A stretch of DNA of 64,000 bases, from positions 1 through 64,000 of the forward strand of contig JAHBVR010000007.1 in assembly GCA_019637395.1 (NCBI GenBank), given 5' to 3'. Source of the DNA: Vulcanimicrobiota bacterium (GTDB lineage Bacteria; Vulcanimicrobiota; Xenobia; Xenobiales; JADMJV01). This document shows positions 1 through 64,000 of this stretch, piece by piece (position 1 is the first letter of the stretch; the number at the start of each line of letters is the position of its first letter). Under the pieces are notes generated by a model that ran no database searches, was not told where the DNA came from, and saw only the letters and a program-made list of their open reading frames with translations. Both the position numbers and the translations under genes were made by a program.

Positions 1-449
1 CTAGGGAATGAGGAATGAGGCGCTCGGCAGTAAATGAAGTTCAGGTATTTGGTGATCCTGCACGTGAAGATCGGAACTCAGGGCAACGAGCGGGACGCGC
101 TCCGCCTTCCCGCAACGGACTAGGAATGCCCGACCACGCCCATCATAGCTATCGAATACTCAGACACAGAAACCGGTGTACCAAAAGTATCCCAAGCATT
201 CCAAACACCCCATGCCAGTCCCAACTCGAGCAGAACGCCATAGCCCGAAAACCCCGTAACCAAGGACATTTCCCCCACACCCCTGATCGCCCTGTCAGAC
301 ATTGCTAAAGTAGGTACGACAAGGAATTCCCAGTATCTCTTTCATGACCGCACTTGGGTTCTGCCCCCACTAAGTAGCAATCACGCGGCTGTATGTGGTT
401 ACCGTTAAAAGTTGCCTGAGCAGCTACACGAAAGTCTGGCGGGAATATC
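1..449. other. No recognisable gene
   Basis: I see no open frame with a recognisable protein pattern on either strand. The short frames here lack ribosome binding sites and read as low-quality translations. The stretch adjoins the IS66-type relic and may be decayed mobile-element or flanking DNA. Confidence 0.4.
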
Positions 450-1049
450 ACACGGGTGGGAACGCTCGAAGAAATTCTGGCCAAGTTGAACGCGCCAGGA
501 GTCCAGGCTTCATGACCTGGAGCTTGAGAACGGCAAACTGCGCGACCAGGTCGCCGACCTGAAATCCCGGCTCGAGAAAGTTGAGAGAGAAGGCAAGCAG
601 CAAGCGGCTCCTTTCCGTAAGGCTCGCGATCAACGCAAGCCGCCGGATGGCCGGAGAGCCGGCCATCCGGCGAGCTACAAGAAGCCACCTGCCGATGGGC
701 AAGTTCAACAGACCCGGCAAGTGGAGATTGAGTGTTACCCCGACTGCGGCGGTGCGCGCTTGAGGGCAAACAGACCCACGAGCACTTCGTCGTCGACATT
801 CCTCGAACCGAGTCAGGGCAGTGCGACAACTGCAACCAGCGAAAATCATCGCAGCATCCAGACATGCCGTCGAGAGCCGTGGGAGCTGCCGGGGTCACCT
901 TCGGACACAACCTGGTAGCGCTGGCAACACTGCTGCGGACCCAGTCGGGTATGACGTTTCGCAAGATGAGCAGACTGTTCATGGATTGGTTCGGCATTTC
1001 CATCTCGCCGGCTGGCCTGCAAAAGGCTCTGGTCCACGCTGACCTATGA
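450..1049 (+). pseudogene. IS66-family transposase relic (N-terminal half)
   Basis: The translation carries IS66 transposase hallmarks spread over several frames. There is a leader coiled coil (ENGKLRDQVADLKSRLEKVE), then a zinc-finger-like CYPDCGG, then GKQTHEHFVVDIPRTESGQC in a different frame, and finally a helical segment (LLRTQSGMTFRKMSRLFMDW) that matches the region before the DDE domain. At least two frameshifts separate these pieces, and the DDE catalytic domain that should follow is missing. This is therefore a truncated, inactive copy. No terminal repeats were identified. Confidence 0.6.
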
Positions 1050-1230
1050 TTCGCGCTACGGGGAATCCCACGGCCCCCTGGGCGTGGGAGCGACCGCCTT
1101 CAGCTTCGATGAAGTCCGCGCCCACCAGGCCGCCGCCTTCGCGGCCGGCCTGGCCACCTATGGACTCCATCCCCCACTCAGAGAGAGCCCTCTGACGACC
1201 GCATCCGAACACGCAACCGGTCAGCGGTGA
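1045..1230 (+). pseudogene. Unidentified coding remnant
   Basis: Frame 1 is open from the end of the transposase relic to a TGA at 1228. It reads as protein-like sequence (YDSRYGESHGPLGVGATAF, then FDEVRAHQAAAFAAGLATYG) with strong third-position GC. There is no start codon or ribosome binding site, so it looks like the tail of a gene whose front was replaced by the IS66-type fragment. I do not recognise the family. Confidence 0.3.
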
Positions 1231-1315
1231 CAATGTTCCTGACCAGCGGTTGCCTGGCCTCAGCCGACCGACCCCCAAGCGAGGAGCGCCCTGAGCGTAA
1301 CGCGAATGCAAGAGT

Positions 1316-1555
1316 ATGTCCGAAAGTCGCCGACTCCTCCACTCCCTGGTTCGCCCCTTCCAAGCAGGAGAGAACGACAGCGCTGCCAGGCTACGCCTGG
1401 CTCTGGAAATGATGGGTGCCGGCATGGAGATGAAGCGACTGAACCTTGCGCGCTCTCATCCACGGGAGAGCCCTGAGGAGATCGCTGCTCGACTCTCCCA
1501 ATGGGTCCAAGACCAACCAGTTGCCCCGGGGCTTCGCCTCCGCGACCTGCCTTGA
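1316..1555 (+). CDS. Small antitoxin-like protein (Rv0078B-like family), probably part of a decayed pair
   Basis: The 79-residue product contains ALEMMGAGMEMKRLNLARSH followed by ESPEEIAARLSQWVQDQP. This matches the small helical proteins (about 70-90 aa; R/H-P-E/D-A-S-E-E-I then a W-containing helix) that sit directly upstream of AbiEii/MenA-like nucleotidyltransferases. Its frame appears intact and overlaps the next gene by 55 bases, as expected for such pairs. The partner is frameshifted, so any toxin-antitoxin function is probably lost. The family assignment comes from pattern memory, not a search. Confidence 0.45.
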   Translation: MSESRRLLHSLVRPFQAGENDSAARLRLALEMMGAGMEMKRLNLARSHPRESPEEIAARLSQWVQDQPVAPGLRLRDLP

Positions 1556-1964
1556 ACCGCTTCCCAGAATACCTTCTCCAAATCGGACAGCACCTTCAAA
1601 CTGCTGGAACAAGTTGGTGTCTGATCGGTGGTCTGGCTGTCGGAGCTCGAACAAACCCACGCTTCACGAAAGACCTGGATCTGGCGGTCAGCAGCTCTGA
1701 TGACGAGGCCAGCGAACAACTATTGTTCGCGCTCCAGAGTGCCGGCTATCGCATAACCGATTGGCGACTGCTCGCCTGGCTCCTCCGGAAGCTCAGGAGC
1801 CTGTGGTCATCGATTTACTCTTTGCATCCTCGGGCATCGAAAGCATGATCGTGTCCAGGTCGGAAGCCTTGGAAGTGTTCCCGAATGTCCGAGTCCCGGT
1901 TGCTAGCCTGGGCGACCTGATCGCGATGAAGATCCTCGCCCGAGAATCGAGGGCGCCGACTTGA
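1501..1964 (+). pseudogene. AbiEii/MenA-like nucleotidyltransferase, frameshifted and truncated
   Basis: The first frame gives CLIGGLAVGARTNPRFTKDL followed by DLAVSSSDDEA. That is the nucleotidyltransferase signature G-G-x-A-V with the R-x-T-x-D-x-D metal-binding motif. Around 1760-1790 the reading moves to frame 3 and continues as VVIDLLFASSGIE, then NVRVPVASLGDLIAMKILAR. The last part is the conserved segment that normally leads into a D-x-x-D-L-x-x-L helix, which is absent. One frameshift plus loss of the C-terminus make it non-functional. It pairs with the small protein upstream. Confidence 0.6.
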
Positions 1965-2027
1965 AGCAGAGCTTGGCGCCGCCGAATCAGAATTTCCTCC
2001 ATACTCGACGCCCGAGGTTTAGATCCT

Positions 2028-2261
2028 ATGTACATAGCCATCCGCCGACTCTCCACAAATGAAGACAGCGCCGACTACGCCTTCGGGGAAGACGAATCGC
2101 GAATGGGCCGACTGCGCCTCAACCTCGAGACAGGCACCGCAACGCTGGTCGAAGCCTGCCCCGACGACTCCAGCCAGGGCATCTACCAACGCGCCGCCCG
2201 CAAGCTCTTCCTCCACTGGCAGAAAGGCGAGAGCCCGGAAACCACCTGCTGGGCCACCTGA
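2028..2261 (+). CDS. Conserved small protein, function unknown
   Basis: The product is 77 aa and begins MYIAIRRLSTNEDSADYAFG. It continues with a short beta-rich core (ESRMGRLRLNLETGTATLVE) and ends with AARKLFLHWQKGE followed by CWAT. This layout resembles a small conserved family seen in actinobacteria and other environmental bacteria, but I know no function for it. The frame is clean although both neighbours are broken, so it may be a survivor of the decayed region or very recently silenced. Confidence 0.6.
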   Translation: MYIAIRRLSTNEDSADYAFGEDESRMGRLRLNLETGTATLVEACPDDSSQGIYQRAARKLFLHWQKGESPETTCWAT

Positions 2262-2263
2262 AG

Positions 2264-2590
2264 GCCCCACCCAACCCCCGCGGCGAAGAATTGCGCAAGC
2301 TCTTCCCCACCCCCAACCTGCGCGCTCTCACCGCTCGAAACGACCTGCACTGGGCCGCCCACGGCGTCACCGCCGACCCCGAGCTGGCCAAACACTGGCG
2401 CGACAACAACATCCTGGAAATGGTCGAACCCGGCGACCTCATGACCCACCTCACCGAAACCTTCCTGGCCGTCCAGAGCGACGATTGGATGAGCCAGTTC
2501 TACCTCTACCTCATCGGCCATCGCGGATTGCTGCGTAACGAACTGCGCAACAAGCCCATCTTGCGCACCGAGCTCAACCAGCACCCCTGA
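2264..2590 (+). pseudogene. HSP90-like (sacsin-type) ATPase fragment
   Basis: The frame is open directly after the small protein and has no credible start. The translation (PRGEELRKLFPTPNLRAL, then SDDWMSQFYLYLIGHRGLLR, then LRNKPILRTELNQH) resembles the middle of large HSP90-like ATP-binding proteins, in which a 'W..rLY.fL.gh..L' helix precedes 'L..KPi.Rl.dG.hV'. The ATP-binding N-terminus and everything after the histidine are missing. Such proteins often sit next to helicases in defence islands, which fits the next fragment. The assignment is by pattern only. Confidence 0.4.
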
Positions 2591-2609
2591 GACCACCGGG
2601 GGACTGCCC

Positions 2610-2900
2610 GCAGGCTGGGAAACCGGCTTCGAACTCCTGGAGAACCGCCTCGCCGACCGCCGCCTGGGGCGTCTGGCCGAACTCTCCGTCCGCAACGAAG
2701 TCCTGGTCGAATGACAACTCGCCAGCCTCGACGCCTACATCCGCATCCGCCTCAACCAGGTCGACCACGAACTCACCCTGGTCAGCGAGGACCGGGTGGT
2801 GCGGATGAAGCAGTCCGAACGCCTGCGTATCGAAGGCGACCTCGCCGTCCCCGACCTTCTCCAACTCCAGCGCGATGATGGTGAGCAACCGGTCGTCCAG
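2610..2900 (+). pseudogene. Helicase-type C-terminal coiled-coil fragment with an in-frame stop
   Basis: Frame 3 reads ENRLADRRLGRLAELSVRNE, meets TGA at 2712, and continues in the same frame as QLASLDAYIRIRLNQVDHEL, then SEDRVVRMKQSERLRIEGDL. The Arg/Glu-rich helical style is that of the C-terminal arm of large SNF2-type helicases found with HSP90-like ATPases. A single in-frame stop, no start and no upstream motor domain indicate a relic. The assignment is weak; a generic coiled-coil protein is possible. Confidence 0.3.
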
Positions 2901-2931
2901 CAACACCTCGGCCGGGCTTCTCTTTTCGCGC

Positions 2932-3135
2932 TTAGACTGGTCGTAGCAGGTGGCGAAGAGTTTTCTTCGCAAAAGCCGGATTGGCCCGCACCCAATCGGC
3001 CGTTTCGGAGTACCTGCCGGCCATCAGGGCCGTGTTCACGCACTCGAGAAAAGAACTATAGTCCTGAGCGGGCGGTTCAGCCAGCGCCAGGCTCGTCAGT
3101 AAACAGCCCAGGACCACAATTTTCCCCAGTTTCAT
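2932..3135 (-). CDS. Short exported protein, possibly truncated
   Basis: The 67-aa product starts MKLGKIVVLGCLLTSLALAE, a clear signal peptide with likely cleavage after the alanines near residues 17-19. About 45 mature residues follow (YSSFLECVNTALMAGRYSET and onward). It is divergent from the lipoprotein at 3241, so the roughly 100-base gap should hold both promoters. Its 3' end runs into the helicase-like relic, which suggests that the original C-terminus was lost in a rearrangement. No family is recognised. Confidence 0.45.
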   Translation of the reverse strand: MKLGKIVVLGCLLTSLALAEPPAQDYSSFLECVNTALMAGRYSETADWVRANPAFAKKTLRHLLRPV

Positions 3136-3240
3136 TTGGGGAGGTTTGCCGTCGCCCCCTTTGCCTTCACTCTGGGCAGAGGTTTAGCTGGCGGGCTGAG
3201 GAACCTTGGGGCTTGGGTGGGCGGACGGGAAAGCGGTGCA

Positions 3241-5721
3241 ATGAAATTGCGGTACGGGTGGCTGGGGAGTCTTTTGATGGGTGCTTTGCTGGCCGGCTGC
3301 GGTAACTCCAGCGTCAGCGTCGGAACCGATTTGGGCGGGGCCATCCCGGCTCCGGCGCAGGCCCGGCCTCTGGGGCGAGTGTATTTGCAAAAGGCGGTGG
3401 CGCTGGCCCCGATCACCTTCCGCGACCTGCAAGGGAAGGTGCTGGGGCAAGCCACGACCACGGCCGAGGGGGAAATCCCCGGCCAGGCCAATCTGCCGTC
3501 CCACTTTCTAATCCAGGTGGACCTGCCCGACGGCGAAAAACTGGGGGCGGAGGTGGAAGGCGAGGCCCGGGGAGTGGTGGTGAATGTGCCCACCACCCTG
3601 GCTTTGCTGATGCACAGTCGGCATCAGGAGTGGACGCGCGACGAGGCGGCCGCGCGGGTGGTGCGATTTCTGGGGGCGCCTCCCAGCTGCACGCCGGAAT
3701 CGTTGGACAATTCTCGCCACGGCTACTTTGTGGTGGGCACCCTGCTACGCGAGGCGGGGCCGCACGGGGGACTGGGGGCGTTCCTGGTGAAGCTGGCTGA
3801 GCAGGCCGAAACGGGGCGGACGCACGCTTTTGTGGAAGTGCCCGATGGGGTCATCGACTTCCTCTCTGAATGCGCCAAGGTGGTGGCCAAAGACGGTCTC
3901 AAGGGCGTGTTGCAAGCGGGGGCGGAGTCGGCCGTGGGTTGGGTGTGCGAATCTTTAGGGTTCAACAACCCCTTCCCCACCATGCTGGACATTTCCAATC
4001 AGATCCGCGCGCTTTCCGATCAAATCACTTCGCTGGCCGCCAGTGTGGCCCGCGGGAATGCCCAAAATGACTACAATCAGGCCGTGGCCCGCCTGGCCAG
4101 CGACGCGGTCGAACCCATCCAGCTGCAGTCGAGCACGCTGGCCACCACCATCGGCAACGCGGTGCAGGCTAATGTGACCGCTCCCATTCCGGTCAACAGC
4201 GTCAGTTCGGCGGTGTCGGCCGTGGTCAATTCGTTTAATGTTTTTGCGGCGCGAACGGCGATGAACGAACTGAGCGACAATCTGTTGGGCACTTCAGCCG
4301 TGGGCGGTGTCGGACGGCGGCTGGAACGTCTCTTGACGGCGGTGGATGGACCTCCGCTGGGAATCAATTCCGATCTGAATATCTACATGGGCTATGAGGC
4401 TTTTACCAACAGCATTCTGAGCCCGCGCCGATCGGTTCTCGACTACTATCTTGCCTGCTTTCAGCAAGGCGCCAACCTGGACGCCGAACAATTGCATCTC
4501 AGTCAGAACTCGAGCATCCTGGTGGCGAACATTCGTCAGGGCCAGGCGGACTTTCGAAAGTGGGCCCAGGACCGAAAATCGGTTCAATTGCAATTACCCG
4601 ATCCACTTCCCTCCGATCATGTATTTCTGGACCGCAAGAACGGCTTAATGTGGTTTACCGATCGCGACGGTACCAATTTTCACCAGCGCGGGCATTCCGA
4701 TGCGGTCAAAGAAGCTCAAAATTTTCCGGGCACCGGACCCTACACCAGCGGATGGCGCCTACCTACCAAACACGAATTGATGGACTTGCTCTACCATGCC
4801 CACATCGAGCCCGCTTACGATGCCCAACAGGTGGCCGACAAGGAGCGTTCGCAGGTGTTGTACCGACTGGGCTGGGACATTTCCTATATGGATAAGGACC
4901 ACACCGTGTGGGCCTCGGACGAAACGGCCAAGGTAAATTTGGACAATGGTAAACATGAAAATAGAGTGGCTTCCTTTCACAACAATGACATTGTTCTGGT
5001 GCGCAGCTATCCGGGTCCCGATGACAACTTTGTGACCGAATTGGGCCAGGTCGACCCGCTGAGCGTTCGTCTCGAAGTGCTTGGGTCCCAAGTGCGGGCG
5101 CTGGCCACGGTGCGTGCCGCCAATGGTAATGGGGGAACCGGGAACAGCGCGGAGATCGACGTGAGCGGACGAGTGGTGTGGTCTAGCAGCGATGATTCCA
5201 TGGCCAGCATTTCCAACTTGCCGGGTAGCGAGGGATTGATCACCTGGCACGCCCAACTCAACCCGCGGCCGCTCACGCCGGTGACGTTTAGCTGCCAATA
5301 CTTCAAGCCGCAGGGCGGTCTCAATTTTCAAGTGGCGCAGGTGGCCAGCGTGGTGGTGCAGCCACCGGCCAGCCCCTCTCTACCCCATTTGAGCTCCATT
5401 CAGCCTTTTCCGCGAAATGTGGAGTTTAACATTCCCACTCCGCAAACCCCGGTTCAGCAGCGCTTCTCGGCGGTTCTCTTCTATCTCGACCCGGCCAGTG
5501 GTGACGCCCAGGTGCAGGACTTTCAGGAGGGCAGCGCACCGACGATTACCTGGACGCTCACCAATCGGGTCAACCAGCCGTTGGCCGCCAGTGAGAATTC
5601 GGGCTTCACGGATGGCAATCTGCTGGTCCTCAGCTCCGACCTCAGGACTTCGGACCTCAACGTCCACGCACGCGTGGGCACCGTGGAAGCCATCGTGCCC
5701 ATTCATTGCGCCGTTCGTTAA
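3241..5721 (+). CDS. Large lipoprotein with DUF1566 (Lcl-type) domain
   Basis: I chose the ATG at 3241 over an upstream ATG at 3136 because the protein then begins MKLRYGWLGSLLMGALLAGC, a lipoprotein signal with an LAGC lipobox and the lipidated cysteine at about residue 20. The 826-aa product should be anchored in a membrane facing outward. The middle part contains VFLDRKNGLMWFTDRDG and GWRLPTKHELMDLLY, followed later by a VWASDET segment. These are the W-R-L-P-T..E-L signature of DUF1566, a domain found in extracellular and cell-surface proteins. The C-terminal third looks like beta-sandwich repeats. The gene ends tail to tail with the methyltransferase, the coding regions overlapping by three bases. 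Confidence 0.75.
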   Translation: MKLRYGWLGSLLMGALLAGCGNSSVSVGTDLGGAIPAPAQARPLGRVYLQKAVALAPITFRDLQGKVLGQATTTAEGEIPGQANLPSHFLIQVDLPDGEKLGAEVEGEARGVVVNVPTTLALLMHSRHQEWTRDEAAARVVRFLGAPPSCTPESLDNSRHGYFVVGTLLREAGPHGGLGAFLVKLAEQAETGRTHAFVEVPDGVIDFLSECAKVVAKDGLKGVLQAGAESAVGWVCESLGFNNPFPTMLDISNQIRALSDQITSLAASVARGNAQNDYNQAVARLASDAVEPIQLQSSTLATTIGNAVQANVTAPIPVNSVSSAVSAVVNSFNVFAARTAMNELSDNLLGTSAVGGVGRRLERLLTAVDGPPLGINSDLNIYMGYEAFTNSILSPRRSVLDYYLACFQQGANLDAEQLHLSQNSSILVANIRQGQADFRKWAQDRKSVQLQLPDPLPSDHVFLDRKNGLMWFTDRDGTNFHQRGHSDAVKEAQNFPGTGPYTSGWRLPTKHELMDLLYHAHIEPAYDAQQVADKERSQVLYRLGWDISYMDKDHTVWASDETAKVNLDNGKHENRVASFHNNDIVLVRSYPGPDDNFVTELGQVDPLSVRLEVLGSQVRALATVRAANGNGGTGNSAEIDVSGRVVWSSSDDSMASISNLPGSEGLITWHAQLNPRPLTPVTFSCQYFKPQGGLNFQVAQVASVVVQPPASPSLPHLSSIQPFPRNVEFNIPTPQTPVQQRFSAVLFYLDPASGDAQVQDFQEGSAPTITWTLTNRVNQPLAASENSGFTDGNLLVLSSDLRTSDLNVHARVGTVEAIVPIHCAVR

Positions 5722-6848
5722 CCTATCGTTGCCCCCGGCCACCCCCAGTTTGACAGGTGGCACACCCCATCGGGGGTGATCTTGAGACTGGAGTTGACCA
5801 GCGGGTAGCCACCCCCGCGCACAAACCAGTCGCAGCAGATCGTCTCGTAGACGCCCCAGAGTTTGCGCGGGCCCGCTTCGTGCACGGTGGGCGGCTCGCA
5901 ACCGTGAGAGCTGGCCCGGGCCCACGACCCGTCCGGGTGAGTCAACCAGGTCGTCCGTTGGCCCTCGGGGGAATCTTTGAACCGATGTTTCACCCCCGGC
6001 AACGTCACCTCCAGCATGCAGGCCAACCCCCACGAATTCTCGATATCAGGAACCGGGAAGCGACCCTGGTAAACCTCCTCCCCCTCCTCGTCGTGAAAGG
6101 GAAGCTCGACGGCCGGGGGATAGTCCAGGCCGGTTCGGGTGGACATGAAACCAGCCCCATCCGAGACCACCTGGCCGACAGCCGTGCCGTCTTCTTGCTT
6201 GGTGGCGGTCACGATCAAACTGGTCCCGGCCAAAGTGGTCACCAGCACTCCGCCCGGCTTCAGAGCGGTGAGCCAGGAGGGCGGAACGGGCCTGACCGAA
6301 ACGGTGGCCACAATTCGGTCATACTGCCCGGGCAAAGGCCCGGTCGCGTCACAAACCTTCAGGGTCGGCCGTAGATCCAAACCCCCCAGCCGTTCCCTGG
6401 CCACTTCCACCAGGTAAGGATCCACGTCGATACTGGTCACACAGTTCCCACCCAGCCGATGAGAAAGCAAGGCGGCCGCGTAACCGGGCCCGGTACCCAC
6501 ATCGAGCACGCGGGCCCCTTCAAAGACTCGCAAGTGCCGCAGCATCATCAACACTAACGTAGGAAGTGTCGACGACGAGGTAGGCCGACCCGACGCCTCT
6601 TCCGCTCCATCCGCGTGCACCGGACCCACCCGTGTGATGATGGTAGCGTCGCGATAGGCTTGCTTTAGCCAACGCACGGGATCGCTCGAGCCATCGACGG
6701 CCTTCCACTTCTCCCCCTCTGCAGCAAACCACCGAGGCACCAGCAAATGCCGAGGCACCAAGGCCACAGCCCCCCTCCACCTCGAAGTCGGATGGGTCAC
6801 TCGCTGGGAAAGTGTGACCGCTTGCGGTTTCCAATCAATTTCCGGCAT
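5718..6848 (-). CDS. PIMT-like methyltransferase (FxLD-type protein methyltransferase)
   Basis: The protein has the SAM-binding core of protein-L-isoaspartate O-methyltransferases: LRVFEGARVLDVGTGPGYAA, then VTSIDVDPYLVEVARERL, then PGQYDRIVATVSVRPVPPSW and LKPGGVLVTTLAG. Unlike the roughly 210-aa PIMT repair enzyme it is about 376 aa, with an N-terminal extension and a C-terminal beta-rich domain. This is the shape of the FxLD/actinobacterial methyltransferases that act in peptide modification or protein repair. The start is placed at the internal methionine (MPEIDWKPQAVTLSQRV); an ATG 14 codons upstream (6890) is the alternative. No precursor peptide gene was seen nearby. It converges on the DUF1566 lipoprotein. 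Confidence 0.7.
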   Translation of the reverse strand: MPEIDWKPQAVTLSQRVTHPTSRWRGAVALVPRHLLVPRWFAAEGEKWKAVDGSSDPVRWLKQAYRDATIITRVGPVHADGAEEASGRPTSSSTLPTLVLMMLRHLRVFEGARVLDVGTGPGYAAALLSHRLGGNCVTSIDVDPYLVEVARERLGGLDLRPTLKVCDATGPLPGQYDRIVATVSVRPVPPSWLTALKPGGVLVTTLAGTSLIVTATKQEDGTAVGQVVSDGAGFMSTRTGLDYPPAVELPFHDEEGEEVYQGRFPVPDIENSWGLACMLEVTLPGVKHRFKDSPEGQRTTWLTHPDGSWARASSHGCEPPTVHEAGPRKLWGVYETICCDWFVRGGGYPLVNSSLKITPDGVCHLSNWGWPGATIG

Positions 6849-6969
6849 AAAAGACGTCCCTTCAGCAACATTCCAAAAGGCAAGAGACACCGACCGGGAA
6901 AAAAGTTGCCGAGGCGCCGAAAAAAGCTACCCGGAGGGAAACCGCACCGTTCTGGGAAGTTCGCCCAGG

Positions 6970-7174
6970 ATGAAGCGGGCATTATGGAGCCTGGTATTGC
7001 TCTCGGGGACGGCGTTGGCCCAGCCGGGGGCTGGTCTTCGAGGAAGTCTCCACGCGGGAGGAGCCGCGCCGTGGGGCCGCCGCTACCGCCATCTCACCCC
7101 TCACTCCCCCGCAGCGCAAGCGGCTGCTGGCCCGGCTCCCGGCCGTTCCCAACCCGTCCGCTCCTCCCGTGTGA
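6970..7174 (+). pseudogene. Short secreted protein, frameshifted
   Basis: An ATG at 6970 gives a convincing signal peptide (MKRALWSLVLLSGTALAQPG). Reading must then move frame around 7030 to continue as LVFEEVSTREEPRRGAAATA followed by TPPQRKRLLARLPAVPNPSA, before a TGA at 7172. One short frameshift explains the break. No homolog is recognised. The hydrophobic leader and the polar Pro-rich tail suggest a small periplasmic or secreted protein before decay. Confidence 0.35.
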
Positions 7175-7239
7175 CAAAGCCACACAAAAGTACTAGGAAA
7201 ACCCTGTGATCGAACACTTGGTTGATGCCTCTTAACCAT

Positions 7240-7251
7240 GATAAGCTTATC
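7240..7251. promoter_or_regulatory. Palindromic candidate operator before antitoxin gene
   Basis: GATAAGCTTATC is a perfect 12-bp palindrome whose end is 13 bases upstream of the ATG at 7265. A GGTGAGG Shine-Dalgarno-like stretch follows it. Antitoxins of Fic modules often repress their own promoter through such sites; the function here is inferred. Confidence 0.35.
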
Positions 7252-7264
7252 TGGTGAGGTTTTT

Positions 7265-7510
7265 ATGAGCATTCTCCTCGAGAATCCGTTACAACAAATC
7301 CAAGAGCTGGCGAGCAAGCACGGAGTTACCTATCAGCCCGGGCCCAATGATGAGCTGGCGGCCACTTTTACTCGGCTAACCGGCGACGAAGTTCATATGG
7401 ACGAGAACGAGTTCCTCATTCTAGAGCTGCGTCGGCGCGGACACCTCACCCCGCTGGAAGCCCTCAAGTTACAAGCGGCCTACTTGCATCAGTCTCGCCC
7501 AAAACCTTAG
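7265..7510 (+). CDS. Antitoxin-like protein of a decayed Fic module
   Basis: The start at 7265 (MSILLENPLQQIQELASKHG) follows GGTGAGG with good spacing; an upstream ATG at 7238 would read through the palindromic site. The 81-aa product contains FTRLTGDEVHMDENEFLILE then LRRRGHLTPLEALKLQAAYL, a compact helical protein. Sequences of this type precede Fic-domain toxins. The toxin frame begins immediately after the stop codon. The gene is intact, but its partner is not, so it is probably an orphan antitoxin. Confidence 0.55.
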   Translation: MSILLENPLQQIQELASKHGVTYQPGPNDELAATFTRLTGDEVHMDENEFLILELRRRGHLTPLEALKLQAAYLHQSRPKP

Positions 7511-7849
7511 TTGCCTTTTGATCCTTTTGGAGACTACGAAACTCAGGGCTACCTGCGCAACGTAATCGGCGAGAAAGACCTTCGCGTCATCAAGCACTTG
7601 GAACATCAATAGTTCCTGGCTCGCTTAGATGAGGTTTTTACTGACTTCACAAAAGCCGCCCGGCCTCTGACTTACCAGCATGTATTGAAAACTCATCAGC
7701 AGCTTTTTGGGGATCTCTATCCTTGGGCGGGCCAAGATCGCCGCCAGACTTGCCCTGGTCTTGTCATATTCGACTTTACGGGGGCTGGCAGACTCTGGGG
7801 CCGTTCCTTGTTGGCTCACCCTGCTGCAATTTCTAGGGTTCCTCGGTAG
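7511..7849 (+). pseudogene. Fic-domain toxin fragment
   Basis: Directly after the antitoxin stop, the same frame continues PFDPFGDYETQGYLRNVIGE then KDLRVIKHLEHQ. It meets TAG at 7610 and goes on as FLARLDEVFTDFTKAARPLT, then HQQLFGDLYPWAGQDR. These are the N-terminal features of short Fic proteins (F-D-P-F-G-D-x-E..G-Y-L-R-N, then the YPWAGQ turn). The catalytic HPFxxGNG loop is missing: after LLAHPAAISR the frame ends at 7847. An internal amber codon and C-terminal loss mark it as dead. A TTG at 7511 would have been the start. Confidence 0.65.
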
Positions 7850-8993
7850 TCCGTTTCTTCAAATGCGCGTCTGCCTGAATGGCCCAGGGCTCGACGTTCT
7901 CCCAGGCCTGGACGATGACCAGGAGCCGGCCGCGATAGAAAGCGAGCCAATTTGCGGTTAATTGGGCCTGTTGCTCGCCAAAACGTCCGCTCCGGTAATC
8001 CTTGGGAATGAGAACGTCACCGCGGTCCGCGTTGTATCGGCTGGACTCCTTGACCAGTCGCTCGAGATCGGCACGTGTCTTGAAGGTTAGCCTTTGAAGC
8101 GTTATGGCTTTGCTGCCTGCTCCACTGTAGCCCTGGCCCCGCCAGAACTCCTCGACCATGTCGGCCTCCAGGTGGTCGCCGCCTTTCAATTCGATGTCCT
8201 GCTGGTGGGACCCGCAGTGCACCAGCACCAAATGGTCGGGGTTTTTGCCCAAATCCAACCAGGCCGGCGCGGGCGGGGGAGAAGTCCGGTACCCCACCAA
8301 GGCGGGGTGTTCGGCGTAGCCGTCGGGCACTTGAAACACCGAATCCGGCAGAGGTTTCAGGTTAGCCTCCTCCAGGTCACGGGTGTATTCGACCAGGCCG
8401 TTGCGTTGGTGCTCTTCGCGCAGGACACAATGCCACTCGGGATCGTACCAGCCCAGCCTCAAGTAGTGGAGAGGCTCGATTTTTCCCGCTTTCAAGCCGG
8501 TGCTGGTCTTGATCTCCACCTGCCACTTCCACACGTCTCGGCCTCGCAGTTTGTCCCTAGAAAATTTCAAGCCGGCCGGCGGAGTGTCCCAAACCCACCC
8601 GGTCAGCAAGGGCCAGACCAGATCCATGCGGTAGCGTTGGCGCAAGCCTTGATACGCTTGTTTTCGGGTATTTCCGACCCCCTCGGCCGGCTTCTGGGTG
8701 GCGTCAAAGACGAAGTAGAGCCGATTGGCGGAATCAAGTACCAGCACTTTCCCGTTGTTGGGATAGGGGAAGTCGGCGATGTAACCGTTCTCCCCCAGAT
8801 CGATTCGTTGCTTGCGGACCGGTCCGCTGACGCGCAAAGCGGCCTCGGCGTGTGGCTTCTGCTGGGAGGAAACTCGAATGGTGGCGTTCAGTCCGTAATC
8901 GTCGGGCAGCTTTTCGGGCGGGTGCGAACACGAGCCAAGCATCCCGCTCATAAGGAGGCAGCTCAACTTAAAAATTTTGTCATGGCTTGGCAC
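7833..8993 (-). CDS. Predicted lipoprotein of unknown function (LolA-like style)
   Basis: I place the start at the GTG at 8993 because it gives VPSHDKIFKLSCLLMSGMLG followed by SCSHPPEK, a lipoprotein signal with a plausible G-S-C lipobox. The 386-aa protein shows alternating strands (KQRIDLGENGYIADFPYPNN, LRGRDVWKWQVEIK, HYLRLGWYDPEWHCVLREEH). These recall LolA/DUF4412-type outer-membrane lipoprotein sensors in which a beta-sheet cups a lipid. A C-terminal helical part follows (LERLVKESSRYNADRGD). No specific family can be named. Its 3' end overlaps the Fic relic. Confidence 0.55.
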   Translation of the reverse strand: MPSHDKIFKLSCLLMSGMLGSCSHPPEKLPDDYGLNATIRVSSQQKPHAEAALRVSGPVRKQRIDLGENGYIADFPYPNNGKVLVLDSANRLYFVFDATQKPAEGVGNTRKQAYQGLRQRYRMDLVWPLLTGWVWDTPPAGLKFSRDKLRGRDVWKWQVEIKTSTGLKAGKIEPLHYLRLGWYDPEWHCVLREEHQRNGLVEYTRDLEEANLKPLPDSVFQVPDGYAEHPALVGYRTSPPPAPAWLDLGKNPDHLVLVHCGSHQQDIELKGGDHLEADMVEEFWRGQGYSGAGSKAITLQRLTFKTRADLERLVKESSRYNADRGDVLIPKDYRSGRFGEQQAQLTANWLAFYRGRLLVIVQAWENVEPWAIQADAHLKKRTTEEP

Positions 8994-9384
8994 CAAACCA
9001 CCATAGCATGGAGCGACCCGCTCCTGCACGACCGGCCCCTACTGCCGGCGCTCCCTGGTTCAGTTGCGGGCCAGAAGCGTTGGGCGTCGGAGACCGGGGC
9101 CATGGGGTGCCTGGAGAGCTTCAAGGGCTGTCATTTACTCAAAAAACAGGGGGCGAAGCGTCTTTACCGCGCCTTCCAATACGGGTAAGTTATGGCTTAA
9201 AACCGGCCTTTGCCACAGTTTGCTCAACTGCCCCGCGCGGCAGTCTTCCGCCAGATCCATCCCAATCTTTTGTCCAGCCGCCAGAAACGGGAGGTGCCTC
9301 CATTTGCTTCTCGTTGCCCGGAAGGGCCTTCCGGAAGCCATTAGCCATCTGTCGATAGGGACCATCTTCGGTAATAACTCGCAC

Positions 9385-9960
9385 AAAATGGCCGAGAAGC
9401 TGCCCGAAGGAAACTACCGGCATCTGGTCGTCACGTTGCCAGATGGGCCTGCGCAAACGATTTCAGCTAGACACTCGCCTGCATCGTCAGATCGGACGCC
9501 TGGTCCACCGTGTCATCGCCCGCTGGATGGCCAAGCAGGTCGCCTGCCATTGTAATTTTTGAGAGGAGCGCGACCAGGCGAAGCCCGGGATCATCATAGC
9601 CGTCCAGTCTACCAAATCCTCATCTCGGACGGAGTGTGGTTCCCTGACGGCAGCTACTATACTCTGGGTCACTGAGTGAATTGCGTCACTCGATTCTCAA
9701 GTCCCTGGTGGCGCGCAACTACTTGCAGCCCGAGACGGCGAAACTGCTCGAATCCTCGCCTCTGGACCGCTCCGGCTTCTCGGCCTTTGTCGGAGACCCC
9801 ATCAGCCAGCCGGCCGACCGGCCTCGCCTCCCCGGTCCGCCCCCAAAGTCTGGGACCACGCCTGGGCAACCTGAACCCAAATCAGCCAAATGGGTCAAGT
9901 GGCGAACCCTGATCTTGCGCTCCTGGCCCGTTGACCCTGAACTTTGTCCAGACGGCTCAA
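9385..9960 (+). pseudogene. IS91-family (Y2) transposase relic
   Basis: Fragments in different frames follow the order of IS91-type transposases. They are KLPEGNYRHLVVTLPDG, then LRKRFQLDTRLHRQIGRLVH, then the VSDG-like ISDGVWFPDGSYYTLGH around 9620-9675, then LRHSILKSLVARNYLQPETA with SGFSAFVGDPISQPADR, and finally KWVKWRTLILRSW with an ELCP near 9945. At least three frameshifts and deletions separate them. The N-terminal zinc finger and the catalytic tyrosines were not found. IS91-type elements move by rolling circle and leave no target duplication, so the borders cannot be set. Confidence 0.55.
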
Positions 9961-10322
9961 GAACCTGGGCATCGGACTTTACCCCTCCAGGCCCCGCTCG
10001 CCACCCCCCGCCTGCCCTCGGTCAGGACCTGCTTGACGAGCGCATTTCTGCTCGCACCACGCTCTTGGACACCGAACTGCTCAAATCGGAAGGGGGGCTA
10101 CAACGACCTACCGTCTTTACAACTGCTGATGGGATGCGCGCAGACGATGGCGGCGTACTTCTGGCTGGCGTCGAAGCCATCGGGTAGGCGCAAACTGGCG
10201 GATATGTCCCCGGGCATAAGCAAGACTCCAACCTCAGTGTGAAAGTAGGGCCATTATATTTCCAGACTTGTGAACAAGCTATGCTCCTTTCTTTGTCGAA
10301 AGTACGGAGCAAAGCAGCCTGT
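9961..10322. other. No recognisable gene
   Basis: Between the IS91-type relic and the serine hydrolase I see no convincing frame. The translations are short and proline/serine-rich without motifs. It probably holds decayed element sequence and the 3' flank of the hydrolase gene. Confidence 0.35.
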
Positions 10323-11435
10323 TCAGGGACTGGGGGCGATGGCGGCGGCCAGGAGCTGGAAGGCGTCCACTGCCGGTAAGCCGTGGTCGGTGCCTGTATC
10401 GGTATTGGCCATGACCACGATGGAGATATCCTGCTTGGGCAGATAGGAGATCTGAGTGTTGTAGCCGGGCAGGGTGCCGGCATGGCCGATCCAGCCGTTC
10501 TCTCGGCCGACGCCAAAACAGTAGTGGCGGCCGCCTTTGCTGGAATACGTGTTGGCCAGGAGGCGGGTTCGCTGGGTTTCAGGCTTCAGGGTGGCGCCCC
10601 GCCCCAGGGCCCGGGCCCAGAGGGAGAGGTCGTGAAAGTCGGAGACCGCCTGGCCGGCGCCAGCACCGAAGGTGGGAGACCAGTGGGTGGCGTCGACGGG
10701 TTGGGTGGTGCCGTCGGGCGTGCCCTGCAGGGTGCAGCCGCTCCAGTAGGGTTCCGGCAGCTCAAGACCCATAGGATAGCTGGACCGGGTCATTTTCAGG
10801 GGGTCGAAAAGATGTTTGCGCAAAGCCTCATCCAACGAGGTGCCACGCACTTTTTCCACGATCTTCCCGAGCATTACGAAGTTGGTGTTGCAATATTGAA
10901 AGCCTCTGCCGGGCTCGAAAACGCGCGGGGCGGCGAAGGCGATCTCGAGCAATTCTTCCTCGCTCCAAGCCTTTTCCGGGTGGGCGAAATACTGGTCGGT
11001 GAATTTGTCGGAGAAGGTGTAGCTGGCGATCCCGCTGGACATTCTGCCCAGCATCTCGAGGTTGATCTCCCTGGCCCGAGGAAGGTCGGGAAACCAGCGA
11101 TCGACCGTCTGCTCCAGAGTCAGCTGGCCCTCATCCACCAACTGGAGAATCAAAGTCCCGACCATGGTTTTGGTGATCGACCCGACCCGCGTATGCAGCG
11201 CCAAAGTCGGACGCTCCTTGTTGCCCCAAGCGGTGACTCCACGGATAGACGACCACTCTTCCTTCTCCCCCCGCCACACCCCGGCAATCAGCCCCGGAGA
11301 GCGACCCCTCCGCGTGGCCTGGTCGAGAGCCTGCTCCAGGCGCGTGGTCAGGTCTATAGCCCTGGTACCCAGGGCCGCGCCGGTAGCGAGAAGCCCGGCC
11401 AGAAACTGGCGGCGAGAAGGGTGCGGTAAATCCAT
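10323..11435 (-). CDS. Beta-lactamase-family serine hydrolase (class C/DD-peptidase fold), exported
   Basis: The start at 11435 gives MDLPHPSRRQFLAGLLATGA, a twin-arginine-type signal (RRQFL) with hydrophobic core; an ATG four codons upstream (11447) is also possible. The 370-aa product has the three hallmarks of the fold. They are S-x-x-K in RVGSITKTMVGTLILQLVDE, Y-x-N in FQYCNTNFVMLGKIVEKVRG, and H-x-G in GWIGHAGTLPGY. Such enzymes act in the periplasm or outside as D-alanyl-D-alanine carboxypeptidases, esterases or peptidases; the substrate cannot be told. It is divergent from the membrane protein at 11506. Confidence 0.85.
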   Translation of the reverse strand: MDLPHPSRRQFLAGLLATGAALGTRAIDLTTRLEQALDQATRRGRSPGLIAGVWRGEKEEWSSIRGVTAWGNKERPTLALHTRVGSITKTMVGTLILQLVDEGQLTLEQTVDRWFPDLPRAREINLEMLGRMSSGIASYTFSDKFTDQYFAHPEKAWSEEELLEIAFAAPRVFEPGRGFQYCNTNFVMLGKIVEKVRGTSLDEALRKHLFDPLKMTRSSYPMGLELPEPYWSGCTLQGTPDGTTQPVDATHWSPTFGAGAGQAVSDFHDLSLWARALGRGATLKPETQRTRLLANTYSSKGGRHYCFGVGRENGWIGHAGTLPGYNTQISYLPKQDISIVVMANTDTGTDHGLPAVDAFQLLAAAIAPSP

Positions 11436-11505
11436 AATTCCTCGCATCCCTTTATTTCAGCCAACTCCAAGAAGACTTTGGATTGCTGCGAAGTAATATC
11501 TTCTC

Positions 11506-12063
11506 ATGCTCGACATCTTGCGTGGATTTGTCCCCTGGATCCTCTATTTCGTCTTTTCAGACCCCGATAAAGCCAGGTTGGGCGCGGGACTGGCGCTGGG
11601 CGCGCTAGTTGTGTTGAATTGGCGCGGTTTGATCGGAAGAAAGATTTTAGACCTGGTCACGCTGGTCTTTTTTCTTGCTTTGGTCGGGGCTCTCTCCTTT
11701 GGGAACACCGAGCTGGTGGCGAAATATGCCTTCGTGGCGGCCGGACTGGTCTTAAGCCTGACCGCTCTCGGCTCCGTGGCCCTGGGAACCCCTTTTACTC
11801 TTCAGTACGCCCGTGAGAGCGTTCCCGAGGAACATCAGAACTCTCCTATCTTCTGGACCATCAATAAAGTGATCTCTAGTTTCTGGGGGGTCATCTTCCT
11901 ACTCCAATCAGTCTTCGCGCTTCTTTACCTCGACCACATCGGGAGCGCCACGTTGATGAACGAGATCCTGCCCAACGTGTTGACGGTCGTCGCGGTCATC
12001 TTCACGACCCGTTTTCCGGAATGGTACACGTCGCGCGCTGTGAAGGGAATTCATAAGCCCTAA
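11506..12063 (+). CDS. Integral membrane protein, unknown function
   Basis: The 185-aa protein has about five hydrophobic helices. Examples are FVPWILYFVFSD, ARLGAGLALGALVVLN, ILDLVTLVFFLALVGALSFG and VISSFWGVIFLLQSVFALLY. A conserved-looking soluble loop (GTPFTLQYARESVPEEH) lies between helices. This loop motif recurs in small membrane proteins of unknown function. It is divergent from the serine hydrolase, and the roughly 70-base gap should contain both promoters. Confidence 0.6.
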   Translation: MLDILRGFVPWILYFVFSDPDKARLGAGLALGALVVLNWRGLIGRKILDLVTLVFFLALVGALSFGNTELVAKYAFVAAGLVLSLTALGSVALGTPFTLQYARESVPEEHQNSPIFWTINKVISSFWGVIFLLQSVFALLYLDHIGSATLMNEILPNVLTVVAVIFTTRFPEWYTSRAVKGIHKP

Positions 12064-12091
12064 AAGAACGGACCCAAACCACGGGCGGGCT

Positions 12092-12397
12092 TTGGCGGAA
12101 TCAGCCGGGGGCGGGTCTGGCCTCGGTGGACGCCCAGGGGTCGTGCTCTTTCATGACCAGCGCTTCTTTCGCATGTTTCTCGCGTGGGGCCACCTGATCT
12201 CGACGACTGGCGTCCACACCTCCAAGGTGTTCCTGTTGCTCAATCCCGTGGCGACGCAATCCCGAGAGTTGTTTACCTGGATCTATGCTTCGTTCACCCC
12301 GCTGGTCTATGCCGTTCTTTCCGAGCGCTTGCCAGAGGCGGGCGTTCGAGGGGCTTTGGCGGATCTGCTGCTCCTGGATTGGAGAAAATCGTCATGA
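12092..12397 (+). CDS. Uncertain short protein overlapping the VOC gene
   Basis: An ATG at 12092 opens a 101-aa frame ending in a TGA that overlaps the next gene's ATG (ATGA arrangement), which suggests translational coupling. The C-terminal part (FLAWGHLISTTGVHTSKVFL, then SRELFTWIYASFTPLVYAVL) looks like membrane-associated helices. The first 30 residues are glycine-rich and implausible, so the true start may be further in, or this is the tail of a broken gene. Confidence 0.3.
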   Translation: MAESAGGGSGLGGRPGVVLFHDQRFFRMFLAWGHLISTTGVHTSKVFLLLNPVATQSRELFTWIYASFTPLVYAVLSERLPEAGVRGALADLLLLDWRKSS

Positions 12398-12759
12398 AAC
12401 TGAATCACGTCAATTTGAGCGTTCCCGAAGTGGAAGTTACCGCGGCCTTTTTCGAGGAGCATTTTGGAATGCGGCGCGTAGCCGAACGGGCGGGAATGAT
12501 CGCGGTCATGCTGGATGAGTCGGCCACCGTGCTGACCCTGTCCAACTTTTACAAGGATAGCGAGGTGGCCTATCCGCGCGGTTTCCACGTAGGCTTTTTG
12601 CAGGATAGCCGCGAGGAGGTGGACGCAATGTTTGTGCGCCTGCAAGCGGCCGGGTTTGCTCACGACCGTCCCCGCACCGTGCACGGGACCTGGGGGTTTT
12701 ACTTTGACGCTCCGGGCGGCGTGCAGGTGGAGGTGTCGGTCTTTCAGGGGGCGGCGTGA
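12394..12759 (+). CDS. VOC (glyoxalase/dioxygenase superfamily) protein
   Basis: The start at 12394 gives MKLNHVNLSVPEVEVTAAFF, the first beta-alpha-beta module of the vicinal oxygen chelate fold. It continues MRRVAERAGMIAVMLDESAT, then YPRGFHVGFLQDSREEVDAM, and ends GTWGFYFDAPGGVQVEVSVF. His5, His-x-G-F and the Glu near the C-terminus are the usual metal ligands of such 120-residue proteins. Candidates are glyoxalase-like, fosfomycin/bleomycin-resistance-like or isomerase activities; the sequence does not choose between them. It overlaps the upstream frame by four bases. Confidence 0.8.
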   Translation: MKLNHVNLSVPEVEVTAAFFEEHFGMRRVAERAGMIAVMLDESATVLTLSNFYKDSEVAYPRGFHVGFLQDSREEVDAMFVRLQAAGFAHDRPRTVHGTWGFYFDAPGGVQVEVSVFQGAA

Positions 12760-12777
12760 GCAGCTGGCAGGCTCGCC

Positions 12778-12854
12778 GGAACCGGTGGGCGCAATTCCGG
12801 CACCCGTGGCGGCACCGGAACCGGCGGGCGCAATGCGGCACCCGTGGCGGCACC
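12778..12854 (+). repeat. Two-copy tandem repeat, about 39 bp
   Basis: Units at 12778-12816 (39 bp) and 12817-12854 (38 bp) are nearly identical; both start GGAACCGG and end GGCACCCGTGGCGGCACC. The repeat lies between the VOC stop and the DUF1272 start and is not part of either chosen frame. Confidence 0.7.
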
Positions 12855-12903
12855 GGACGGTTCGCGACAGGACCGGTTCGGCTACTGCGGGAAGTTTCGG
12901 ATC

Positions 12904-13362
12904 ATGTTGGAAATGCGTTCGTCTTGTGAGAAGTGTGGTGCGGCTCTGCCCGCCGATAGTCTGGAGGCGGTAATTTGCTCGTACGAGTGCACCTTCTGTC
13001 GCTCCCACGAGCTGGCGGCCTGCCCCAATTGCCAGGGCGAGCTGGTGCGGCGGCCCACCCGCGTGGCGGCGGCCCGCGTCGGGGTGGTGGTAACGGCGGA
13101 CGGCTACGAGCTGAATCGGGTCGACGGCAGCCGGGGCGAGCTGACGGACCTGCGCCAGGTGGAGATATTGAACGAGGACGAGGTCTACTTCATCCTGATC
13201 GGCCCGGAGAACTCGCTGGTCATTCCTCAGGGCACGCCCGGGGCTGACGAGCTGCTGGTCCATTTGCAGAAGCTGCCGGGGTTTTCCCACCAGCGCTTCT
13301 TGGAGGCCATGGAAGGCCAGGGTCGCTTCGTGTGCTGGGAGCGACCGCCGCTTCAGGCGTGA
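12904..13362 (+). CDS. DUF1272 zinc-ribbon protein with an extra C-terminal domain
   Basis: The ATG at 12904 gives MLEMRSSCEKCGAALPADSL then CSYECTFCRSHELAACPNCQ with GELVRRPTR. This is the complete DUF1272 family, including its cysteine pairs for one or two zinc ions. Typical DUF1272 proteins end there at about 60-80 aa. This one continues for about 90 more residues (VVVTADGYELNRVDGSRGEL, then EVYFILIGPENSLVIPQGTP, then LVHLQKLPGFSHQRFLEAME), a small beta-rich domain. The function of both parts is unknown. The stop overlaps the GTG start of the next gene. Confidence 0.7.
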   Translation: MLEMRSSCEKCGAALPADSLEAVICSYECTFCRSHELAACPNCQGELVRRPTRVAAARVGVVVTADGYELNRVDGSRGELTDLRQVEILNEDEVYFILIGPENSLVIPQGTPGADELLVHLQKLPGFSHQRFLEAMEGQGRFVCWERPPLQA

Positions 13363-14270
13363 AAATGCTGATCCTGGTCGGCATCCTGGCGGTTTGGGCC
13401 GCCGCCTGCCCGCAGCCTGTAAAGGCCGATGAGCTGGGCCAGTGGATGCGCTTACATGAAAGCAGCCGTGGCTGCTATTACCCTGAAAAGCGCCATTGCT
13501 TGTGGACTCGTCAAGCCGATCGGTTCGTATCAACGAACACCCCGGTGGTCTTCTCCGCGGCTCAGGTATCCCAATTGCGGCAGCTCATCCGCAATAGCTC
13601 TCGGGGACGTTCCCATTTTGCGGAAGAAATACAATTGACTCCACAGGCCTTGATGAGGCATCAGCCGGAAATCCTACAGTCCGCAGGCCTGACGGAACTG
13701 CCCCCGAGCCTGGCTGGCTACCTGGACTATTCCAAAGTTCTCGAAACCGCAAAAAGCCTTGCTTTCGACTCCAGTTCTTACAGAAACGAGGTCGAATTCA
13801 AGCTGGAAATAGATGGCGGACCCCTCCTCAGCGTGGAATTCAAAGGTGGTTGGGAGATGGGATTCCCCTGGTTGGTCAGCAGCGGTGAGGAGCACTGGAA
13901 GACTTGCTCGTTGGCGATGATTGACGGGCTCTCAAGTCTGGCTGACTCTAACCGGCGAGCTTTCGCGATTTTCAGGTCACCCGTTCAATGGAAAACCTTT
14001 TGGGATCGAGAGCCCATCGTCGGATATAATCTTTGGCGCGATTTAAAAATGATATCCCAAGAGCTACAGGCGCGCGAAGCTCTTCAGCGAGCGCCGAGTT
14101 ATGATTTGCTGTCAGGTAATTTGCAGTTGAAATCGGTCCAATTGTGGCCGACGGACAACAACGGCGGTGGCGCCTATTATCATTTTGTGGCGATTAGCCC
14201 TGGAGCAATCAAACTGGTCACCCGCCCTGTGAACCTTTCAAAGTGTATCGTCAAGCTTGTTCGGAAGTGA
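13359..14270 (+). CDS. Exported protein of unknown function
   Basis: A GTG at 13359 overlaps the upstream stop (GTGA), and an ATG follows at 13365. Either gives a signal peptide (MLILVGILAVWAAACPQPVK). The 303-aa product has a cysteine-containing N-terminal segment (SSRGCYYPEKRHCLWTRQ) and mixed alpha-beta sequence later (SVEFKGGWEMGFPWLVSSGE, then WPTDNNGGGAYYHFVAISPG). No catalytic motif is visible and I do not recognise the family. GC at third positions is lower than in its neighbours, consistent with an accessory gene. It is likely co-transcribed with the DUF1272 gene. Confidence 0.55.
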   Translation: MKMLILVGILAVWAAACPQPVKADELGQWMRLHESSRGCYYPEKRHCLWTRQADRFVSTNTPVVFSAAQVSQLRQLIRNSSRGRSHFAEEIQLTPQALMRHQPEILQSAGLTELPPSLAGYLDYSKVLETAKSLAFDSSSYRNEVEFKLEIDGGPLLSVEFKGGWEMGFPWLVSSGEEHWKTCSLAMIDGLSSLADSNRRAFAIFRSPVQWKTFWDREPIVGYNLWRDLKMISQELQAREALQRAPSYDLLSGNLQLKSVQLWPTDNNGGGAYYHFVAISPGAIKLVTRPVNLSKCIVKLVRK

Positions 14271-14333
14271 GCCGCCATCCCTGGCTGGGCCGATGGCGTC
14301 AGGGTGCTCCCGGGCGCCATCTCAAACTGAGAC

Positions 14334-14612
14334 ATGGAAGCGAACCGTCCTTTGACAGAGGACTACAACTCGCTGCAACCCTGGGAACGTAGCGGTCTAC
14401 CGGGCCGCCCCGAGTTTCAGATCGACCTGCTGGAGAACGGGAATCATTTTGCGCGAGTTTACCTCAGTCACGCAACTGACCAAAGCCTGATGACCGAGAG
14501 AATGAACGACTTTTCTTACCAGCGGAGCAGCCCCACGGTCGTATTGATCGACCCTCTCGGTGACGAAACGAAAATACGCGCGGTTAAAGGCTCCAACACA
14601 AAGGAGTATTGA
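14334..14612 (+). CDS. Hypothetical 92-aa protein
   Basis: The frame from the ATG at 14334 encodes a soluble acidic protein (PEFQIDLLENGNHFARVYLS, then SSPTVVLIDPLGDETKIRAV). No Shine-Dalgarno sequence stands out and the C-terminus is abrupt, so this may be a fragment. A small immunity-like or accessory protein is possible. No family is recognised. Confidence 0.3.
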   Translation: MEANRPLTEDYNSLQPWERSGLPGRPEFQIDLLENGNHFARVYLSHATDQSLMTERMNDFSYQRSSPTVVLIDPLGDETKIRAVKGSNTKEY

Positions 14613-14920
14613 AGAGCCTCTGCGTTGCTCGTCTCTTACACGGCCACGCCTGCGACCAAACGAATCGTTGCTCGGGCACCGCGACGAAGGTGCTCAGAAT
14701 CTCGAAGGCTCTGGACGAGGGTCAGGGGCTCCGTTCTGGTGTGTTTTGCGCGCCAGTGTTCTGAGAGAATTCCCTCCTCAACAGTTCACGCACTTGGCGC
14801 AGCGTCTTCGGCACTTGCAGCCTCCGCCGCACCGGGCCTGCATACTCGGGTTCGCGCATGATCACGTGAACCAGCAGCCGGGCTGGCCGCCAGCCAAAAC
14901 TCCTTGAGTTGTGTCGGCGC
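14613..14920. other. Gap without a supported gene
   Basis: On the minus strand a frame of about 100 codons reads RLLVHVIMREPEYAGPVRRR then QVRELLRREFSQNTGAQNTP, with no start codon. Its style resembles the tail of a transposase, but I cannot assign it. Nothing convincing is present on the plus strand. Confidence 0.3.
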
Positions 14921-14956
14921 GCCCATAGCGAGGGCTATGCCCATAGCGAGGGCTAT
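14921..14956. repeat. Tandem 18-bp repeat, each unit a small hairpin
   Basis: GCCCATAGCGAGGGCTAT occurs twice in perfect tandem. Each unit contains CATAGC-GAGG-GCTATG (the final G belongs to the next unit), a 6-bp stem with a 4-base loop. It lies immediately beyond the 3' end of the minus-strand gene that ends at 14958. Confidence 0.75.
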
Positions 14957-14957
14957 G

Positions 14958-15671
14958 CTACTTGCCGCCCCAGACTCGGCAGAACAGTTGCAGGGCCACG
15001 ACGCTCCGCAGCGGTGGGTGGGGAATTCCGGCCAGGGCTTGCTTCATTTTGCTTTCCAACTGGGGCCCTGCAGGCGGGTCACTTACGACTGTAAAGAAGT
15101 CCCCATCAGGTCGGAGCTCAACCTGAATCGAGAGATTTCGGGGGACTTTGCCGGCCTGGGCCAGGATTTTCTGACGTGCGTCGATGCAGGCCTTGGTATA
15201 GGCGATAAACTGCTCCGTGGTCAGGCTTTGATGGACGGTATCGTCGTCACTGAGAATCTGGATGCCCTCGCCCGAAATCAGCTCATTCGCCTTCACGTTG
15301 TGAGGTGGAGCCGACCAGAGGTCTTTGGCCGTCTGTTGGACAAAGGGATGAGGGCCCTTGGACGCGGGCTTCTTCGGAAGTCTGGCTTCGTAAAAATCGT
15401 CCACCTGCATCAGCTCGCCCTTCACGAAAATCAAGACCAGGCGGTGATGGGCGCTCTCGAGTAACAGCAACGGATCATCTAGCTCATCAAATCCCCATAG
15501 ACTCCAGAGGAGGTCGCGTTTCTTGACTCCACACCAACTGGCAATTTCCGCGCAGCCGCCGGAATGAACGCCAGACCGGTGCCGCGTTGAGGGTCTTCCT
15601 CTTCCTTTCCCTGACAAGCTGGGCCTGGGCGCAGCCGAGGCTAACGATGCCCAGGCAATTCTTCGACCCAA
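14958..15671 (-). CDS. Hypothetical soluble protein, N-terminus uncertain
   Basis: From about residue 50 the protein is convincing: DLLWSLWGFDELDDPLLLLE, then LVLIFVKGELMQVDDFYEAR, then HQSLTTEQFIAYTKACIDAR, ending RSVVALQLFCRVWGGK. The first 45 residues are Arg/Ser/Gly-rich and lie antisense to a signal peptide on the plus strand, so they are unlikely to be real. No good start codon is visible near the plausible beginning, and the 5' end may have been lost. No family is recognised. Confidence 0.45.
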   Translation of the reverse strand: MGRRIAWASLASAAPRPSLSGKGRGRPSTRHRSGVHSGGCAEIASWCGVKKRDLLWSLWGFDELDDPLLLLESAHHRLVLIFVKGELMQVDDFYEARLPKKPASKGPHPFVQQTAKDLWSAPPHNVKANELISGEGIQILSDDDTVHQSLTTEQFIAYTKACIDARQKILAQAGKVPRNLSIQVELRPDGDFFTVVSDPPAGPQLESKMKQALAGIPHPPLRSVVALQLFCRVWGGK

Positions 15672-15947
15672 GAACGGCAGAAACGAAGTCCTTTGACCTG
15701 CTAGAGTTCCTCAGTCGGGACGTCAGTTGCAACAGACATTCGCCGGACCAACGGACGCCGAATCCAATGGATTCATTTCCTGCGGCCACTGTGCCCGCAG
15801 TTCCCTCCCCTCGACGGCGAATACGAGCTCTGTCTGGACGGTGTTGAGGTCGGCACCGCCAGCTACGTGGGTGGGTCCGCACCCTATTTCAGGGTGCGGA
15901 CCGACGCCGCTACCTCCGCGCGGTTACATTCGGCGCTATCTCCTTAG
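15587..15947 (+). pseudogene. Small secreted protein, frameshifted
   Basis: Translation starts at about 15587 as MRVFLFLSLTSWAWAQPRLT, a signal peptide, and continues FDLLEFLSRDVSCNRHS. Around 15740 the protein-like reading switches frame to RIQWIHFLRPLCPQFPPLDG then EYELCLDGVEVGTASYVGGS, ending at TAG 15945. One frameshift explains it. Similar size and leader to the broken gene at 6970 suggest several small exported genes decaying in this region. Confidence 0.4.
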
Positions 15948-15949
15948 AA

Positions 15950-16176
15950 CGGCGTCGGCAACTTGGTGAACGGTGAAACTGGCGCCCGGGCTGCGGAGCC
16001 AGAGGACGGCCGAGGCGACCTCGTCGGCGCGGCCGGCTGGTGAGTGAGTGCTCGGCTGGGGGTGAGGTTTTGCATCGCCTGGGAGCGGGCAGGCCAAACC
16101 CCCATAGAACGGCCTGGTGGATGGTGAATCCGCCGTCGACCACGAGGAAGCCCTCAAAGGCGGCGAAGCCAGGCAA
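15950..16176 (-). pseudogene. Short-chain dehydrogenase C-terminal fragments, partly duplicated
   Basis: On the minus strand one fragment reads EGFLVVDGGFTIHQAVL. About 60 bases further on, another reads GRADEVASAVLWLRSPGASF followed by TVHQVADAVLRR. Together they carry the classic end of SDR enzymes (P-x-E-V-A-x-x-V-x-W-L-x-S-x-x-A-S-F..LVVDGG). Both end in FT-I/V-HQ..AVL, as if two diverged 3' ends of the same gene were joined after deletions. There is no Rossmann domain, so it is a relic. Confidence 0.4.
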
Positions 16177-17464
16177 GTAACTCGATGTGTCCGGTCTGCG
16201 GAAAAAAATCGCAGGCCACCGCTTTCTCGAGGCGATAGGCCGACTCGAGCTGAGCCAGCTCGGCCAGGAAGCGGTCCGGATTGCAGGAAATATAGAAAAC
16301 CTCCGGCGGGCCCTCGGAAATCAACCTCTGCAAGAGGCGGGGGTGACAGCCACTGCGCGGCGGGTCGACCACGGCCGCGGAAAACTCGGCCCAATGAGTC
16401 CAATCCTCGCTGGCAGAGACGTGAAATTCGGCACTACGGCCCATTTCCGCGGCGCAACGCCGGGCATCCTCGATGGCCGGCGCCACATTTTCCACCCCTA
16501 CCAGCCGGCACTCGGGAGGCGCCACGTAAAGACCGATGCTGCCGATACCGCAATATAGATCAAGCAAACTGGCCGGCTGCAAAGGCGACAGCCAGGCCTT
16601 GAGCTGGTCCAGCAGCAGCCGGTAAGCGGGCGGATTGCTCTGAAAAAACGAGCGCCAGCCCAGACGAAAAGTGAGCGGGCCCAAGCTCTGCTCGATGCGT
16701 TCGCGACCGGCCAGCAGATGCTCGTGTTCCGGCACGATAGCGCCGGCCGTCGAGCTCTGCTCGACCCAGAGCAACCCCGCCGCCCCTGCGATGCGGCTCT
16801 GCCAGTCCCGCACCAGCTCGGGCTCCAGTCCGGTGCGCGTGACCAACAAAAGCAACCATTCTCCCGGTGTAAAATCCTGGTTGTTGGCCTGGCGCAGCAA
16901 CAAGTAGCGCAAATCGCCCTGCTGAGTGCGGGCATCCCAGCCACTCAAACGGTGCTCGAGCATCCACTGGCGGGTAGCGGCCAGCGCCTGGTGGTGAGCG
17001 GGCGGGGCAATCCAGCAGCGCTCCACCGGAACCACCCGGTCAAAGCAACCGCGCCGGTGAAACCCCAGCTCTTGCCGGGCAAAGCTGAACTCGACTTTGG
17101 TGCGATAATGAAAAGGCTGCGGCGAGGCCAGCGCCGGCAGAATCTCGCAGGAATCGGGCAACTGGCGGTAGATCCGTTCGCTCTTGAGCTGCAACTGGGT
17201 GGCTTCGTCCAGATGCTGCAGGGTGCAGCCGCCGCACGGTCCAAAATGCTGACAGCGAGCTTCCCGCCGGCGCGGATGCGGTTCGAGCACACGCTGCAGC
17301 CAGAGGTTGCGCCGGCTGCCCAGCTGGATCTCGATCTCTTCGCCGGGTAGCGGGCCAAACAGCTCCAGGCCGGTTCGGGGGTGGCTCTCCACCCGGACGC
17401 GCGCCAAACCTTTGGAAGTCAGACCCTGGGCCTGAGCCGGCAACAGTTTGGCTTCGCGTCTCAT
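16154..17464 (-). CDS. 23S rRNA (uracil-5-)-methyltransferase RlmD/RumA type
   Basis: The 436-aa protein is a TrmA/RumA-family SAM-dependent RNA methyltransferase. It has a TRAM-like N-terminal barrel (GLARVRVESHPRTGLELFGP) and a 4Fe-4S cysteine set (ARCQHFGPCGGCTLQ plus a later cysteine near VVPVERCWI). The SAM motif is in LLDLYCGIGSIGLYVAPPEC, and the substrate loop is AAVVDPPRSGCHPRLLQRLI. The catalytic cysteine is in YISCNPDRF, and the base is the Glu in GHIELLAWL. It should methylate a uridine of 23S rRNA; whether U1939 or U747 cannot be told. It is divergent from the NUDIX-MBL gene. Confidence 0.9.
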   Translation of the reverse strand: MRREAKLLPAQAQGLTSKGLARVRVESHPRTGLELFGPLPGEEIEIQLGSRRNLWLQRVLEPHPRRREARCQHFGPCGGCTLQHLDEATQLQLKSERIYRQLPDSCEILPALASPQPFHYRTKVEFSFARQELGFHRRGCFDRVVPVERCWIAPPAHHQALAATRQWMLEHRLSGWDARTQQGDLRYLLLRQANNQDFTPGEWLLLLVTRTGLEPELVRDWQSRIAGAAGLLWVEQSSTAGAIVPEHEHLLAGRERIEQSLGPLTFRLGWRSFFQSNPPAYRLLLDQLKAWLSPLQPASLLDLYCGIGSIGLYVAPPECRLVGVENVAPAIEDARRCAAEMGRSAEFHVSASEDWTHWAEFSAAVVDPPRSGCHPRLLQRLISEGPPEVFYISCNPDRFLAELAQLESAYRLEKAVACDFFPQTGHIELLAWLRRL

Positions 17465-17504
17465 GGCGCAAGGTTTTTGCAGCTCCGGCGGTCAACCTGC
17501 CGGG

Positions 17505-18857
17505 ATGTCGAAAGTCCGTCCCGCCGCCGGAGTCATCCCGGTTCGCCGCCAGGCCGACCACTGGCAAGTCTACCTGGTGCAGAGAGGCCGCCACGGACGT
17601 TTCTTCCCCGGCTTTCACGCCTTCCCGGGAGGAGTCCAGGAAGGGCATGACGCGGACTTGCTCCAGTGCGCCGCGCGCGAACTCTGGGAAGAATGCGGCC
17701 TCTGGATCGGCCCGGTGCAGCCCAACCCGGGGCTGCGCCAGGAGTGGCTGAGCGGCCACCTGCCCTGGAGCGAAGTCACCGACCTGTACCCTTTGCACCG
17801 GGAGCAGTTGCTTCCAGCCGGCGTGCGCACCACTCCCGACTACGCTCTGGTGCGTTTTCGCGCCCAGTTCTACCTGTGGGACTGTCCGACACGCCAACTG
17901 GCGGAAGTCTGGCCGGGCGAGCTGGAAGAAGGTCGCTGGTGGTGCCTGGAAGAGGCTCTGGCCGCCTGGCGGCACGGCCAAATCTTCCTGGCCCCTCCCA
18001 CCCAGGACAGTTTGACGGGCCTGAGTGAAAGCACCACTCTGGAGGAAGCGGCCGCGCGCCTGAGCGGCTATCCCGAAGACACCGCCGATCCCATCCGGAT
18101 CATGCCGGGAGTCAGCTATGTTCCGCTCATCACGCCAACCCTGCCGCCGGCGCGCCACACGCTCTGTTTCTTGCTGGGCCATGAAAAAGTCTTGCTGGTC
18201 GATCCGGGACCTGCCGATCTCGAGCAGATGGCCCGGGTGGAAAAGCTGGCCCCCCAGGTGCAGGCGGTGCTGCTCACCCATCATCATCCCGACCACGTGA
18301 GCGGAGTGGCTCGTTGCCGCCAGCTGGGCTGGCCCATCTGGGCTCATCGGCGCACCGGCGAACTGCTGGACCTGGTTCTGGACCGAGAAATTGAAGATGG
18401 TCAGGTGCTGGGCGATTGGACCGCTCTGCACACGCCCGGCCACGCCTCCGGGCACCTGGCGCTCTGGCACGACGGCTGGAAAGTCTTGCTCTGCGGTGAC
18501 CTGGCCAGCGGAGTCAGCACCATCCTGGTGCCGGCGCCCGACGGCAACATGGGGGACTATCTGGAAAGCCTGCGCCGCTGCCAAAACTTAAAACCCAAGC
18601 TGGTGCTTCCCAGCCACGGCGGGCCTTTCGGACCGGGCAGCGACCTGCTCGGCCAAACTCTGAAGCATCGCCTGGAAAGAGAATCGCGCGTGCTGCAGGC
18701 GCTCGGAGGCACCCTGGAACAGGTGCTGGCGGTGGCCTACGCCGACGTCAGCGGCCCGCCCCTGGAATATGCCCGCATCTCGTTGCTGGCCCATCTGGAG
18801 AAACTGCGGCGGGACGGCAAAGCTCAACTGGCCGGCGAGCGCTGGCTGCCGGCGTAA
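17505..18857 (+). CDS. NUDIX hydrolase fused to a metallo-beta-lactamase-fold hydrolase
   Basis: I start at 17505 (MSKVRPAAGVIPVRRQADHW) so that it does not overlap the divergent rRNA methyltransferase; an ATG at 17448 is the alternative. Residues 1-190 form a NUDIX domain (FFPGFHAFPGGVQEG, then CAARELWEECGL as the core of the Nudix box, with longer spacing as in NUDT19-like enzymes). Residues 200-450 form an MBL-fold domain: VLLTHHHPDHVSG supplies the zinc ligands, followed by ALHTPGHASGHLAL, LLCGDLASG and VLPSHGGPFGPG, as in LACTB2-like hydrolases. A short DNA-binding-like helical tail follows. The substrate of either half is unknown. Confidence 0.85.
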   Translation: MSKVRPAAGVIPVRRQADHWQVYLVQRGRHGRFFPGFHAFPGGVQEGHDADLLQCAARELWEECGLWIGPVQPNPGLRQEWLSGHLPWSEVTDLYPLHREQLLPAGVRTTPDYALVRFRAQFYLWDCPTRQLAEVWPGELEEGRWWCLEEALAAWRHGQIFLAPPTQDSLTGLSESTTLEEAAARLSGYPEDTADPIRIMPGVSYVPLITPTLPPARHTLCFLLGHEKVLLVDPGPADLEQMARVEKLAPQVQAVLLTHHHPDHVSGVARCRQLGWPIWAHRRTGELLDLVLDREIEDGQVLGDWTALHTPGHASGHLALWHDGWKVLLCGDLASGVSTILVPAPDGNMGDYLESLRRCQNLKPKLVLPSHGGPFGPGSDLLGQTLKHRLERESRVLQALGGTLEQVLAVAYADVSGPPLEYARISLLAHLEKLRRDGKAQLAGERWLPA

Positions 18858-19891
18858 CACTGCTGGGGCGGCGGCTCCGCCTCCAACCAGGGCAATGACC
18901 ACTGGCAGGCCCAGTTCAGCCAGGAAATCGGCCTTTTGACACGACGGCCGCGGTAGTCCCGTTCGATGCGCACATAGACATGCTCCATCCAGCCCAAGCG
19001 CGCATCGGTCATCAACAAACGCTTGCGCGGCTCGTATTCCAGCGAGAAATCCGGGCTGAGCAACCCCTGCAGCGCCTCCCAGAGCCGGTCACGCACCGAA
19101 AAAGAAAGCAGCAAACATTTACCGCCCGGCGCCAGGTACTCGTCCAACCCTTCCACCGCGCGCAGAGTGAGGGCGGCCGGGTCCTGTCCCCCATAGGCAT
19201 AGAGCAGGTCGGAAGCCACCGGCAGAGCCGGTGGATTGCCCACCACGTAGTCGAACTGACCGCGCGCCGCCGACCACATGTCGCTAAAATCGTAACGGCA
19301 GGGTAAGTCCGCTCGATTGAGCTGATGGTTCAGGCGGGCCAGCTCGAGCGATTGAACATTGTAGTCCAAGCCTACGATTTCTTCGAAACCATCGGGCAGG
19401 CTCAAGCCCACCACACCGCAGCCGCAGCACAGATCGGCCGCCCGGCCCCGCCCCCGCTCCCGCAGCCACTGCCAGGAAGACTCGATGAGCAGACCCGAAT
19501 CGTCCCCCAGGTAGACAAATTCTCCGGGCGAACGGCCCAGGATGGAACTGATGATTTGACGCAGACCGGCTTTGGTCCAAAGCGGAGAGATCTGCCAGAG
19601 CGCCCGGCCGTCTTCCAGCAGACCAGGCCAGTGGGGCAGTTCCAGCTGCTGATGCAGGTAAAAAGCTCGGTAGATTTTCTGGCAGGCCGGGGAGACCTGG
19701 CGTAAAAAGCGACCAGGGTGGGAGTGAGCCCCCAAAGGAAGCGGCCGGCCGGCGCGCAAACGTCGCTCATAGCGGAGATTTTGCACAGGACAGACCCGCC
19801 CGGTGGTAAAAGCGGGAATGCCGCAGGCCTGGTAGTAGCCGTTTTGGTGCAACCAGTCAGAAAGCTCTTGGAGGGGAAATGAAAACGGCAT
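18824..19891 (-). CDS. HemK/PrmC-like class I methyltransferase
   Basis: The likely start at 19891 gives MPFSFPLQELSDWLHQNGYY. The protein has a mixed N-terminal domain and a SAM-binding domain: GRAADLCCGCGVVGLSLPDG, then EEIVGLDYNVQSLELARLNH, then the NPP motif in FDYVVGNPPALPVASDLLYA. N-P-P-x methyltransferases modify the amide or exocyclic nitrogen of proteins or nucleic acids. This one is longer than PrmC and has a basic C-terminus, resembling the N5-glutamine/RNA methyltransferase-like paralogs. The last 12 codons overlap the convergent NUDIX-MBL gene. Its start codon shares two bases with the divergent gene at 19890. Confidence 0.75.
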   Translation of the reverse strand: MPFSFPLQELSDWLHQNGYYQACGIPAFTTGRVCPVQNLRYERRLRAGRPLPLGAHSHPGRFLRQVSPACQKIYRAFYLHQQLELPHWPGLLEDGRALWQISPLWTKAGLRQIISSILGRSPGEFVYLGDDSGLLIESSWQWLRERGRGRAADLCCGCGVVGLSLPDGFEEIVGLDYNVQSLELARLNHQLNRADLPCRYDFSDMWSAARGQFDYVVGNPPALPVASDLLYAYGGQDPAALTLRAVEGLDEYLAPGGKCLLLSFSVRDRLWEALQGLLSPDFSLEYEPRKRLLMTDARLGWMEHVYVRIERDYRGRRVKRPISWLNWACQWSLPWLEAEPPPQQCYAGSQRSPAS

Positions 19892-20942
19892 GAGCGGGCG
19901 CTTCAAGAAAGCCTCCGGGGATTTCCCCCCGAGCGAAGCCTGTTTGGAGATGGGCCTGGGGGAACGTCTCTGGCAGGAGTTGTGCGCAGGCAACGGCGCG
20001 GCCTGGTGGCATCGTCTGCAGGGCGTGAACCAGCAATTACTCAAAGCTTACGGTTTGCCGCTGCCCGGTTTGCGCCTGGACCGGGCCACCGACCTGGAAC
20101 CCAACGCTTACCGCTTCCGCCTGGCCGGCGGGCCCTGGGAGCAAGGTTTGCTCTACCCGGGGCGCTGGTTTGCCACCGGCGACCCGGAAGCCGTTTCGCT
20201 GCTGATGGGCGAACTCGGCCACGAACCCGTCTACGGCCTGGAGGGACGCTGGATTCCCGAATCTCGCGCCGAAGGCGCCGCCGCCCTGGGTTGCCATTTA
20301 CTCACGGCGGAAGCGCTCTGGGTGGGGCATCTCTGCGACCGCGTGGAGAACCGGCTGAATCTCTGCTTGAGCGCCGAATGGCTGCAGCGCCGCCTGAAAC
20401 ACCTGGGTCTGAAATCCCCTGGGACCGGCTTTCTGCAAGTATTGCGCCAGCTGCTGGAGGAACGCTGCACCATCGCTCCCCTGGAAACGCTGGCCCAGGC
20501 CTACCGCGGCGCCCGCGGCGCCGCCGGCAGGCTGCGGGCCGCGCGCCTGGCTCTGGGGCCGCGGCTGGCCACTCCCTGGCTGAATGAGCATGATGCTCTG
20601 GTGGCCGTGACTTTGACGGAAACGACCAGCCGGCGACTGCGCCAGGAACTGAAACGAGCGGGCGGGCCCGAGCAATGGTTTTTAGGGCTCTTCCTGGGCC
20701 AGTTGCGCGAAGAACTGGAATGGGCGCTGCAGGAACATGGAGTGGTGGCGCTGGTGGTCGCTTCCGATCTGCGCCGGGACCTGTTTGAACTCTTGCCCTT
20801 TGAGCTGCGCCGCACGCCCGTGCTCTCGTTCGAAGAGCTTCCCGTGGACGCCGATCTGGAAACGGTGGGCCAGGTGGGCTCCCGCCTCCACCCCCTGGCC
20901 GGGGCCTGGCCGCGCCGGCGCCTGGATGTAAACGGCTTGTAA
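19890..20942 (+). CDS. Stand-alone FlhA/SctV (FHIPEP) cytoplasmic domain protein
   Basis: The 350-aa product matches the cytoplasmic half of the type III export gate from its first conserved strand. ACLEMGLGERLWQE corresponds to the 'PLELELG' strand. LPGLRLDRATDLEPNAYRFR is the R-D..L-x-P-N-x-Y signature. GHEPVYGLEGRWIPES is the 'dP..Gl.a.Wi' segment, and LQVLRQLLEERCTIAPLETL is 'vL..LL.E.v.ir.l'. It ends with VVASDLRRDLFELLPFELRR and PVLSFEELPVDADLETVGQV. The roughly 300-residue transmembrane half of FlhA/SctV is absent, and no other flagellar or type III gene is present. In the full systems this domain forms the nonameric ring that receives export substrates; here its partner is unknown. 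Confidence 0.75.
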   Translation: MSGRFKKASGDFPPSEACLEMGLGERLWQELCAGNGAAWWHRLQGVNQQLLKAYGLPLPGLRLDRATDLEPNAYRFRLAGGPWEQGLLYPGRWFATGDPEAVSLLMGELGHEPVYGLEGRWIPESRAEGAAALGCHLLTAEALWVGHLCDRVENRLNLCLSAEWLQRRLKHLGLKSPGTGFLQVLRQLLEERCTIAPLETLAQAYRGARGAAGRLRAARLALGPRLATPWLNEHDALVAVTLTETTSRRLRQELKRAGGPEQWFLGLFLGQLREELEWALQEHGVVALVVASDLRRDLFELLPFELRRTPVLSFEELPVDADLETVGQVGSRLHPLAGAWPRRRLDVNGL

Positions 20943-21017
20943 ACTTGTCTTTTCAGTACCTTTTCAGTCCCCTGCAGTAGATTACTGGAGAAGAAATAGG
21001 AAAGACTGTAAACGACG

Positions 21018-21209
21018 ATGATTCAAGACTCCAATAGAAATGCGTTCAGCTCGGCTTACCTGCCCCCCAGCCTGCCGCAGGCGATCGCTTCCCAAAACGG
21101 CAAAGAACCCATCGACCTGTTGATGGGCGACACCGGCACTCTGGTGTGGTGCGAACGCCCCCCGTCTCTCAAAGAGTTCCTGCAGGCCACCAGCAACTAC
21201 GCGGGGTAG
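21018..21209 (+). CDS. Hypothetical 63-aa protein
   Basis: The ATG at 21018 opens a short frame (MIQDSNRNAFSSAYLPPSLP, then DLLMGDTGTLVWCERPPSLK). A weak AGGAAAG lies upstream. The sequence is soluble with one cysteine and shows no family pattern. It sits 40 bases before the DUF482 gene and may share its transcript. It may be real but is short. Confidence 0.35.
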   Translation: MIQDSNRNAFSSAYLPPSLPQAIASQNGKEPIDLLMGDTGTLVWCERPPSLKEFLQATSNYAG

Positions 21210-21249
21210 CCCCCCTGGAACACAAGGGAGGGCCTAGAACACGAAGTAA

Positions 21250-22419
21250 GTGGACAAACATTTTCCTCTAGTCAATCGAATCGATACGATTCATCAGGTC
21301 GAAGCCCCGGATTGGAACGCCTGCGCAGGTCCTGAGCACCCGTTTCTCTGGCATCAATTCTTCGCCTGTATGGAAGACAGCGGCACGGCTTGCCCCGAAA
21401 CCGGATGGCAGCCGTGCCATTTGCTTTTCCGTCGCGAGGGCAAGATTCGCGGGATCAGCCCCCTGTTCCTCAAGGTTCACTCCGAGGGCGAGTTCGTTTT
21501 TGACTACGGCTGGGCTTCCGCCTACGAACGCGCCGGCGGCTCCTACTATCCCAAACTCCAATCGGCCGTGCCCTACACCCCCGTGCCGGGCCCACGTTTC
21601 TTGATTCATCCGGACGACCCCGACCCCCAACAAGTGCGCCAGTATCTACGCCAGGCTCAGGTTTCTTTAGCTCAGGGATTGCGCGTTTCCTCATTACACA
21701 CCACCTTCTGCAGCGTGGAGGAATATGAGGAAGGCGGCAAAGCTCGCTGGCTGCCGCGCCTGGGCATCCAGTTCCACTTTGAAAACCGAGGCTACCGGGA
21801 CTTTGCGGCTTTTACGGCCGAACTTTCGGCCCGCAAGCGCAAGGCCGTGCTCAAAGAGCGCCGCGAGGGACAGCGCGACCTCGTCATCCAGGCCGTTTCC
21901 GGCACCGATCTAAAAGAAGAGCACCTGGACTTGCTTTTCCGCTGCTACACGGACACTTGCAGCCGGAAGTGGGGCCGGGCCGCCCTCACTCGTGAGTTCT
22001 TCTTCATGCTGGGCCAGAGAATGCCCGAGCAAGTGGTGCTCATGCTGGCCTCGCGTCACGGCAAGTACCTGGCGGCGGCGCTCAACTTTCGCGGTAGCAA
22101 GGCGCTCTTCGGACGAAATTGGGGAGCCCTCGAGGATGTCCCCTTCCTGCACTTCGAACTGTGCTACTACCAGGCCATCCAATATGCCATCGAGCACGGC
22201 CTGGAACGAGTCGAAGCCGGGGCTCAGGGATTTCACAAAGTGGCCCGCGGCTATCTTCCCCGGCTGACCTACAGTTTACACTGGATCGCCGATCCCGGCT
22301 TTCGAGCAGTGCTGGACCAGGTACTGCAGCAGGAACGAGCGGAAATCACTCAGCAACGGTTGCTCCTGGAAGAACAACACTCTCCCTATCGCAGAGGGTC
22401 AAAAATACCAGACCAATAG
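21250..22419 (+). CDS. GNAT-fold acyltransferase, DUF482/COG3146 family
   Basis: The product (389 aa, GTG start at 21250) matches the DUF482 peptidogalycan-biosynthesis-like family. It opens EAPDWNACAGPEHPFLWHQF, has GWQPCHLLFRREGKIRGISP then VFDYGWASAYERAGGSYYPK, and continues TAELSARKRKAVLKERREGQ. The acyl-CoA region is RHGKYLAAALNFRGSKALFG, then LCYYQAIQYAIEHGLERVEA and GAQGFHKVARGYLPRLTYSL. These proteins share a tandem GNAT fold with FemX-type aminoacyl transferases; the true substrate is not established. It is about normal length for the family. Confidence 0.85.
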   Translation: MDKHFPLVNRIDTIHQVEAPDWNACAGPEHPFLWHQFFACMEDSGTACPETGWQPCHLLFRREGKIRGISPLFLKVHSEGEFVFDYGWASAYERAGGSYYPKLQSAVPYTPVPGPRFLIHPDDPDPQQVRQYLRQAQVSLAQGLRVSSLHTTFCSVEEYEEGGKARWLPRLGIQFHFENRGYRDFAAFTAELSARKRKAVLKERREGQRDLVIQAVSGTDLKEEHLDLLFRCYTDTCSRKWGRAALTREFFFMLGQRMPEQVVLMLASRHGKYLAAALNFRGSKALFGRNWGALEDVPFLHFELCYYQAIQYAIEHGLERVEAGAQGFHKVARGYLPRLTYSLHWIADPGFRAVLDQVLQQERAEITQQRLLLEEQHSPYRRGSKIPDQ

Positions 22420-22482
22420 CGAAACCTTTTCTGGTCAGGCGGCGTTTCAATGCTTTACACTTAAACTGTAAGGAGGGGAGCC

Positions 22483-22905
22483 GTGACTGCAAGACTTGGT
22501 ATCCTTCAAAAATTTCAGGCCTGGATGATGGCTCTGGCCGGACGTCCGGTCGAGACCCCGGAGCCTGCCCAATCCAAAGAACAGCCTCTGTACAAGCTGT
22601 CTCGCTTGATGGTGGCCATCGCCAGCCCGCAGGGACGCCGCGGTGGAGGGACCCAGGTGATGGTGGACGCGCTCAACGAGGAGCAAATCACCTGCAAGTC
22701 CCGCGAGCTACTCCAGGAGGGCGAAAAACTGGAACTGGCCATGCTGCTGCAAGGCGTAGGCCACGTGCGCCTTCCCGTGACCGTCGAATGGGTGCTGCTG
22801 TCCAGTTTCGGTCATTCGGCCGGCCTGCACATCGAACACAACGAACAGACTCGGGAGATCATGAGCGCCTTTGTCAACCTGCTGCAAAACAATTCGCGGG
22901 GATAG
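22483..22905 (+). CDS. PilZ-like domain protein
   Basis: A strong AAGGAGGGG precedes the GTG at 22483. After a 40-residue leader the 140-aa protein has SRLMVAIASPQGRRGGGTQV, then LNEEQITCKSRELLQEGEKL and VRLPVTVEWVLLSSFGHSAG, then LHIEHNEQTREIMSAFVNLL. That is the six-strand barrel plus terminal helix of PilZ-like domains ('G..l.l.lp....i...g.V.w.......G..F'). The canonical RxxxR and D/NxSxxG cyclic-di-GMP motifs are not evident, so it may be a non-binding or variant PilZ. It lies just upstream of rpsD. Confidence 0.5.
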   Translation: MTARLGILQKFQAWMMALAGRPVETPEPAQSKEQPLYKLSRLMVAIASPQGRRGGGTQVMVDALNEEQITCKSRELLQEGEKLELAMLLQGVGHVRLPVTVEWVLLSSFGHSAGLHIEHNEQTREIMSAFVNLLQNNSRG

Positions 22906-22971
22906 AGGTTGACAGTAAACATATTTTCATGCTAACCATAACTCACTTATCGAATAGGACCGTTTTGAGTT

Positions 22972-23580
22972 ATGAATTTGCGTGGACCGAAAGCCAAGAT
23001 CTCCCGCCGCCTGGGAATCGCAGTCACCCAGAAAGTGCAGAAAATTCTCGATCGGCGCGCCTATCCGCCGGGCCAGCACGGTCCCACCACCCGCAGCCCC
23101 GAACCCAAGTCCGTCTACGGCAAGCAACTCCGCGAGAAGCAGCGCCTGCGCGCCCAATACAACGTCTCCGAGAAGCAACTTCGCGGTTACTTCCAGAAAG
23201 CCGTGCGCAGCAGCCAGCCCACCGGTGAAGCCCTGGTGGCCACCCTGGAGTCCCGCCTCGACGCCGTCATCTACCGCGCCGGCTTCGCCCGCTCGGTGTT
23301 CGCCGCTCGCCAGTATGCCGCTCACGGGCACTTCGAAGTGAACGGCCGCCGCGTCAGCATTCCCTCCATGATCCTGCGCCCGGGTGACGTTGTTCAGTTG
23401 CGGCAGAAGAGTCGCGAGTGCGCAACGTTCCAGGACCCGCGCCTGGAACAACAGACCGTGCCCGAGCACCTGCTGGTTGACCGCGGCGAGTTCAAGATCA
23501 CCGTGCAGCGCAAAGCCTCGGCCAGCGAAGCCCCGATCGTCTGCAACATCAGCATGGTGGTCGAGTTCTACAGCCGCTAA
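22972..23580 (+). CDS. rpsD: 30S ribosomal protein S4
   Basis: The 202-aa product is a complete S4. It begins MNLRGPKAKISRRLGIAVTQ with RAYPPGQHGP. The S4 RNA-binding domain is LESRLDAVIYRAGFARSVFA, then RQYAAHGHFEVNGRRVSIPS, and the C-terminal conserved tail follows (PEHLLVDRGEFKI). The first domain lacks the zinc-binding cysteines (C-minus form). It stands alone rather than in the alpha operon with rpsM, rpsK, rpoA and rplQ. A TTGACA hexamer at 22909-22914 could be the -35 of its own promoter; no clear -10 was identified. Confidence 0.97.
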   Translation: MNLRGPKAKISRRLGIAVTQKVQKILDRRAYPPGQHGPTTRSPEPKSVYGKQLREKQRLRAQYNVSEKQLRGYFQKAVRSSQPTGEALVATLESRLDAVIYRAGFARSVFAARQYAAHGHFEVNGRRVSIPSMILRPGDVVQLRQKSRECATFQDPRLEQQTVPEHLLVDRGEFKITVQRKASASEAPIVCNISMVVEFYSR

Positions 23581-23603
23581 CCCGAAAGTCCGGATCCAGG
23601 TGG

Positions 23604-23640
23604 CCTATTGTCGCTCTACCCATCGCAGAGCGACAACAGG
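23604..23640. terminator. Hairpin between convergent genes
   Basis: TTGTCGCTCT (23608-23617) pairs perfectly with AGAGCGACAA (23627-23636) across a 9-base loop, and CCT/AGG extend the stem past one mismatch. It follows rpsD and overlaps the last codons of the opposing gene, so it could end transcription from both sides. No long T-run follows. Confidence 0.5.
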
Positions 23641-23972
23641 ACCACTCCCTGTTCGGGGGTGAATTCTTCCAGCCAGCGTTGTTGGAGTTCATAGACCGGT
23701 CCTCTCCCAGGCCCCAGCCCCAGGACCTTCAGTGCTTCGGAGGGGGGCCCTGAAGTGGGTAGGGCGGGGTGGTCGGGAAGAAACTCCTTGAGGGCTTCGG
23801 CGGCGCTGGAGTGTGATTGTTGGCTGGCCAGGGCCAGGGCGGCAAGAAAGTTGAACAACAGCTTGAGATTGGCCATTTCCAGGTTGTGGAGGGGCTCCTG
23901 GGCGGGCGGGAGGCGGTAGTCCGCCAGCCACTCTTTCAAGGTAAGCAGGGTTTTCTGACGGAGGAGTTGCAC
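23616..23972 (-). CDS. Hypothetical helical protein
   Basis: The 118-aa product (MQLLRQKTLLTLKEWLADYR, then NLEMANLKLLFNFLAALALA, then PVYELQQRWLEEFTPEQGVV) is mostly helical, with a proline-rich linker. The GTG start at 23972 follows, by one base, the stop of a nine-codon frame (MNYKIHLSR, 24003-23974), which could be a leader peptide or a frameshifted true N-terminus. No family is recognised. It converges on rpsD. Confidence 0.45.
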   Translation of the reverse strand: MQLLRQKTLLTLKEWLADYRLPPAQEPLHNLEMANLKLLFNFLAALALASQQSHSSAAEALKEFLPDHPALPTSGPPSEALKVLGLGPGRGPVYELQQRWLEEFTPEQGVVLLSLCDG

Positions 23973-24013
23973 GTCAGCGGCTCAGGTGAATTTTGTAGTT
24001 CATGGTGCGCCCT

Positions 24014-24150
24014 TCAGATTGCCACAAGTGTGGGTCTGTTGTCCAGGCCGGTGTCGCGCTCCAGGCTGAAGGCCTTCTCTGGCTCTGCGAAGGCTCTCAA
24101 AGGCACCTCCTGGGTGGCGCCGTGAATCCGGCTACCATTAAGCGACGGGC
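24014..24150 (-). pseudogene. DDE transposase C-terminal remnant (IstA-like)
   Basis: The minus strand reads LNGSRIHGATQEVPLRAFAE then PEKAFSLERDTGLDNRP before a TGA at 24016-24014. The N-x-R-x-H-G-x-T..P..F..E pattern is what follows the integrase core in IS21-type IstA proteins. Only about 40 residues survive. The call is by pattern and is weak. Confidence 0.3.
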
Positions 24151-24152
24151 CG

Positions 24153-26408
24153 CTAGGGGAAAGTGGGGGCAAAAGGGTTGGTTTCGCTGGCGGAGCTGGT
24201 GAAAGTCGGCAAAAACGGCATGGGCGCGGGCAGCTCCCCCTGGCTGCTCAGCGTCCGCCCCTGGTAGTGAAGGGTGGAGCCGGGCAGGTCGCTCCAAAAA
24301 TGGAGCTTATTGCCGCTCAAGACCACTTCCCAGGTTCCGTTGGACTGGTCCACCGTCATGACTTCGTTGTTCCACAGCGTCAAACTGGTGGAGCCGGGAG
24401 CCAGCACACCTTTGGTCGACACCGGGGCCGTGCCGGGCTGATCGAGAATCAGCGCGGCCGGAGCATTGGCGCCGGCAGGGATCAGTTTTTGGCCCTTATT
24501 CTCGGCCACGCTGACCATTTTCACGATCCAGCGTTGACTCCTGGTCAGCTCCTTGCCGTCCAGACTTTGGGCCATTACCGCTCCGATCGGGGTTTGCGTG
24601 GAGACGGTTAAGCCCGCGATCTGAATCGGAACCGCGCTCAGTTCGCCGGCCACGCACAAGGTCTTCGGCGTCTGCACCAGCAGCCGGCCGCGGCCGCTGT
24701 CGCGCTGGATCTGTCCATTGATGCTGGTATAGGCAGTGCCTGAACCATCGAGAGCTTTCTGCCCCCCTTCCGTAGTTAACTGCTTGAGCCAATCACTGGC
24801 TCTGGCATTCGGCTGACCAACCGGAAAGACCGTGAGATCACCGACGGGAGCCTTGCCCTGGGTCCGGCTGGAGGCCAGGCGAAGACTGAAAGCCAGGCGC
24901 ACCAGGTCGGTATCGCCGGCCAGACCTCTGAACAACTTCTCGTCGGCGTATTCCAGGAGAGCAATTTGGCTGGGAGTCTGCACGTCGCCCCGCAGAAAAA
25001 GCAGGGAGCCGAGCGCAAAAAGATCCCAAACAGGCGGGTCTACCTGATAGCCGAATTCTACCAGGCGGTCGCGCACACCGCCGGTTTTGTAACCGAACAA
25101 AATCATGGCGTCATAATCCTGGAGCCGCCCATAGGCAGCCGCCTCGGGAATGCTGCTGGCTCGAAACTGATTGGGCCAGACGCTGGCCCACTCGCGAATC
25201 ACCACCGGCTTGGCCTCCCAACGCAATTGAGCGGTGAAGGGAGGCAAGGCGAAACGACTGTCATCGCGTAGCGCATTCTTGTTGTTGTAGAAAAACTTGC
25301 CCTGCCACTCCTGGCCGCCGAAAGCAGGATGGTCGGCATAGTGATTCTCCGAGACATAGTCCAGTTCACTGGCCACCGCCTGTAATTCAGCCGGGATATC
25401 GCTACTGACCACGGCCGTGATCGGCACTTTCAAGCCCAGCCCCCGCAGACTCTCGCGCATCTTTACAAAATAGTTGCGCTCGACCTCACACAAGAATTCC
25501 ACGCCGTCACGCTGGCGCGCGGCCGGATCCGGCTTACCCAACTGAGGCAGGCGCACGTTGCCCGCCTCCGGAGACTCTTCGGCGGCCAGGGCGCTGCCCC
25601 AAGCCCTGGCCAGATCGGCTCGGGTGCGGTAGCGCTCCACTAACCAGGCGTTCCAACGCTGCTGAAAGCGAGTTCTATAGGGCTCGACCAGATTGTCGGT
25701 CGTCTTGGGATAAAGAAAAAACCCGCTTTCGTTGCAGATCTCCATGAGCACCAGCGCCGGATCATGAACAGGCGACAACTGTGTGTAAGGATTGACGGTG
25801 GTCAGCAATTGCCGAGCGTATTCTTGCTGAAGCTCGATCAACTTAGGATCGAACATGGCGTAAGGACGCGCCGCCCGCGGCAAATTCTTGGCGTTTTCCA
25901 CTCCATCCTCGGGCTGAAATTCGCGAAAGTCGATCAGGTCCAGGTAATAGTAGATGCCCTTCTGGTGCAACTTGTGAATCCAATAGTGGAGGATATCCAG
26001 CCGGGTGGAGTTGATTTTGCGAGTACCGGGCACTCCGGCGATCTCCAGCAAAGCTCCCTTGGAGTCAAGCGCCTCAAAACGGACCAGATTGACGCCCGAG
26101 GCCGCCAGAGTGTCCACCACGGCGTCGATCTCGGCATGCTCGATCCAAAGATTGCGATTGGCGATGTTGACTCCCCAGAAACGAGCGCGCGTGCCGTCAC
26201 TCCAGCGAAATCCCCCACCGGTAGCTGTAACGAAGCCCTTCTTGTAGTGGCATTGCTCTTTTATCCAACTGCTGAAGTCGATCAGCTTGGTCGAGTTGGT
26301 ATAAGGAAAACCTGGTCTCGCGGGGAGCTTGGGGGGAGCTCCATGGGCCAGACCGGTCAGCAAAAGCAGACCACAAAGCGCGCGAGCGGAAGGGAGGCGG
26401 GCGAACAT
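24153..26408 (-). CDS. Secreted glycoside hydrolase-like TIM-barrel protein
   Basis: The start at 26408 gives MFARLPSARALCGLLLLTGL, a signal peptide; 26420 and 26597 are upstream alternatives. The barrel opens FRWSDGTRARFWGVNIANRN and continues ASGVNLVRFEALDSKGALLE, then YYYLDLIDFREFQPEDG. An acid/base candidate lies in ALVLMEICNESGFFLYPKT (N-E pair) and a nucleophile candidate in KPVVIREWASVWPNQFRAS. This is the arrangement of clan GH-A/GH5-like cellulases and mannanases. The last 250 residues look like a beta-rich accessory domain. The exact substrate is unknown. It is divergent from the large membrane protein. Confidence 0.75.
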   Translation of the reverse strand: MFARLPSARALCGLLLLTGLAHGAPPKLPARPGFPYTNSTKLIDFSSWIKEQCHYKKGFVTATGGGFRWSDGTRARFWGVNIANRNLWIEHAEIDAVVDTLAASGVNLVRFEALDSKGALLEIAGVPGTRKINSTRLDILHYWIHKLHQKGIYYYLDLIDFREFQPEDGVENAKNLPRAARPYAMFDPKLIELQQEYARQLLTTVNPYTQLSPVHDPALVLMEICNESGFFLYPKTTDNLVEPYRTRFQQRWNAWLVERYRTRADLARAWGSALAAEESPEAGNVRLPQLGKPDPAARQRDGVEFLCEVERNYFVKMRESLRGLGLKVPITAVVSSDIPAELQAVASELDYVSENHYADHPAFGGQEWQGKFFYNNKNALRDDSRFALPPFTAQLRWEAKPVVIREWASVWPNQFRASSIPEAAAYGRLQDYDAMILFGYKTGGVRDRLVEFGYQVDPPVWDLFALGSLLFLRGDVQTPSQIALLEYADEKLFRGLAGDTDLVRLAFSLRLASSRTQGKAPVGDLTVFPVGQPNARASDWLKQLTTEGGQKALDGSGTAYTSINGQIQRDSGRGRLLVQTPKTLCVAGELSAVPIQIAGLTVSTQTPIGAVMAQSLDGKELTRSQRWIVKMVSVAENKGQKLIPAGANAPAALILDQPGTAPVSTKGVLAPGSTSLTLWNNEVMTVDQSNGTWEVVLSGNKLHFWSDLPGSTLHYQGRTLSSQGELPAPMPFLPTFTSSASETNPFAPTFP

Positions 26409-26478
26409 ACCGGCCAACATGCTAGGCTTGAAGGCAAATCCCTTGTTTTCGGGTATACTGCCTGCCAACGAGGTAGAC

Positions 26479-28728
26479 TTGTCCGAACACAACGAAATTG
26501 GTCTGGCCCCGACGGAGCCGGTTCCATCCGAAAAACAGAACGCTCCCCTCTGGGTGACCCTGCTGCAGGTCGTCCTGCTGGTCGTCCTGATCGGCATTCG
26601 CTACGCGGAACCGGTTGGAGACGGCGATCTCTTCTGGCAGATGGCCTATGGCAAGTATATGCTGGCCCACCACACGCTTATCCCGGACCACACCATCTAC
26701 TCCTGGACACCCGCCGACAACCCGTACATCTACTGCAGCTGGGTGGCCGAAATCAGTCTTTACCTCATGCACCAACTGGGCGGTTTACCGCTTCTCTTCG
26801 CCTTCCGCTACTCCATGATCGGGCTGACCGTGGGGCTGCTCTTCCTCTTCGCGCGCCGGGTGGGCTGGCATCGGCGCGCGGAGTTCTGGTTGATGGCCAC
26901 CTGGTTCATAAGCGCGTCCTACGTGGGCACCATTCTAAAGCCCGAACTTTTCTCGCTGGGATTTATGTCGGCCCAGGCCTACCTGCTCTTTCGCTTTCGA
27001 CTGGCGGTCGACCGGGGAGAAAAATTTCGCCCTTATTTAGTCGGACTGGTGGTCGTCATGGCGGCCTGGGCCAACACTCACGGCGTATTCTTTTTCGGCC
27101 TGACCGCCCTGGTCGTCTACGCCGCCGGGGAATTGCTGAATTTGCTGTTTTCCCCCGGTCTGGCGCTCAAGCCTGAAGCACGCCTCCCCTTCTGGCTGGC
27201 GCTGGTGGGATGCGGTCTGGCGGCCTTTTTGACGCCTTACCACTATCACTTTGTTCTTCAGCTATTCTACGAGGGCTTGAGCATCGTCGGCGGTAGCCAG
27301 AGCGCGGGCGACAAAGCCGCCTACCAGAGCCTGGCCGCCCATCTACCGATTTGGAAGGCGCTGGCTTTCCACTTCCACCAGTACATGGCGCTGGCGGTCG
27401 TGCTGGCCGGAGTCTTATGTGTCTGGCTGGGCTTCTTTGGACCCGCCCGAGGCAAAGTGGACTTTGTCTTCCTGGCCCTCAACCTCTGGTTTGGTCTCAT
27501 TTTTACCGTTTACCTGCGCTCCACATTTTATTGGCCTCCTTATTTTCTCTACTCCTCGCTCTACCTGATTCACGTGCTGCGCGGCAACCCCCGGGTCGGC
27601 CCCGCCTGGTCACAACTGAATTCAGTATTGGACTTCTGCTTCGTAACCGGCAGCATGGCCGCGTTGATCGCCTACTTCGGCTACATAGAAGAACTGGCCG
27701 GCTGGTTTCGCTCCGACCCGGTGGAGTCGGTCAAGTGGCTGACCCTGGGCGGTATCTTTGGACTGGCCGGCACCTCCGTGCTTTACACGGCCTGGCGCTT
27801 GAGCGGTGGCCAGGGCGCCGGCTTTCTGGAGCCGCGCCACTGGCTGACCGCCCTGGCCGTGGTGGCCCAGGTCTTCCTCTGCGTCAAGAGTTCTCAGGAA
27901 GCCATCCAAAAGCCGTACGCGGCCAGTTGGTGCGGTTTTGGCATCACCTATTGGAATCCGGTCGACGAGGTGGAGTTCCTCAAGAAATATCACCCCGGCA
28001 TCAAAACCATCATCAACGACTACGATTCGGGTGGTTATCTGATCTGGAAGCTGTTTCCCGAGACCAAAGTGATGATCGACCCGCGTTCCTTTCCCTATCG
28101 CAAATTTTGGGCCGACTATATCGCCTACGAGCACGGCCAGCTCGGGCTGGAGTTTCTCGAACGTTTTCCAGACAAACCCGAAGTTTCGCTGGTCTCGCTC
28201 AAGAACACAAGTCTGTGGCGCAGCTATCTGAAAGACCCCAAGAAGGAATGGGTGCCGGGCTGGATCGGCACCGCTTACGTAATCTTCGTCCGCCGGGGCT
28301 TCACCTATCCCAAAGACGCGGCGGAATTCATGCCCCATCGCTTTGAAACCCTGCGCAATGCGCAGAAAGCCTTCCAGCTCTACCAGTTCGGCATGGAATC
28401 TAACCTTTACGAAACTTCCTGGGCCGTGCTCGAAGTGATGAAGACCAGGTTCAACTCCACCCCGGAGGAAAAGCGCATGGTGGCGAATCTGCAAGCCTAC
28501 AAAGACACCATCGTCAACCTGCAGCACAAGAACCTCGACACCGCCATCCAGGCTCAAGAAAAATGCCTGGAATACGGACAATTCTTCAATGCCGGTCTGC
28601 TGCTGGAGATGTACAAGCTGCGTCTGGCCCGGCTGAAAAAAGAAGGCAAGAACGAGACCGATCCGCTTTACCGGGAAACCTTGGAACGGGCTCAAAATCT
28701 AATCCAGATGGCCAACTCCAGGTCATAA
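26479..28728 (+). CDS. Large polytopic membrane protein (GT-C-like)
   Basis: I prefer the TTG at 26479 (MSEHNEIGLAPTEPVPSEKQ), preceded at five bases by GAGG and downstream of a TATACT -10-like hexamer at 26454-26459. An ATG at 26419 is the alternative and would overlap the divergent hydrolase region. About ten to twelve hydrophobic helices follow. The first exposed loop is EPVGDGDLFWQMAYGKYMLA then IPDHTIYSWTPADNPYIYCS. This D-x-D-x-F-W..G..IL..H..P..D..S-x-T segment is typical of uncharacterised GT-C-like or PMT-related membrane proteins. A 200-residue soluble C-terminal part follows (DYDSGGYLIWKLFPETKVMI). The role in surface polymer synthesis is inference. Confidence 0.65.
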   Translation: MSEHNEIGLAPTEPVPSEKQNAPLWVTLLQVVLLVVLIGIRYAEPVGDGDLFWQMAYGKYMLAHHTLIPDHTIYSWTPADNPYIYCSWVAEISLYLMHQLGGLPLLFAFRYSMIGLTVGLLFLFARRVGWHRRAEFWLMATWFISASYVGTILKPELFSLGFMSAQAYLLFRFRLAVDRGEKFRPYLVGLVVVMAAWANTHGVFFFGLTALVVYAAGELLNLLFSPGLALKPEARLPFWLALVGCGLAAFLTPYHYHFVLQLFYEGLSIVGGSQSAGDKAAYQSLAAHLPIWKALAFHFHQYMALAVVLAGVLCVWLGFFGPARGKVDFVFLALNLWFGLIFTVYLRSTFYWPPYFLYSSLYLIHVLRGNPRVGPAWSQLNSVLDFCFVTGSMAALIAYFGYIEELAGWFRSDPVESVKWLTLGGIFGLAGTSVLYTAWRLSGGQGAGFLEPRHWLTALAVVAQVFLCVKSSQEAIQKPYAASWCGFGITYWNPVDEVEFLKKYHPGIKTIINDYDSGGYLIWKLFPETKVMIDPRSFPYRKFWADYIAYEHGQLGLEFLERFPDKPEVSLVSLKNTSLWRSYLKDPKKEWVPGWIGTAYVIFVRRGFTYPKDAAEFMPHRFETLRNAQKAFQLYQFGMESNLYETSWAVLEVMKTRFNSTPEEKRMVANLQAYKDTIVNLQHKNLDTAIQAQEKCLEYGQFFNAGLLLEMYKLRLARLKKEGKNETDPLYRETLERAQNLIQMANSRS

Positions 28729-28763
28729 AAAAACCGCCGAGGTGGGAGGTGTACCTCGACGGC
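28727..28763 (-). terminator. Rho-independent terminator of folD
   Basis: CCGCCGAGGT (28734-28743) and ACCTCGACGG (28753-28762) pair with one mismatch. On the minus strand the stem is followed by seven T residues (complement of 28727-28733). The position fits the end of folD, and the T-run overlaps the plus-strand gene's stop codon. Confidence 0.75.
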
Positions 28764-28803
28764 TAAGGGGTAGGGTTTGGTGTCGACCTTACGGTCCTAG
28801 GGG

Positions 28804-29679
28804 TCAACCAGGTCCCCCTGGCTGGAGTTCCCGAACTTGAAAACTTTTTTGAGCGGCCTTCAATGTATTCTCCATCAACATGATCAGCGTCATAGGGCCG
28901 ACCCCGCCCGGAACCGGCGTGACCTGAGCGGCCACTTCCTTCACGGAATCGAAGTGCACATCCCCGACCAGGCCGGCCTCGGTGCGATTGATACCCACGT
29001 CGATGACGCAACATCCGGGCTTCAGTTGCTCGCCTCGAATGAAATTCGCCCTCCCGATGGCCGCCACCACCACATCGGCCTGGCTCAGGATCGCATCCAA
29101 TCCGACCGTGCGCGAGTGCGCAATCGTTACCGTTGCATCCGCGTGGTTGAGCAAAAGAGCCATAGGCAACCCCACGATATTGCTACGCCCCACCACCACG
29201 GCACGCGCCCCCTGGAGCGGCACGCCACTGCGGTCCAGCAGACGCATACATCCGGCCGGCGTGCAGGGCACAAACTCGGGCCGGCGCCCCTTCATAGCCA
29301 GGCGGCCCAGGTTGACGGGATGGAAGCCGTCCACGTCTTTTTCCAGCGGAACCAGAGCCAGCACCCGCTCCTCGTCCAGATGCGCCGGCAACGGGAGTTG
29401 CACCAAAATCCCGTGGGCGGCCGGATTGGCGGCCAGCCCTCGAATCACCGCTTCGACCTGATCCTGAGTCGCGTGCGCCGGCAATTGGTGGTGCAGAGAC
29501 TGTATCCCCAGCTCGGCGCAAAGTTTGTGCTTGCTGCGAATGTAACTGTGGCTGGCCGGATCCTCTCCGACCAGGACGGTGGCCAGGCCCGGGGGCGAAG
29601 GCAGAGCGGCCACCTGAGCCTTCAGGTCTTCTTTGATAGAAGCGGCAATCGCCTTGCCGTCGATGAGTCGAGCTGCCAT
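28804..29679 (-). CDS. folD: Bifunctional methylenetetrahydrofolate dehydrogenase/cyclohydrolase
   Basis: The 291-aa FolD carries the catalytic SYIRSKHKLCAELGI with Tyr and Lys, then GILVQLPLPAHL, DVDGFHPVNLGRL, and FVPCTPAGCMRLLD. The nucleotide-binding GRSNIVGLPMALLLNH is followed by ADVVVAAIGRANFIRG and DVGINR, ending with PVPGGVGPMTLIMLMENT. It interconverts 5,10-methylene-THF and 10-formyl-THF in one-carbon metabolism in the cytoplasm. The length is normal. It is divergent from the pilus ATPase gene and has its own terminator. Confidence 0.97.
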   Translation of the reverse strand: MAARLIDGKAIAASIKEDLKAQVAALPSPPGLATVLVGEDPASHSYIRSKHKLCAELGIQSLHHQLPAHATQDQVEAVIRGLAANPAAHGILVQLPLPAHLDEERVLALVPLEKDVDGFHPVNLGRLAMKGRRPEFVPCTPAGCMRLLDRSGVPLQGARAVVVGRSNIVGLPMALLLNHADATVTIAHSRTVGLDAILSQADVVVAAIGRANFIRGEQLKPGCCVIDVGINRTEAGLVGDVHFDSVKEVAAQVTPVPGGVGPMTLIMLMENTLKAAQKSFQVRELQPGGPG

Positions 29680-29788
29680 GGAAGGCGGGTTCTCGTCTGG
29701 GGGGATGAGATCCTATTTAGCCCTGGGGGGAAAGCGGCTTCCCGGGTGAGAAGACTCGGCCTCACTTCGGTTAGAGGAGCAGAACGCT

Positions 29789-32700
29789 GTGCAGTGGGAT
29801 TTACCCGAAGGGATTTCCGTGGAGGATCTCTCGCAAAGGCTGGTTTCTCTACTGGCCGTGGATCTGTCCGCCGATCGCGTTTTGATCCTGTACGACGACC
29901 AGGGCAACCACGAATTCCAGGTGCTCAGCCACCGCAAGCTAAATGCCCACCGCGTCTGGACCGGCGAGGAAGTCGACCTGTCGTTGCTCAGAGCCACCGT
30001 CCAAATGGGCAGCCTCCAGGTCGGCAAGTCGGAGGGGCGCAACGCCCTCTGTTGTCCGGTGGTGGTCGATGGGCGCACCGCGCTGATCGCATACGCCGAC
30101 CGTCTGGAAGCCGAAGAGGAATTTTCCAATGAAGAATTGGAGCGGGTTCTCGACTTTGCGGAACTGGCCGCCAGGCGAATCCCTAAAGTAATCCCTCCTC
30201 CCCCGCCCGAGCCAGTGGTGGTTCAACCGGAGGCGCCCAAAACGCCTCCGCCTCCCGAACCGCCGCCTCCTCCGCCGGCCAACCCGGTCACCGCCGAAGC
30301 CAGCGCTTATCGACCCTCGGGCCGCTCGTTGGTGGGCCAGGGAGTGGTGGCCGGCCGCTTTGCGGTGCTGCAACCGCTGATGACCTGCCGTTTTTCAACT
30401 TTGCTCTACGGTTTAGATCGCGCCACCCAGATGCCGGTTGTATTGCGCCGCCTGGAGACGGAAGGACAGCCCGACCGCGAGGCTCGCCTGCAAATGCTGC
30501 GGGAGGGCCGCTTTCTCTCGCGCCTCCAGCATAGAAACCTGCCACGGGTTCAGGAGATCGTGGAAGACCGCGGCGGCGTCTATCTGGTCCTCGAGGAATT
30601 CGAAGGCGTAACCCTCGAAGAATTGGCCCGGCAGCAAACCCAAGGACTTTCCGGCGAAATGCTGCGCCGCTACCTCGATCAATTTCTGGACGTGCTCGAC
30701 TACCTGCACGGCCAGGATCCGCCGCTAATCCACCGCGACCTGCGGCCCGACAGCTTGCTGGTGACGCCCCACGGCGTCATCAAACTGGCCGAATTCGGAT
30801 TGGCGCGCATGATGGAGGGAGGCGGGGACTCCCAACAAACGGCCTTCCGCTCCCAAGGCAACCCTTACTATGCCGCTCCGGAACAGCTTCTTGGCGATCG
30901 TTCCCAGCGCTCTCACGACCTCTATTCGGTGGGCGCCATTCTCTATCGCCTGGCCACCGGCCAGGTTCCGGCCAAATCCGTGGAACGCATGATGGGCTCG
31001 GCTCAGCAAATCTCTCTGAGTCAGCTCCGGCCGGATTTGGAAGCCGATCTGGTGGCCTGGATCGAGGGCCTGCAACATCCCGATATCGACTTGCGCTTCC
31101 CCAGCGTGGAGGCTGTGCGCCAGTCGCTAATCCCACCGCCGCCACCAGAGATTCCGGCCGCCCCTGTGGCACCCGAGCCTGAAGCGGCACCGAAACCAGC
31201 TCTGCAAATCACTCCCTCGGGTAAGCTCGGCCCGGCTCAGCCCAAGCCCGCGCCGCCGCCAACTACGCCTCCGGCCAAAAAGGGGGGCTTGGCCGACAAG
31301 TTCAAGATTTGGAACTACCTGCTCGGCAAAAAGAAAGCGCCCGAGGTCGAGTTCCTCGAGGTTAAGGATGATATTGTCGAGTTCCACTCGGACTTGATGT
31401 CCGGCGAAGACGTGGACCTGAGTCAACTCATGCTGATGATGGAAGTGGGCAAGATCATTCCGGAAGCTGTGGCCAAGTCCATTCAGGGCGTCGCTTATCA
31501 GCTCGCGGAAGATGGCACCCTGCTCATCGCCTGTAAGGATCCCACCGAGGTCCATATCTACGACCACGTCAACATGGCCACTCACGGGGCCTACAAGCCC
31601 AAGTTGATGCGCGCTCCGGCCACTCAGATCGATCTGGCCATGGAATTCTACTATCGGCGCAATCAATTTGCCGATTCCCGGCCCTGGAACGAATGGCTGG
31701 AGCGCAAGTCCTTCGAAACCGAAGAGCTGCACGTGGCCAACCCGATGGCCGATGTCGCCTACGGCGCCGACGAGATCACCAGCCCGATCATCGCGGCCGT
31801 GGACAAGCTGGTCAAAGAAGCCATTTCCGTGGGCGCCAGCGATATTCACATGGAATGCTACGATACCGGCCTGGAACTGCGCTATCGCATCGATGGCGAA
31901 CTCAACCATATCGATCGATTCAGTTCGGTGGATGCTTCCGCCATGGTGAAGCGACTGAAAGTGATGGCCAACATGGACATCGCCCAGGAGCGCGTCACCC
32001 AGGGCGGCCGTATCTCGCTGAAGATCGGCGGCCAGGAGTTTGACCTGCGCGTCAGCGTCGTGCCGGTTCCCGCCGGTGAGAGCGTGGTGATGCGTATTCT
32101 CAAGAAAGGCGCCTTCAATCTCACCCTCAAGGATCTGGGCTTTCAGACCAGTACAAAAGACAAGTTCGGCACCATTCTCTCCCAGCCTTACGGCATGATC
32201 CTGGTGTGCGGACCGACCGGCTCCGGCAAAAGCACCACGCTCTACGCCAGTCTCAAACAAATTCAACGCCCCGACCGTAAACTGCTGACAGTCGAGGACC
32301 CGATCGAATACCAGATGCCGGGGATCTGCCAGGTGCAAGTCAATGTGGCCCCGCGCGAGGAGGAGAAAAAAGTTACCTTCGCCCGCGTCCTGCGCGAATT
32401 CTTGCGTCAAGATCCGGACGTGATTCTGGTCGGCGAAATTCGCGATACCGAAACGGCAGCTATCGCGGTGCAGGCTGCGCTGACCGGCCACTTGCTGCTA
32501 TCCACCATCCACACCAATGACTCGGTAGGCATCGTGGCCCGACTGATGGACATGTCGGTGGAACCGTTCCTGATCGGCTCCACGCTGCTCGGAGGACTGG
32601 CCCAGCGACTGGCCCGCAAAATCTGCACCGAATGCCGAGAAGAAATCGAAGTGACCGATGAACTTCGGGAAGTCTTCGAAAAGGAACATATGGACGTCGC

Positions 32701-32953
32701 TCCCCGCATGTTCAAAGGACGTGGCTGCAAACGCTGCCACGGCTCGGGCTACCGCGGACGAGTGGGCCTTTACGAACTGATGGAAGTCACGCCCGAGGTG
32801 CGCAACCTGATCAACCGGCGGGCTCTGGAAGAAGAGATCCGCCGGGCCGTCCAAACCAAGGATTTCCGGACTCTCTATAAAGACGGTCTGGAAAAAATCT
32901 CACAGGGGTTCCTCAGCCTCGAGGAAGTCCAGCGCGTATGCAAGACGATTTAA
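29789..32953 (+). CDS. pilB: GAF-like + pseudokinase + PilB/GspE secretion ATPase fusion
   Basis: An AGAGGAG precedes the GTG at 29789. Of 1054 residues, 1-130 look GAF-like, 133-165 are proline-rich, 184-445 form a Ser/Thr kinase-like domain, and 535-1054 form a PilB/GspE ATPase. Kinase marks are HRDLRPDSLLV (315-325), LAEFGLAR (333-340) and YAAPEQLL (361-368). The glycine loop is degenerate, VAIK lysine is Arg220, HRDxxxxN has Ser322 for Asn, and DFG is EFG, so catalysis is doubtful. The ATPase has a GspE_N-like segment (VGKIIPEAVAKSIQGVAYQL), Walker A GPTGSGKST at 808-816, Asp box RQDPDVILVGEIRD, His box TGHLLLSTIHTN, and four cysteines (CTEC, CKRC). PilB powers type IV pilus or type II secretion assembly. 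It is first of an operon with pilC. Confidence 0.9.
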   Translation: MQWDLPEGISVEDLSQRLVSLLAVDLSADRVLILYDDQGNHEFQVLSHRKLNAHRVWTGEEVDLSLLRATVQMGSLQVGKSEGRNALCCPVVVDGRTALIAYADRLEAEEEFSNEELERVLDFAELAARRIPKVIPPPPPEPVVVQPEAPKTPPPPEPPPPPPANPVTAEASAYRPSGRSLVGQGVVAGRFAVLQPLMTCRFSTLLYGLDRATQMPVVLRRLETEGQPDREARLQMLREGRFLSRLQHRNLPRVQEIVEDRGGVYLVLEEFEGVTLEELARQQTQGLSGEMLRRYLDQFLDVLDYLHGQDPPLIHRDLRPDSLLVTPHGVIKLAEFGLARMMEGGGDSQQTAFRSQGNPYYAAPEQLLGDRSQRSHDLYSVGAILYRLATGQVPAKSVERMMGSAQQISLSQLRPDLEADLVAWIEGLQHPDIDLRFPSVEAVRQSLIPPPPPEIPAAPVAPEPEAAPKPALQITPSGKLGPAQPKPAPPPTTPPAKKGGLADKFKIWNYLLGKKKAPEVEFLEVKDDIVEFHSDLMSGEDVDLSQLMLMMEVGKIIPEAVAKSIQGVAYQLAEDGTLLIACKDPTEVHIYDHVNMATHGAYKPKLMRAPATQIDLAMEFYYRRNQFADSRPWNEWLERKSFETEELHVANPMADVAYGADEITSPIIAAVDKLVKEAISVGASDIHMECYDTGLELRYRIDGELNHIDRFSSVDASAMVKRLKVMANMDIAQERVTQGGRISLKIGGQEFDLRVSVVPVPAGESVVMRILKKGAFNLTLKDLGFQTSTKDKFGTILSQPYGMILVCGPTGSGKSTTLYASLKQIQRPDRKLLTVEDPIEYQMPGICQVQVNVAPREEEKKVTFARVLREFLRQDPDVILVGEIRDTETAAIAVQAALTGHLLLSTIHTNDSVGIVARLMDMSVEPFLIGSTLLGGLAQRLARKICTECREEIEVTDELREVFEKEHMDVAPRMFKGRGCKRCHGSGYRGRVGLYELMEVTPEVRNLINRRALEEEIRRAVQTKDFRTLYKDGLEKISQGFLSLEEVQRVCKTI

Positions 32954-32965
32954 GAAGGGGGAGCT

Positions 32966-34219
32966 TTGGCTAGATTCAGATACCGGACCCGCGACTCGGT
33001 CGGCAAACAGGCCACTGGCGAGGCCAACGCCAAAGATTCCGACTCCATCGTCAAGGAGTTGCAATCGCGCGGCTTTACCGTACTCGAAATCGCCGAGATC
33101 GAAGAGAAAACGACCGCCCCCCTGGCCAGCCTGGGCAACAAAGTCCGCCTGACCCTGGGAATGAGCCACAAAGACCTGATGGTCTTCACCCGCCAACTGG
33201 CCACCACTCTCAATGCCGGCGTCCCTCTGCTGCGAATTTTAGCGGTGATGCGCCGGCGCAGCCGAAGCAAGACCCTGGTGGCGCTGTTGGAGGCGCTGAG
33301 CGCCGACCTGCAAAAGGGCCTGCGCTTTTCCGACGCGCTGGCCCAGCACAAGCGCATTTTCAACGACACCTACATCAACATGGCGCGAGTCGGAGAAGCT
33401 TCCGGCAATTTGCCGGAAATCATGACTCGACTGGCGCTGATGATCGAGAAAGAAGTGGCTATCCAGCGCAAGGTTCGCAGCGCCGCCGCCTACCCGGTTT
33501 TCGTCACCATCTTCACGATGGTGCTGACCTATGCGCTGCTGGTCTTCCTGATGCCGATGTTCACGCCCATCTTTTCCGGCGTCAACATCGACATCGCCAA
33601 GGATTTCCCCCTTACCGATTTCCTCATCAAAGCCAGCAACGCCGCCAAAGACCCCGCCACCATGGGCGCCCTGGCGGGCCTGCTGGTCTTCCTCTACTTC
33701 GTCATGCGGGCCATTCTGCGCACCGAGGCGGGCGCTTACACACGCGATCTGTTTTTCTTCAACGCCCCCATGTTCAGCAAACTGGTCGAAGAAAGCGCCG
33801 CCGCGCGCTTTGCCCGCACTTTCGGATTGCTTCTTCAGTCCGGCGTCCCCCTGCTTCAGGCTTTGAATCTGGTGGGCAACGCCTCCGGCAATCGAGTGGT
33901 GACCCGCTGCATCGAAAAAGTTGCCCGTGAGGTTTCCGAGGGCGGCAAGCTTTCAGAACGCCTGGAGCAAGCCAACGTCTTTCCCGACTTGATGATCCAG
34001 ATGGCTTCCATCGGCGAGGAAGCCGGCTCGCTGCCCGATATGTTTGACCATGTGGCCGCCTATTACGAAGAGGAAGTGAACGCGACGGTCAGCAGCATCA
34101 CGGCCGTGCTCGAGCCGGCCATGATGGTCATGGTCGGCGGGTTGGTCTGTGTCTTCGTCCTAGGCCTGTTGCTACCCATCCTGAGCCTGTCCACGCGAGT
34201 GGGCGGCGGACCAATGTAG
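32966..34219 (+). CDS. pilC: PilC/GspF inner-membrane platform protein
   Basis: GAAGGGGGAG lies before the TTG at 32966. The 417-aa product opens MARFRYRTRDSVGKQATGEA, the usual beginning of PilC, then SHKDLMVFTRQLATTLNAGV with the first cytoplasmic helical domain, FNDTYINMARVGEASGNLPE, and AAAYPVFVTIFTMVLTYALL as the first membrane helix. The second domain repeats the fold (FARTFGLLLQSGVPLLQALN, then MASIGEEAGSLPDMFDHVAA), and a last membrane helix is near the C-terminus. It should anchor the PilB hexamer in the inner membrane. It is 12 bases after pilB and 8 before the HD-domain gene. Confidence 0.95.
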   Translation: MARFRYRTRDSVGKQATGEANAKDSDSIVKELQSRGFTVLEIAEIEEKTTAPLASLGNKVRLTLGMSHKDLMVFTRQLATTLNAGVPLLRILAVMRRRSRSKTLVALLEALSADLQKGLRFSDALAQHKRIFNDTYINMARVGEASGNLPEIMTRLALMIEKEVAIQRKVRSAAAYPVFVTIFTMVLTYALLVFLMPMFTPIFSGVNIDIAKDFPLTDFLIKASNAAKDPATMGALAGLLVFLYFVMRAILRTEAGAYTRDLFFFNAPMFSKLVEESAAARFARTFGLLLQSGVPLLQALNLVGNASGNRVVTRCIEKVAREVSEGGKLSERLEQANVFPDLMIQMASIGEEAGSLPDMFDHVAAYYEEEVNATVSSITAVLEPAMMVMVGGLVCVFVLGLLLPILSLSTRVGGGPM

Positions 34220-34227
34220 GAGGTCCA

Positions 34228-35163
34228 GTGAGTACCGATACCGTGAGCTTCCCCTGGCAATCCGCCATCCAAGAACTGGCGTTGACGCGCACCCGCCAAG
34301 AATGGTCCAGCGCCCTGGAATACCTGGGGGGCCAACTGGCCGAGGCTGAAACTTGCACCTTTCTCACCTGGCGGGAGCCCCGCTGGCTCCGTCCCGCTTC
34401 GGGTGAGAGCTTTGAGGCACCCGATCAGACCCTGGTCGGCTCGGCCTGGCAGAACGTCGAGGCCATCTCCAAGTCCGCCAACGCGGGGGAGCTATGGGCC
34501 GGCCGCCCCGCCGTGGCGCCCTGCTGGGCCCTGCCCATGCGCAGCTTCGGCCGGGTCATCGGCATTCTCACCCTGGAGAAAGTGGGTCTGGATCCCAATC
34601 TGGAGGAATGGACCAGCATGCTGGATCTTATGGCCCACTCCTGGGAGACGGTGGGCCGCCTCGAGGACAACAACGCCTATCAGGAGCAAACCGAATTACT
34701 CTTCGTCAAGGCCCTGGAAGCCTTGCCCAATTTTCACTCCGGCCATGTCCAGCGAGTGGCTTTGACCGCCAGCGAATTGGGGCGCCTGCTCGATCTGTCG
34801 GCCTTTCAGCGCCAGCGTCTGCTGCGCGCGGGGCGCTATCACGACGTCGGCATGCTGCTTAACCCCAGCGACCATGCGCGTTCGGGCGCTCAGTACCTAC
34901 TGCTGGGCAAGGTGCACGCCGATCTGGCCTCGCTGGTGGAGAACCATCATCAGGCCTATGAGGAGAGTCTGGGACTGGGGTTGGAGGAATGGGTGCTGGC
35001 GCTGGCGGAACATTTCAGCGAGTACCGTGAAGTTCACCCGGATGAGAGTGTCGACGTACTGGTGCAACGATTCGTGATGCAGCACGGCAAACGCCATAAC
35101 CCGGCGGTGCTGGACGCTCTGGTGGGCCTGTCGGTCTCGGGAAAACTCGAGGAAATCGGTTAA
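34228..35163 (+). CDS. GAF-like plus degenerate HD-GYP protein
   Basis: A GTG at 34228 starts eight bases after pilC. Residues 5-145 look like a GAF sensor (ETCTFLTWREPRWLRPASGE, then MRSFGRVIGILTLEKVGLDP). Residues 160-311 resemble an HD-GYP phosphodiesterase: FHSGHVQRVALTASELGRLL, then LLRAGRYHDVGMLLNPSDHA with the HD pair (205-206), then LASLVENHHQAYEESLGLGL. The HHExxxGxGYP signature is replaced by HHQAYEES with no GYP, and the usual G-K-I-G-I-P segment is changed. It may bind rather than hydrolyse cyclic di-GMP, or may be a regulator of the motor. It converges on the next gene with a four-base overlap. Confidence 0.7.
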   Translation: MSTDTVSFPWQSAIQELALTRTRQEWSSALEYLGGQLAEAETCTFLTWREPRWLRPASGESFEAPDQTLVGSAWQNVEAISKSANAGELWAGRPAVAPCWALPMRSFGRVIGILTLEKVGLDPNLEEWTSMLDLMAHSWETVGRLEDNNAYQEQTELLFVKALEALPNFHSGHVQRVALTASELGRLLDLSAFQRQRLLRAGRYHDVGMLLNPSDHARSGAQYLLLGKVHADLASLVENHHQAYEESLGLGLEEWVLALAEHFSEYREVHPDESVDVLVQRFVMQHGKRHNPAVLDALVGLSVSGKLEEIG

Positions 35164-35726
35164 GTGGCCCGATTCAAGAGAGGTTTGAGCATCACGCCGC
35201 CGATCATCAGCGCGTAGCCCCAGTTGGGAGCCCATAGCCCGACGTAGAGGAAAGCTTCCCGCCAGCCTTCCTGCCCGCCAAAGAACATGTGGCCGCCGTA
35301 CCAGCAGCAGACCTGGGCAACCAGCACCAGGATGGCCGTTTTTACTCGGGGCTGGCTGATCCAGAGAAACGGGCTCATGAGGATGGTGGCGGCCGCGGGC
35401 GGCAACAGGCGGATCAGGTAAACGATCAGGAAAAGGTAAACTCCCAGCCACTCCTCCGGGTTCTTCCCGGCAAATTGCACGGCCGCCGCGCAACCGGCAA
35501 AACAAATCGAACTGCAGGTAAGCAGGCGCAGCAAGGCCTGAGGTCCGGGACAGTCTCCCTGGCATTCTTTCCAGGCCCGCACACCGAGCGCCCAGGCCGC
35601 CACCGAGGAATAGACAAGCAACCACATCAGCGCGAACTGCGCCGTCTCGGGATGCCTCTGGTCAAGAGCGGCGTGGATAGCCAGCAAGTCAATGGCCGTA
35701 AAGAGCAAAAACATGTTTCTCAGCAT
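35160..35726 (-). CDS. Integral membrane protein, unknown function
   Basis: The 188-aa product has about six hydrophobic helices, for example MLRNMFLLFTAIDLLAIHAA, FALMWLLVYSSVAAWALGV, WLGVYLFLIVYLIRLLPP and VKTAILVLVAQVCCWYGGHM. It is cysteine-rich for a membrane protein (CQGDCPG, CSSICFAGC). No family is recognised. It converges on the pilus operon. Confidence 0.6.
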   Translation of the reverse strand: MLRNMFLLFTAIDLLAIHAALDQRHPETAQFALMWLLVYSSVAAWALGVRAWKECQGDCPGPQALLRLLTCSSICFAGCAAAVQFAGKNPEEWLGVYLFLIVYLIRLLPPAAATILMSPFLWISQPRVKTAILVLVAQVCCWYGGHMFFGGQEGWREAFLYVGLWAPNWGYALMIGGVMLKPLLNRAT

Positions 35727-35891
35727 GAGCCAGTCGCTTCGCGAGAGGCGGTCTCAACCTCTGCCTGATCCGTCCAAATAGCAGGGGCTTCATTTTCCGC
35801 GTCGTAGGTTCGCCTACTTTTCAGGGTTCCAGCTTGTCGGTAAGAATACCGGAAGATTTGTGGGAATCGATGGTTTTTAGAGGAGTATCCT

Positions 35892-38006
35892 GTGGTTGAA
35901 GAGCTCATTCTCGGGTCCGGCCTGGCATCACTGGGCGTAGCGGCGTATTTCAATATGAGGGTCCAGTCGGTGTCTGTGGAAAAAGGCGCCGCCTCCCCCG
36001 AGGAGAGCGCGCGACTCTTAAAAATCGCCAAAGCCATCCGCGACGGCGCGATGGCCTTCCTCTTCCGCGAATACAAAACGCTGGCCGTGTTCATCGTGCT
36101 CTTCGCGCTCGTCATCGGCGTACTGATCGATGACCCGGGCACCTCCGAAGTCCACGAGGGCCGCTACTCGTCCATCGCTTTCATCGTGGGCGCGATTACC
36201 TCCATCCTGGCCGGCTTCATCGGCATGCGAACAGCCACCGCCGGTAACGTGCGTACCGCCGTGTCGGCCCGCGAATCCCTCGAGAAAGGCTTCGTCACGG
36301 CCATTAACGCCGGCGCCGTGATGGGCTTCGGATTGAGCGGCCTGGCCGTGCTCGGCATGCTGGCCTGCTACTTCTGCCTGGCCAAAGTGCTGCCGGGGCA
36401 GGCGCCCCATACTATTATGGAAATTCTCTCCGGCTTCGGACTGGGCGGCTCCTCGGTGGCTCTTTTCGCCCGCGTGGGCGGCGGCATCTATACCAAAGCC
36501 GCCGACGTCGGAGCTGACCTGGTGGGCAAAGTGGAAGCCGGCATCCCCGAGGACGATCCCCGCAACCCGGCCGTGATCGCCGACAACGTGGGCGACAACG
36601 TGGGCGACGTAGCCGGTATGGGGGCCGACCTGTTCGGGTCGGTGGCCGAATCGACGTGCGCCGCCATGGTGATCGGCGCCGTGGCTTTCCACGAAAACCC
36701 CGCCGCTTTGCTCTACCCCCTGGCCATCAGTTGCCTGGGCATCCCCTCCAGCTTTATCGGAATTCTGGCCTTCAAAGCCAAGACTGAGCAACAAGTCCAG
36801 GGCGCCCTCAAGAATATGCTGATCCTGGCCACCGTGCTGATGGCCGTTTTCAGCTACTTCCTGACCGTCAAGCTGCTGCCCGAGGGCACCTTCCTGCTGG
36901 GCAAGAAGGAAGTGAGCGCCACCGGCGTCTATCTGGCCTTCTTGAGCGGCCTGGTCTCCGGCTACCTGATCGGCTGGCTCACCGAATACTTTACCTCGCA
37001 CGCCTACGGACCGACTCGCGAAGTGGCCGAATCCTCCAAGACGGGTACGGCCACCAACATCATCTACGGCCTGGCCCTGGGCTATAACAGCGCCGTCATT
37101 CCCAGCCTTTTAATCGCCGCCACCGTCATCATTGCCGTATCCCAGGCGGGCATGTACGGCATCGCACTGTCGGCTATCGGAATGCTCGGCACCATTTCGG
37201 TAGCCCTGACCATCGACGCTTACGGACCGGTGGCCGATAACGCCGGCGGCTTGGCCGAAATGGCTCATATGGGCGCGGACATCCGCCAGCGCACCGACGT
37301 GTTGGACGCGGCCGGCAATACCACCGCCGCCATGGGCAAAGGCTTCGCCATCGGTTCGGCCGCCCTGACCGCGCTGGCCCTCTTCTCTGCTTATGTCACC
37401 CAGTGCGGCATCGAGAGTATCGACCTGCTCGACCCCTGGGTCATGGCCGGTCTGCTGGTGGGCGGCGCGCTCACCTGCGCCTTCTCGGCCATGACCATGC
37501 GCTCGGTCGGCCTGGCCGCCCTGGCCATGATCGAGGAAGTCCGCCACCAGTTCCGCAACATCCCGGGCCTGATGGAAGGGGAAGCCGAAGCCGACTACGC
37601 TCGCTGCGTGGATATCGCCACCCAGGCCTCGCTCAAAGAAATGCTCCGGCCCGGCCTGATGGTCGTCTTCACCCCCATCGTGATGGGCTGGCTGTTTGGC
37701 GCTCAGATGCTGGCCGGCGTGCTCATCGGCGCGCTGATTACGGCGGTGATCTTCGCCATCTCCATGGCCAACTCGGGCGGCTCTTGGGATAACGCCAAGA
37801 AGTACATCGAGAGCGGCGCCTGCGGCGGTCGCGGCACGGAAGCTCACAAAGCGGCCGTGGTGGGCGATACGGTGGGCGATCCCTTCAAAGACACCTCTGG
37901 TCCGGCACTCAACATCCTTATCAAGCTGATGGCCATCATCAGCCTGGTCTTTGCTCCGTTCGTAGTAAACTACGGCGGGGTCATCACCAAAATGTTCACC
38001 CCTTAA
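35892..38006 (+). CDS. hppA: Membrane-bound pyrophosphatase, K+-dependent type
   Basis: The GTG at 35892 follows GAGGAG at seven bases. The 704-aa protein has about 16 membrane helices and the catalytic segments [20 protein letters not shown], then [20 protein letters not shown], then [10 protein letters not shown] and later [20 protein letters not shown]. These bind Mg-pyrophosphate and form the hydrolytic site. The [18 protein letters not shown] segment has alanine where K+-independent enzymes have lysine (GNTTKA), which assigns it to the K+-dependent class. It uses PPi from biosynthesis to pump H+ and/or Na+ across the membrane; the ion cannot be settled by eye. Confidence 0.95.
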
Positions 38007-38011
38007 AGTGG

Positions 38012-38040
38012 TTGACGAACGGAGAAGCCCGTGGTATTCT
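38012..38040 (+). promoter_or_regulatory. Sigma-70-type promoter of tRNA-Leu
   Basis: TTGACG (38012-38017) and TATTCT (38035-38040) are separated by exactly 17 bases. Transcription would start near 38047, five bases before the tRNA. Confidence 0.7.
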
Positions 38041-38051
38041 CCGGCAACCGA

Positions 38052-38136
38052 GCGGAAGTGGCGGAATTGGTAGACGCGCAGGCCTCAGGAGTCTGTGGGG
38101 CAACCCGTGTGAGTTCGACTCTCTCCTTCCGCACCA
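38052..38136 (+). tRNA. tRNA-Leu (anticodon CAG)
   Basis: An 85-base class II tRNA. The acceptor stem GCGGAAG pairs with CTTCCGC and is followed by an encoded CCA (38134-38136). The anticodon loop is CT-CAG-GA, giving anticodon CAG for CUG codons. A long variable arm (GTGGGGCAACCC) and the T-loop GTTCGACTC complete it. Confidence 0.95.
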
Positions 38137-38142
38137 AAGCAA

Positions 38143-38170
38143 AGAGCGCCAGACTAGGCGCTCTTTTTTT
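38143..38170 (+). terminator. Rho-independent terminator of tRNA-Leu
   Basis: AGAGCGCC (38143-38150) pairs with GGCGCTCT (38157-38164) across AGACTA, and is followed directly by a run of seven T residues. Confidence 0.9.
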
Positions 38171-38390
38171 GTTTACAAACGCCCGCCGCGTTTTAGCTCT
38201 GTATTAGCCTGTTCTCCAGGGAGAGCCCAGGCTGTCGCAAGGTTAATTTCAATTTACAGGCACAGTACGATTCTGTAACAAATGTAACGAATTCGTAAGA
38301 TTTGAGGCCTAGTCCAGCGGTCGATCCGTGATAGCATTAGTGCAAGTCCAACTTCGGGGGCTGACCTCCGGAAGATGAAGGAGAGCTTTA

Positions 38391-39278
38391 ATGGCAGTAG
38401 GCAAAGCCGGCGATTCCCAGATCAAGCAGCAACAACCGGTAAAGAAGCAGCAACCGGTTCAGAAGAAACAGCCCGTCAAAAAGCAAGAACCTGCAACGGC
38501 TCAGAAGCCAGCGGAAAAGTTTGATCCCACAGCCGAAGCCAAAGAAGGCAAGAAGGGCGACAAGGCTCACAAGGGCAAGAAGCATCACAAGCCCGAGGAC
38601 AAAAAAGACGACAAAAAGCTTGATGACAAGGTCAAGGATCTGGAAAAGCAGATCAATGACATGAAGAACAATCCCGCCCAGGCCAACCAGGCCCAGCCCG
38701 GTGGTGGCGACCAGGGGGGCGGCAACCAGGGCGGCGGTGGCAACCCCGGTGGCGGTGACGCCGGCGGAGCAGCCCCCGCAGGCGGCGCTCAGGCTCCTGG
38801 TGCCAACCAGCAGCAGGGCCCGGATGCCGACCTCTCCAATCTGGCCGCGCAAGTTCTGCAGGCCAGCGGCATGGGAATGCCCGGACAGTTTCCGCAAGGC
38901 GGCTTCCAGGGTGGTTTCCCCGGACAACAGCAACCCGGAGTCGGCGGTATCCAGGGGGGATTCCCAGGTGCCGGTGGTCCGGCCGGTCTCGGCAACGGCT
39001 TCGGACGTCCCCCCTTCGGCGGACCCGGCCAGGCGGGTGGCAATCCGCAGGTCGGGGCTCTCAAAGGCCAGTTGCAGCAGAAAGCGACGCAACTCGCCCA
39101 ACAGGGCTTCCAGCCGCAGCCCGGCACCAAGGTGCTGGTCCAGTCTGCCCTCGGATTTGACCCCTTCCAACAACAGCAGCAACAGCAACTCGGAGGCTTT
39201 AACGGGCTGGGCAACGGCGCTCAACCCTTCGGCGGCCAACAGTTCGGCGCCAACCCGCTGGGTGGCTTCCGCCTCTAA
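38391..39278 (+). CDS. Low-complexity Lys- then Gly/Gln-rich protein, paralog 1
   Basis: AAGGAGAGC lies before the ATG at 38391. The 295-aa product has a lysine/glutamine-rich N-terminus (KKQQPVQKKQPVKKQEPATA), a coiled-coil-like DDKVKDLEKQINDMKNN, and a long Gly-rich stretch (GGGDQGGGNQGGGG). Two short structured blocks follow: DADLSNLAAQVLQASG, and ALKGQLQQKATQLAQQGF then PGTKVLVQSALGFDPF, with a poly-Gln run. No signal peptide or membrane helix is visible. The same blocks in the same order occur in the next protein, so the two are paralogs. No known family is recognised. Confidence 0.75.
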   Translation: MAVGKAGDSQIKQQQPVKKQQPVQKKQPVKKQEPATAQKPAEKFDPTAEAKEGKKGDKAHKGKKHHKPEDKKDDKKLDDKVKDLEKQINDMKNNPAQANQAQPGGGDQGGGNQGGGGNPGGGDAGGAAPAGGAQAPGANQQQGPDADLSNLAAQVLQASGMGMPGQFPQGGFQGGFPGQQQPGVGGIQGGFPGAGGPAGLGNGFGRPPFGGPGQAGGNPQVGALKGQLQQKATQLAQQGFQPQPGTKVLVQSALGFDPFQQQQQQQLGGFNGLGNGAQPFGGQQFGANPLGGFRL

Positions 39279-39300
39279 AATCTAGCTATATACCTTCTCC

Positions 39301-39338
39301 CGTGAGGGCTCTACTCGGTCGCGAGTAGAGCCCTCACG
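39301..39338. repeat. Perfect 17-bp inverted repeat (hairpin)
   Basis: CGTGAGGGCTCTACTCG (39301-39317) and CGAGTAGAGCCCTCACG (39322-39338) are exact reverse complements around a four-base loop, GTCG. It follows the first low-complexity gene by 22 bases. There is no T-run, so it may be a terminator without a U tract, a transcript-stabilising hairpin or a binding site. Confidence 0.85.
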
Positions 39339-39428
39339 CACATCAGGGCCAAAATTAAACAAAACCCAAACAGACGAAACAAAAAGACACAAAAGTGTCA
39401 CCGAGTTATCAGAGAGAGAGCAAAAGAG

Positions 39429-40190
39429 ATGAGCACGATCAAGCACAACCATAGGACTTCCCAGGCCAATTCCAGCAAGAAGTCGAGCAGCATCAGCAAA
39501 TCCAGCACTCCCAAAGCCAGGAGCGCCGAAAAGGGGCGTGGTAAAGAGGCCAAATCCGCCGAGAAGAAGGACGGGTTCAGCGCCAGCAGAGAGCTGAGCG
39601 AGAATAAGAAGTCGAAAGACACCAAAGATTCACAGAAGCCCGGGGAAGAAAAGGACGGCAAGAAGGCCGAGGAAGGCAAGGAGAAAGACAAGGATTCTCT
39701 GCTTCAGAAACTCTCCGACCTGCAAAAGCAACTGGACGAGATGAAGAACAAAAAACCCGAAGAGCAGCCCGAGAACCTGGGCGGATGCTGCGGCAAGTCC
39801 CACGGCTCCAAGAAGACCGAGGACCCGAATCAAAAAGAAGACCCGGACTCGGAGCTGACCCGCCTGGCGGTAGCCGTGCTGCAGGGCCCTAACGCGCCTC
39901 AGCAGCAGCCCGGCGCCAAACCCGGCGATAAGACCGGCGACAAAACCGGTGGGCTCAAGGCCATCACCAGCCCGGCCCAGGCCAAAGCGGAACTGTCTCA
40001 AAAATATCAGCAGTATAAGACGCAAGGCGTTCCCCTGCGCAAAGAAACCGAACAACTGGTGGAATCCGCTCTGAACAGCGCCGCTCCCACCTCGACCGGC
40101 ACGCAACCGACCGACAATAAAAACAACCTCCCCGCCAACAAACCGAATACCAACAACGATCGCGCTCGTCCTCTGGCCAAAGCCTCGTAA
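39429..40190 (+). CDS. Low-complexity Lys/Glu/Ser-rich protein, paralog 2
   Basis: AGAGAGAGCAAAAGAG precedes the ATG at 39429. The 253-aa product has a Lys/Ser-rich N-terminus, a coiled-coil-like SLLQKLSDLQKQLDEMKNKK matching paralog 1, an unusual cysteine pair in NLGGCCGKSHGSKK, then DSELTRLAVAVLQGPNAPQQ, a Gly/Lys spacer and AKAELSQKYQQYKTQGVPLR then TEQLVESALNSAAP. The blocks align in order with the neighbour's. It lacks a signal peptide. Disordered arms with short helical modules suggest a structural or secreted protein; the function is unknown. Confidence 0.7.
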   Translation: MSTIKHNHRTSQANSSKKSSSISKSSTPKARSAEKGRGKEAKSAEKKDGFSASRELSENKKSKDTKDSQKPGEEKDGKKAEEGKEKDKDSLLQKLSDLQKQLDEMKNKKPEEQPENLGGCCGKSHGSKKTEDPNQKEDPDSELTRLAVAVLQGPNAPQQQPGAKPGDKTGDKTGGLKAITSPAQAKAELSQKYQQYKTQGVPLRKETEQLVESALNSAAPTSTGTQPTDNKNNLPANKPNTNNDRARPLAKAS

Positions 40191-40256
40191 CCGGCTCCCG
40201 CCGTTGCGATGGACGCCGCAAATGTGCATCGCGGCGGCCTGCCGGGCCGTTATAAA

Positions 40257-40275
40257 GCCCCTTTTAGAAAGGGGC
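40257..40275. repeat. Perfect 8-bp hairpin upstream of rhomboid-like gene
   Basis: GCCCCTTT (40257-40264) pairs with AAAGGGGC (40268-40275) across a 3-base loop. It lies after the second paralog and 29 bases before the next start. It may end the upstream transcript or shape the leader. Confidence 0.5.
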
Positions 40276-40303
40276 AAGCGGAAGGATCCAGAACTAACTA
40301 ACA

Positions 40304-41116
40304 ATGCTGGGACTTGACCGAATAACGCCTGGGGTACGTCAGATCTTGTGGCTGATCGTGCTGGGCTGGTTCTGGCAAGGAGTGGGTCCGCTAGTTCTGC
40401 CCGGCGAATGGCTGGCGGATCTTCCGCAGGCGGTCATGCGCGGTCAGGTCTGGCGCCTGCTCAGCTATCCCCTGGCCGGTGGCCTCACTTTGGGCACACT
40501 GATCACTGGATTTTTCTTCCTTCCCTTTGCCTGCTCGGTGGAAAACTCCCTCGGCACGGTGCGCTTCCGGCGCCTTTTCTGGGGCTCGGTGCTGCTGGCC
40601 GGCGTGGTCAACCAGCTCATCAACTTTCTAGCTCCGGCGGTAGGCCTGGCCGGTTTGCTGGTGCCTCTGCTGGCTGTGGCCACAGCCTTTGCTCTGCTCA
40701 ACTGGCGGGAAACCATCTACTTTATGATGGTGCTGCCCTTGCGAGTGCCCCTGGTGTTGGCCTTAACCGCCGGTGGCATCCTGCTGCTGACTCCACCTGT
40801 AGCCTGGGCCGCCCTGTACAGCCCGATGGTGCTGGCTACTTTGATGATCAAGCAGAACTGGCTGATGCAGATGGAAGCCTTCAGCAAACCAGCCAATGGC
40901 CGCCGGCGCAGCCGGCTGGGAAGCGACTACAAGGGACCCAAGGTTTCACCGATCCGCCCTAATTTCCGCAGTCCGGAAATCAGTGAGGCGGAAGCCCGCG
41001 TCGACCAGATTCTAGACAAACTCAGACACGAAGGAATGGCATCTCTAACAGCCGACGAGAAGGAGGTCCTCGATTCCCACAGCAAGCGACTCCGGCACGG
41101 CGATGAACGGATGTAA
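40304..41116 (+). CDS. Rhomboid-like membrane protein without catalytic residues
   Basis: The 270-aa product has the rhomboid arrangement: an entry segment ITPGVRQILWLIVLG, the L1-loop-like QVWRLLSYPLAGGLTLGTLI, and several membrane helices. It ends in a cytoplasmic domain (AEARVDQILDKLRHEGMASL then TADEKEVLDSHSKRLR). That tail is the short helical domain often found at the end of bacterial rhomboid-family proteins. In active rhomboids helix 4 carries G-x-S-G and helix 6 a histidine. Here helix 4 reads VGLAGLLVPLLAVATAFALL with no serine, and helix 6 (AALYSPMVLATLMIK) has no histidine. It is therefore a pseudoprotease, by analogy with iRhoms or derlins. Confidence 0.7.
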   Translation: MLGLDRITPGVRQILWLIVLGWFWQGVGPLVLPGEWLADLPQAVMRGQVWRLLSYPLAGGLTLGTLITGFFFLPFACSVENSLGTVRFRRLFWGSVLLAGVVNQLINFLAPAVGLAGLLVPLLAVATAFALLNWRETIYFMMVLPLRVPLVLALTAGGILLLTPPVAWAALYSPMVLATLMIKQNWLMQMEAFSKPANGRRRSRLGSDYKGPKVSPIRPNFRSPEISEAEARVDQILDKLRHEGMASLTADEKEVLDSHSKRLRHGDERM

Positions 41117-41184
41117 TTTGACTTTGGCCCGGACCCACGTGATACTAACTACGATGGGCTTTTCTATGCGTTTTGAGGCACCGC

Positions 41185-43485
41185 GTGTCTAGATTACCGG
41201 GCGAAGACTCTCGGATCCGAGCTCTGGAGAAGCAGATCTCGGATAATCCGAGCGATCCCAAGCCCTACTATGAACTGGGTCGCGTCTACCTGGCCGGCGA
41301 GGACTGGCATAATTCTCTGCGCGTTTTAGAAAAGGGCCTGTCCCTTGACCCCAGTATGAATCAGGCAGCCTTCGAACTTGGTTGCGCCTACAGTCGCCTT
41401 TCCAACTGGGACACCGCCATCCGCACCTGGGAGCGTATCACCGATAGTGATGGTGAGTTATGCCTGGACGGTATCGACTACACCCGCCAGAGCCTGATTC
41501 GTGGAACCCTGGGCGCCTGGGAGCGATTCGACGACTCCAAAGATAAAAGTATTTTTAAGAGCTACAACCTGGGCATCGCCCATTTGATACTGGGCAAGAC
41601 CGAAGCCGCTATCCACTACTTCACCGAGGTCATTGTCGGCAACCCGCATTTCGAGAAGGCTCTCTATTACCGCACTCGGGCCAACCGCATGTTGGGCCGC
41701 ATCAAGCTGGCCGGTCCCGACTTGCAAAAACTGCTGGAATACCGTCCCCGCGATCCTTACGGCAACTTTTTGCTGGGCCAGTGCCTGTTGGAAATGGGGC
41801 GCACGCCTCAGGCCTTGAGTTGTTTCGCCAAAGCCCTGGTGGATAAGCCGGGCTACTTCAAAGCCCATCAGCAAGCCGGCGAGGCCAACCTGAAGACCCA
41901 GCAATACGAGCAAGCCATCACACACTTTAAAAAAGCCTCCTCCATTCGTCCGAACGCTTGCGAGAGCTACCTCGGCATCGGACGTTGCTATGAGGAACAA
42001 TTCCGCATGGACGAGGCCGTGGAAGCCTTCGAAAAGGCCGTCAGCATCGACCCAGAATCCAAGCAGGCTCACTTCTCGCTGGGAATGCTCTTTAAAAACC
42101 TGGGCCGCTCTCCCTCGGCCATTCGCCACTTGCAGAAAACCGTCGAACTCGATCCCTCGGAGGCGGAAGCCTACTACGTACTGGGCGTGCTCCAGTCAGG
42201 CCTGAAAAAGTACATGCAGGCCATCGGTCCGCTGCGTAAATGTCTGGAACTCGCTCCTGATCACGCCTACGCTCGCTATACCCTGGGCAAAGCCTGCCTG
42301 GCCTGCGAGCAGGTAGAAGAAGCCATCGAATGCTTCCATCACGCCCTCCAGCAAAATCCCAACGACGTCAAGACCCTCACGGCCCTGGGCATGGCCCATT
42401 TTCAGAAGAAACAACTGGATCAGGCCAAAAAGCAGTTCTCGGAAGTACTCGACCGCAATCCCCGGGAAGCCGAAGCGCACTACTACCTGGGCGCCACTAT
42501 GTTCCAACTCAACGACTACGACCGGGCCATCGAAAGCTATCAACGAGCCGCTCAGGTCCACGGTGACAGCGCCCTCAACTTCTTTACCAGCGGTGCCGTG
42601 GCCTCATACCGGCGCCAGTATGAGCAGGCTCTGCAGCTCTTCCGCAAAGCCACCGAACTGCGGCCCGATTCGGAAGCCGATATCAGCCGCTTCGCCACTC
42701 TGCAGTTGCTGGCCACGGTAGGCATCACCCACGCCCAGACCGGCATCGAACTGCAGTCTTTCATCGAACAACGCAAGGAACTCTTCAAGAGCATCGTGCG
42801 CACCCTGGCCAGCCTGCTGGACGCTCGCGACCAGTACACCCGCTATCACAGTTGGCGAGTGGCCACTATCGGAGCTATGCTGGCTCGCTACATCGGCCTT
42901 CCCGATGATCAGGTGGAAGGCATCGAAATGGGCGGACTGCTGCACGACGTGGGCAAAATCGGCATCCCCGAGCAGATCCTCAATAAGCCGGGCAAGCTGG
43001 ATGATATGGAATACGACCTCATCAAACGCCATCCCGTGATCGGCTGGGAAGCCCTCAAAGAAGTCGAATTCCCCTGGCCCCAGGTCATGCCCATCGTGCG
43101 CTTCCACCACGAGAAGTGGAACGGTAAAGGCTATCCCGACGGCCTGGCCGGCGACGACATTCCCTTTGAAGCCCAGATTATCGGCATCGCCGACTTCTTC
43201 GACGCGCTGACCACCAACCGTCCCTACCGGCGGGCTTTCAGTTATCAGGAAGCCCTGAATATCATGCGCAAAGAGTCAGGCTCGTTCTTCAACCCGGTGC
43301 TGCTGGAGGAGTTCGCCGAGGTGGCCGACACCAACGAATTCATCCTGGAATTACCCACTCCGGCCGAGATGGACGAGTCGGGCAACCATATTCTGCCCTC
43401 CATGGAAGAGAACTGGCAGGCCATCGCCGGTCGCCAACGCGACTCGGTCAGCGACTCCTGGGGACTGACGGCGCTACCGCACTAG
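41185..43485 (+). CDS. TPR-repeat protein with C-terminal HD-GYP phosphodiesterase
   Basis: I start at the GTG at 41185 (GAGG six bases upstream) rather than a TTG four codons earlier. About 540 residues of tetratricopeptide repeats come first (NPSDPKPYYELGRVYLAGED, then PESKQAHFSLGMLFKNLGRS and many more). A complete HD-GYP domain follows: YTRYHSWRVATIGAMLARYI, then GLLHDVGKIGIPEQILNKPG, then VRFHHEKWNGKGYPDGLAGD and IADFFDALTTNRPYR. Metal ligands and the HHExxxGxGYP signature are intact, so cyclic-di-GMP hydrolysis is likely. The TPR array probably docks a protein partner. It is cytoplasmic. Confidence 0.92.
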   Translation: MSRLPGEDSRIRALEKQISDNPSDPKPYYELGRVYLAGEDWHNSLRVLEKGLSLDPSMNQAAFELGCAYSRLSNWDTAIRTWERITDSDGELCLDGIDYTRQSLIRGTLGAWERFDDSKDKSIFKSYNLGIAHLILGKTEAAIHYFTEVIVGNPHFEKALYYRTRANRMLGRIKLAGPDLQKLLEYRPRDPYGNFLLGQCLLEMGRTPQALSCFAKALVDKPGYFKAHQQAGEANLKTQQYEQAITHFKKASSIRPNACESYLGIGRCYEEQFRMDEAVEAFEKAVSIDPESKQAHFSLGMLFKNLGRSPSAIRHLQKTVELDPSEAEAYYVLGVLQSGLKKYMQAIGPLRKCLELAPDHAYARYTLGKACLACEQVEEAIECFHHALQQNPNDVKTLTALGMAHFQKKQLDQAKKQFSEVLDRNPREAEAHYYLGATMFQLNDYDRAIESYQRAAQVHGDSALNFFTSGAVASYRRQYEQALQLFRKATELRPDSEADISRFATLQLLATVGITHAQTGIELQSFIEQRKELFKSIVRTLASLLDARDQYTRYHSWRVATIGAMLARYIGLPDDQVEGIEMGGLLHDVGKIGIPEQILNKPGKLDDMEYDLIKRHPVIGWEALKEVEFPWPQVMPIVRFHHEKWNGKGYPDGLAGDDIPFEAQIIGIADFFDALTTNRPYRRAFSYQEALNIMRKESGSFFNPVLLEEFAEVADTNEFILELPTPAEMDESGNHILPSMEENWQAIAGRQRDSVSDSWGLTALPH

Positions 43486-43507
43486 AGGTGGCCTTGAAAC
43501 AAACCTC

Positions 43508-43717
43508 ATGACCCGTCAGACTCTACACCGCCTTATTGAGGATTAGCCGGAAGAAGAACTCCCCCCGGCTGCCCGCTACCTGGAATTCCTCGTCAGCCGA
43601 GACAGCGAGGATGCCTGGCGCAACCCTTCTTATCAAGAGTATGCTTTTTCTCAAGTCCGCGCTGCGGAAGATGAAATCGCTCGGGGAGAATCCATCTTCG
43701 TTGAGGATGCTAAGTGA
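43508..43717 (+). pseudogene. Antitoxin-like small protein with an in-frame amber codon
   Basis: From the ATG at 43508 the frame reads MTRQTLHRLIED, meets TAG at 43544, then continues PEEELPPAARYLEFLVSRDS, then SYQEYAFSQVRAAEDEIARG and ESIFVEDAK. This is the layout of small RelB/ParD-like antitoxins (a short DNA-binding start, 'LP...l.a.r.LE.L', then a Glu-rich toxin-wrapping tail). The terminating TGA at 43715 is the first three bases of a mobile-element end. Any toxin downstream is gone. Confidence 0.45.
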
Positions 43718-43738
43718 CCCCCGGCGTAATTCCGTTGC
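43710..43738 (+). repeat. Solitary mobile-element end, homologous to the MITE at 62.7 kb
   Basis: CTAAG followed by TGACCCCCGGCGTAATTCCG matches the terminal sequence of the element at 62701-62868; it differs from that element's right end by only a few bases over 24. The opposite end was not found within 160 bases. It may be a truncated copy or a one-ended remnant. Confidence 0.5.
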
Positions 43739-43880
43739 GCCTTTGAGACAGGCTGAGCTGAAGGCCTGATCCAAACCTATCCCGGCTTCCTCATCGCGGC
43801 ACCTATCGACTCGATGAGGAAAACCAAACCCAGGTGGGCCCACCAATCTCGAGCCGGGAAGCACCCACCGCTTGAAGGGA

Positions 43881-43909
43881 ACCCGAGTAAGATGCTATCT
43901 TACTCGGGT
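43881..43909. promoter_or_regulatory. Perfect 13-bp inverted repeat over the antitoxin start
   Basis: ACCCGAGTAAGAT (43881-43893) and ATCTTACTCGGGT (43897-43909) are exact complements around GCT. The right arm covers the first two bases of the GTG start. AbrB/SpoVT-type antitoxins bind inverted repeats at their own promoters, so this is a candidate autoregulatory operator. Confidence 0.65.
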
Positions 43910-44135
43910 GAGAACCCGAATTTCGTCAAAAGGCCAGATCGTAGTGCCTTCCGAACTTAGAGAGCTGGACAAGCTTGTCCCCGGGCAGCAATTCACTGTC
44001 GAACGCCTGGAACCCGGGACTTACCTCCTGCGACGAATTAGCCAGACCGGCCATGGACTGGTTCAATGGCTTCGTGACTGCCCGGAGGACGACTGGTTCG
44101 AAGCGATGCCGTCGGAGAGCACTGATCAACTTTGA
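43908..44135 (+). CDS. vapB: AbrB/SpoVT (swapped-hairpin) antitoxin
   Basis: The GTG at 43908 gives VRTRISSKGQIVVPSELREL, the N-terminal swapped-hairpin DNA-binding domain of AbrB/MazE/VapB antitoxins ('sSKGQIviPs.lR..l.l.pG'). It continues LVPGQQFTVERLEPGTYLLR and ends in an acidic tail (LRDCPEDDWFEAMPSESTDQ) that would wrap the toxin. The 75-aa length is typical. An in-frame ATG at 43872 lies upstream of the palindrome and is less likely. The stop overlaps the toxin start by four bases. Confidence 0.85.
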   Translation: MRTRISSKGQIVVPSELRELDKLVPGQQFTVERLEPGTYLLRRISQTGHGLVQWLRDCPEDDWFEAMPSESTDQL

Positions 44136-44545
44136 AATTTTTGGTCGACGCCAATGTTTTAAGTGAAGCCACCCGCCCGCTCCCCGACGCTGGTGTACTG
44201 GATTGGCTCCAACAAAATGAGGGAGACCTGGCCGTGAACCCCATCATCCTCGGGGAACTCGAGTTCGGGATCTTAAAGCTTCCCACTGGCCGTCGCCGCG
44301 ACTCGTTGATGCGTTGGTTTGAAACTGGGGCGCGCATCCTGCCGGTGCTAGACCTGGATGCTGCTACCAGCAGACACTGGGCGAAGCTGCTGGCTGATTT
44401 GCGCAGCCAGGGGAAAGCAATGCCTGTCAAAGACAGCTTGATTGCAGTCACTGCATTGCAACATCGACTCACCCTAGTCACCCGGAACACCAAGGACTTC
44501 CTCTGCACCTCGGTGCCTCTCCTCAATCCATTTAGGAACATGTGA
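44132..44545 (+). CDS. vapC: VapC-type PIN-domain toxin
   Basis: The TTG at 44132 overlaps the antitoxin stop (TTGA). The 137-aa product is a complete PIN domain: KFLVDANVLSEATRPLPDAG with the first Asp, PIILGELEFGILKLPTGRRR with the conserved Glu, then AMPVKDSLIAVTALQHRLTL with the third acidic residue and LVTRNTKDF with the last. Such toxins cut tRNA or rRNA and are held inactive by the antitoxin in an autoregulating complex. Both genes look intact. Confidence 0.92.
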   Translation: MKFLVDANVLSEATRPLPDAGVLDWLQQNEGDLAVNPIILGELEFGILKLPTGRRRDSLMRWFETGARILPVLDLDAATSRHWAKLLADLRSQGKAMPVKDSLIAVTALQHRLTLVTRNTKDFLCTSVPLLNPFRNM

Positions 44546-44584
44546 GCGACAGGAAGCTCATGTCGCGGTACGAACAGGGATTCA

Positions 44585-46222
44585 ATGCGCCACCTCCTGT
44601 TTTTGTTGATCTTACTATGCTCTGCCGTTCCCGCCTGGGCGCAGACTCCGTTTGACGCCACTTTCCGAGGCCAGACCTATCACTTTCAGCCCGCCATGGT
44701 GCAGGGCAAGGCCGTCCTCGGTCTGGCCGATCCTCAGGTGGTCGCGCTGATCCAGGCCACCTCGGCGCAAGTCCAGGTCTCCACCAGCGGGCGCACACTT
44801 TATGTCTTCCTGCCGGGAAGGCAGACCTATTGGAGTGACGGCAGCGGTGTCTACACCCGCAATGGTCAGGAAATCGAAGCTCCCGGACTTTTCTTTACCG
44901 AACCGGTAGCCGCCATGGAGCCGCTGGCCCTCTTTGAGGCGATCGGCCTGCGCGCTTACCCTGTGCCGGGAGGCTATCAGCTGGCCAGCCTGGTCACTGA
45001 TTTCGCGCCTCTGGCCCCCGATTCTCTGGAACTCAAAATGACCACTTCGGCGCCGCTCAAGTTTGTGGCCAGCGAACCCGAGCCGGGCCAAATTCGGGTG
45101 GAAATCGCGGAAGCGGCCTGGGACCGAAGCGAGCGCAAATTTCGCCTGGGCGAGGCGGACGTGGAGGTTTTCGGTGGCGACAAACCCGGAGTGCCGTTGC
45201 TGGTGTTTTACCGGTTTCAACCCTTCTGGACAGCCAGGGTAAAGTTCGGCCTCACCCGCGAGATCCTCGTCTCGCCGGAGCCTCGTCAATATGTATCGGC
45301 CGCTCAGCCGGCCAGCCTCCAGGAAGTACGGGACGTCACGGGTAGCGACGGCACCCATGAGATCGAGTTCGTACTGGACCGGGGAACCCAGTTCTACTGG
45401 AACCTGGATTCCGCCTCACGCATCCTGAAAGTCGAATTCCCCGCCACCAACTCCACGGCGACCGGCGTTCGCGTGTTGCGAACCTCCAACTTCCCCGTGG
45501 CCCGCTATGAGGCGGTGCTGGGAGAAGGCCAGAGCTTCGAGTTCTATCAGAACCCGGAGACGCCGAACAGCCTGCGCCTGCGGCTGGCGGCCGGTCTTAA
45601 ACCTGCGGAGGCCAGCGGCACCGCCAGCATGGCGGGGGCCTACGGTGCTTCCGGCAGCATCGTGCTCGACCCCGGCCACGGAGGGGGAGATCCGGGTTGC
45701 TGCAATCGCAGCCTGGGTGTCTGGGAAAAGGACGTAACCCTGGACATCTGCCTGAGGCTGCGCGACCTTCTGCAGAAGCAAGGCTGGAAAGTGGACATGA
45801 CCCGCACCACTGATCGAGACGTCACCTATGCCGGCTCCCCCGACTTGATGGAGCTGCAGGCGCGTGCCGACGTGGCCAACAAAAACAACTCCGACCTTTT
45901 CGTCAGCATCCACTGCAACGCCAGCGTCTCGCCCGCCTCGCGCGGCTCGGCCATCTACTGGTATAAGCCGGAAGATCGAGCGCTGGCCCAATACCTGGAC
46001 GTGCTGGACGATCGGCTGGGCTTTGAACAGGACGGAACCATTCAGAACAGCTTCGCCGTGCTGCGCCTCACCAACATGCCGGCGGTGCTGGTGGAGACGG
46101 CCTTTTTAACCAACCCTACCGAAGGCCGCCTGCTGGCCACCCCCGAAATCCGCCAGAAGATCGCCGAATTGTTGGCCGAGGCCCTGGGCAAGTACATGGC
46201 AGCCGCCAGGAAACGCTCCTGA
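44585..46222 (+). CDS. N-acetylmuramoyl-L-alanine amidase (Amidase_3), exported
   Basis: The 545-aa product starts MRHLLFLLILLCSAVPAWAQ, a signal peptide. It continues with a beta-rich N-terminal part that includes a copper-amine-oxidase-N-like and an AMIN-like segment (HEIEFVLDRGTQFYWNLDSA, then ARYEAVLGEGQSFEFYQNPE). The C-terminal 200 residues are Amidase_3: SIVLDPGHGGGDPGCCNRSL with the first zinc His, VWEKDVTLDICLRLRDLLQK with Glu, NNSDLFVSIHCNASVSPASR with the second His, and PAVLVETAFLTNPTEGRLLA with the catalytic Glu. It cleaves the lactyl-L-Ala bond of peptidoglycan in cell separation or remodelling, in the periplasm or wall. Confidence 0.95.
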   Translation: MRHLLFLLILLCSAVPAWAQTPFDATFRGQTYHFQPAMVQGKAVLGLADPQVVALIQATSAQVQVSTSGRTLYVFLPGRQTYWSDGSGVYTRNGQEIEAPGLFFTEPVAAMEPLALFEAIGLRAYPVPGGYQLASLVTDFAPLAPDSLELKMTTSAPLKFVASEPEPGQIRVEIAEAAWDRSERKFRLGEADVEVFGGDKPGVPLLVFYRFQPFWTARVKFGLTREILVSPEPRQYVSAAQPASLQEVRDVTGSDGTHEIEFVLDRGTQFYWNLDSASRILKVEFPATNSTATGVRVLRTSNFPVARYEAVLGEGQSFEFYQNPETPNSLRLRLAAGLKPAEASGTASMAGAYGASGSIVLDPGHGGGDPGCCNRSLGVWEKDVTLDICLRLRDLLQKQGWKVDMTRTTDRDVTYAGSPDLMELQARADVANKNNSDLFVSIHCNASVSPASRGSAIYWYKPEDRALAQYLDVLDDRLGFEQDGTIQNSFAVLRLTNMPAVLVETAFLTNPTEGRLLATPEIRQKIAELLAEALGKYMAAARKRS

Positions 46223-46581
46223 GTTGGCATCGGGCCTCTCCTATTCATCGGCTCGCACCAGTAGATCGCCCGCAGCCCAGGCCCGCTGGAAAGCGGCGAT
46301 TTGGTGGGCGCTCAGGAGCATATACTGGCGGCAATCCGTCCAACGAATTCGAAGGAATCGGCGTAGCGCCACCCCGGCGCACTTGGGACAAGCAGGTACG
46401 AGCGGTTTTCTGGCGGCTGGCGCCCCTACCGACCACGCTGCTGGCTCTCACCGGCGCGCCGCTGCTGGCTTTCCCGGAGCAAGGACCGCGGCTGGCTTTG
46501 GTCGGATTGGCGCTGGCCGCGGTGCTGGGCTATCCGGTCTGGATCTGGTCGGACTACCTCTCGCGTCGCTACTCGCGCTAA
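46219..46581 (+). CDS. Small membrane-associated protein, possible CUG start
   Basis: This frame contains no ATG, GTG or TTG. A CTG at 46219 overlaps the amidase stop (CTGA). From there 120 codons read protein-like: FGGRSGAYTGGNPSNEFEGI, then PPRRTWDKQVRAVFWRLAPL, then two hydrophobic helices (TLLALTGAPLLAFPEQGPRL, then ALVGLALAAVLGYPVWIWSD) and a basic end YLSRRYSR. Either CUG is the start, coupled to the amidase, or the N-terminus was lost by a frameshift. No family is recognised. Confidence 0.45.
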   Translation: MSWHRASPIHRLAPVDRPQPRPAGKRRFGGRSGAYTGGNPSNEFEGIGVAPPRRTWDKQVRAVFWRLAPLPTTLLALTGAPLLAFPEQGPRLALVGLALAAVLGYPVWIWSDYLSRRYSR

Positions 46582-46749
46582 ACTCTCAAGCCGCCTTGGG
46601 CAGGCCGAGCTTGCCCCGGTCCGACTTGCTGGTCCTGGATGGAGAGGCGGGCTGGACCGCGCCCGAATCTACCTGGGGCCTGAGGCCAAAGGGCCTCGGA
46701 AATCTGAATTGTCACAGTCGCAGCCGGCGCCGTCCTGGAAGAGAATCAG

Positions 46750-47160
46750 TTATTTGGGGTCGAGGACGAAGACCGGGATCTGCCGGTCGGTTTTCTCCTG
46801 GTATTCGGCGTAGGGGGGGTAGGCCTTGACAGCTCGTTCCCACCATTGGGCGCGTTCTTCGCCGAAGACTTCGCGGGCGATGTAGGTTTTGGTGACCGTT
46901 CCGTCCTGGAGGGGGAATTCGGGGTGGGCTTTGATGTTAGCATACCAGGTGGGATTTTCGGGGGCGCCGCCTTTGGAGGCGACAGCGGCGTAGCTGCCGT
47001 TGTGCTCGACGCGCATGAGGGGGGTGGGGCGGGGCTGGCCGGTTTTGGCGCCGCGCAGGCTGAGCAGGACGATGGGAGAGCCGAAGACATGGAGTCCTTC
47101 GGTGGTTCCGGCCTGCTGGATGGTATTGATGTGGTCTTGGACCCAGTCGGGTTTGCTCAT
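46750..47160 (-). CDS. Nitroreductase/F420-type deazaflavin-binding protein (DUF385)
   Basis: The 136-aa product matches the DDN/DUF385 family of split-barrel flavin proteins: [15 protein letters not shown], then [20 protein letters not shown] with the substrate loop, [20 protein letters not shown] then [20 protein letters not shown], and [20 protein letters not shown] near the end. The K-T-G..R..PL.R and SKGG..P.W..N motifs are the F420-binding signatures of this family. It should be a soluble F420H2-dependent reductase of unknown substrate. With the two LLM proteins it suggests the organism makes or uses F420. Confidence 0.9.
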
Positions 47161-47307
47161 GGTGGTCTTCCTTATTTCCAGTGGATTTTGAGGGCTTGCC
47201 GTCGTCTTTGAAGTTGTGGTAGCACTCGGGAATCGATTTCCAGGTCGCCGAGTTTGAATTCCAGCTCAGGCGCAATGCACAGGCCAGTCCAAATCGGAGG
47301 GGGGAGC

Positions 47308-48849
47308 TTATACGCTGGCGGGAACGGCCGCCGGTTTGCGTTCCGGCTCGACCACGCCGTCCTGGTGCACGGCGTCGGCGGCGATCCAGCCGGACATGAG
47401 CACCATGGGCATGCCCGGTCCCGGATGAGCGGCGCCACCGGCCAGGTAAAGTCCCTTGATGGCCGTTTTGTTGCTGGGCTTGAAGGCCCCCAAGGAACCG
47501 TGACTGGCCAGGCCGTAGATGGCGCCGTTGAGCACCGCGTAGCGGTCGTGAATATCCTGGGGCGTGAGATGGGCTTCGAAGATAATGTTTTCCTCGAGGT
47601 CGGTCAGACCGCAGGTGCGCTTGAGTTTGTCGAGCATGACCTGGCGATACTCGGGCAGCATCTTGGACCAGTCCTGGCCGGGACGTAAATAGGGGGTATG
47701 GGCCAGCACATAGAGTGCCTCGCCGCCTTCGGGGGCAACCTCCGGCTCGGTAATGGCCGGTGCGGCCAGATAGAGGCTGGGATCGGGGGCCGGGATACCC
47801 TTTTTATAAATATAGTCGAACTCTTCCTCGGGGTTTTTGGAAAAGACGAAGTCGTGATGCAGTAACTGCGGGTAACGTTTTTTCAAGCCGAGATAGAGCA
47901 CCACGCCCGAGCAGGCCGGCGTGTACTTACGAGCTTTTTCGAACTTGTCCACGGTCGGACCGGGCGGTAACAGTTCGCGGAAGGTGCGCACCGCGTCCAT
48001 GTTGGAGACGACCGCGTTACAGGCGATCTCCTCGCCACCTTCCAGCACCACGCCGCGCACTTGTTGCCCCTCGAGTTTGATCGATTGGACACGAGCACCC
48101 GTCCGAAAAGACACGCCCAGTTCTTCGGAAAGCTTGCGCAGCGCCACCGGCACGGCCCGGGTGCCGCCGATGGGATACCACACCCCTTCGTCCGTCTGCA
48201 TGTGGGCGATGCCGCACAGTACAGCCGGCGACTCTTCGGGCGAGGAGCCGACGTATTGCACGAAATGGTCCAGCATCTGAGCCACGCGCTCATCCTTGAT
48301 GTGGTTGCGCACCGTATTGAAAACGGTTTTGCCCGGCCGGATGCGCATGAAGTCTTTCCAACCCTTGACGGTAAACCAGCTTTGCGGGTCTAGAATATCC
48401 ATCAGCCCGCCTACCGGACGCCAGAAGAAGTAACGCTGGGAGATGGCGTTGAGAGCCTCGGAGACGGTCAAGAAATCATGATAGCCCTGCACATCCTCGG
48501 GATGCTTGCTGAATTGGCGCAGGTGGTCGGCCATCTGCTCGGGATTTTCCACCAGATCGAGGCGGCTGTTGTCATCAAAGAAACAACGCCACTGCGGGTC
48601 GAGGCGCACCAGGTTGAGGCGCTGCTCGATGTCGATACCGGCTTCCGCGAAAATGCGCTTGAGCACCGAGGGAATGGTGAGAATGGTCGGGCCCATATCG
48701 AAGCGGAAGCCTTGTTCCTGCAAAACCGCCGCCTTACCGCCGGTCCATTCGTTCTTTTCGACCACGGTCACCTGGTAGCCACGCGCGGCCAGCACCGTGG
48801 CGCTGGCCAGGCCGGCCAATCCCGATCCGATAACAACCACCTGATTCAT
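47308..48849 (-). CDS. crtI: CrtI-type phytoene desaturase-family oxidoreductase
   Basis: The 513-aa protein begins VVVIGSGLAGLASATVLAAR with VVEKNEWTGGKAAVLQEQGF, the FAD-binding signature of carotenoid desaturases, then RFDMGPTILTIPSVLKRIFA. It has the expected central blocks (VGSSPEESPAVLCGIAHMQT, then GVWYPIGGTRAVPVALRKLS) and the C-terminal flavin site GLYLAGGAAHPGPGMPMVLM. It introduces double bonds into phytoene or diapophytoene, or carries out a related oxidation. No phytoene synthase is present in the window. It lies just downstream of a second paralog on the same strand, with 48 bases between. Confidence 0.9.
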   Translation of the reverse strand: MNQVVVIGSGLAGLASATVLAARGYQVTVVEKNEWTGGKAAVLQEQGFRFDMGPTILTIPSVLKRIFAEAGIDIEQRLNLVRLDPQWRCFFDDNSRLDLVENPEQMADHLRQFSKHPEDVQGYHDFLTVSEALNAISQRYFFWRPVGGLMDILDPQSWFTVKGWKDFMRIRPGKTVFNTVRNHIKDERVAQMLDHFVQYVGSSPEESPAVLCGIAHMQTDEGVWYPIGGTRAVPVALRKLSEELGVSFRTGARVQSIKLEGQQVRGVVLEGGEEIACNAVVSNMDAVRTFRELLPPGPTVDKFEKARKYTPACSGVVLYLGLKKRYPQLLHHDFVFSKNPEEEFDYIYKKGIPAPDPSLYLAAPAITEPEVAPEGGEALYVLAHTPYLRPGQDWSKMLPEYRQVMLDKLKRTCGLTDLEENIIFEAHLTPQDIHDRYAVLNGAIYGLASHGSLGAFKPSNKTAIKGLYLAGGAAHPGPGMPMVLMSGWIAADAVHQDGVVEPERKPAAVPASV

Positions 48850-48897
48850 ATCTATCCCTCCAAATGTTCCAGGGGGCTTAGGAGGAACTCGTTCCTC

Positions 48898-50415
48898 CTA
48901 AGCGCCTCCCACTACTGCCAGTTGAGATTCCTCGCGCCAGGCGGCGCCGAGGTCGCGGGTCAGAGCCCGGCAAGTGATGCGGGCCGAACTATAAATGACG
49001 GGCAAACCACTGCCCGGATGGGTGCTGCCCCCCACCAGGTAGACGCCATCCAAATCCTGATAACGGTTCTGAGGTCGCAAGAAGAGCATCTGGTCCAGCG
49101 TGTGGGCCATGCTGAAGGTTGCCCCGCGATGAATCTCCATCGCTTCCCAATCGTCGGGAGTGTACTGATGCTCCACCACCACCCGTGACTCCAGGTCCTT
49201 GAGCCCGAGCCGGGCCATCTGCTCGAAGGCCACTTTGCGCAGCTTGGGAGCCTCGGTCTTCCAGTCGAGATTGGGGTGCAGGTGAGGCACGGGAATCAGG
49301 CAGTAGAGAGCCGAGCAGCCCGGGGGGGCCAGCCCCGGATCGGTCACGCAGGCGTTCTGCAGATAGAACGAGGGATCCGGCGAGAGCCGGTAGTTATGGG
49401 TGATATCTTTGAGGTTCTGCTCGTAATCCGAGGAGAAGTAGATGACGTGATGAGGGGAATCTACCTCCCCTTTGACCCCCAGATAAAGCATGTAGGTGGA
49501 ACAACTGAACTTGGTCCTGCCCAACTTGTTGTTCTTCCAGGTGGGGCGCAGAGACTCGGGCACGAGCCGCAGCATGGCCCGCGAGAAGTCAGCGTTGATG
49601 ACGATGGCATCCGTGTCATAAAGCCCGCGCTCGGTAACCACTCCGGTAACCCGCCGTCCCTGAAAGCGCAACTCCCGCACTTCCTCGCCCAAACGGATGT
49701 CGACGCCCATTTCTTTGGCGATCTCGGCCATGCGTACGGATACATAGTTACAACCCCCCATGGGGTGAAAAACTCCATACTCATATTCCAGGTAGCTTAA
49801 AATCGTGAACAGGCTGGGGCACTGAAAGGGCGACATGCCCAAATACTTGCTCTGGAAGCTGAAAGAAAGGCGCACGCGCGGATCCGAAAAGTAGCTGCGC
49901 AAATCCTGCTCCAGCGAGCGATGCACCTTGAGCAGAGGCAGCAAACTTAACATCTGCGGTGTAAAGAGCGACTTCCAACAGGGAAATTCATTCTCCAGAA
50001 TGGGTGCGAAGCGGTCGAGTTTGGTGCGGTTGTCGCGCAGAAAAGCATCCACGGCCTGAGCGTCGCGCGGGCAGATCCGAGCCACCTCTTGCTTGAGCCG
50101 GTCCAAATCCGGAGTGGCGTCGATACGCCCACCATCGGCAAAGGCCAGACGATACTGCGGGTCGAGACGCTTCATGGGAATCTCTTGGTAAAGGTCGCGC
50201 CCGAGGCTGGCAAAAATTTCCTGCAAAATACGCGGATACAGAAAGAACGTAGGCCCGCGATCAAAGGTAAAGCCCCGATCGTGAATGGCCGAAGTGCGGC
50301 CTCCCACATAGTTCTGTCTCTCCAGGACGGTAACTCTGAGCCCGGAGTTGGCCAACTGCAAGGCAGCAGCCAACCCTCCCGGCCCGGCCCCGATGATCAC
50401 CACATGCTTTGACAC
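48898..50415 (-). CDS. Second CrtI-family carotenoid desaturase/oxygenase paralog
   Basis: The GTG at 50415 (or 50418) gives VSKHVVIIGAGPGGLAAALQ with VLERQNYVGGRTSAIHDRGF and TFDRGPTFFLYPRILQEIFA, a complete FAD-binding domain. Middle and C-terminal blocks follow (FSFQSKYLGMSPFQCPSLFT, then EYGVFHPMGGCNYVSVRMAE, then GVYLVGGSTHPGSGLPVIYS). It is a divergent paralog of the downstream desaturase. In known pathways such pairs divide successive desaturations or oxidise the end group, as in CrtN and CrtP. The upstream ATG at 50505 would overlap proC and is not favoured. Confidence 0.88.
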   Translation of the reverse strand: MSKHVVIIGAGPGGLAAALQLANSGLRVTVLERQNYVGGRTSAIHDRGFTFDRGPTFFLYPRILQEIFASLGRDLYQEIPMKRLDPQYRLAFADGGRIDATPDLDRLKQEVARICPRDAQAVDAFLRDNRTKLDRFAPILENEFPCWKSLFTPQMLSLLPLLKVHRSLEQDLRSYFSDPRVRLSFSFQSKYLGMSPFQCPSLFTILSYLEYEYGVFHPMGGCNYVSVRMAEIAKEMGVDIRLGEEVRELRFQGRRVTGVVTERGLYDTDAIVINADFSRAMLRLVPESLRPTWKNNKLGRTKFSCSTYMLYLGVKGEVDSPHHVIYFSSDYEQNLKDITHNYRLSPDPSFYLQNACVTDPGLAPPGCSALYCLIPVPHLHPNLDWKTEAPKLRKVAFEQMARLGLKDLESRVVVEHQYTPDDWEAMEIHRGATFSMAHTLDQMLFLRPQNRYQDLDGVYLVGGSTHPGSGLPVIYSSARITCRALTRDLGAAWREESQLAVVGGA

Positions 50416-50496
50416 CACGCCTCCAGCAATGACTCGTCGGGTGGGCCATTCTTCATAGAAGCCAGGTTCCTGCCATTGCTCGCAGAAGGCGACCCC

Positions 50497-51324
50497 ATGA
50501 TACAAGACAAAAAACTTGCATTTATCGGCAGCGGTGTGATGGCGGAGGCCATGATCAAAGGATTACTACAACGCGAACTGGTGCAGGCAGGCCATATCAC
50601 CTGCGCCGACCCGCAGGCCCACCGTTTAGAATTCTTAGCCAAACGCTACGGCGTGCTGACCAGCCTGGACAACGCTCAGGCCCTGCGTGACGCCGACGTG
50701 GGGATTCTTTCCATCAAACCACAGATGTGGTCGGAAGTCGGCCCGCAATTGGTGGGCAGCCTGCAGCCCTCTGCCTTTCTGCTCTCCATTATGGCCGGGG
50801 TCACCACCGGCAACATTGTGCGCCGCACCCGCCATCAAGCCGCTGTTCGGGTCATGCCCAATACTCCCGCCCAGGTCGGCCTGGGCGTGAGCGTTTGGTG
50901 CGCCACCAAAGAGGTCAGCGAAGCCCAACGCGAGATGACGACGGAACTGTTACAGGCGCTGGGCATTGAGCATCAGGTCAAACATGAGGAAATGCTGGAT
51001 ATGGCCACCGCCCTCTCCGGCTCCGCCCCCGCCTACGTCTTTCTGTTCATGGAAGCGCTGATCGACGCCGGCGTTCACCTGGGGTTCAGCCGGCAGGTGG
51101 CCAAAGACCTGGTGGTCCAGACGGTCAAAGGCTCAGCCGAATTCGCCACTCAATCCGACAAGCACATAGCCGATTTACGCAACATGGTCACCTCGCCGGG
51201 CGGCACCACCGCCGATGCTCTCTACTATCTGGAGAAAGGCGGACTGCGCACTATGCTTTCGAAAGCCGTGCATGCCGCCTTCGTGAAGTCGCAACGGCTG
51301 AGTCAGCTCAGCGAACAAGACTAA
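50497..51324 (+). CDS. proC: Pyrroline-5-carboxylate reductase
   Basis: The ATG at 50497 follows AGAAGGC. The 275-aa ProC has KLAFIGSGVMAEAMIKGLLQ as NADP-binding motif, ADVGILSIKPQMWSEVGPQL, AAVRVMPNTPAQVGLGVSVW, then MATALSGSAPAYVFLFMEAL and DLRNMVTSPGGTTADALYYL as the family signature. It makes proline from pyrroline-5-carboxylate in the cytoplasm. It is the first gene of a short plus-strand run with ecfT and truA, 5 bases apart. Confidence 0.95.
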   Translation: MIQDKKLAFIGSGVMAEAMIKGLLQRELVQAGHITCADPQAHRLEFLAKRYGVLTSLDNAQALRDADVGILSIKPQMWSEVGPQLVGSLQPSAFLLSIMAGVTTGNIVRRTRHQAAVRVMPNTPAQVGLGVSVWCATKEVSEAQREMTTELLQALGIEHQVKHEEMLDMATALSGSAPAYVFLFMEALIDAGVHLGFSRQVAKDLVVQTVKGSAEFATQSDKHIADLRNMVTSPGGTTADALYYLEKGGLRTMLSKAVHAAFVKSQRLSQLSEQD

Positions 51325-51329
51325 AAATC

Positions 51330-52115
51330 ATGATCGGGTCGCTGGTCTACAGTCAGTTCTTGCCCGGCAACAGCTGGCTGCACCGACTCGACCCCCGTTG
51401 CAAGCTGGTGCTTCTAGCCGGACTCACAGTCGGACTCTTCTATCTCCAGCACGCGCCCGCTCAACTACTGCTGTTCGGACTGGTTTGTCTGATTCCAGTG
51501 ACCGTGGGCGTGCCCCTCAAAATGTTGCGGCCCGCCTTTCTGGGCGTGCTGCCCTTGGGACTGCTAACCTTACTGTTCCAGGCCGGCTGGGGCCCGGAGC
51601 CGAGCTGGCACCATCTCAGCCTGGCCGGGCTGGAAGAAGGCGGACTGCTGGCGCTGCGCTTGCTCGATCTGGCCGTACTGGCTCAACTGCTGGCCCTGAC
51701 CACCTCTCCCATCGGCCTGTGCGACGCCGCCGAACAGATTCTCTATCCGCTCGGCAAGGTGGGACTTCCCCACCGGGATCTGGCTCTCTCGTTCACGATC
51801 GCCTGGCGTTTCATCCCCGTGCTGGCCCAGGAAACGGAAAAATTGCTCAAGTCTCAAATTTCTCGCGGAGCGGCCTGGGAGGAGGGTCCCTGGCATCGCC
51901 GCTTGATGACTCTCACCGCCCTACTCACCCCCCTGATGATACGCTGCTTTCGCTACGCCGAAGAACTGGCGCTGGCTCTGGAGGCGCGCGGCTACGGCCA
52001 GGCCGGGCGCCCAACCCGATTGCACCCTCTGCAATGGCGCTGGTTCGACGCGCTGGCTCTTTTGGGAGGCCTGGCGGTAATGCTCGGGCTAATCGCCTGG
52101 GAAAGCTTCCTATGA
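51330..52115 (+). CDS. ecfT: Energy-coupling factor transporter transmembrane protein EcfT
   Basis: The 261-aa membrane protein begins SLVYSQFLPGNSWLHRLDPR then CKLVLLAGLTVGLFYLQHAP, the usual start of EcfT. It has about five helices and the two cytoplasmic coupling motifs: KSQISRGAAWEEG (S-R-G) and LALALEARGYGQAGRPT (A-R-G). These dock onto EcfA ATPases in vitamin and metal uptake transporters. No EcfA or S component is in the window, but adjacency to truA copies the common bacterial order ecfT-truA. It overlaps truA by four bases (ATGA). Confidence 0.92.
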   Translation: MIGSLVYSQFLPGNSWLHRLDPRCKLVLLAGLTVGLFYLQHAPAQLLLFGLVCLIPVTVGVPLKMLRPAFLGVLPLGLLTLLFQAGWGPEPSWHHLSLAGLEEGGLLALRLLDLAVLAQLLALTTSPIGLCDAAEQILYPLGKVGLPHRDLALSFTIAWRFIPVLAQETEKLLKSQISRGAAWEEGPWHRRLMTLTALLTPLMIRCFRYAEELALALEARGYGQAGRPTRLHPLQWRWFDALALLGGLAVMLGLIAWESFL

Positions 52116-52960
52116 GACGGCTGGCCCTCTGGCTGGAATACGACGGAGGGCGCTTTGGAGGCTTTCAGCGGCTAACCCGACGCCGTGAGCTAAAAATCGG
52201 CACCGGAAATCCACGGCTCTGGAAACCTCAGGAGACGATCCAGGAAGAGCTGGAGACGAAACTCAGCCTGATCCTGGGAGAACCCATCAAGATATCGGGT
52301 TCCGGGCGAACCGATCGGGGAGTCCATGCCAGCGGCCAGGTGGTCGCCTGCGACACCTCGAGTCCGAAAGAAGCAGGGCAAATACTGCGCAGCCTGCGCG
52401 CCATCCTGGCACCAGGCATACGGGTGGAACGGGCTCAATGGATGGACCCGAAGTTTCATCCGCGTTTCTCCGCTCAAGAAAGAGTCTATCACTACTATCT
52501 TTGGCCCGGCGGCCCCCAAAAGAGCCCTTGGTGGGAAGCCTTCTGCTGGATGCTCCAGGAAAAACTCGATTTGGAAGCCATGCGGCGAGCCGCTCGGCTT
52601 CTATTGGGCAGCCACGACTTCAGCGCCTACACCCGCTCGCCGGAACCGGGCGAAGTGAAAATTCGCCACCTGAAGGCCCTGGAGGTTCGCTCGCAAGTTC
52701 TACACAACCAGTTAACGGTGGGTCCTTGGGCCGGGGTGGCCCAAATGATCTGCCTGGAAGTGCGGGCCAACGCGTTTTTACGCCGCATGGTCCGGCAGTT
52801 GGTGGCCAATCTGGTGGAAGTGGGACGCGGCCGCTGGCCGGAAACTCGACCCCACGAAGTTCTCCTCTCGCTAGACGCCAGCCGTGGTGCCCCCCCCGCC
52901 CCACCCCAGGGCCTTTTCCTGGTCCACGTCGACTATGGAGCGACGCCAATCCCCCCATGA
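52112..52960 (+). CDS. truA: tRNA pseudouridine(38-40) synthase
   Basis: The 282-aa TruA begins MRRLALWLEYDGGRFGGFQR. The catalytic Asp is in SGSGRTDRGVHASGQVVACD. It continues KFHPRFSAQERVYHYYLWPG, then LLLGSHDFSAYTRSPEPG and RANAFLRRMVRQLVANLVEV. It isomerises uridines 38-40 of the tRNA anticodon arm. Compared with typical TruA, the loop after the first strand is lengthened by about 15 residues (RRELKIGTGNPRLWKPQE). It starts inside the ecfT stop codon. Confidence 0.95.
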   Translation: MRRLALWLEYDGGRFGGFQRLTRRRELKIGTGNPRLWKPQETIQEELETKLSLILGEPIKISGSGRTDRGVHASGQVVACDTSSPKEAGQILRSLRAILAPGIRVERAQWMDPKFHPRFSAQERVYHYYLWPGGPQKSPWWEAFCWMLQEKLDLEAMRRAARLLLGSHDFSAYTRSPEPGEVKIRHLKALEVRSQVLHNQLTVGPWAGVAQMICLEVRANAFLRRMVRQLVANLVEVGRGRWPETRPHEVLLSLDASRGAPPAPPQGLFLVHVDYGATPIPP

Positions 52961-53009
52961 AAAAAACCACCCTTGCGAGTGGCTTCTTTCTCTTGGGGCA
53001 ATGGAGCGC

Positions 53010-54308
53010 TTAGCCGTAACCTCCGCCTCCGCCATTGATGACCTGAGTTTGTCCCGGGTTGACCGACTGGCCCAGCACCGGGCACTTGCCGATGTTGGCG
53101 ATATTGGTGATGTCCACTCCCGGGGGAATACCGGCGATGGGCATATTCTTGATGCGATCCAGAATACCGCCCACCTGAGTCTGGTTGATGCCGGACTGCG
53201 CCAACGTCTGCTGGACACTGCCGCTCTGGCCGCCCAGGTAAACCTGGTCAAGGGTCTGCGAGAAAGCGCGAGCCAACGAACTTCCGTCAACGTTGCCGTC
53301 GGCGGCGTCGGCGGCCAGCAAGCCTTCAACCAGCCCCTTGTCGAGGTCCTTATCGAAAGCATTGCCATTCTGCAAGGTAAACTGGAGAATAGAGCCGTCG
53401 TTCTGCGCATTGTCCAGACGGTCGTGACCCCAGAGTCGCAACACGCCGTTGGCAAAGTCGCCCAGGCCATTCTTGCTCAGCGCCTCGTTGCTCAGGTCGA
53501 CTTCGCGGCCGTCGGAGAACTTGATAGGAGAATTGGCGTAACGGCCGCTCAGGTCCTCACCGGTCATCTGGCCCATCAGGCCGAAGAAGTTCTGGTCGAG
53601 CGCCTTGCCGGTGATACCACCATACTGGGCCATTTCCTGATTGTAGAGACGCTGCACCAGAGCGTGTTCGGCGGGAGTGAACTTGCCGGTGGTGTCATTC
53701 AGGACGTTAAAGTAGATGCTACCGTTCTGCTCACCCTCGGCGGTAATCTGGCGACCCCAGAGATGGAGCACGGCGCGGCCTTCGTCGGTCAATTGAGAAA
53801 CATCGGTGCGCTCGGCGTTGCTGACAGAGCGGGAATTATTGTTCTGAACCTGCTGGGCCCAGTTCGTGAAACGCGGATCCGCCTGGGGAAGTCCACCGGG
53901 TTGCTGAGGCTGGCCCGGGAAGGTTGGCTGGCCCGGGAAGGTCGGGAACTGAGGCTGACCGGGGAAGGTGGGGAAGCCGCCTCCGTAAACCGGCTGGCCG
54001 GGAAAACCTGGGAACTGTGGCTGGCCCGGGAAGCCGGGGAACTGCGGCTGGCCCGGAAACTGCGGGAAGCCGGGGAACTGGCTGAAGGGGGGTTGATTGG
54101 GGTTGCCCAGCATTCCCTGGTAGGCGAACTGCAGTTGCGAGAGTGCCGAGATGACGCCGCTCAGCAACTGGGTAAGTTGGGTGAGCTGGAGGGGAGAATT
54201 GGCGAACTGCTGGATAGGTACGCCCGCGGGGGGCAGACCAAACCCACCAAAAGTCTGAACGCCGAACTGCTGGGCGCCAAAACCAAACTGTGAAATTCCG
54301 TTAGCCAT
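53010..54308 (-). CDS. Phe/Pro/Gly/Gln-repeat protein with a duplicated LWG-QNGSI module
   Basis: AAGGAGTAGAGCAAC precedes the ATG. The 432-aa product has a Gly/Phe/Gln-rich start, a helical block ([20 protein letters not shown]), and a repeat tract at about 72-137 built from QFPGFPGQP units. Residues 150-350 hold two related modules: [20 protein letters not shown] then [16 protein letters not shown], and [20 protein letters not shown] then [21 protein letters not shown] Gly-rich tail follows. There is no signal peptide. The style resembles the two low-complexity proteins at 38-40 kb. Function unknown; a secreted or structural role is speculation. Confidence 0.7.
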
Positions 54309-54556
54309 GTTGCTCTACTCCTTTAGTCGACTCTGACACTGAATCTTATCTGCCCACCTAGCATCTTACAAAATGCCCCCGGTGAGAAGATTGAGTTAGT
54401 TAGGTTTTCTTCCAATACTGGTTAATTTTTTCGACACCAACCCATGTTAACAAAACCTGCTTGACTCTTCTGGGGCCTGCCAGGCGTCGAGTCACAAAAA
54501 CGGATGTGCCGGCTTGCAGGAGTCGAGATCCGTCTTGAGAATTATTCAAGTCTGCC

Positions 54557-55393
54557 ATGACCCACACTCTTCCGCTGCTCGATGGAGTCACCCTGAAAGG
54601 CACGCGCCACGGCCTCCTGGTCTGTGTCCGTGAGGACCTGGATTTTGAATTGGCCCTGCAGCAAATCCAGGAGAAACTGGCTCTTCCCTTGCTCACGCAA
54701 GGGTCCGATGGCGGTGAGTCCGGAGCCTTCGACAATCAGAGAATCTCCCTCGACCTGGGTTGGCGCGAACTCTCCTGTGAGTCCTTCGCCCGCCTGAAAG
54801 ATTCTTTGGGAGAGGTAGAACTGGCCGGCGTTCTGAGCACCTCCCTGCAGACTCGCACCGTCGCCGAGAGTTTCGGCATCAAGGCCATCATCGGCAGGCT
54901 GGGACTGGCCCATCATCAGGGGCGCCGTCTGCGCCAGGAGCAAAGAGAGCAAGAGCAGGCCGAAAAAGAGGCCCCGGCCGCTCCAGCAGACTCGGTGGCC
55001 GTAGCCGTTCCCGAACCAGCCCCGCCTCCGGGCGCCGACCAGGAACAGGAAGCCACTCTCTATATCAAGCGCACCCTGCGCTCCGGCCAAAAAGCCGTAT
55101 ATCCCGGCAACATCGTGCTCTGGGGCGACCTGAACCCCGGTTCGGAACTGGAAGCCGAAGGCGACGTCCTGGTCTTGGGCAGTGTGCGCGGCCGCATCCA
55201 TGCCGGCTGCAACGGCAACAGCGAGGCCCAGATCTATTGTCAATCTCTCCATCCCACGGTGCTGCGCATCGCCGATGAGATCTGGACCGGAGACCTCAAG
55301 GAAGCCGGACTCAAACAGCTTCCCGCCGCGGTCAAAGTCACTTGCGCCAAAGACAAATTGAATTTCGAACCCCAGACAAGAGGGGGGTCCTAG
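54557..55393 (+). CDS. minC: Septum-site determining protein MinC
   Basis: The 278-aa product has the N-terminal MinC domain (VTLKGTRHGLLVCVREDLDF, then LQQIQEKLALPLL) and a Glu/Ala/Pro-rich linker. The C-terminal beta-helix is RTLRSGQKAVYPGNIVLWGD then LNPGSELEAEGDVLVLGSVR and GRIHAGCNGNSEAQIYCQSL. The R-S-G-Q..G..vv.GdvnpGaev.A.GnI.v.G.lrG..HAG signature binds MinD. It blocks FtsZ assembly away from midcell. It is the first gene of minC-minD-minE. Confidence 0.92.
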   Translation: MTHTLPLLDGVTLKGTRHGLLVCVREDLDFELALQQIQEKLALPLLTQGSDGGESGAFDNQRISLDLGWRELSCESFARLKDSLGEVELAGVLSTSLQTRTVAESFGIKAIIGRLGLAHHQGRRLRQEQREQEQAEKEAPAAPADSVAVAVPEPAPPPGADQEQEATLYIKRTLRSGQKAVYPGNIVLWGDLNPGSELEAEGDVLVLGSVRGRIHAGCNGNSEAQIYCQSLHPTVLRIADEIWTGDLKEAGLKQLPAAVKVTCAKDKLNFEPQTRGGS

Positions 55394-55440
55394 GGGGAGA
55401 CGCGAGTCCTCCCTGGATCCCAAATAAGGAGAACCGAGCT

Positions 55441-56262
55441 GTGAGCAATATGGGCAAAGTCATCGTCGTCACCTCAGGAAAGGGTGGCGTGGGTAAAACC
55501 ACCTGCACGGCCAACCTGGGCTCAGGCCTGGCGCAACAGGGCAAAACGGTGGTGTTGGTGGATACCGACATCGGGCTGCGCAACCTGGACCTGGTTCTGG
55601 GCCTGGAGAACCGCATCGTCTTCGACCTGGTCGACGTCATCGACGGCAAGTGCCGGAGCTTTCGCCAGGCGCTCATCCGCGACAAGCGTTTCGAAAATCT
55701 GCAGATCCTGGCCTCGGCCCAGAGCCGTGACAAAGACGCGGTCAAACCCGAGCAGATGAAGTCGCTGTGCCAGGAACTCAAGGGCGCTTTCGACTACGTG
55801 CTGCTCGACTGCCCGGCCGGTATCGAGATGGGTTTCAAGAACGCCATCGCCGGAGCCGACGAAGCCATCGTGGTAACCAACCCCGAGGTCAGCGCCGTGC
55901 GCGACGCGGACCGCATTGTAGGCCTGCTGGAAGCAGCCGACATCGCCCCGATTCGACTACTCCTCAACCGCTTCAAGCCGAACGTGGCTCAAAAAGGCCA
56001 GATGCTTTCGGTGGAAGACGTTCAGGAAATCCTCAACCTGCAACTGATCGGCATGGTCCCCGAAGATGAACGGGTGGTGCACTCTTCCAATAAGGGTGAA
56101 CCCGCCGTGCTCGATCCCAAGAGCAAAGCCGGCCTGGCCTACCGCCAGGTAGTGCAACGACTGATCGATCCGGGCGCTCCCGCCTGGGCACCCGAGCAAC
56201 CTGGTTTGATGAGCAAAATTCGCCGGATGTTCAGCGTTAATCTGGGCAGCCAGGCCAACTAG
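55441..56262 (+). CDS. minD: Septum-site determining ATPase MinD
   Basis: AAGGAGAACC lies before the GTG at 55441 (an ATG is three codons later). The 273-aa protein has the deviant Walker A VIVVTSGKGGVGKTTCTANL, then VVLVDTDIGLRNLDLVLGLE, LLDCPAGIEMGFKNAIAGAD, and the amphipathic membrane-targeting helix near the C-terminus (LMSKIRRMF). It dimerises on the inner membrane with ATP, recruits MinC and is released by MinE. An ATG 99 bases upstream is in frame but overlaps minC and lacks a ribosome binding site. Confidence 0.97.
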   Translation: MSNMGKVIVVTSGKGGVGKTTCTANLGSGLAQQGKTVVLVDTDIGLRNLDLVLGLENRIVFDLVDVIDGKCRSFRQALIRDKRFENLQILASAQSRDKDAVKPEQMKSLCQELKGAFDYVLLDCPAGIEMGFKNAIAGADEAIVVTNPEVSAVRDADRIVGLLEAADIAPIRLLLNRFKPNVAQKGQMLSVEDVQEILNLQLIGMVPEDERVVHSSNKGEPAVLDPKSKAGLAYRQVVQRLIDPGAPAWAPEQPGLMSKIRRMFSVNLGSQAN

Positions 56263-56270
56263 GAGGACCG

Positions 56271-56681
56271 GTGGAATTTTTACTACGTTTACCCTTTCTC
56301 GCCTGGCTCTTCGGTGGCAACAAACCTGAAGACGTCTCCCGCGAAGCCGCCCGCAATCGCTTGAAAAGCGCCCTGGTGGGAGACCGTTGCAGTGTAGCCC
56401 CGGGCATGTCCGAATCGATCCGTAAGGAAGTGCTGGAAGTGCTATCGCGCTATATGGATGTGGATTCACAAACGCTACAATTGCGTATGCAGCCGGATGG
56501 CGAGACCATGCGCTGGAGCGCCGACATCCAGGTAGTACGCGTACATCGCCAGGCTCACCTGCCTGAACAAGCTCTGGTCGATCCCGGCCAACGCAAAAAA
56601 CGACCCAAACGGAGTCTGCGCGGCGTGCGCTGGCGCCGCTCTCAGGAAGACCAGCCAGCGGTGGAAGAAAAGAGCGCCTGA
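56271..56681 (+). CDS. minE: MinE, with a basic C-terminal extension
   Basis: The GTG at 56271 begins MEFLLRLPFLAWLFGGNKPE, the membrane-targeting helix of MinE. It continues with the MinD-activating and topological domain: AARNRLKSALVGDRCSVAPG then ESIRKEVLEVLSRYMDVDSQ with TLQLRMQPDG. Typical MinE is about 85-95 aa; this one is 136 aa. The extra 40 residues include a basic stretch, QRKKRPKRSLRGVRWRRSQE. The extension might strengthen contact with membrane or nucleoid, which is inference. It overlaps nothing and follows minD by 8 bases. Confidence 0.9.
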   Translation: MEFLLRLPFLAWLFGGNKPEDVSREAARNRLKSALVGDRCSVAPGMSESIRKEVLEVLSRYMDVDSQTLQLRMQPDGETMRWSADIQVVRVHRQAHLPEQALVDPGQRKKRPKRSLRGVRWRRSQEDQPAVEEKSA

Positions 56682-56685
56682 AGCG

Positions 56686-57255
56686 GTGCCTTCCTTTCGC
56701 ATCGGCGGCGCGGAGCCGTCCGCCGCTCTGCGCCAGTTTTTAGATCAGGAAGAACCGCAGGTCAACCTGTGGATTTCCCGTCCCGGCGATCCCCCGCCGC
56801 AACTGCCCGCCGGACCCTGGCTGGTGGTGACCGAAGGGGTCCTCAGTGAAGACCAGCGCCAACGCTGGCTGGCCGCTCTGGACGAAGAAAGCAGCTTGCT
56901 GGAAGCCTGGACGCCGGCCTCGCTGCGCCGCGCTCTCAAGCCCTCGATGCTCGACTCCACCCGGCTGGCCAAACTCTATGCTCAGGGCGGGCGAGCCCTG
57001 GCCGACCACATGGTGCGCAATTTTCTGCAACACAGTCCAGGGTTGCTTCAATCCGCCCAGGCGGAGTGGGAGGGCGACCGGGACGGTGCCCTGCGCCGCC
57101 TGCAGCGACTTCATGAGCTGGCCGGCGGAGTGGGCGCCAGCGAACTGCAGGAACTGCTCGATCAACCCGAGCCCGACTGGGAGCGGCTCAAACGCGAACT
57201 GGAATCGGCCCGACGGGTCTTTGACAACCAGCATCGCCAGGATAGGACGGTCTGA
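56686..57255 (+). CDS. Hpt-like protein downstream of minE
   Basis: A GTG at 56686 starts four bases after minE. The first 120 residues are unassigned (PSFRIGGAEPSAALRQFLDQ, then GPWLVVTEGVLSEDQRQRWL). Residues about 120-165 look like an Hpt helical bundle: NFLQHSPGLLQSAQAEWEG then ALRRLQRLHELAGGVGASEL. The H-x-L-x-G motif would hold the phosphotransfer histidine ('HSLKGaag.lGa.el'). No histidine kinase or receiver is in the window. It is likely co-transcribed with minCDE and glgA. Reliability of the Hpt call is moderate. Confidence 0.5.
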   Translation: MPSFRIGGAEPSAALRQFLDQEEPQVNLWISRPGDPPPQLPAGPWLVVTEGVLSEDQRQRWLAALDEESSLLEAWTPASLRRALKPSMLDSTRLAKLYAQGGRALADHMVRNFLQHSPGLLQSAQAEWEGDRDGALRRLQRLHELAGGVGASELQELLDQPEPDWERLKRELESARRVFDNQHRQDRTV

Positions 57256-57274
57256 AAAGGGAAGGGCCGGCCCC

Positions 57275-58660
57275 ATGAAAGTACTCTTCCTGGCCGCTGA
57301 AGCCACTCCTTACATCAAAGTAGGAGGGCTGGGCGACGTCGCCGGAGCCCTACCCCAGGCCCTGCGCCGACTGGGCGCCGACGTCAAATTGATGCTTCCC
57401 CGTCACGGCTCTATTGACGTGCACAAGTACGGGATGAACAAGGCCATGGACAACTTTCCGGTGCAGATGGACTGGCGTCATGAAGCCTGCCAGTTGATGG
57501 CCGCCAACAATCACGACTTCTTTGTCGAGAACGATCGCTTTTTCGGCTCCCGCTTCAAGGCCTACGGCTACGACGACGACCCGACGCGCTATGTGCTGTT
57601 TGCTCGGGCCGCCCTGGAAGCTTGCCGCCTCTCCGGTTGGAAGCCCGATATCGTGCACGCCCACGACTGGCATTCAGCGGCGGCCATTCGCCTGCACTGG
57701 TCGGCTTCCGAGAGGGCCGGACTGGTCTTCACCATTCACAACATGGCCCATCAAGGGATGTGCGCCAATTCGAACTGGCCTCTGCTGGGTGTCTACGACG
57801 CCAAGGGTCACCTTAACCTGATGGAGCAGGCCATTTACGCCGCCGATGTGGTGACCACCGTCAGTCCTACCTACGCGCACGAGATTCAGCGCCGCGAGTA
57901 TGGATTCGGACTGGACGGTTTATTGCGCCAGCGCGACCAACGCCTGGTGGGCATCGTCAACGGCATCGACATGGATATCTGGAACCCCGCCACCGATCCG
58001 CTCATTCCGGCCCGCTTCGAGGTCCATCACCTGGAGGGTAAGCGCCAGTGCAAAATGGAGTTGCAGCGCCGCCAGGGTCTGGAAGTGAACCCCGATGTGC
58101 CCTTGATTGGCGTGGTTTCCCGTCTCGACGATCAGAAGGGGATCGACCTGATTGTCCAGTCTCTGGGCGACCTGTGGGCTTTCAGCAACTGCCAGTTCAT
58201 GGTACTGGGTTCGGGCCACGAACCTTATGAGAACGCTTTCCGCGCGGCCACCTACCACCACGGCGATCGTATGGCCAACTGGATCGGCTTCAACAACGAG
58301 GTCTCGCATCTGGTCTACGCCGCCTCCGATATTTTTCTGATGCCCTCCAGCTTTGAACCGTGCGGCATCAGCCAGATGATCGCCATGCGCTACGGCGCCC
58401 TGCCCGTTGTGCGTTCCACCGGCGGCCTGGTCGACACCGTGCCCGACGTAAGTCAGCAAGGAGGAGTCGGCTACCGTTTCGATGCTTACGATAAGGGTGC
58501 TATGCTCCACGCTGTGGCGCGCGCTCTGCGCGGTTACCAGGATCAGCGCCAGTGGCGTCACACCATGCAGCGCGCCATGTCACGCGACTTTAGCTGGAAC
58601 ACCTCAGCTCGCCGTTATGCCGAGGTCTACCACTGGGCGCGCGAACTCTCACAGCGTTAG
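57275..58660 (+). CDS. glgA: Glycogen synthase (GT5)
   Basis: The ATG at 57275 gives MKVLFLAAEATPYIKVGGLG with DVAGALPQALRRLGADVKLM. The KVGGLGDV motif binds ADP-glucose. It continues PDIVHAHDWHSAAAIRLHWS, then LVFTIHNMAHQGMCANSNWP and IVNGIDMDIWNPATDPLIPA. The C-terminal Rossmann domain has LIGVVSRLDDQKGIDLIVQS and PSSFEPCGISQMIAMRYGAL then PVVRSTGGLVDTV with the conserved Glu. The 461-aa length is typical. It makes alpha-1,4-glucan in the cytoplasm. Confidence 0.95.
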   Translation: MKVLFLAAEATPYIKVGGLGDVAGALPQALRRLGADVKLMLPRHGSIDVHKYGMNKAMDNFPVQMDWRHEACQLMAANNHDFFVENDRFFGSRFKAYGYDDDPTRYVLFARAALEACRLSGWKPDIVHAHDWHSAAAIRLHWSASERAGLVFTIHNMAHQGMCANSNWPLLGVYDAKGHLNLMEQAIYAADVVTTVSPTYAHEIQRREYGFGLDGLLRQRDQRLVGIVNGIDMDIWNPATDPLIPARFEVHHLEGKRQCKMELQRRQGLEVNPDVPLIGVVSRLDDQKGIDLIVQSLGDLWAFSNCQFMVLGSGHEPYENAFRAATYHHGDRMANWIGFNNEVSHLVYAASDIFLMPSSFEPCGISQMIAMRYGALPVVRSTGGLVDTVPDVSQQGGVGYRFDAYDKGAMLHAVARALRGYQDQRQWRHTMQRAMSRDFSWNTSARRYAEVYHWARELSQR

Positions 58661-58825
58661 GGGAGAATCGCGGTCCGACCGAGCCAATCGCTCGACCGTC
58701 CTGGTTCCAGAGGTCACGGCTCGCTTTGATACCGACCAAAATGGCGCTGGGCGAATCGGGCTGACGTTCAACTGCGGAAACGACTCGAAGTCGCGCCAAT
58801 CTTGCGGTGGACCGCTGGCTGAACG

Positions 58826-59695
58826 ATGGGTTATAGTGACCGGGTGAAGCACCCGGGCATCCTTAACGACATTCTGTTCAAGATCGTGTTCGGCACCTCG
58901 TCGAGCGAACCGACTATGAGGGCCCTCGTGAATGCGCTGCTGGACTTGAAGGGACCCGACGAGATCGTGGAGTTGACGATGCTCAACCCGATTTCCGAAA
59001 AGGAATACATCGACGAGAAGGGCCCGATCTTCGATCTCAAAGCGCGCGACAGCATGGGGCGGCAATACAACGTGGAAGTGCAGCTTCGCCCCGGGGTCGG
59101 CGATTACCTGAAGCGCTCCATCTATTATCTTTCCAAGTTTTATAGCGACCAGATCCAGCGAGGAGACTCCTATCACGATCTGCTCAAGACCGTTTCCATC
59201 AGCCTGGTCGATTTCAACCTGATTCCTGACACGAAGGAAGTCCACAGCACTTTCCTTTTGCGCGAGAAAACCACAGGCCTGGTGTTGAGCGACGTGCTGG
59301 AGTTGCACTATGTTGAATTAAGAAAGTTCAAACTCTCCAAGCCTCAGGAGCTGCGGACGCGCTTTGAGCGCTGGCTGTATTTTCTCAAATTTGCTGACCT
59401 CTATGGTCCTGAAGGCACGGTTCTTCCCGAAAACCTGGTACAAGAGGAGGGTATTGCTATGGCTCTGGAATCCATGCGGCGAGCTTACGCCAAGGATCCC
59501 GTAAGGGAACTGATCGAGGCCCGAGAAAAAGCCGAGCGAGACGAGCTCAACAGACTCTATACGGCCAAACTCGAGGGCAAACTCGAGGGCAAACTCGAAA
59601 TGGCCCGTGCTTTGCTGGCAGCGGGCGTCGACCGAGAGACGATTCTGAATGCGGCTGGTCTTACTGCGACCGAGCTAGACTCCCTGCACTCGTAG
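58826..59695 (+). CDS. Rpn-family PD-(D/E)XK nuclease (putative transposase)
   Basis: The 289-aa product begins HPGILNDILFKIVFGTSSSE, then RALVNALLDLKGPDEIVELT, and has the nuclease core GPIFDLKARDSMGRQYNVEV followed by QLRPGVGDYLKRSIYYLSKF. The D-x-K/E..Y-x-V-E-x-Q arrangement is the Rpn/PDDEXK_2 signature. The C-terminus has a coiled coil with a repeat (KLEGKLEGKLEMARALLAAG). The related RpnA of E. coli is a DNA nuclease promoting RecA-independent recombination. A GTG at 58844 is an alternative start. Confidence 0.9.
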   Translation: MGYSDRVKHPGILNDILFKIVFGTSSSEPTMRALVNALLDLKGPDEIVELTMLNPISEKEYIDEKGPIFDLKARDSMGRQYNVEVQLRPGVGDYLKRSIYYLSKFYSDQIQRGDSYHDLLKTVSISLVDFNLIPDTKEVHSTFLLREKTTGLVLSDVLELHYVELRKFKLSKPQELRTRFERWLYFLKFADLYGPEGTVLPENLVQEEGIAMALESMRRAYAKDPVRELIEAREKAERDELNRLYTAKLEGKLEGKLEMARALLAAGVDRETILNAAGLTATELDSLHS

Positions 59696-59764
59696 GACGG
59701 CAGGACAAGTATCAAGGTTCCCCGTAATTTGCACCTTCCAAAATGCAACGGGGAGGCCGTAAAC

Positions 59765-60784
59765 GTGGAACTCGCGATTACCTTCAAGGGGGATATCCCG
59801 CTCGAGCGCACAGTGGCGCTATGTAAGCAGGCGGAGGTAGCAGGCTTCGACTATGCCTGGTTCTTCGACTCACACGTCTTATGGCGGGAATGCTACACCA
59901 CCATGGCGGTGTGTATGCGGGAAACCAAGCGTATTCGCTTTGGTCCCTGCGTAACCAACCCCCTGGTGCGCGACTGGACGGTGGCCTCCAGCGTCTTCGC
60001 CAATATGTGCGATATCAGCGACGGCCGCTTCGACCTGGGCGTGGGACGCGGCGACAGCTCACGCCGCCTGCTCGGCTTCAAGCCCAGTTCACTGGAAGAA
60101 ATGCGCGACTTTACCAGGTTCACCCAGACCATGGTGGCCGGAAAACCGGTGGAATACCTGGGCAAGTCCCAAGAATTGACCTGGACCCACGGGCACACCA
60201 TGCCCGCCTGGGTGGCCGCCTACGGTCCCAAAGCACTGGCTCAAGCCGGCGAATACGCCGACGGCCTCATTTTGCAGATCGGTGACCCCTGGCTGGTCAA
60301 GTGGTTCGCCGACCAGGCCAAGGAAGCGGTGCGCAAAGCCGGCCGTCCCGAGAGCGCTCTGCGCATTATGTCGGCCTCTCCCGTCTGGATTGGCGACATC
60401 AACAAATGCCGCGAGCAGACCCGCTGGTTCCCAGCCATGGTGGGTAATCACGTGGCCGACCTGGTGGAGCGCTACGGCAAGGAAGGGGGCAGTGTGCCCA
60501 AGCGCCTGACCGACTACATCGAAGGCCGCAAAGGCTACGACTACAAGCATCACGCCGACAAAGACGCCGACCATCTCGACTTCATCAGCGATGAAGTGGT
60601 CGACAGCTTCTCCATCCTCGGCCCCATCGAGAATCACCTGGCCAAACTCAAGGAATTGGAAGCGGCCGGTGTGACCCAGTTCAATATTTACCTGATGTGC
60701 GGGGACGAGGAGCGCATTGTGGCCGAATACGGCCAGCACATCATCCCGCACTTCAAGAAAGCCCGCGCCACCGTCGGCGTATAG
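59765..60784 (+). CDS. F420-type LLM flavin-dependent oxidoreductase (TIGR03842-like)
   Basis: The GTG at 59765 (GGGGAGG nine bases upstream) gives VELAITFKGDIPLERTVALC, the usual opening of this LLM subfamily; an ATG at 59729 is less likely. It continues FDYAWFFDSHVLWRECYTTM, then CDISDGRFDLGVGRGDSSRR and TMPAWVAAYGPKALAQAGEY. It has the luciferase-like TIM barrel and about the family length (339 aa). The deazaflavin F420 is the expected cofactor; the substrate is unknown. A strong terminator follows. Confidence 0.9.
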   Translation: MELAITFKGDIPLERTVALCKQAEVAGFDYAWFFDSHVLWRECYTTMAVCMRETKRIRFGPCVTNPLVRDWTVASSVFANMCDISDGRFDLGVGRGDSSRRLLGFKPSSLEEMRDFTRFTQTMVAGKPVEYLGKSQELTWTHGHTMPAWVAAYGPKALAQAGEYADGLILQIGDPWLVKWFADQAKEAVRKAGRPESALRIMSASPVWIGDINKCREQTRWFPAMVGNHVADLVERYGKEGGSVPKRLTDYIEGRKGYDYKHHADKDADHLDFISDEVVDSFSILGPIENHLAKLKELEAAGVTQFNIYLMCGDEERIVAEYGQHIIPHFKKARATVGV

Positions 60785-60792
60785 AAGGCGGA

Positions 60793-60827
60793 AAAGAGGC
60801 CCTCCTGGTAGGAGGGCCTCTTTTTTT
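60793..60827 (+). terminator. Rho-independent terminator after LLM gene
   Basis: AGAGGCCCTCCT (60795-60806) pairs perfectly with AGGAGGGCCTCT (60810-60821) across GGT, followed by a T-run to 60827. Confidence 0.95.
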
Positions 60828-60842
60828 CCAGAAACACCGCCT

Positions 60843-61229
60843 ATGGACAAATCCACTCCCGAGGACAGGCTCTTAGCAGCCCTCTCGTACCCGTTCTGGT
60901 ACATGGCGTTCCCCATTTTTCTGGTGGCGCCGCGCTTTCAACAGCGCCCTTTCCTGAAATACCACGTCTACCAGGCTCTAGCGCTAGGATTGGTCATTCT
61001 CTGGGGTGGGGTCACCCTCTGGACGACGGCCGCCGTCCTCGGAAAGTTCGGCCTCTTCGGCCTGCTGCTTTATCCGTTCCTGAAGCTGGCCGAATGGGCC
61101 GCCTTCCTGGCCACGGGTTACGCGGCCGTCGGTGCCTGGCTGGGCAAACGCACGGAACTGCCCTACATCACCGAGTTCGTTCGGCCCTTGCTACACGAAT
61201 GCTCCTCTAAGGGAAGTCCCCCTGAGTAA
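60843..61229 (+). CDS. Small membrane protein (DUF4870/Tic20-like)
   Basis: The ATG at 60843 encodes 128 aa with about three hydrophobic helices: LLAALSYPFWYMAFPIFLVA, then FLKYHVYQALALGLVILWGG, then FGLFGLLLYPFLKLAEWAAF. The arrangement 'aaLsY.....p........f.kfHa.QAl.l......' is shared by DUF4870/Tic20-type small membrane proteins. Function unknown. The last eight bases overlap the start of rnhA, so the two are likely translated together. Confidence 0.75.
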   Translation: MDKSTPEDRLLAALSYPFWYMAFPIFLVAPRFQQRPFLKYHVYQALALGLVILWGGVTLWTTAAVLGKFGLFGLLLYPFLKLAEWAAFLATGYAAVGAWLGKRTELPYITEFVRPLLHECSSKGSPPE

Positions 61230-61686
61230 GGTCATCATTTACACCGACGGGGCCTGCAAGGGGAATCCGGGGCCGGGCGGCTGGGCCGCTCGCTTGATCG
61301 ACACCAGGACAGGCACCACCAAGGACCTCTGCGGCGGCGACTACCTCACCACCAACAATCGTATGGAACTCATGGGTGTGATCCGAGCACTCCAGGCTCT
61401 CAAACGGCCGGTGGAAGTCGACCTGCACAGCGACAGCAGCTACGTCATCAACGCCTTCAAACAGCGCTGGATTCAAAAATGGCAGGCCAACGGCTGGCGA
61501 ACTTCCAGCAAGAAGCCGGTCGAGAATCAAGACCTGTGGTTGGAACTCCTGGACGCCGTCGGCCAGCACAAGATCAATTGGATTCAAGTCAAAGGCCACG
61601 CCGGGGTGGAGCACAACGAAGCCTGCGACAAACTGGCGGTTGCCGCCGCCATGCGCTTTGTGGAAAAGGACCCACTGGTTACTTAA
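61222..61686 (+). CDS. rnhA: Ribonuclease HI, probable CUG start
   Basis: The conserved N-terminus is LSKVIIYTDGACKGNPGPGG, where the first codon is CTG at 61222 with AAGGGA upstream. No ATG, GTG or TTG lies between it and the ATG at 61132, which would add 30 residues unlike any RNase H. From CTG the length is 154 aa, almost the same as E. coli RNase HI. The catalytic set is present: Asp in YTDGACKGN, Glu in TNNRMELMG, Asp in LHSDSSYVINAF and Asp in HNEACDKLA. It removes RNA from RNA-DNA hybrids. It overlaps the upstream gene. Confidence 0.93.
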   Translation: MSKVIIYTDGACKGNPGPGGWAARLIDTRTGTTKDLCGGDYLTTNNRMELMGVIRALQALKRPVEVDLHSDSSYVINAFKQRWIQKWQANGWRTSSKKPVENQDLWLELLDAVGQHKINWIQVKGHAGVEHNEACDKLAVAAAMRFVEKDPLVT

Positions 61687-61693
61687 GACCCGA

Positions 61694-61729
61694 TTGACCA
61701 TGGCAACAATTGTGGCTACAATGGCCACA
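61694..61729 (+). promoter_or_regulatory. Sigma-70 promoter with overlapping inverted repeat, possibly leaderless
   Basis: TTGACC (61694-61699) and TACAAT (61717-61722) are 17 bases apart. The predicted start of transcription falls at or next to the ATG at 61729. TGTGGC-TACAATG-GCCACA (61711-61729) is a perfect 6-bp inverted repeat over the -10 and could be the antitoxin's operator. Confidence 0.65.
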
Positions 61730-62022
61730 TGCGCAAAGTCGGTATCCGCGAACTGAAGAACAGTCTGAGCGAAATTCTGCGAATCGTGGCGGCGGGCGAG
61801 CGCGTTCTCGTCACGGATCACGGTCGAACAGTTGCGGAAATCAACCCGCCCAGCCTGGTAGTCCCCGGTTTTGAAGAACTCCAGGTCCAACCGGGGTTCT
61901 GGGAAAAGGTCGCCAGCGGTGAACTGCTCCTGGCGAAGGAGCGCGGTCATGACTACCAGGTCCCAGTCAGGCTGGCGGATGTCGACTCCCAGAAGTTGCT
62001 GGACGAGCTTCGCGAGGAATGA
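61729..62022 (+). CDS. Phd/YefM-type antitoxin
   Basis: The 97-aa product begins MRKVGIRELKNSLSEILRIV then AAGERVLVTDHGRTVAEINP. This is the Phd/YefM fold, in which the first helix-strand unit binds DNA ('v.irElk..ls..l..v..Ge.v.Vt..G.pvA.l.p'). The C-terminal half (GFEELQVQPGFWEKVASGEL, then RLADVDSQKLLDELREE) would cover the toxin. No ribosome binding site is needed if the mRNA is leaderless. The stop overlaps the toxin start (ATGA). Confidence 0.9.
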   Translation: MRKVGIRELKNSLSEILRIVAAGERVLVTDHGRTVAEINPPSLVVPGFEELQVQPGFWEKVASGELLLAKERGHDYQVPVRLADVDSQKLLDELREE

Positions 62023-62438
62023 ATCTCTACGTTGAGACCAGCGCGGTCCTGAACTGGCTACTGGGACAAGCTGACGCCAGCACCGTGGCGCGAGCCTTGA
62101 ATGCTGCCCAGAACCCCATCACTTCAGAGCTCACGCTGGCTGAATCGTGGCGAGGCCTGGCTCGACTCAAAGCCGGGGGCCGCGACCGGGCGCAGATGGA
62201 TTCGCTTGTCGAACAACTCAGGCGGGCTTCACGCAGCTGGACGCTTGCACCAATGCAACTGGGCCTGCTGAGGGGGCTTATGAATGAGTTCCCCAGAGAA
62301 CCGGTGAGAACTCTGGATGCGATTCACCTTTGCACAGCCCTTCGGTTACGTCCTGACGTATCAGACCTGACCTTCCTGTCCCTCGACGTTCGAGTGCGCG
62401 AGAATGCGCTTGCTCTCGGATTTCCAGTCATCCCCTGA
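62019..62438 (+). CDS. PIN-domain toxin (VapC-type)
   Basis: The 139-aa PIN protein begins MNLYVETSAVLNWLLGQADA, with Glu in the place of the first conserved Asp, a variant seen in one VapC subfamily. It has TSELTLAESWRGLARLKAGG with the second acidic residue, then PVRTLDAIHLCTALRLRPDV with the third, and LTFLSLDVRVRENALALGF with the last. It is probably an RNase toxin neutralised by the Phd-type partner. Both genes look intact. Confidence 0.9.
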   Translation: MNLYVETSAVLNWLLGQADASTVARALNAAQNPITSELTLAESWRGLARLKAGGRDRAQMDSLVEQLRRASRSWTLAPMQLGLLRGLMNEFPREPVRTLDAIHLCTALRLRPDVSDLTFLSLDVRVRENALALGFPVIP

Positions 62439-62499
62439 CGTGTTAACAGTTCCGATTACGTGGTTGCGCATCAGGCTTCCGTGAAGTTCTCCCGCAGGT

Positions 62500-62705
62500 T
62501 AGAACTCTTGCGACCGCGCCAAGCCACAGGAGACGGGTGGGCCGCCCAGAACCTACCAGGCCGTACGGGGCATTTCTCCGGACGGATTGGTCACGAGCAT
62601 CAATGTCCAGTGGTATGGCTCCGATGCCATCGAACTAACCTACAAGGACAGCCAGGGAAAGACCGGGCAGCAGCTCCTGTATCGGGACCAGGAATCCTCA
62701 CTAAG
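62500..62705 (+). pseudogene. SNF2-type helicase N-terminal fragment cut by the MITE
   Basis: Frame 1 is open from 62500 and reads GGPPRTYQAVRGISPDGLVT, then SINVQWYGSDAIELTYKDSQ with GKTGQQLLYRDQESSLS. It resembles the N-terminal domain of large SNF2/DISARM-like helicases ('V..V.w.GsdA..LtYrd..G..g.qlLyRd.e'). It has no start and ends at the element at 62701. Such helicases pair with HSP90-like ATPases, as in the relics at 2.3-2.9 kb. Pattern-based and tentative. Confidence 0.4.
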
Positions 62706-62868
62706 TGACCCCCGGCGCAAGTCTCATCAATTTTGGCCGCCCCGGAATCCCGCATGGCGGCGTCGCGCCTCGGTCAGATATAACCCGATATCTTCGCTCG
62801 GACGCTCCTTGCCCTGCGGGCCCCGGGGCACCCAAAACTTGACGGAACTTACGCCGGGGGCCACTAAG
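62701..62868. mobile_element. MITE-like element with ~43-bp imperfect TIRs and CTAAG flanks
   Basis: The ends TGACCCCCGGCGCAAGTCTC (62706 onward) and, reversed, TGGCCCCCGGCGTAAGTTCC (from 62863) match at about 33 of 43 positions, including TCAA and TTTTGG further in. The 158-bp body has no coding capacity. CTAAG stands at both borders (62701-62705 and 62864-62868), as a 5-bp target duplication would. TG..CA ends and 5-bp duplications fit IS21-type elements; that origin is inference. Confidence 0.6.
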
Positions 62869-63286
62869 GACGCAAGTCGTCGAGGGTCAGCAGGTCGTGG
62901 TAGGGACCCACATAGGTGTCCCAACGTTCCACGGTCAAGACCGGGCGGGCGTTGTGCGCATCGTATTCGCGGGTGGCTTTGTCGGCGGCGACCGTGCCGC
63001 TCGCCAGGCCCGCCAGGGACCCCACGGCCAGCCCTGCCAGTCCGGAACTGACCAGGGCCACATCGCGGGGGACACCCAGGGCCTGCGCGGCCAGAACCAG
63101 CACGGGAATGCCAACCGCCGTGGTCACCCCGCCGGTGCTGAAAAACCCTCGAGACATGGCTCGGGAAGCCACCTGGTCGCGCTCCTGCACATAACTATCG
63201 GCGTGAGCACGGAACTCCGCATCTTGCGTCTTGGTGTAGATTCGATCCGGCATCGGCCGGGGCTGCGTGAAGGCCTGGATTTTCAT
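62864..63286 (-). CDS. Hypothetical protein with two hydrophobic segments
   Basis: The 140-aa product starts MKIQAFTQPRPMPDRIYTKT, has a soluble helical part (AEFRAHADSYVQERDQVASR), two membrane-type segments (TGGVTTAVGIPVLVLAAQAL, then SSGLAGLAVGSLAGLASGTV) and ends LTVERWDTYVGPYHDLLTLD. The TAG stop lies within the CTAAG at the MITE border, so the insertion may define its C-terminus. No family is recognised. A short gap separates it from the LLM gene on the same strand. Confidence 0.5.
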   Translation of the reverse strand: MKIQAFTQPRPMPDRIYTKTQDAEFRAHADSYVQERDQVASRAMSRGFFSTGGVTTAVGIPVLVLAAQALGVPRDVALVSSGLAGLAVGSLAGLASGTVAADKATREYDAHNARPVLTVERWDTYVGPYHDLLTLDDLRP

Positions 63287-63330
63287 GTCCCCATCATAGC
63301 GCCTGGCCCTTAAATTTTTTTATCCGAAAT

Positions 63331-64000
63331 TTATCCGCATCGGGCCACCATTTGCCGGCGGACTTCGGAGGCAATCTGGTAGGAGCGCAGGCGGGCCTGA
63401 TGGTCGTAGATGTGGGATGCGAAGATGATTTCGTCGGCCTGAGTCCGTTCCACCAGTTCTTGAATGCCTCTCTTCACCGAAGCGGGCGAACCGACCACGG
63501 CGCACGACATGGCCTGATTGGCCATGGCTAACTCGGCCGGGGAAACCTCCATCCGCAGGTTCTTTTCCGGTGGCTGCAGCTTACCGGGCACACCCCGGCG
63601 GAGATTGATGAACTGGCGTTGCTGGGAAGACAGCAGCAGTTGACCCTCCTCATCGCTGTCGGCCGCGAACAGAGGAGCACCGACAATGGCGTAAGGCTTC
63701 TGCAGCACCACCGAAGGCTGGAACAACTGACGATAGAGGCGCAGGGCCTGGTCCAGCAGTTGCGGCGCAAAATGGGAAGCGAAGCCAAAAGGCAGGCCTT
63801 TGGCAGCCGCCAATTGGGCCGAAAACAAGCTGGAGCCCAGCAAAATCAAGGGAACCTTCAGACCGGTGCCGGGCACCGCCCGCACCCTGCCCGGGTGGTC
63901 GCTGAAATACCTCTCCAGCTCGTCAACGTCTTCGGGAAAGGTATCGGCCGTCCCGAAGTCACGGCGCAGGGCCGCGGTGGTGCGGGGGTCGGTGCCGGGA
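63331..64000 (-). CDS. LLM-class flavin-dependent oxidoreductase, 5' end outside window
   Basis: The frame runs off the window at 64000. Visible sequence: ALRRDFGTADTFPEDVDELE, then VPGTGLKVPLILLGSSLFSA with QLAAAKGLPFGFASHFAPQL, then CAVVGSPASVKRGIQELVER and DEIIFASHIYDHQARLRSYQ. This is the C-terminal two thirds of the MsnO8-type luciferase-like monooxygenases; G-S-S..A-A..GlpfaFashFap is their signature. The cofactor is FMN or F420. The N-terminal residues and the start lie beyond the window. Confidence 0.9.
   Translation of the reverse strand, partial: PGTDPRTTAALRRDFGTADTFPEDVDELERYFSDHPGRVRAVPGTGLKVPLILLGSSLFSAQLAAAKGLPFGFASHFAPQLLDQALRLYRQLFQPSVVLQKPYAIVGAPLFAADSDEEGQLLLSSQQRQFINLRRGVPGKLQPPEKNLRMEVSPAELAMANQAMSCAVVGSPASVKRGIQELVERTQADEIIFASHIYDHQARLRSYQIASEVRRQMVARCG

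Follow-up and report, generated by a model that had tools for sequence, protein, structure and literature searches.

The window, as we call the whole stretch of 64,000 nucleotides analysed here, lies on contig 34 of a 7.66 Mb genome of Ca. Eremiobacterota. Its positions 29789-32953 (+ strand) hold one open reading frame with a GTG start and an AGGAG 9 bases 5' of that start, encoding 1054 amino acids in which a GAF domain, a proline-rich linker, a Ser/Thr-kinase fold and a PilB/GspE-type ATPase follow one another in a single chain. This arrangement had been proposed in an initial annotation made from the sequence alone, and it is borne out by Pfam matches and by the presence of the same fusion in other genomes.

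The GAF domain (residues 1-135, 29789..30193, +) is modelled by AlphaFold2 with pLDDT mostly 80-95 and scores 24.6 bits against PF01590, above the gathering cut-off of 22.4 bits, when residues 1-137 are scanned alone; a scan of the full-length protein leaves it unreported. Close homologues score 20.6-22.8 bits and the G006 homologue 35.2 bits. The proline-rich linker that follows (residues 136-183, 30194..30337, +) has low pLDDT and evolves fast, with 47% identity to G004. It leads into the Ser/Thr-kinase-fold domain, a predicted pseudokinase (residues 184-448, 30338..31132, +), which is separated by a second proline-rich and fast-evolving linker (residues 449-535, 31133..31393, +) from the motor. 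The motor itself is made up of an N-terminal domain resembling MshEN_C (residues 536-660, 31394..31768, +) and the PilB/GspE-type ATPase core with its zinc tetracysteine (residues 661-1054 plus stop codon, 31769..32953, +).

The motor and its neighbours

The T2SSE domain is matched strongly (PF00437, residues 664-1049, E 2e-126, 422 bits), and its Walker A sequence GPTGSGKS (residues 808-815, 32210..32233, +) and the other motor motifs (LVGEIRD at 880, STIHTND at 905 and CxxC at 946 and 980) are intact. With the core, Walker A, Walker B/Asp box and His box all present, the protein belongs with the type II/IV secretion ATPases, and the tetracysteine zinc motif and N2 domain mark it as an extension-type (PilB/GspE) motor rather than PilT. 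It scores below the curated cut-offs of both equivalog models, with 476.3 bits for PilB (TIGR02538, cut-off 675.65) and 507.9 bits for GspE (TIGR02533, cut-off 630.25). The N2 region is MshEN-like, weakly so here (PF05157, residues 542-623, 20.5 bits, under the cut-off) and more clearly in the G005 homologue (61.9 bits over two stretches). The initial annotation had called the motor complete; this holds for the catalytic part, while the N-terminal helical part of MshEN (N1) is absent. Neither the strict nor the relaxed form of the two 24-residue RLG-type c-di-GMP motifs of MshEN occurs in the window protein, in a scan that recovered both relaxed motifs from the positive control L220. Since the canonical PilB of the same genome (L001) fails the motif pattern too, we do not claim that loss of c-di-GMP control is special to the fusion protein.

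A gene for a PilC/GspF platform protein of 417 aa (32966..34219, +; PF00482, 1.6e-58) begins 12 bp 3' of the fusion gene, and PilC is found near the fusion at all loci but that of G006, where the contig runs out. Another 8 bp after pilC lies a gene (34228..35163, +) for a protein with a weakly matched GAF and an HD domain (PF01966, 1.6e-6), which is HD-GYP-like with the GYP motif lost. Its relatives adjoin the fusion in the genus and in G005; the HD-GYP active site is decayed in the genus and nearly complete in G005 (HHERYDGSGFP). Upstream, folD is transcribed divergently. Prepilin genes stand beside the fused genes at both G026 loci and in G016, and a motif scan found none in the window. Apart from its separate canonical PilB, the genome has a PilM-secretin-PilC-PilT block elsewhere.

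In the same genome (G000) about 41 loci of PilC/GspF type (86 domain matches) stand against only three secretins with strong matches and about eight motors of PilB/GspE type, and most of its PilC-like genes are orphans distant from motor genes. A link between orphan pilC and kinase genes was considered and found unconvincing, with 4 out of 40 lying within 1.5 kb where 2.1 would be expected. Further along the window, positions 41173-43485 encode a long protein in which TPR repeats are followed C-terminally by an HD_5 (HD-GYP type) domain.

Loss of catalytic residues in the kinase domain

The kinase match on which the initial annotation had made its reading depend is strong both by sequence (Pkinase PF00069, residues 202-401, E 1.3e-31, 110.4 bits against a gathering cut-off of 31.7) and by predicted fold: the AlphaFold2 model of residues 1-460 has a mean pLDDT of 85, and a Foldseek search of the PDB gave Stk1/PknB as the top match (E 1.3e-17). 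The model of the full-length protein was poor (pLDDT 50) and was left unused. The genome as a whole contains 95 protein-kinase domain matches.

Compared in a motif table with 54 other kinases, which were chosen by a pattern favouring intact kinases and are glycine-rich in the nucleotide loop with lysine at the VAIK position throughout (54/54), all 14 members of the family have RF in a degenerate glycine loop (here C200-R-F-S203, 30386..30397, +) and arginine in place of the lysine (here Arg220, 30446..30448, +). The loop stretch at residues 198-203 reads MTCRFS, with zero glycines, and Arg220 occupies the lysine position in an alignment to StkP as well. The catalytic loop, HRDLRPDS (residues 315-322, 30731..30754, +), keeps Asp317 and has Ser322 for the asparagine, which is replaced by Ser or Thr in 12 of the 14 members. 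EFG stands for DFG at residues 335-337 (30791..30799, +), and the aspartate has given way to glutamate in ten members. The HRD (315-317 here) is absent from both G026 proteins, so that its aspartate is kept in 12 of 14. Out of the set expected of an active kinase, namely the VAIK lysine, glycine loop, HRD aspartate, catalytic asparagine and DFG aspartate, the window protein retains the HRD aspartate alone. Structural residues persist: the alphaC glutamate (Glu239), Asp377 and Arg436 in every family member, and the APE glutamate (Glu365 here) in 13 of 14.

Structural residues kept while catalytic residues are lost is the usual pseudokinase pattern, and the domain is thus predicted from its sequence to be a catalytically inactive pseudokinase in which the chemistry has been lost systematically. 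The residue details given in the initial annotation (Arg220, Ser322, EFG, a poor glycine loop, with HRD and APE present) were all recovered in the motif table and the StkP alignment, and its pseudokinase call is well supported by the catalytic losses seen across the family.

Distribution and history of the fusion

The fusion of kinase and motor is found uninterrupted at nine other loci, which lie in eight genomes, with six genera represented in all: in the genus (G001, G003, G004), the family (G005), the order (G006), the class (G015, G016) and the phylum (G026, twice). The same fusion in independent genomes speaks against both misassembly and chance, and the joining of two genes by an assembly or frame artefact, which the initial annotation had considered, can be dismissed: a split gene is seen in G002 alone, at a break where the assembly holds unread bases, against nine intact loci in eight independent assemblies. 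A chance or out-of-frame reading frame was likewise ruled out by Pfam and by the omega values given below. An extra motor copy in G015 is cut by the contig end before the kinase position.

A search of 149 genomes in the phylum turned up no further fused member, and a search of genome contigs outside it gave, among the matches listed, no fusions other than those from Eremiobacterota and from records that correspond to these same genomes. In 392 genomes of Planctomycetota no listed match extended beyond the kinase, a weak negative with about four candidates scored per genome. Across 141 genomes of Myxococcota the top motor score was 495 bits, against at least 802 in the fusion subfamily; six motors of unusual length from that phylum are without a kinase domain.

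Fused proteins score 906-1006 bits against a motor profile that was built with them included and are therefore high by construction. The gap between their unfused sisters and the rest is unaffected by this: the unfused G017:C36 and G026:C60 and the contig-edge G015 copy score 802-874 bits, and all other PilB/GspE proteins of the phylum at most 562. The fusion subfamily forms one clade in the motor tree (support 100/100), and the 14 family domains form one clade among 42 others in the kinase tree (100/99). The order of lineages is the same in both trees, which argues for long co-inheritance. The kinases nearest to the family (G017, L052/L057) are intact ones, and two members of the motor subfamily (L217, L218) have no kinase, so that it is dispensable for some motors. 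Copies also occur on their own, as GAF-kinase proteins in G003 and G004 and as a kinase-N2 protein without motor in G006. The simplest reading of these sequences would be one ancient fusion, two losses and the release of stand-alone copies.

Two of the stand-alone GAF-pseudokinase paralogues (L055:7220-8473 and L056:5692-6909) are 49% identical to the fused domain and, in both genomes, adjoin an intact Ser/Thr kinase near PelG/PelF-like exopolysaccharide genes. The G006 kinase-N2 protein (L049:3488-5464) adjoins two GAF-HD genes.

What is attached N-terminally of the kinase varies: members of the genus and G006 have GAF there, G005 has MshEN (E 8e-8), and G015, G016 and G026 have nothing substantial; the sensor of the fusion proteins is exchangeable. 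Within the genus the kinase is under purifying selection, constrained equally to the motor, with omega of 0.025-0.067 for the kinase, 0.041-0.062 for the ATPase and up to 0.27 for the linkers, values that are rough as dS exceeds 1 in most genus pairs and is near saturation.

Discussion

Little is understood of how extension ATPases in type IV pili and type II secretion are turned on, and their N-terminal region is the presumed seat of the switch. The N1 (MshEN) domain of other extension motors binds c-di-GMP by way of two RLG motifs, and its coupling to stator or motor is presumed (PMC11656802, PMC5013675). The MshEN-type ATPases, such as V. cholerae MshE, M. xanthus PilB and Thermus PilF, resemble the window protein in their T2SSE core, Walker A/B, His box, tetracysteine, PilC partner and possession of an N-terminal regulatory region (PMC11656802, PMC5013675), but the window protein lacks the N-terminal helical c-di-GMP-binding part and has GAF and pseudokinase there instead. 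That a genuine fusion has existed for so long and been so strongly conserved suggests that the inactive kinase serves the motor as a regulatory component in the same chain.

We think it probable that this is an extension ATPase in which GAF and a regulatory pseudokinase have come to occupy the N-terminal regulatory region, and that this module gates the motor. Regulation by a non-catalytic kinase module, its position on the hexamer, its signal and the filament that the motor serves are what we infer. The hexameric motor would carry six GAF-pseudokinase modules on flexible linkers beside the N2 ring, each occupying the place of the helical N1/MshEN part, with the C-terminal part staying as the N2-like domain. 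As the input of the motor, the module might shift its conformation or bind a partner; the initial annotation had seen in it a putative nucleotide- or phospho-sensor. Candidates for what it responds to are a ligand of the GAF domain, a nucleotide bound among the arginines of the pocket, any of the cell's roughly 90 Ser/Thr kinases and the co-encoded GAF-HD protein. Such an input would license the motor to dock on PilC or to run its ATP cycle, much in the manner of c-di-GMP acting on other extension ATPases by way of MshEN. The motor would assemble a type IV pilus or pseudopilus.

A more specific version is possible but doubtful, in which the pseudokinase would bind ATP or another nucleotide metal-free in an arginine-lined pocket and gate the motor allosterically, in a mode like the one proposed for DLHK and ULK4. 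Arginines do lie in or near the pocket, R201 and R220 being invariant and R319 present in 12 of 14 members. The analogy is to the DLHK pseudokinases, which likewise keep the HRD aspartate, have pocket arginines and have been proposed to bind nucleotide without metal (PMC12599244); the fusion kinase is not one of them, for DLHK keeps the catalytic asparagine, which is Ser at residue 322 here and lost in 12 of 14. If true, a kinase fold would here have become a gauge of energy or of a signal within a secretion motor.

It is unlikely, in our view, that the pseudokinase is no more than a structural spacer, standing in for the N1 ring that other motors have and receiving no signal. Its position is that of the N1/MshEN helical part, and the unfused L217 and L218 show that the motor manages without a kinase. 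However, a spacer would hardly be expected to be constrained as much as the ATPase within the genus, to exist also in stand-alone GAF-kinase proteins (L055, L056) or to be accompanied by sensor domains (GAF, MshEN, HD).

We regard as improbable that the domain is active as a kinase of atypical kind and has the motor, PilC or pilins as its substrates, with Arg220 serving for the lysine, Asp317 as base and Glu335 binding metal. The HRD aspartate in 12 of 14 and the alphaC glutamate in 14 of 14 would suit such an enzyme, glutamate for the DFG aspartate is a conservative change, and POMK works without the VAIK lysine, as do the WNK kinases, which are active although they lack it. Yet the exchange of this lysine for arginine is the standard kinase-dead change, and here the glycine loop, lysine, asparagine and mostly the DFG aspartate are lost together, with HRD gone in both G026 proteins. 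That what we see is a once active kinase fusion now in decay is very improbable, for although catalytic residues are lost, and the whole domain in L217 and L218, the omega of 0.025-0.067 within the genus and the newly invariant loop RF and R220 of all 14 members are not those of decay.

Returning to the regulatory pseudokinase, a parallel in role is EssB/YukC of type VIIb secretion, where a secretion machine likewise contains a pseudokinase as an integral component without catalytic function (PMC12599244); that protein is a membrane protein of another system, unfused to a motor ATPase, and the comparison is by kinase fold alone. The DYD pseudokinases share the lysine-to-arginine change but lack the alphaC glutamate (PMC12599244), and the fusion kinase falls outside them in that Glu239 is kept in 14 of 14 and the motif is EFG, though Arg220 is present. 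The domains linked to DYD and DLHK kinases also differ from those of the fusion. PknB/Stk1-type kinases are of the same fold and sequence family, but the fusion differs from them in its lost catalytic residues, absence of PASTA domains and joining to a motor.

We found no description of a PilB/GspE-kinase fusion, of PilB phosphorylation or of a pilus pseudokinase in the open-access papers searched. This agrees with the claim of the initial annotation that no PilB of such arrangement had been described, within the incomplete coverage of that literature; a related case is a combination of MshEN with Ser/Thr protein kinases in one chain, as in G005, which the accessible text of PMC5013675 names in passing and no further. 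Within that scope the fusion is an undescribed conserved combination of known parts. With it, pilus and secretion motors join the few machines known to use bacterial pseudokinases. A natural motor with an inactive kinase as its N-terminal region, kept through the divergence of a phylum, offers a handle on the switching question, and the unfused sister motors of the phylum, of which one shares its genome with fused motors, are natural controls.

Since FHA, receiver and zinc-ribbon motor fusions occur in the same phylum, the kinase fusion is one case of a broader habit of secretion motors with built-in sensors. Long PilB frames in G004, G006 and G021 were considered as kinase fusions and proved to be receiver/zinc ribbon fusions. 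Four PilB-type motors (L219:6073-9168, L220:4613-8452, L220:8581-11679 and L221:4740-7373) have C-terminal zinc ribbons, three of the four with a response-regulator receiver domain, and the L220:8581 protein has two c-di-GMP motifs. In the genome of the window, a 715-aa motor (L005, G000:C1:81969-86102, 508-2652) begins with FHA and a TFIIB-type zinc ribbon before its T2SSE core, and a 722-aa frame (L010, G000:C6:8529-12362, 1492-3657) holds two tandem PilT-type ATPase domains.
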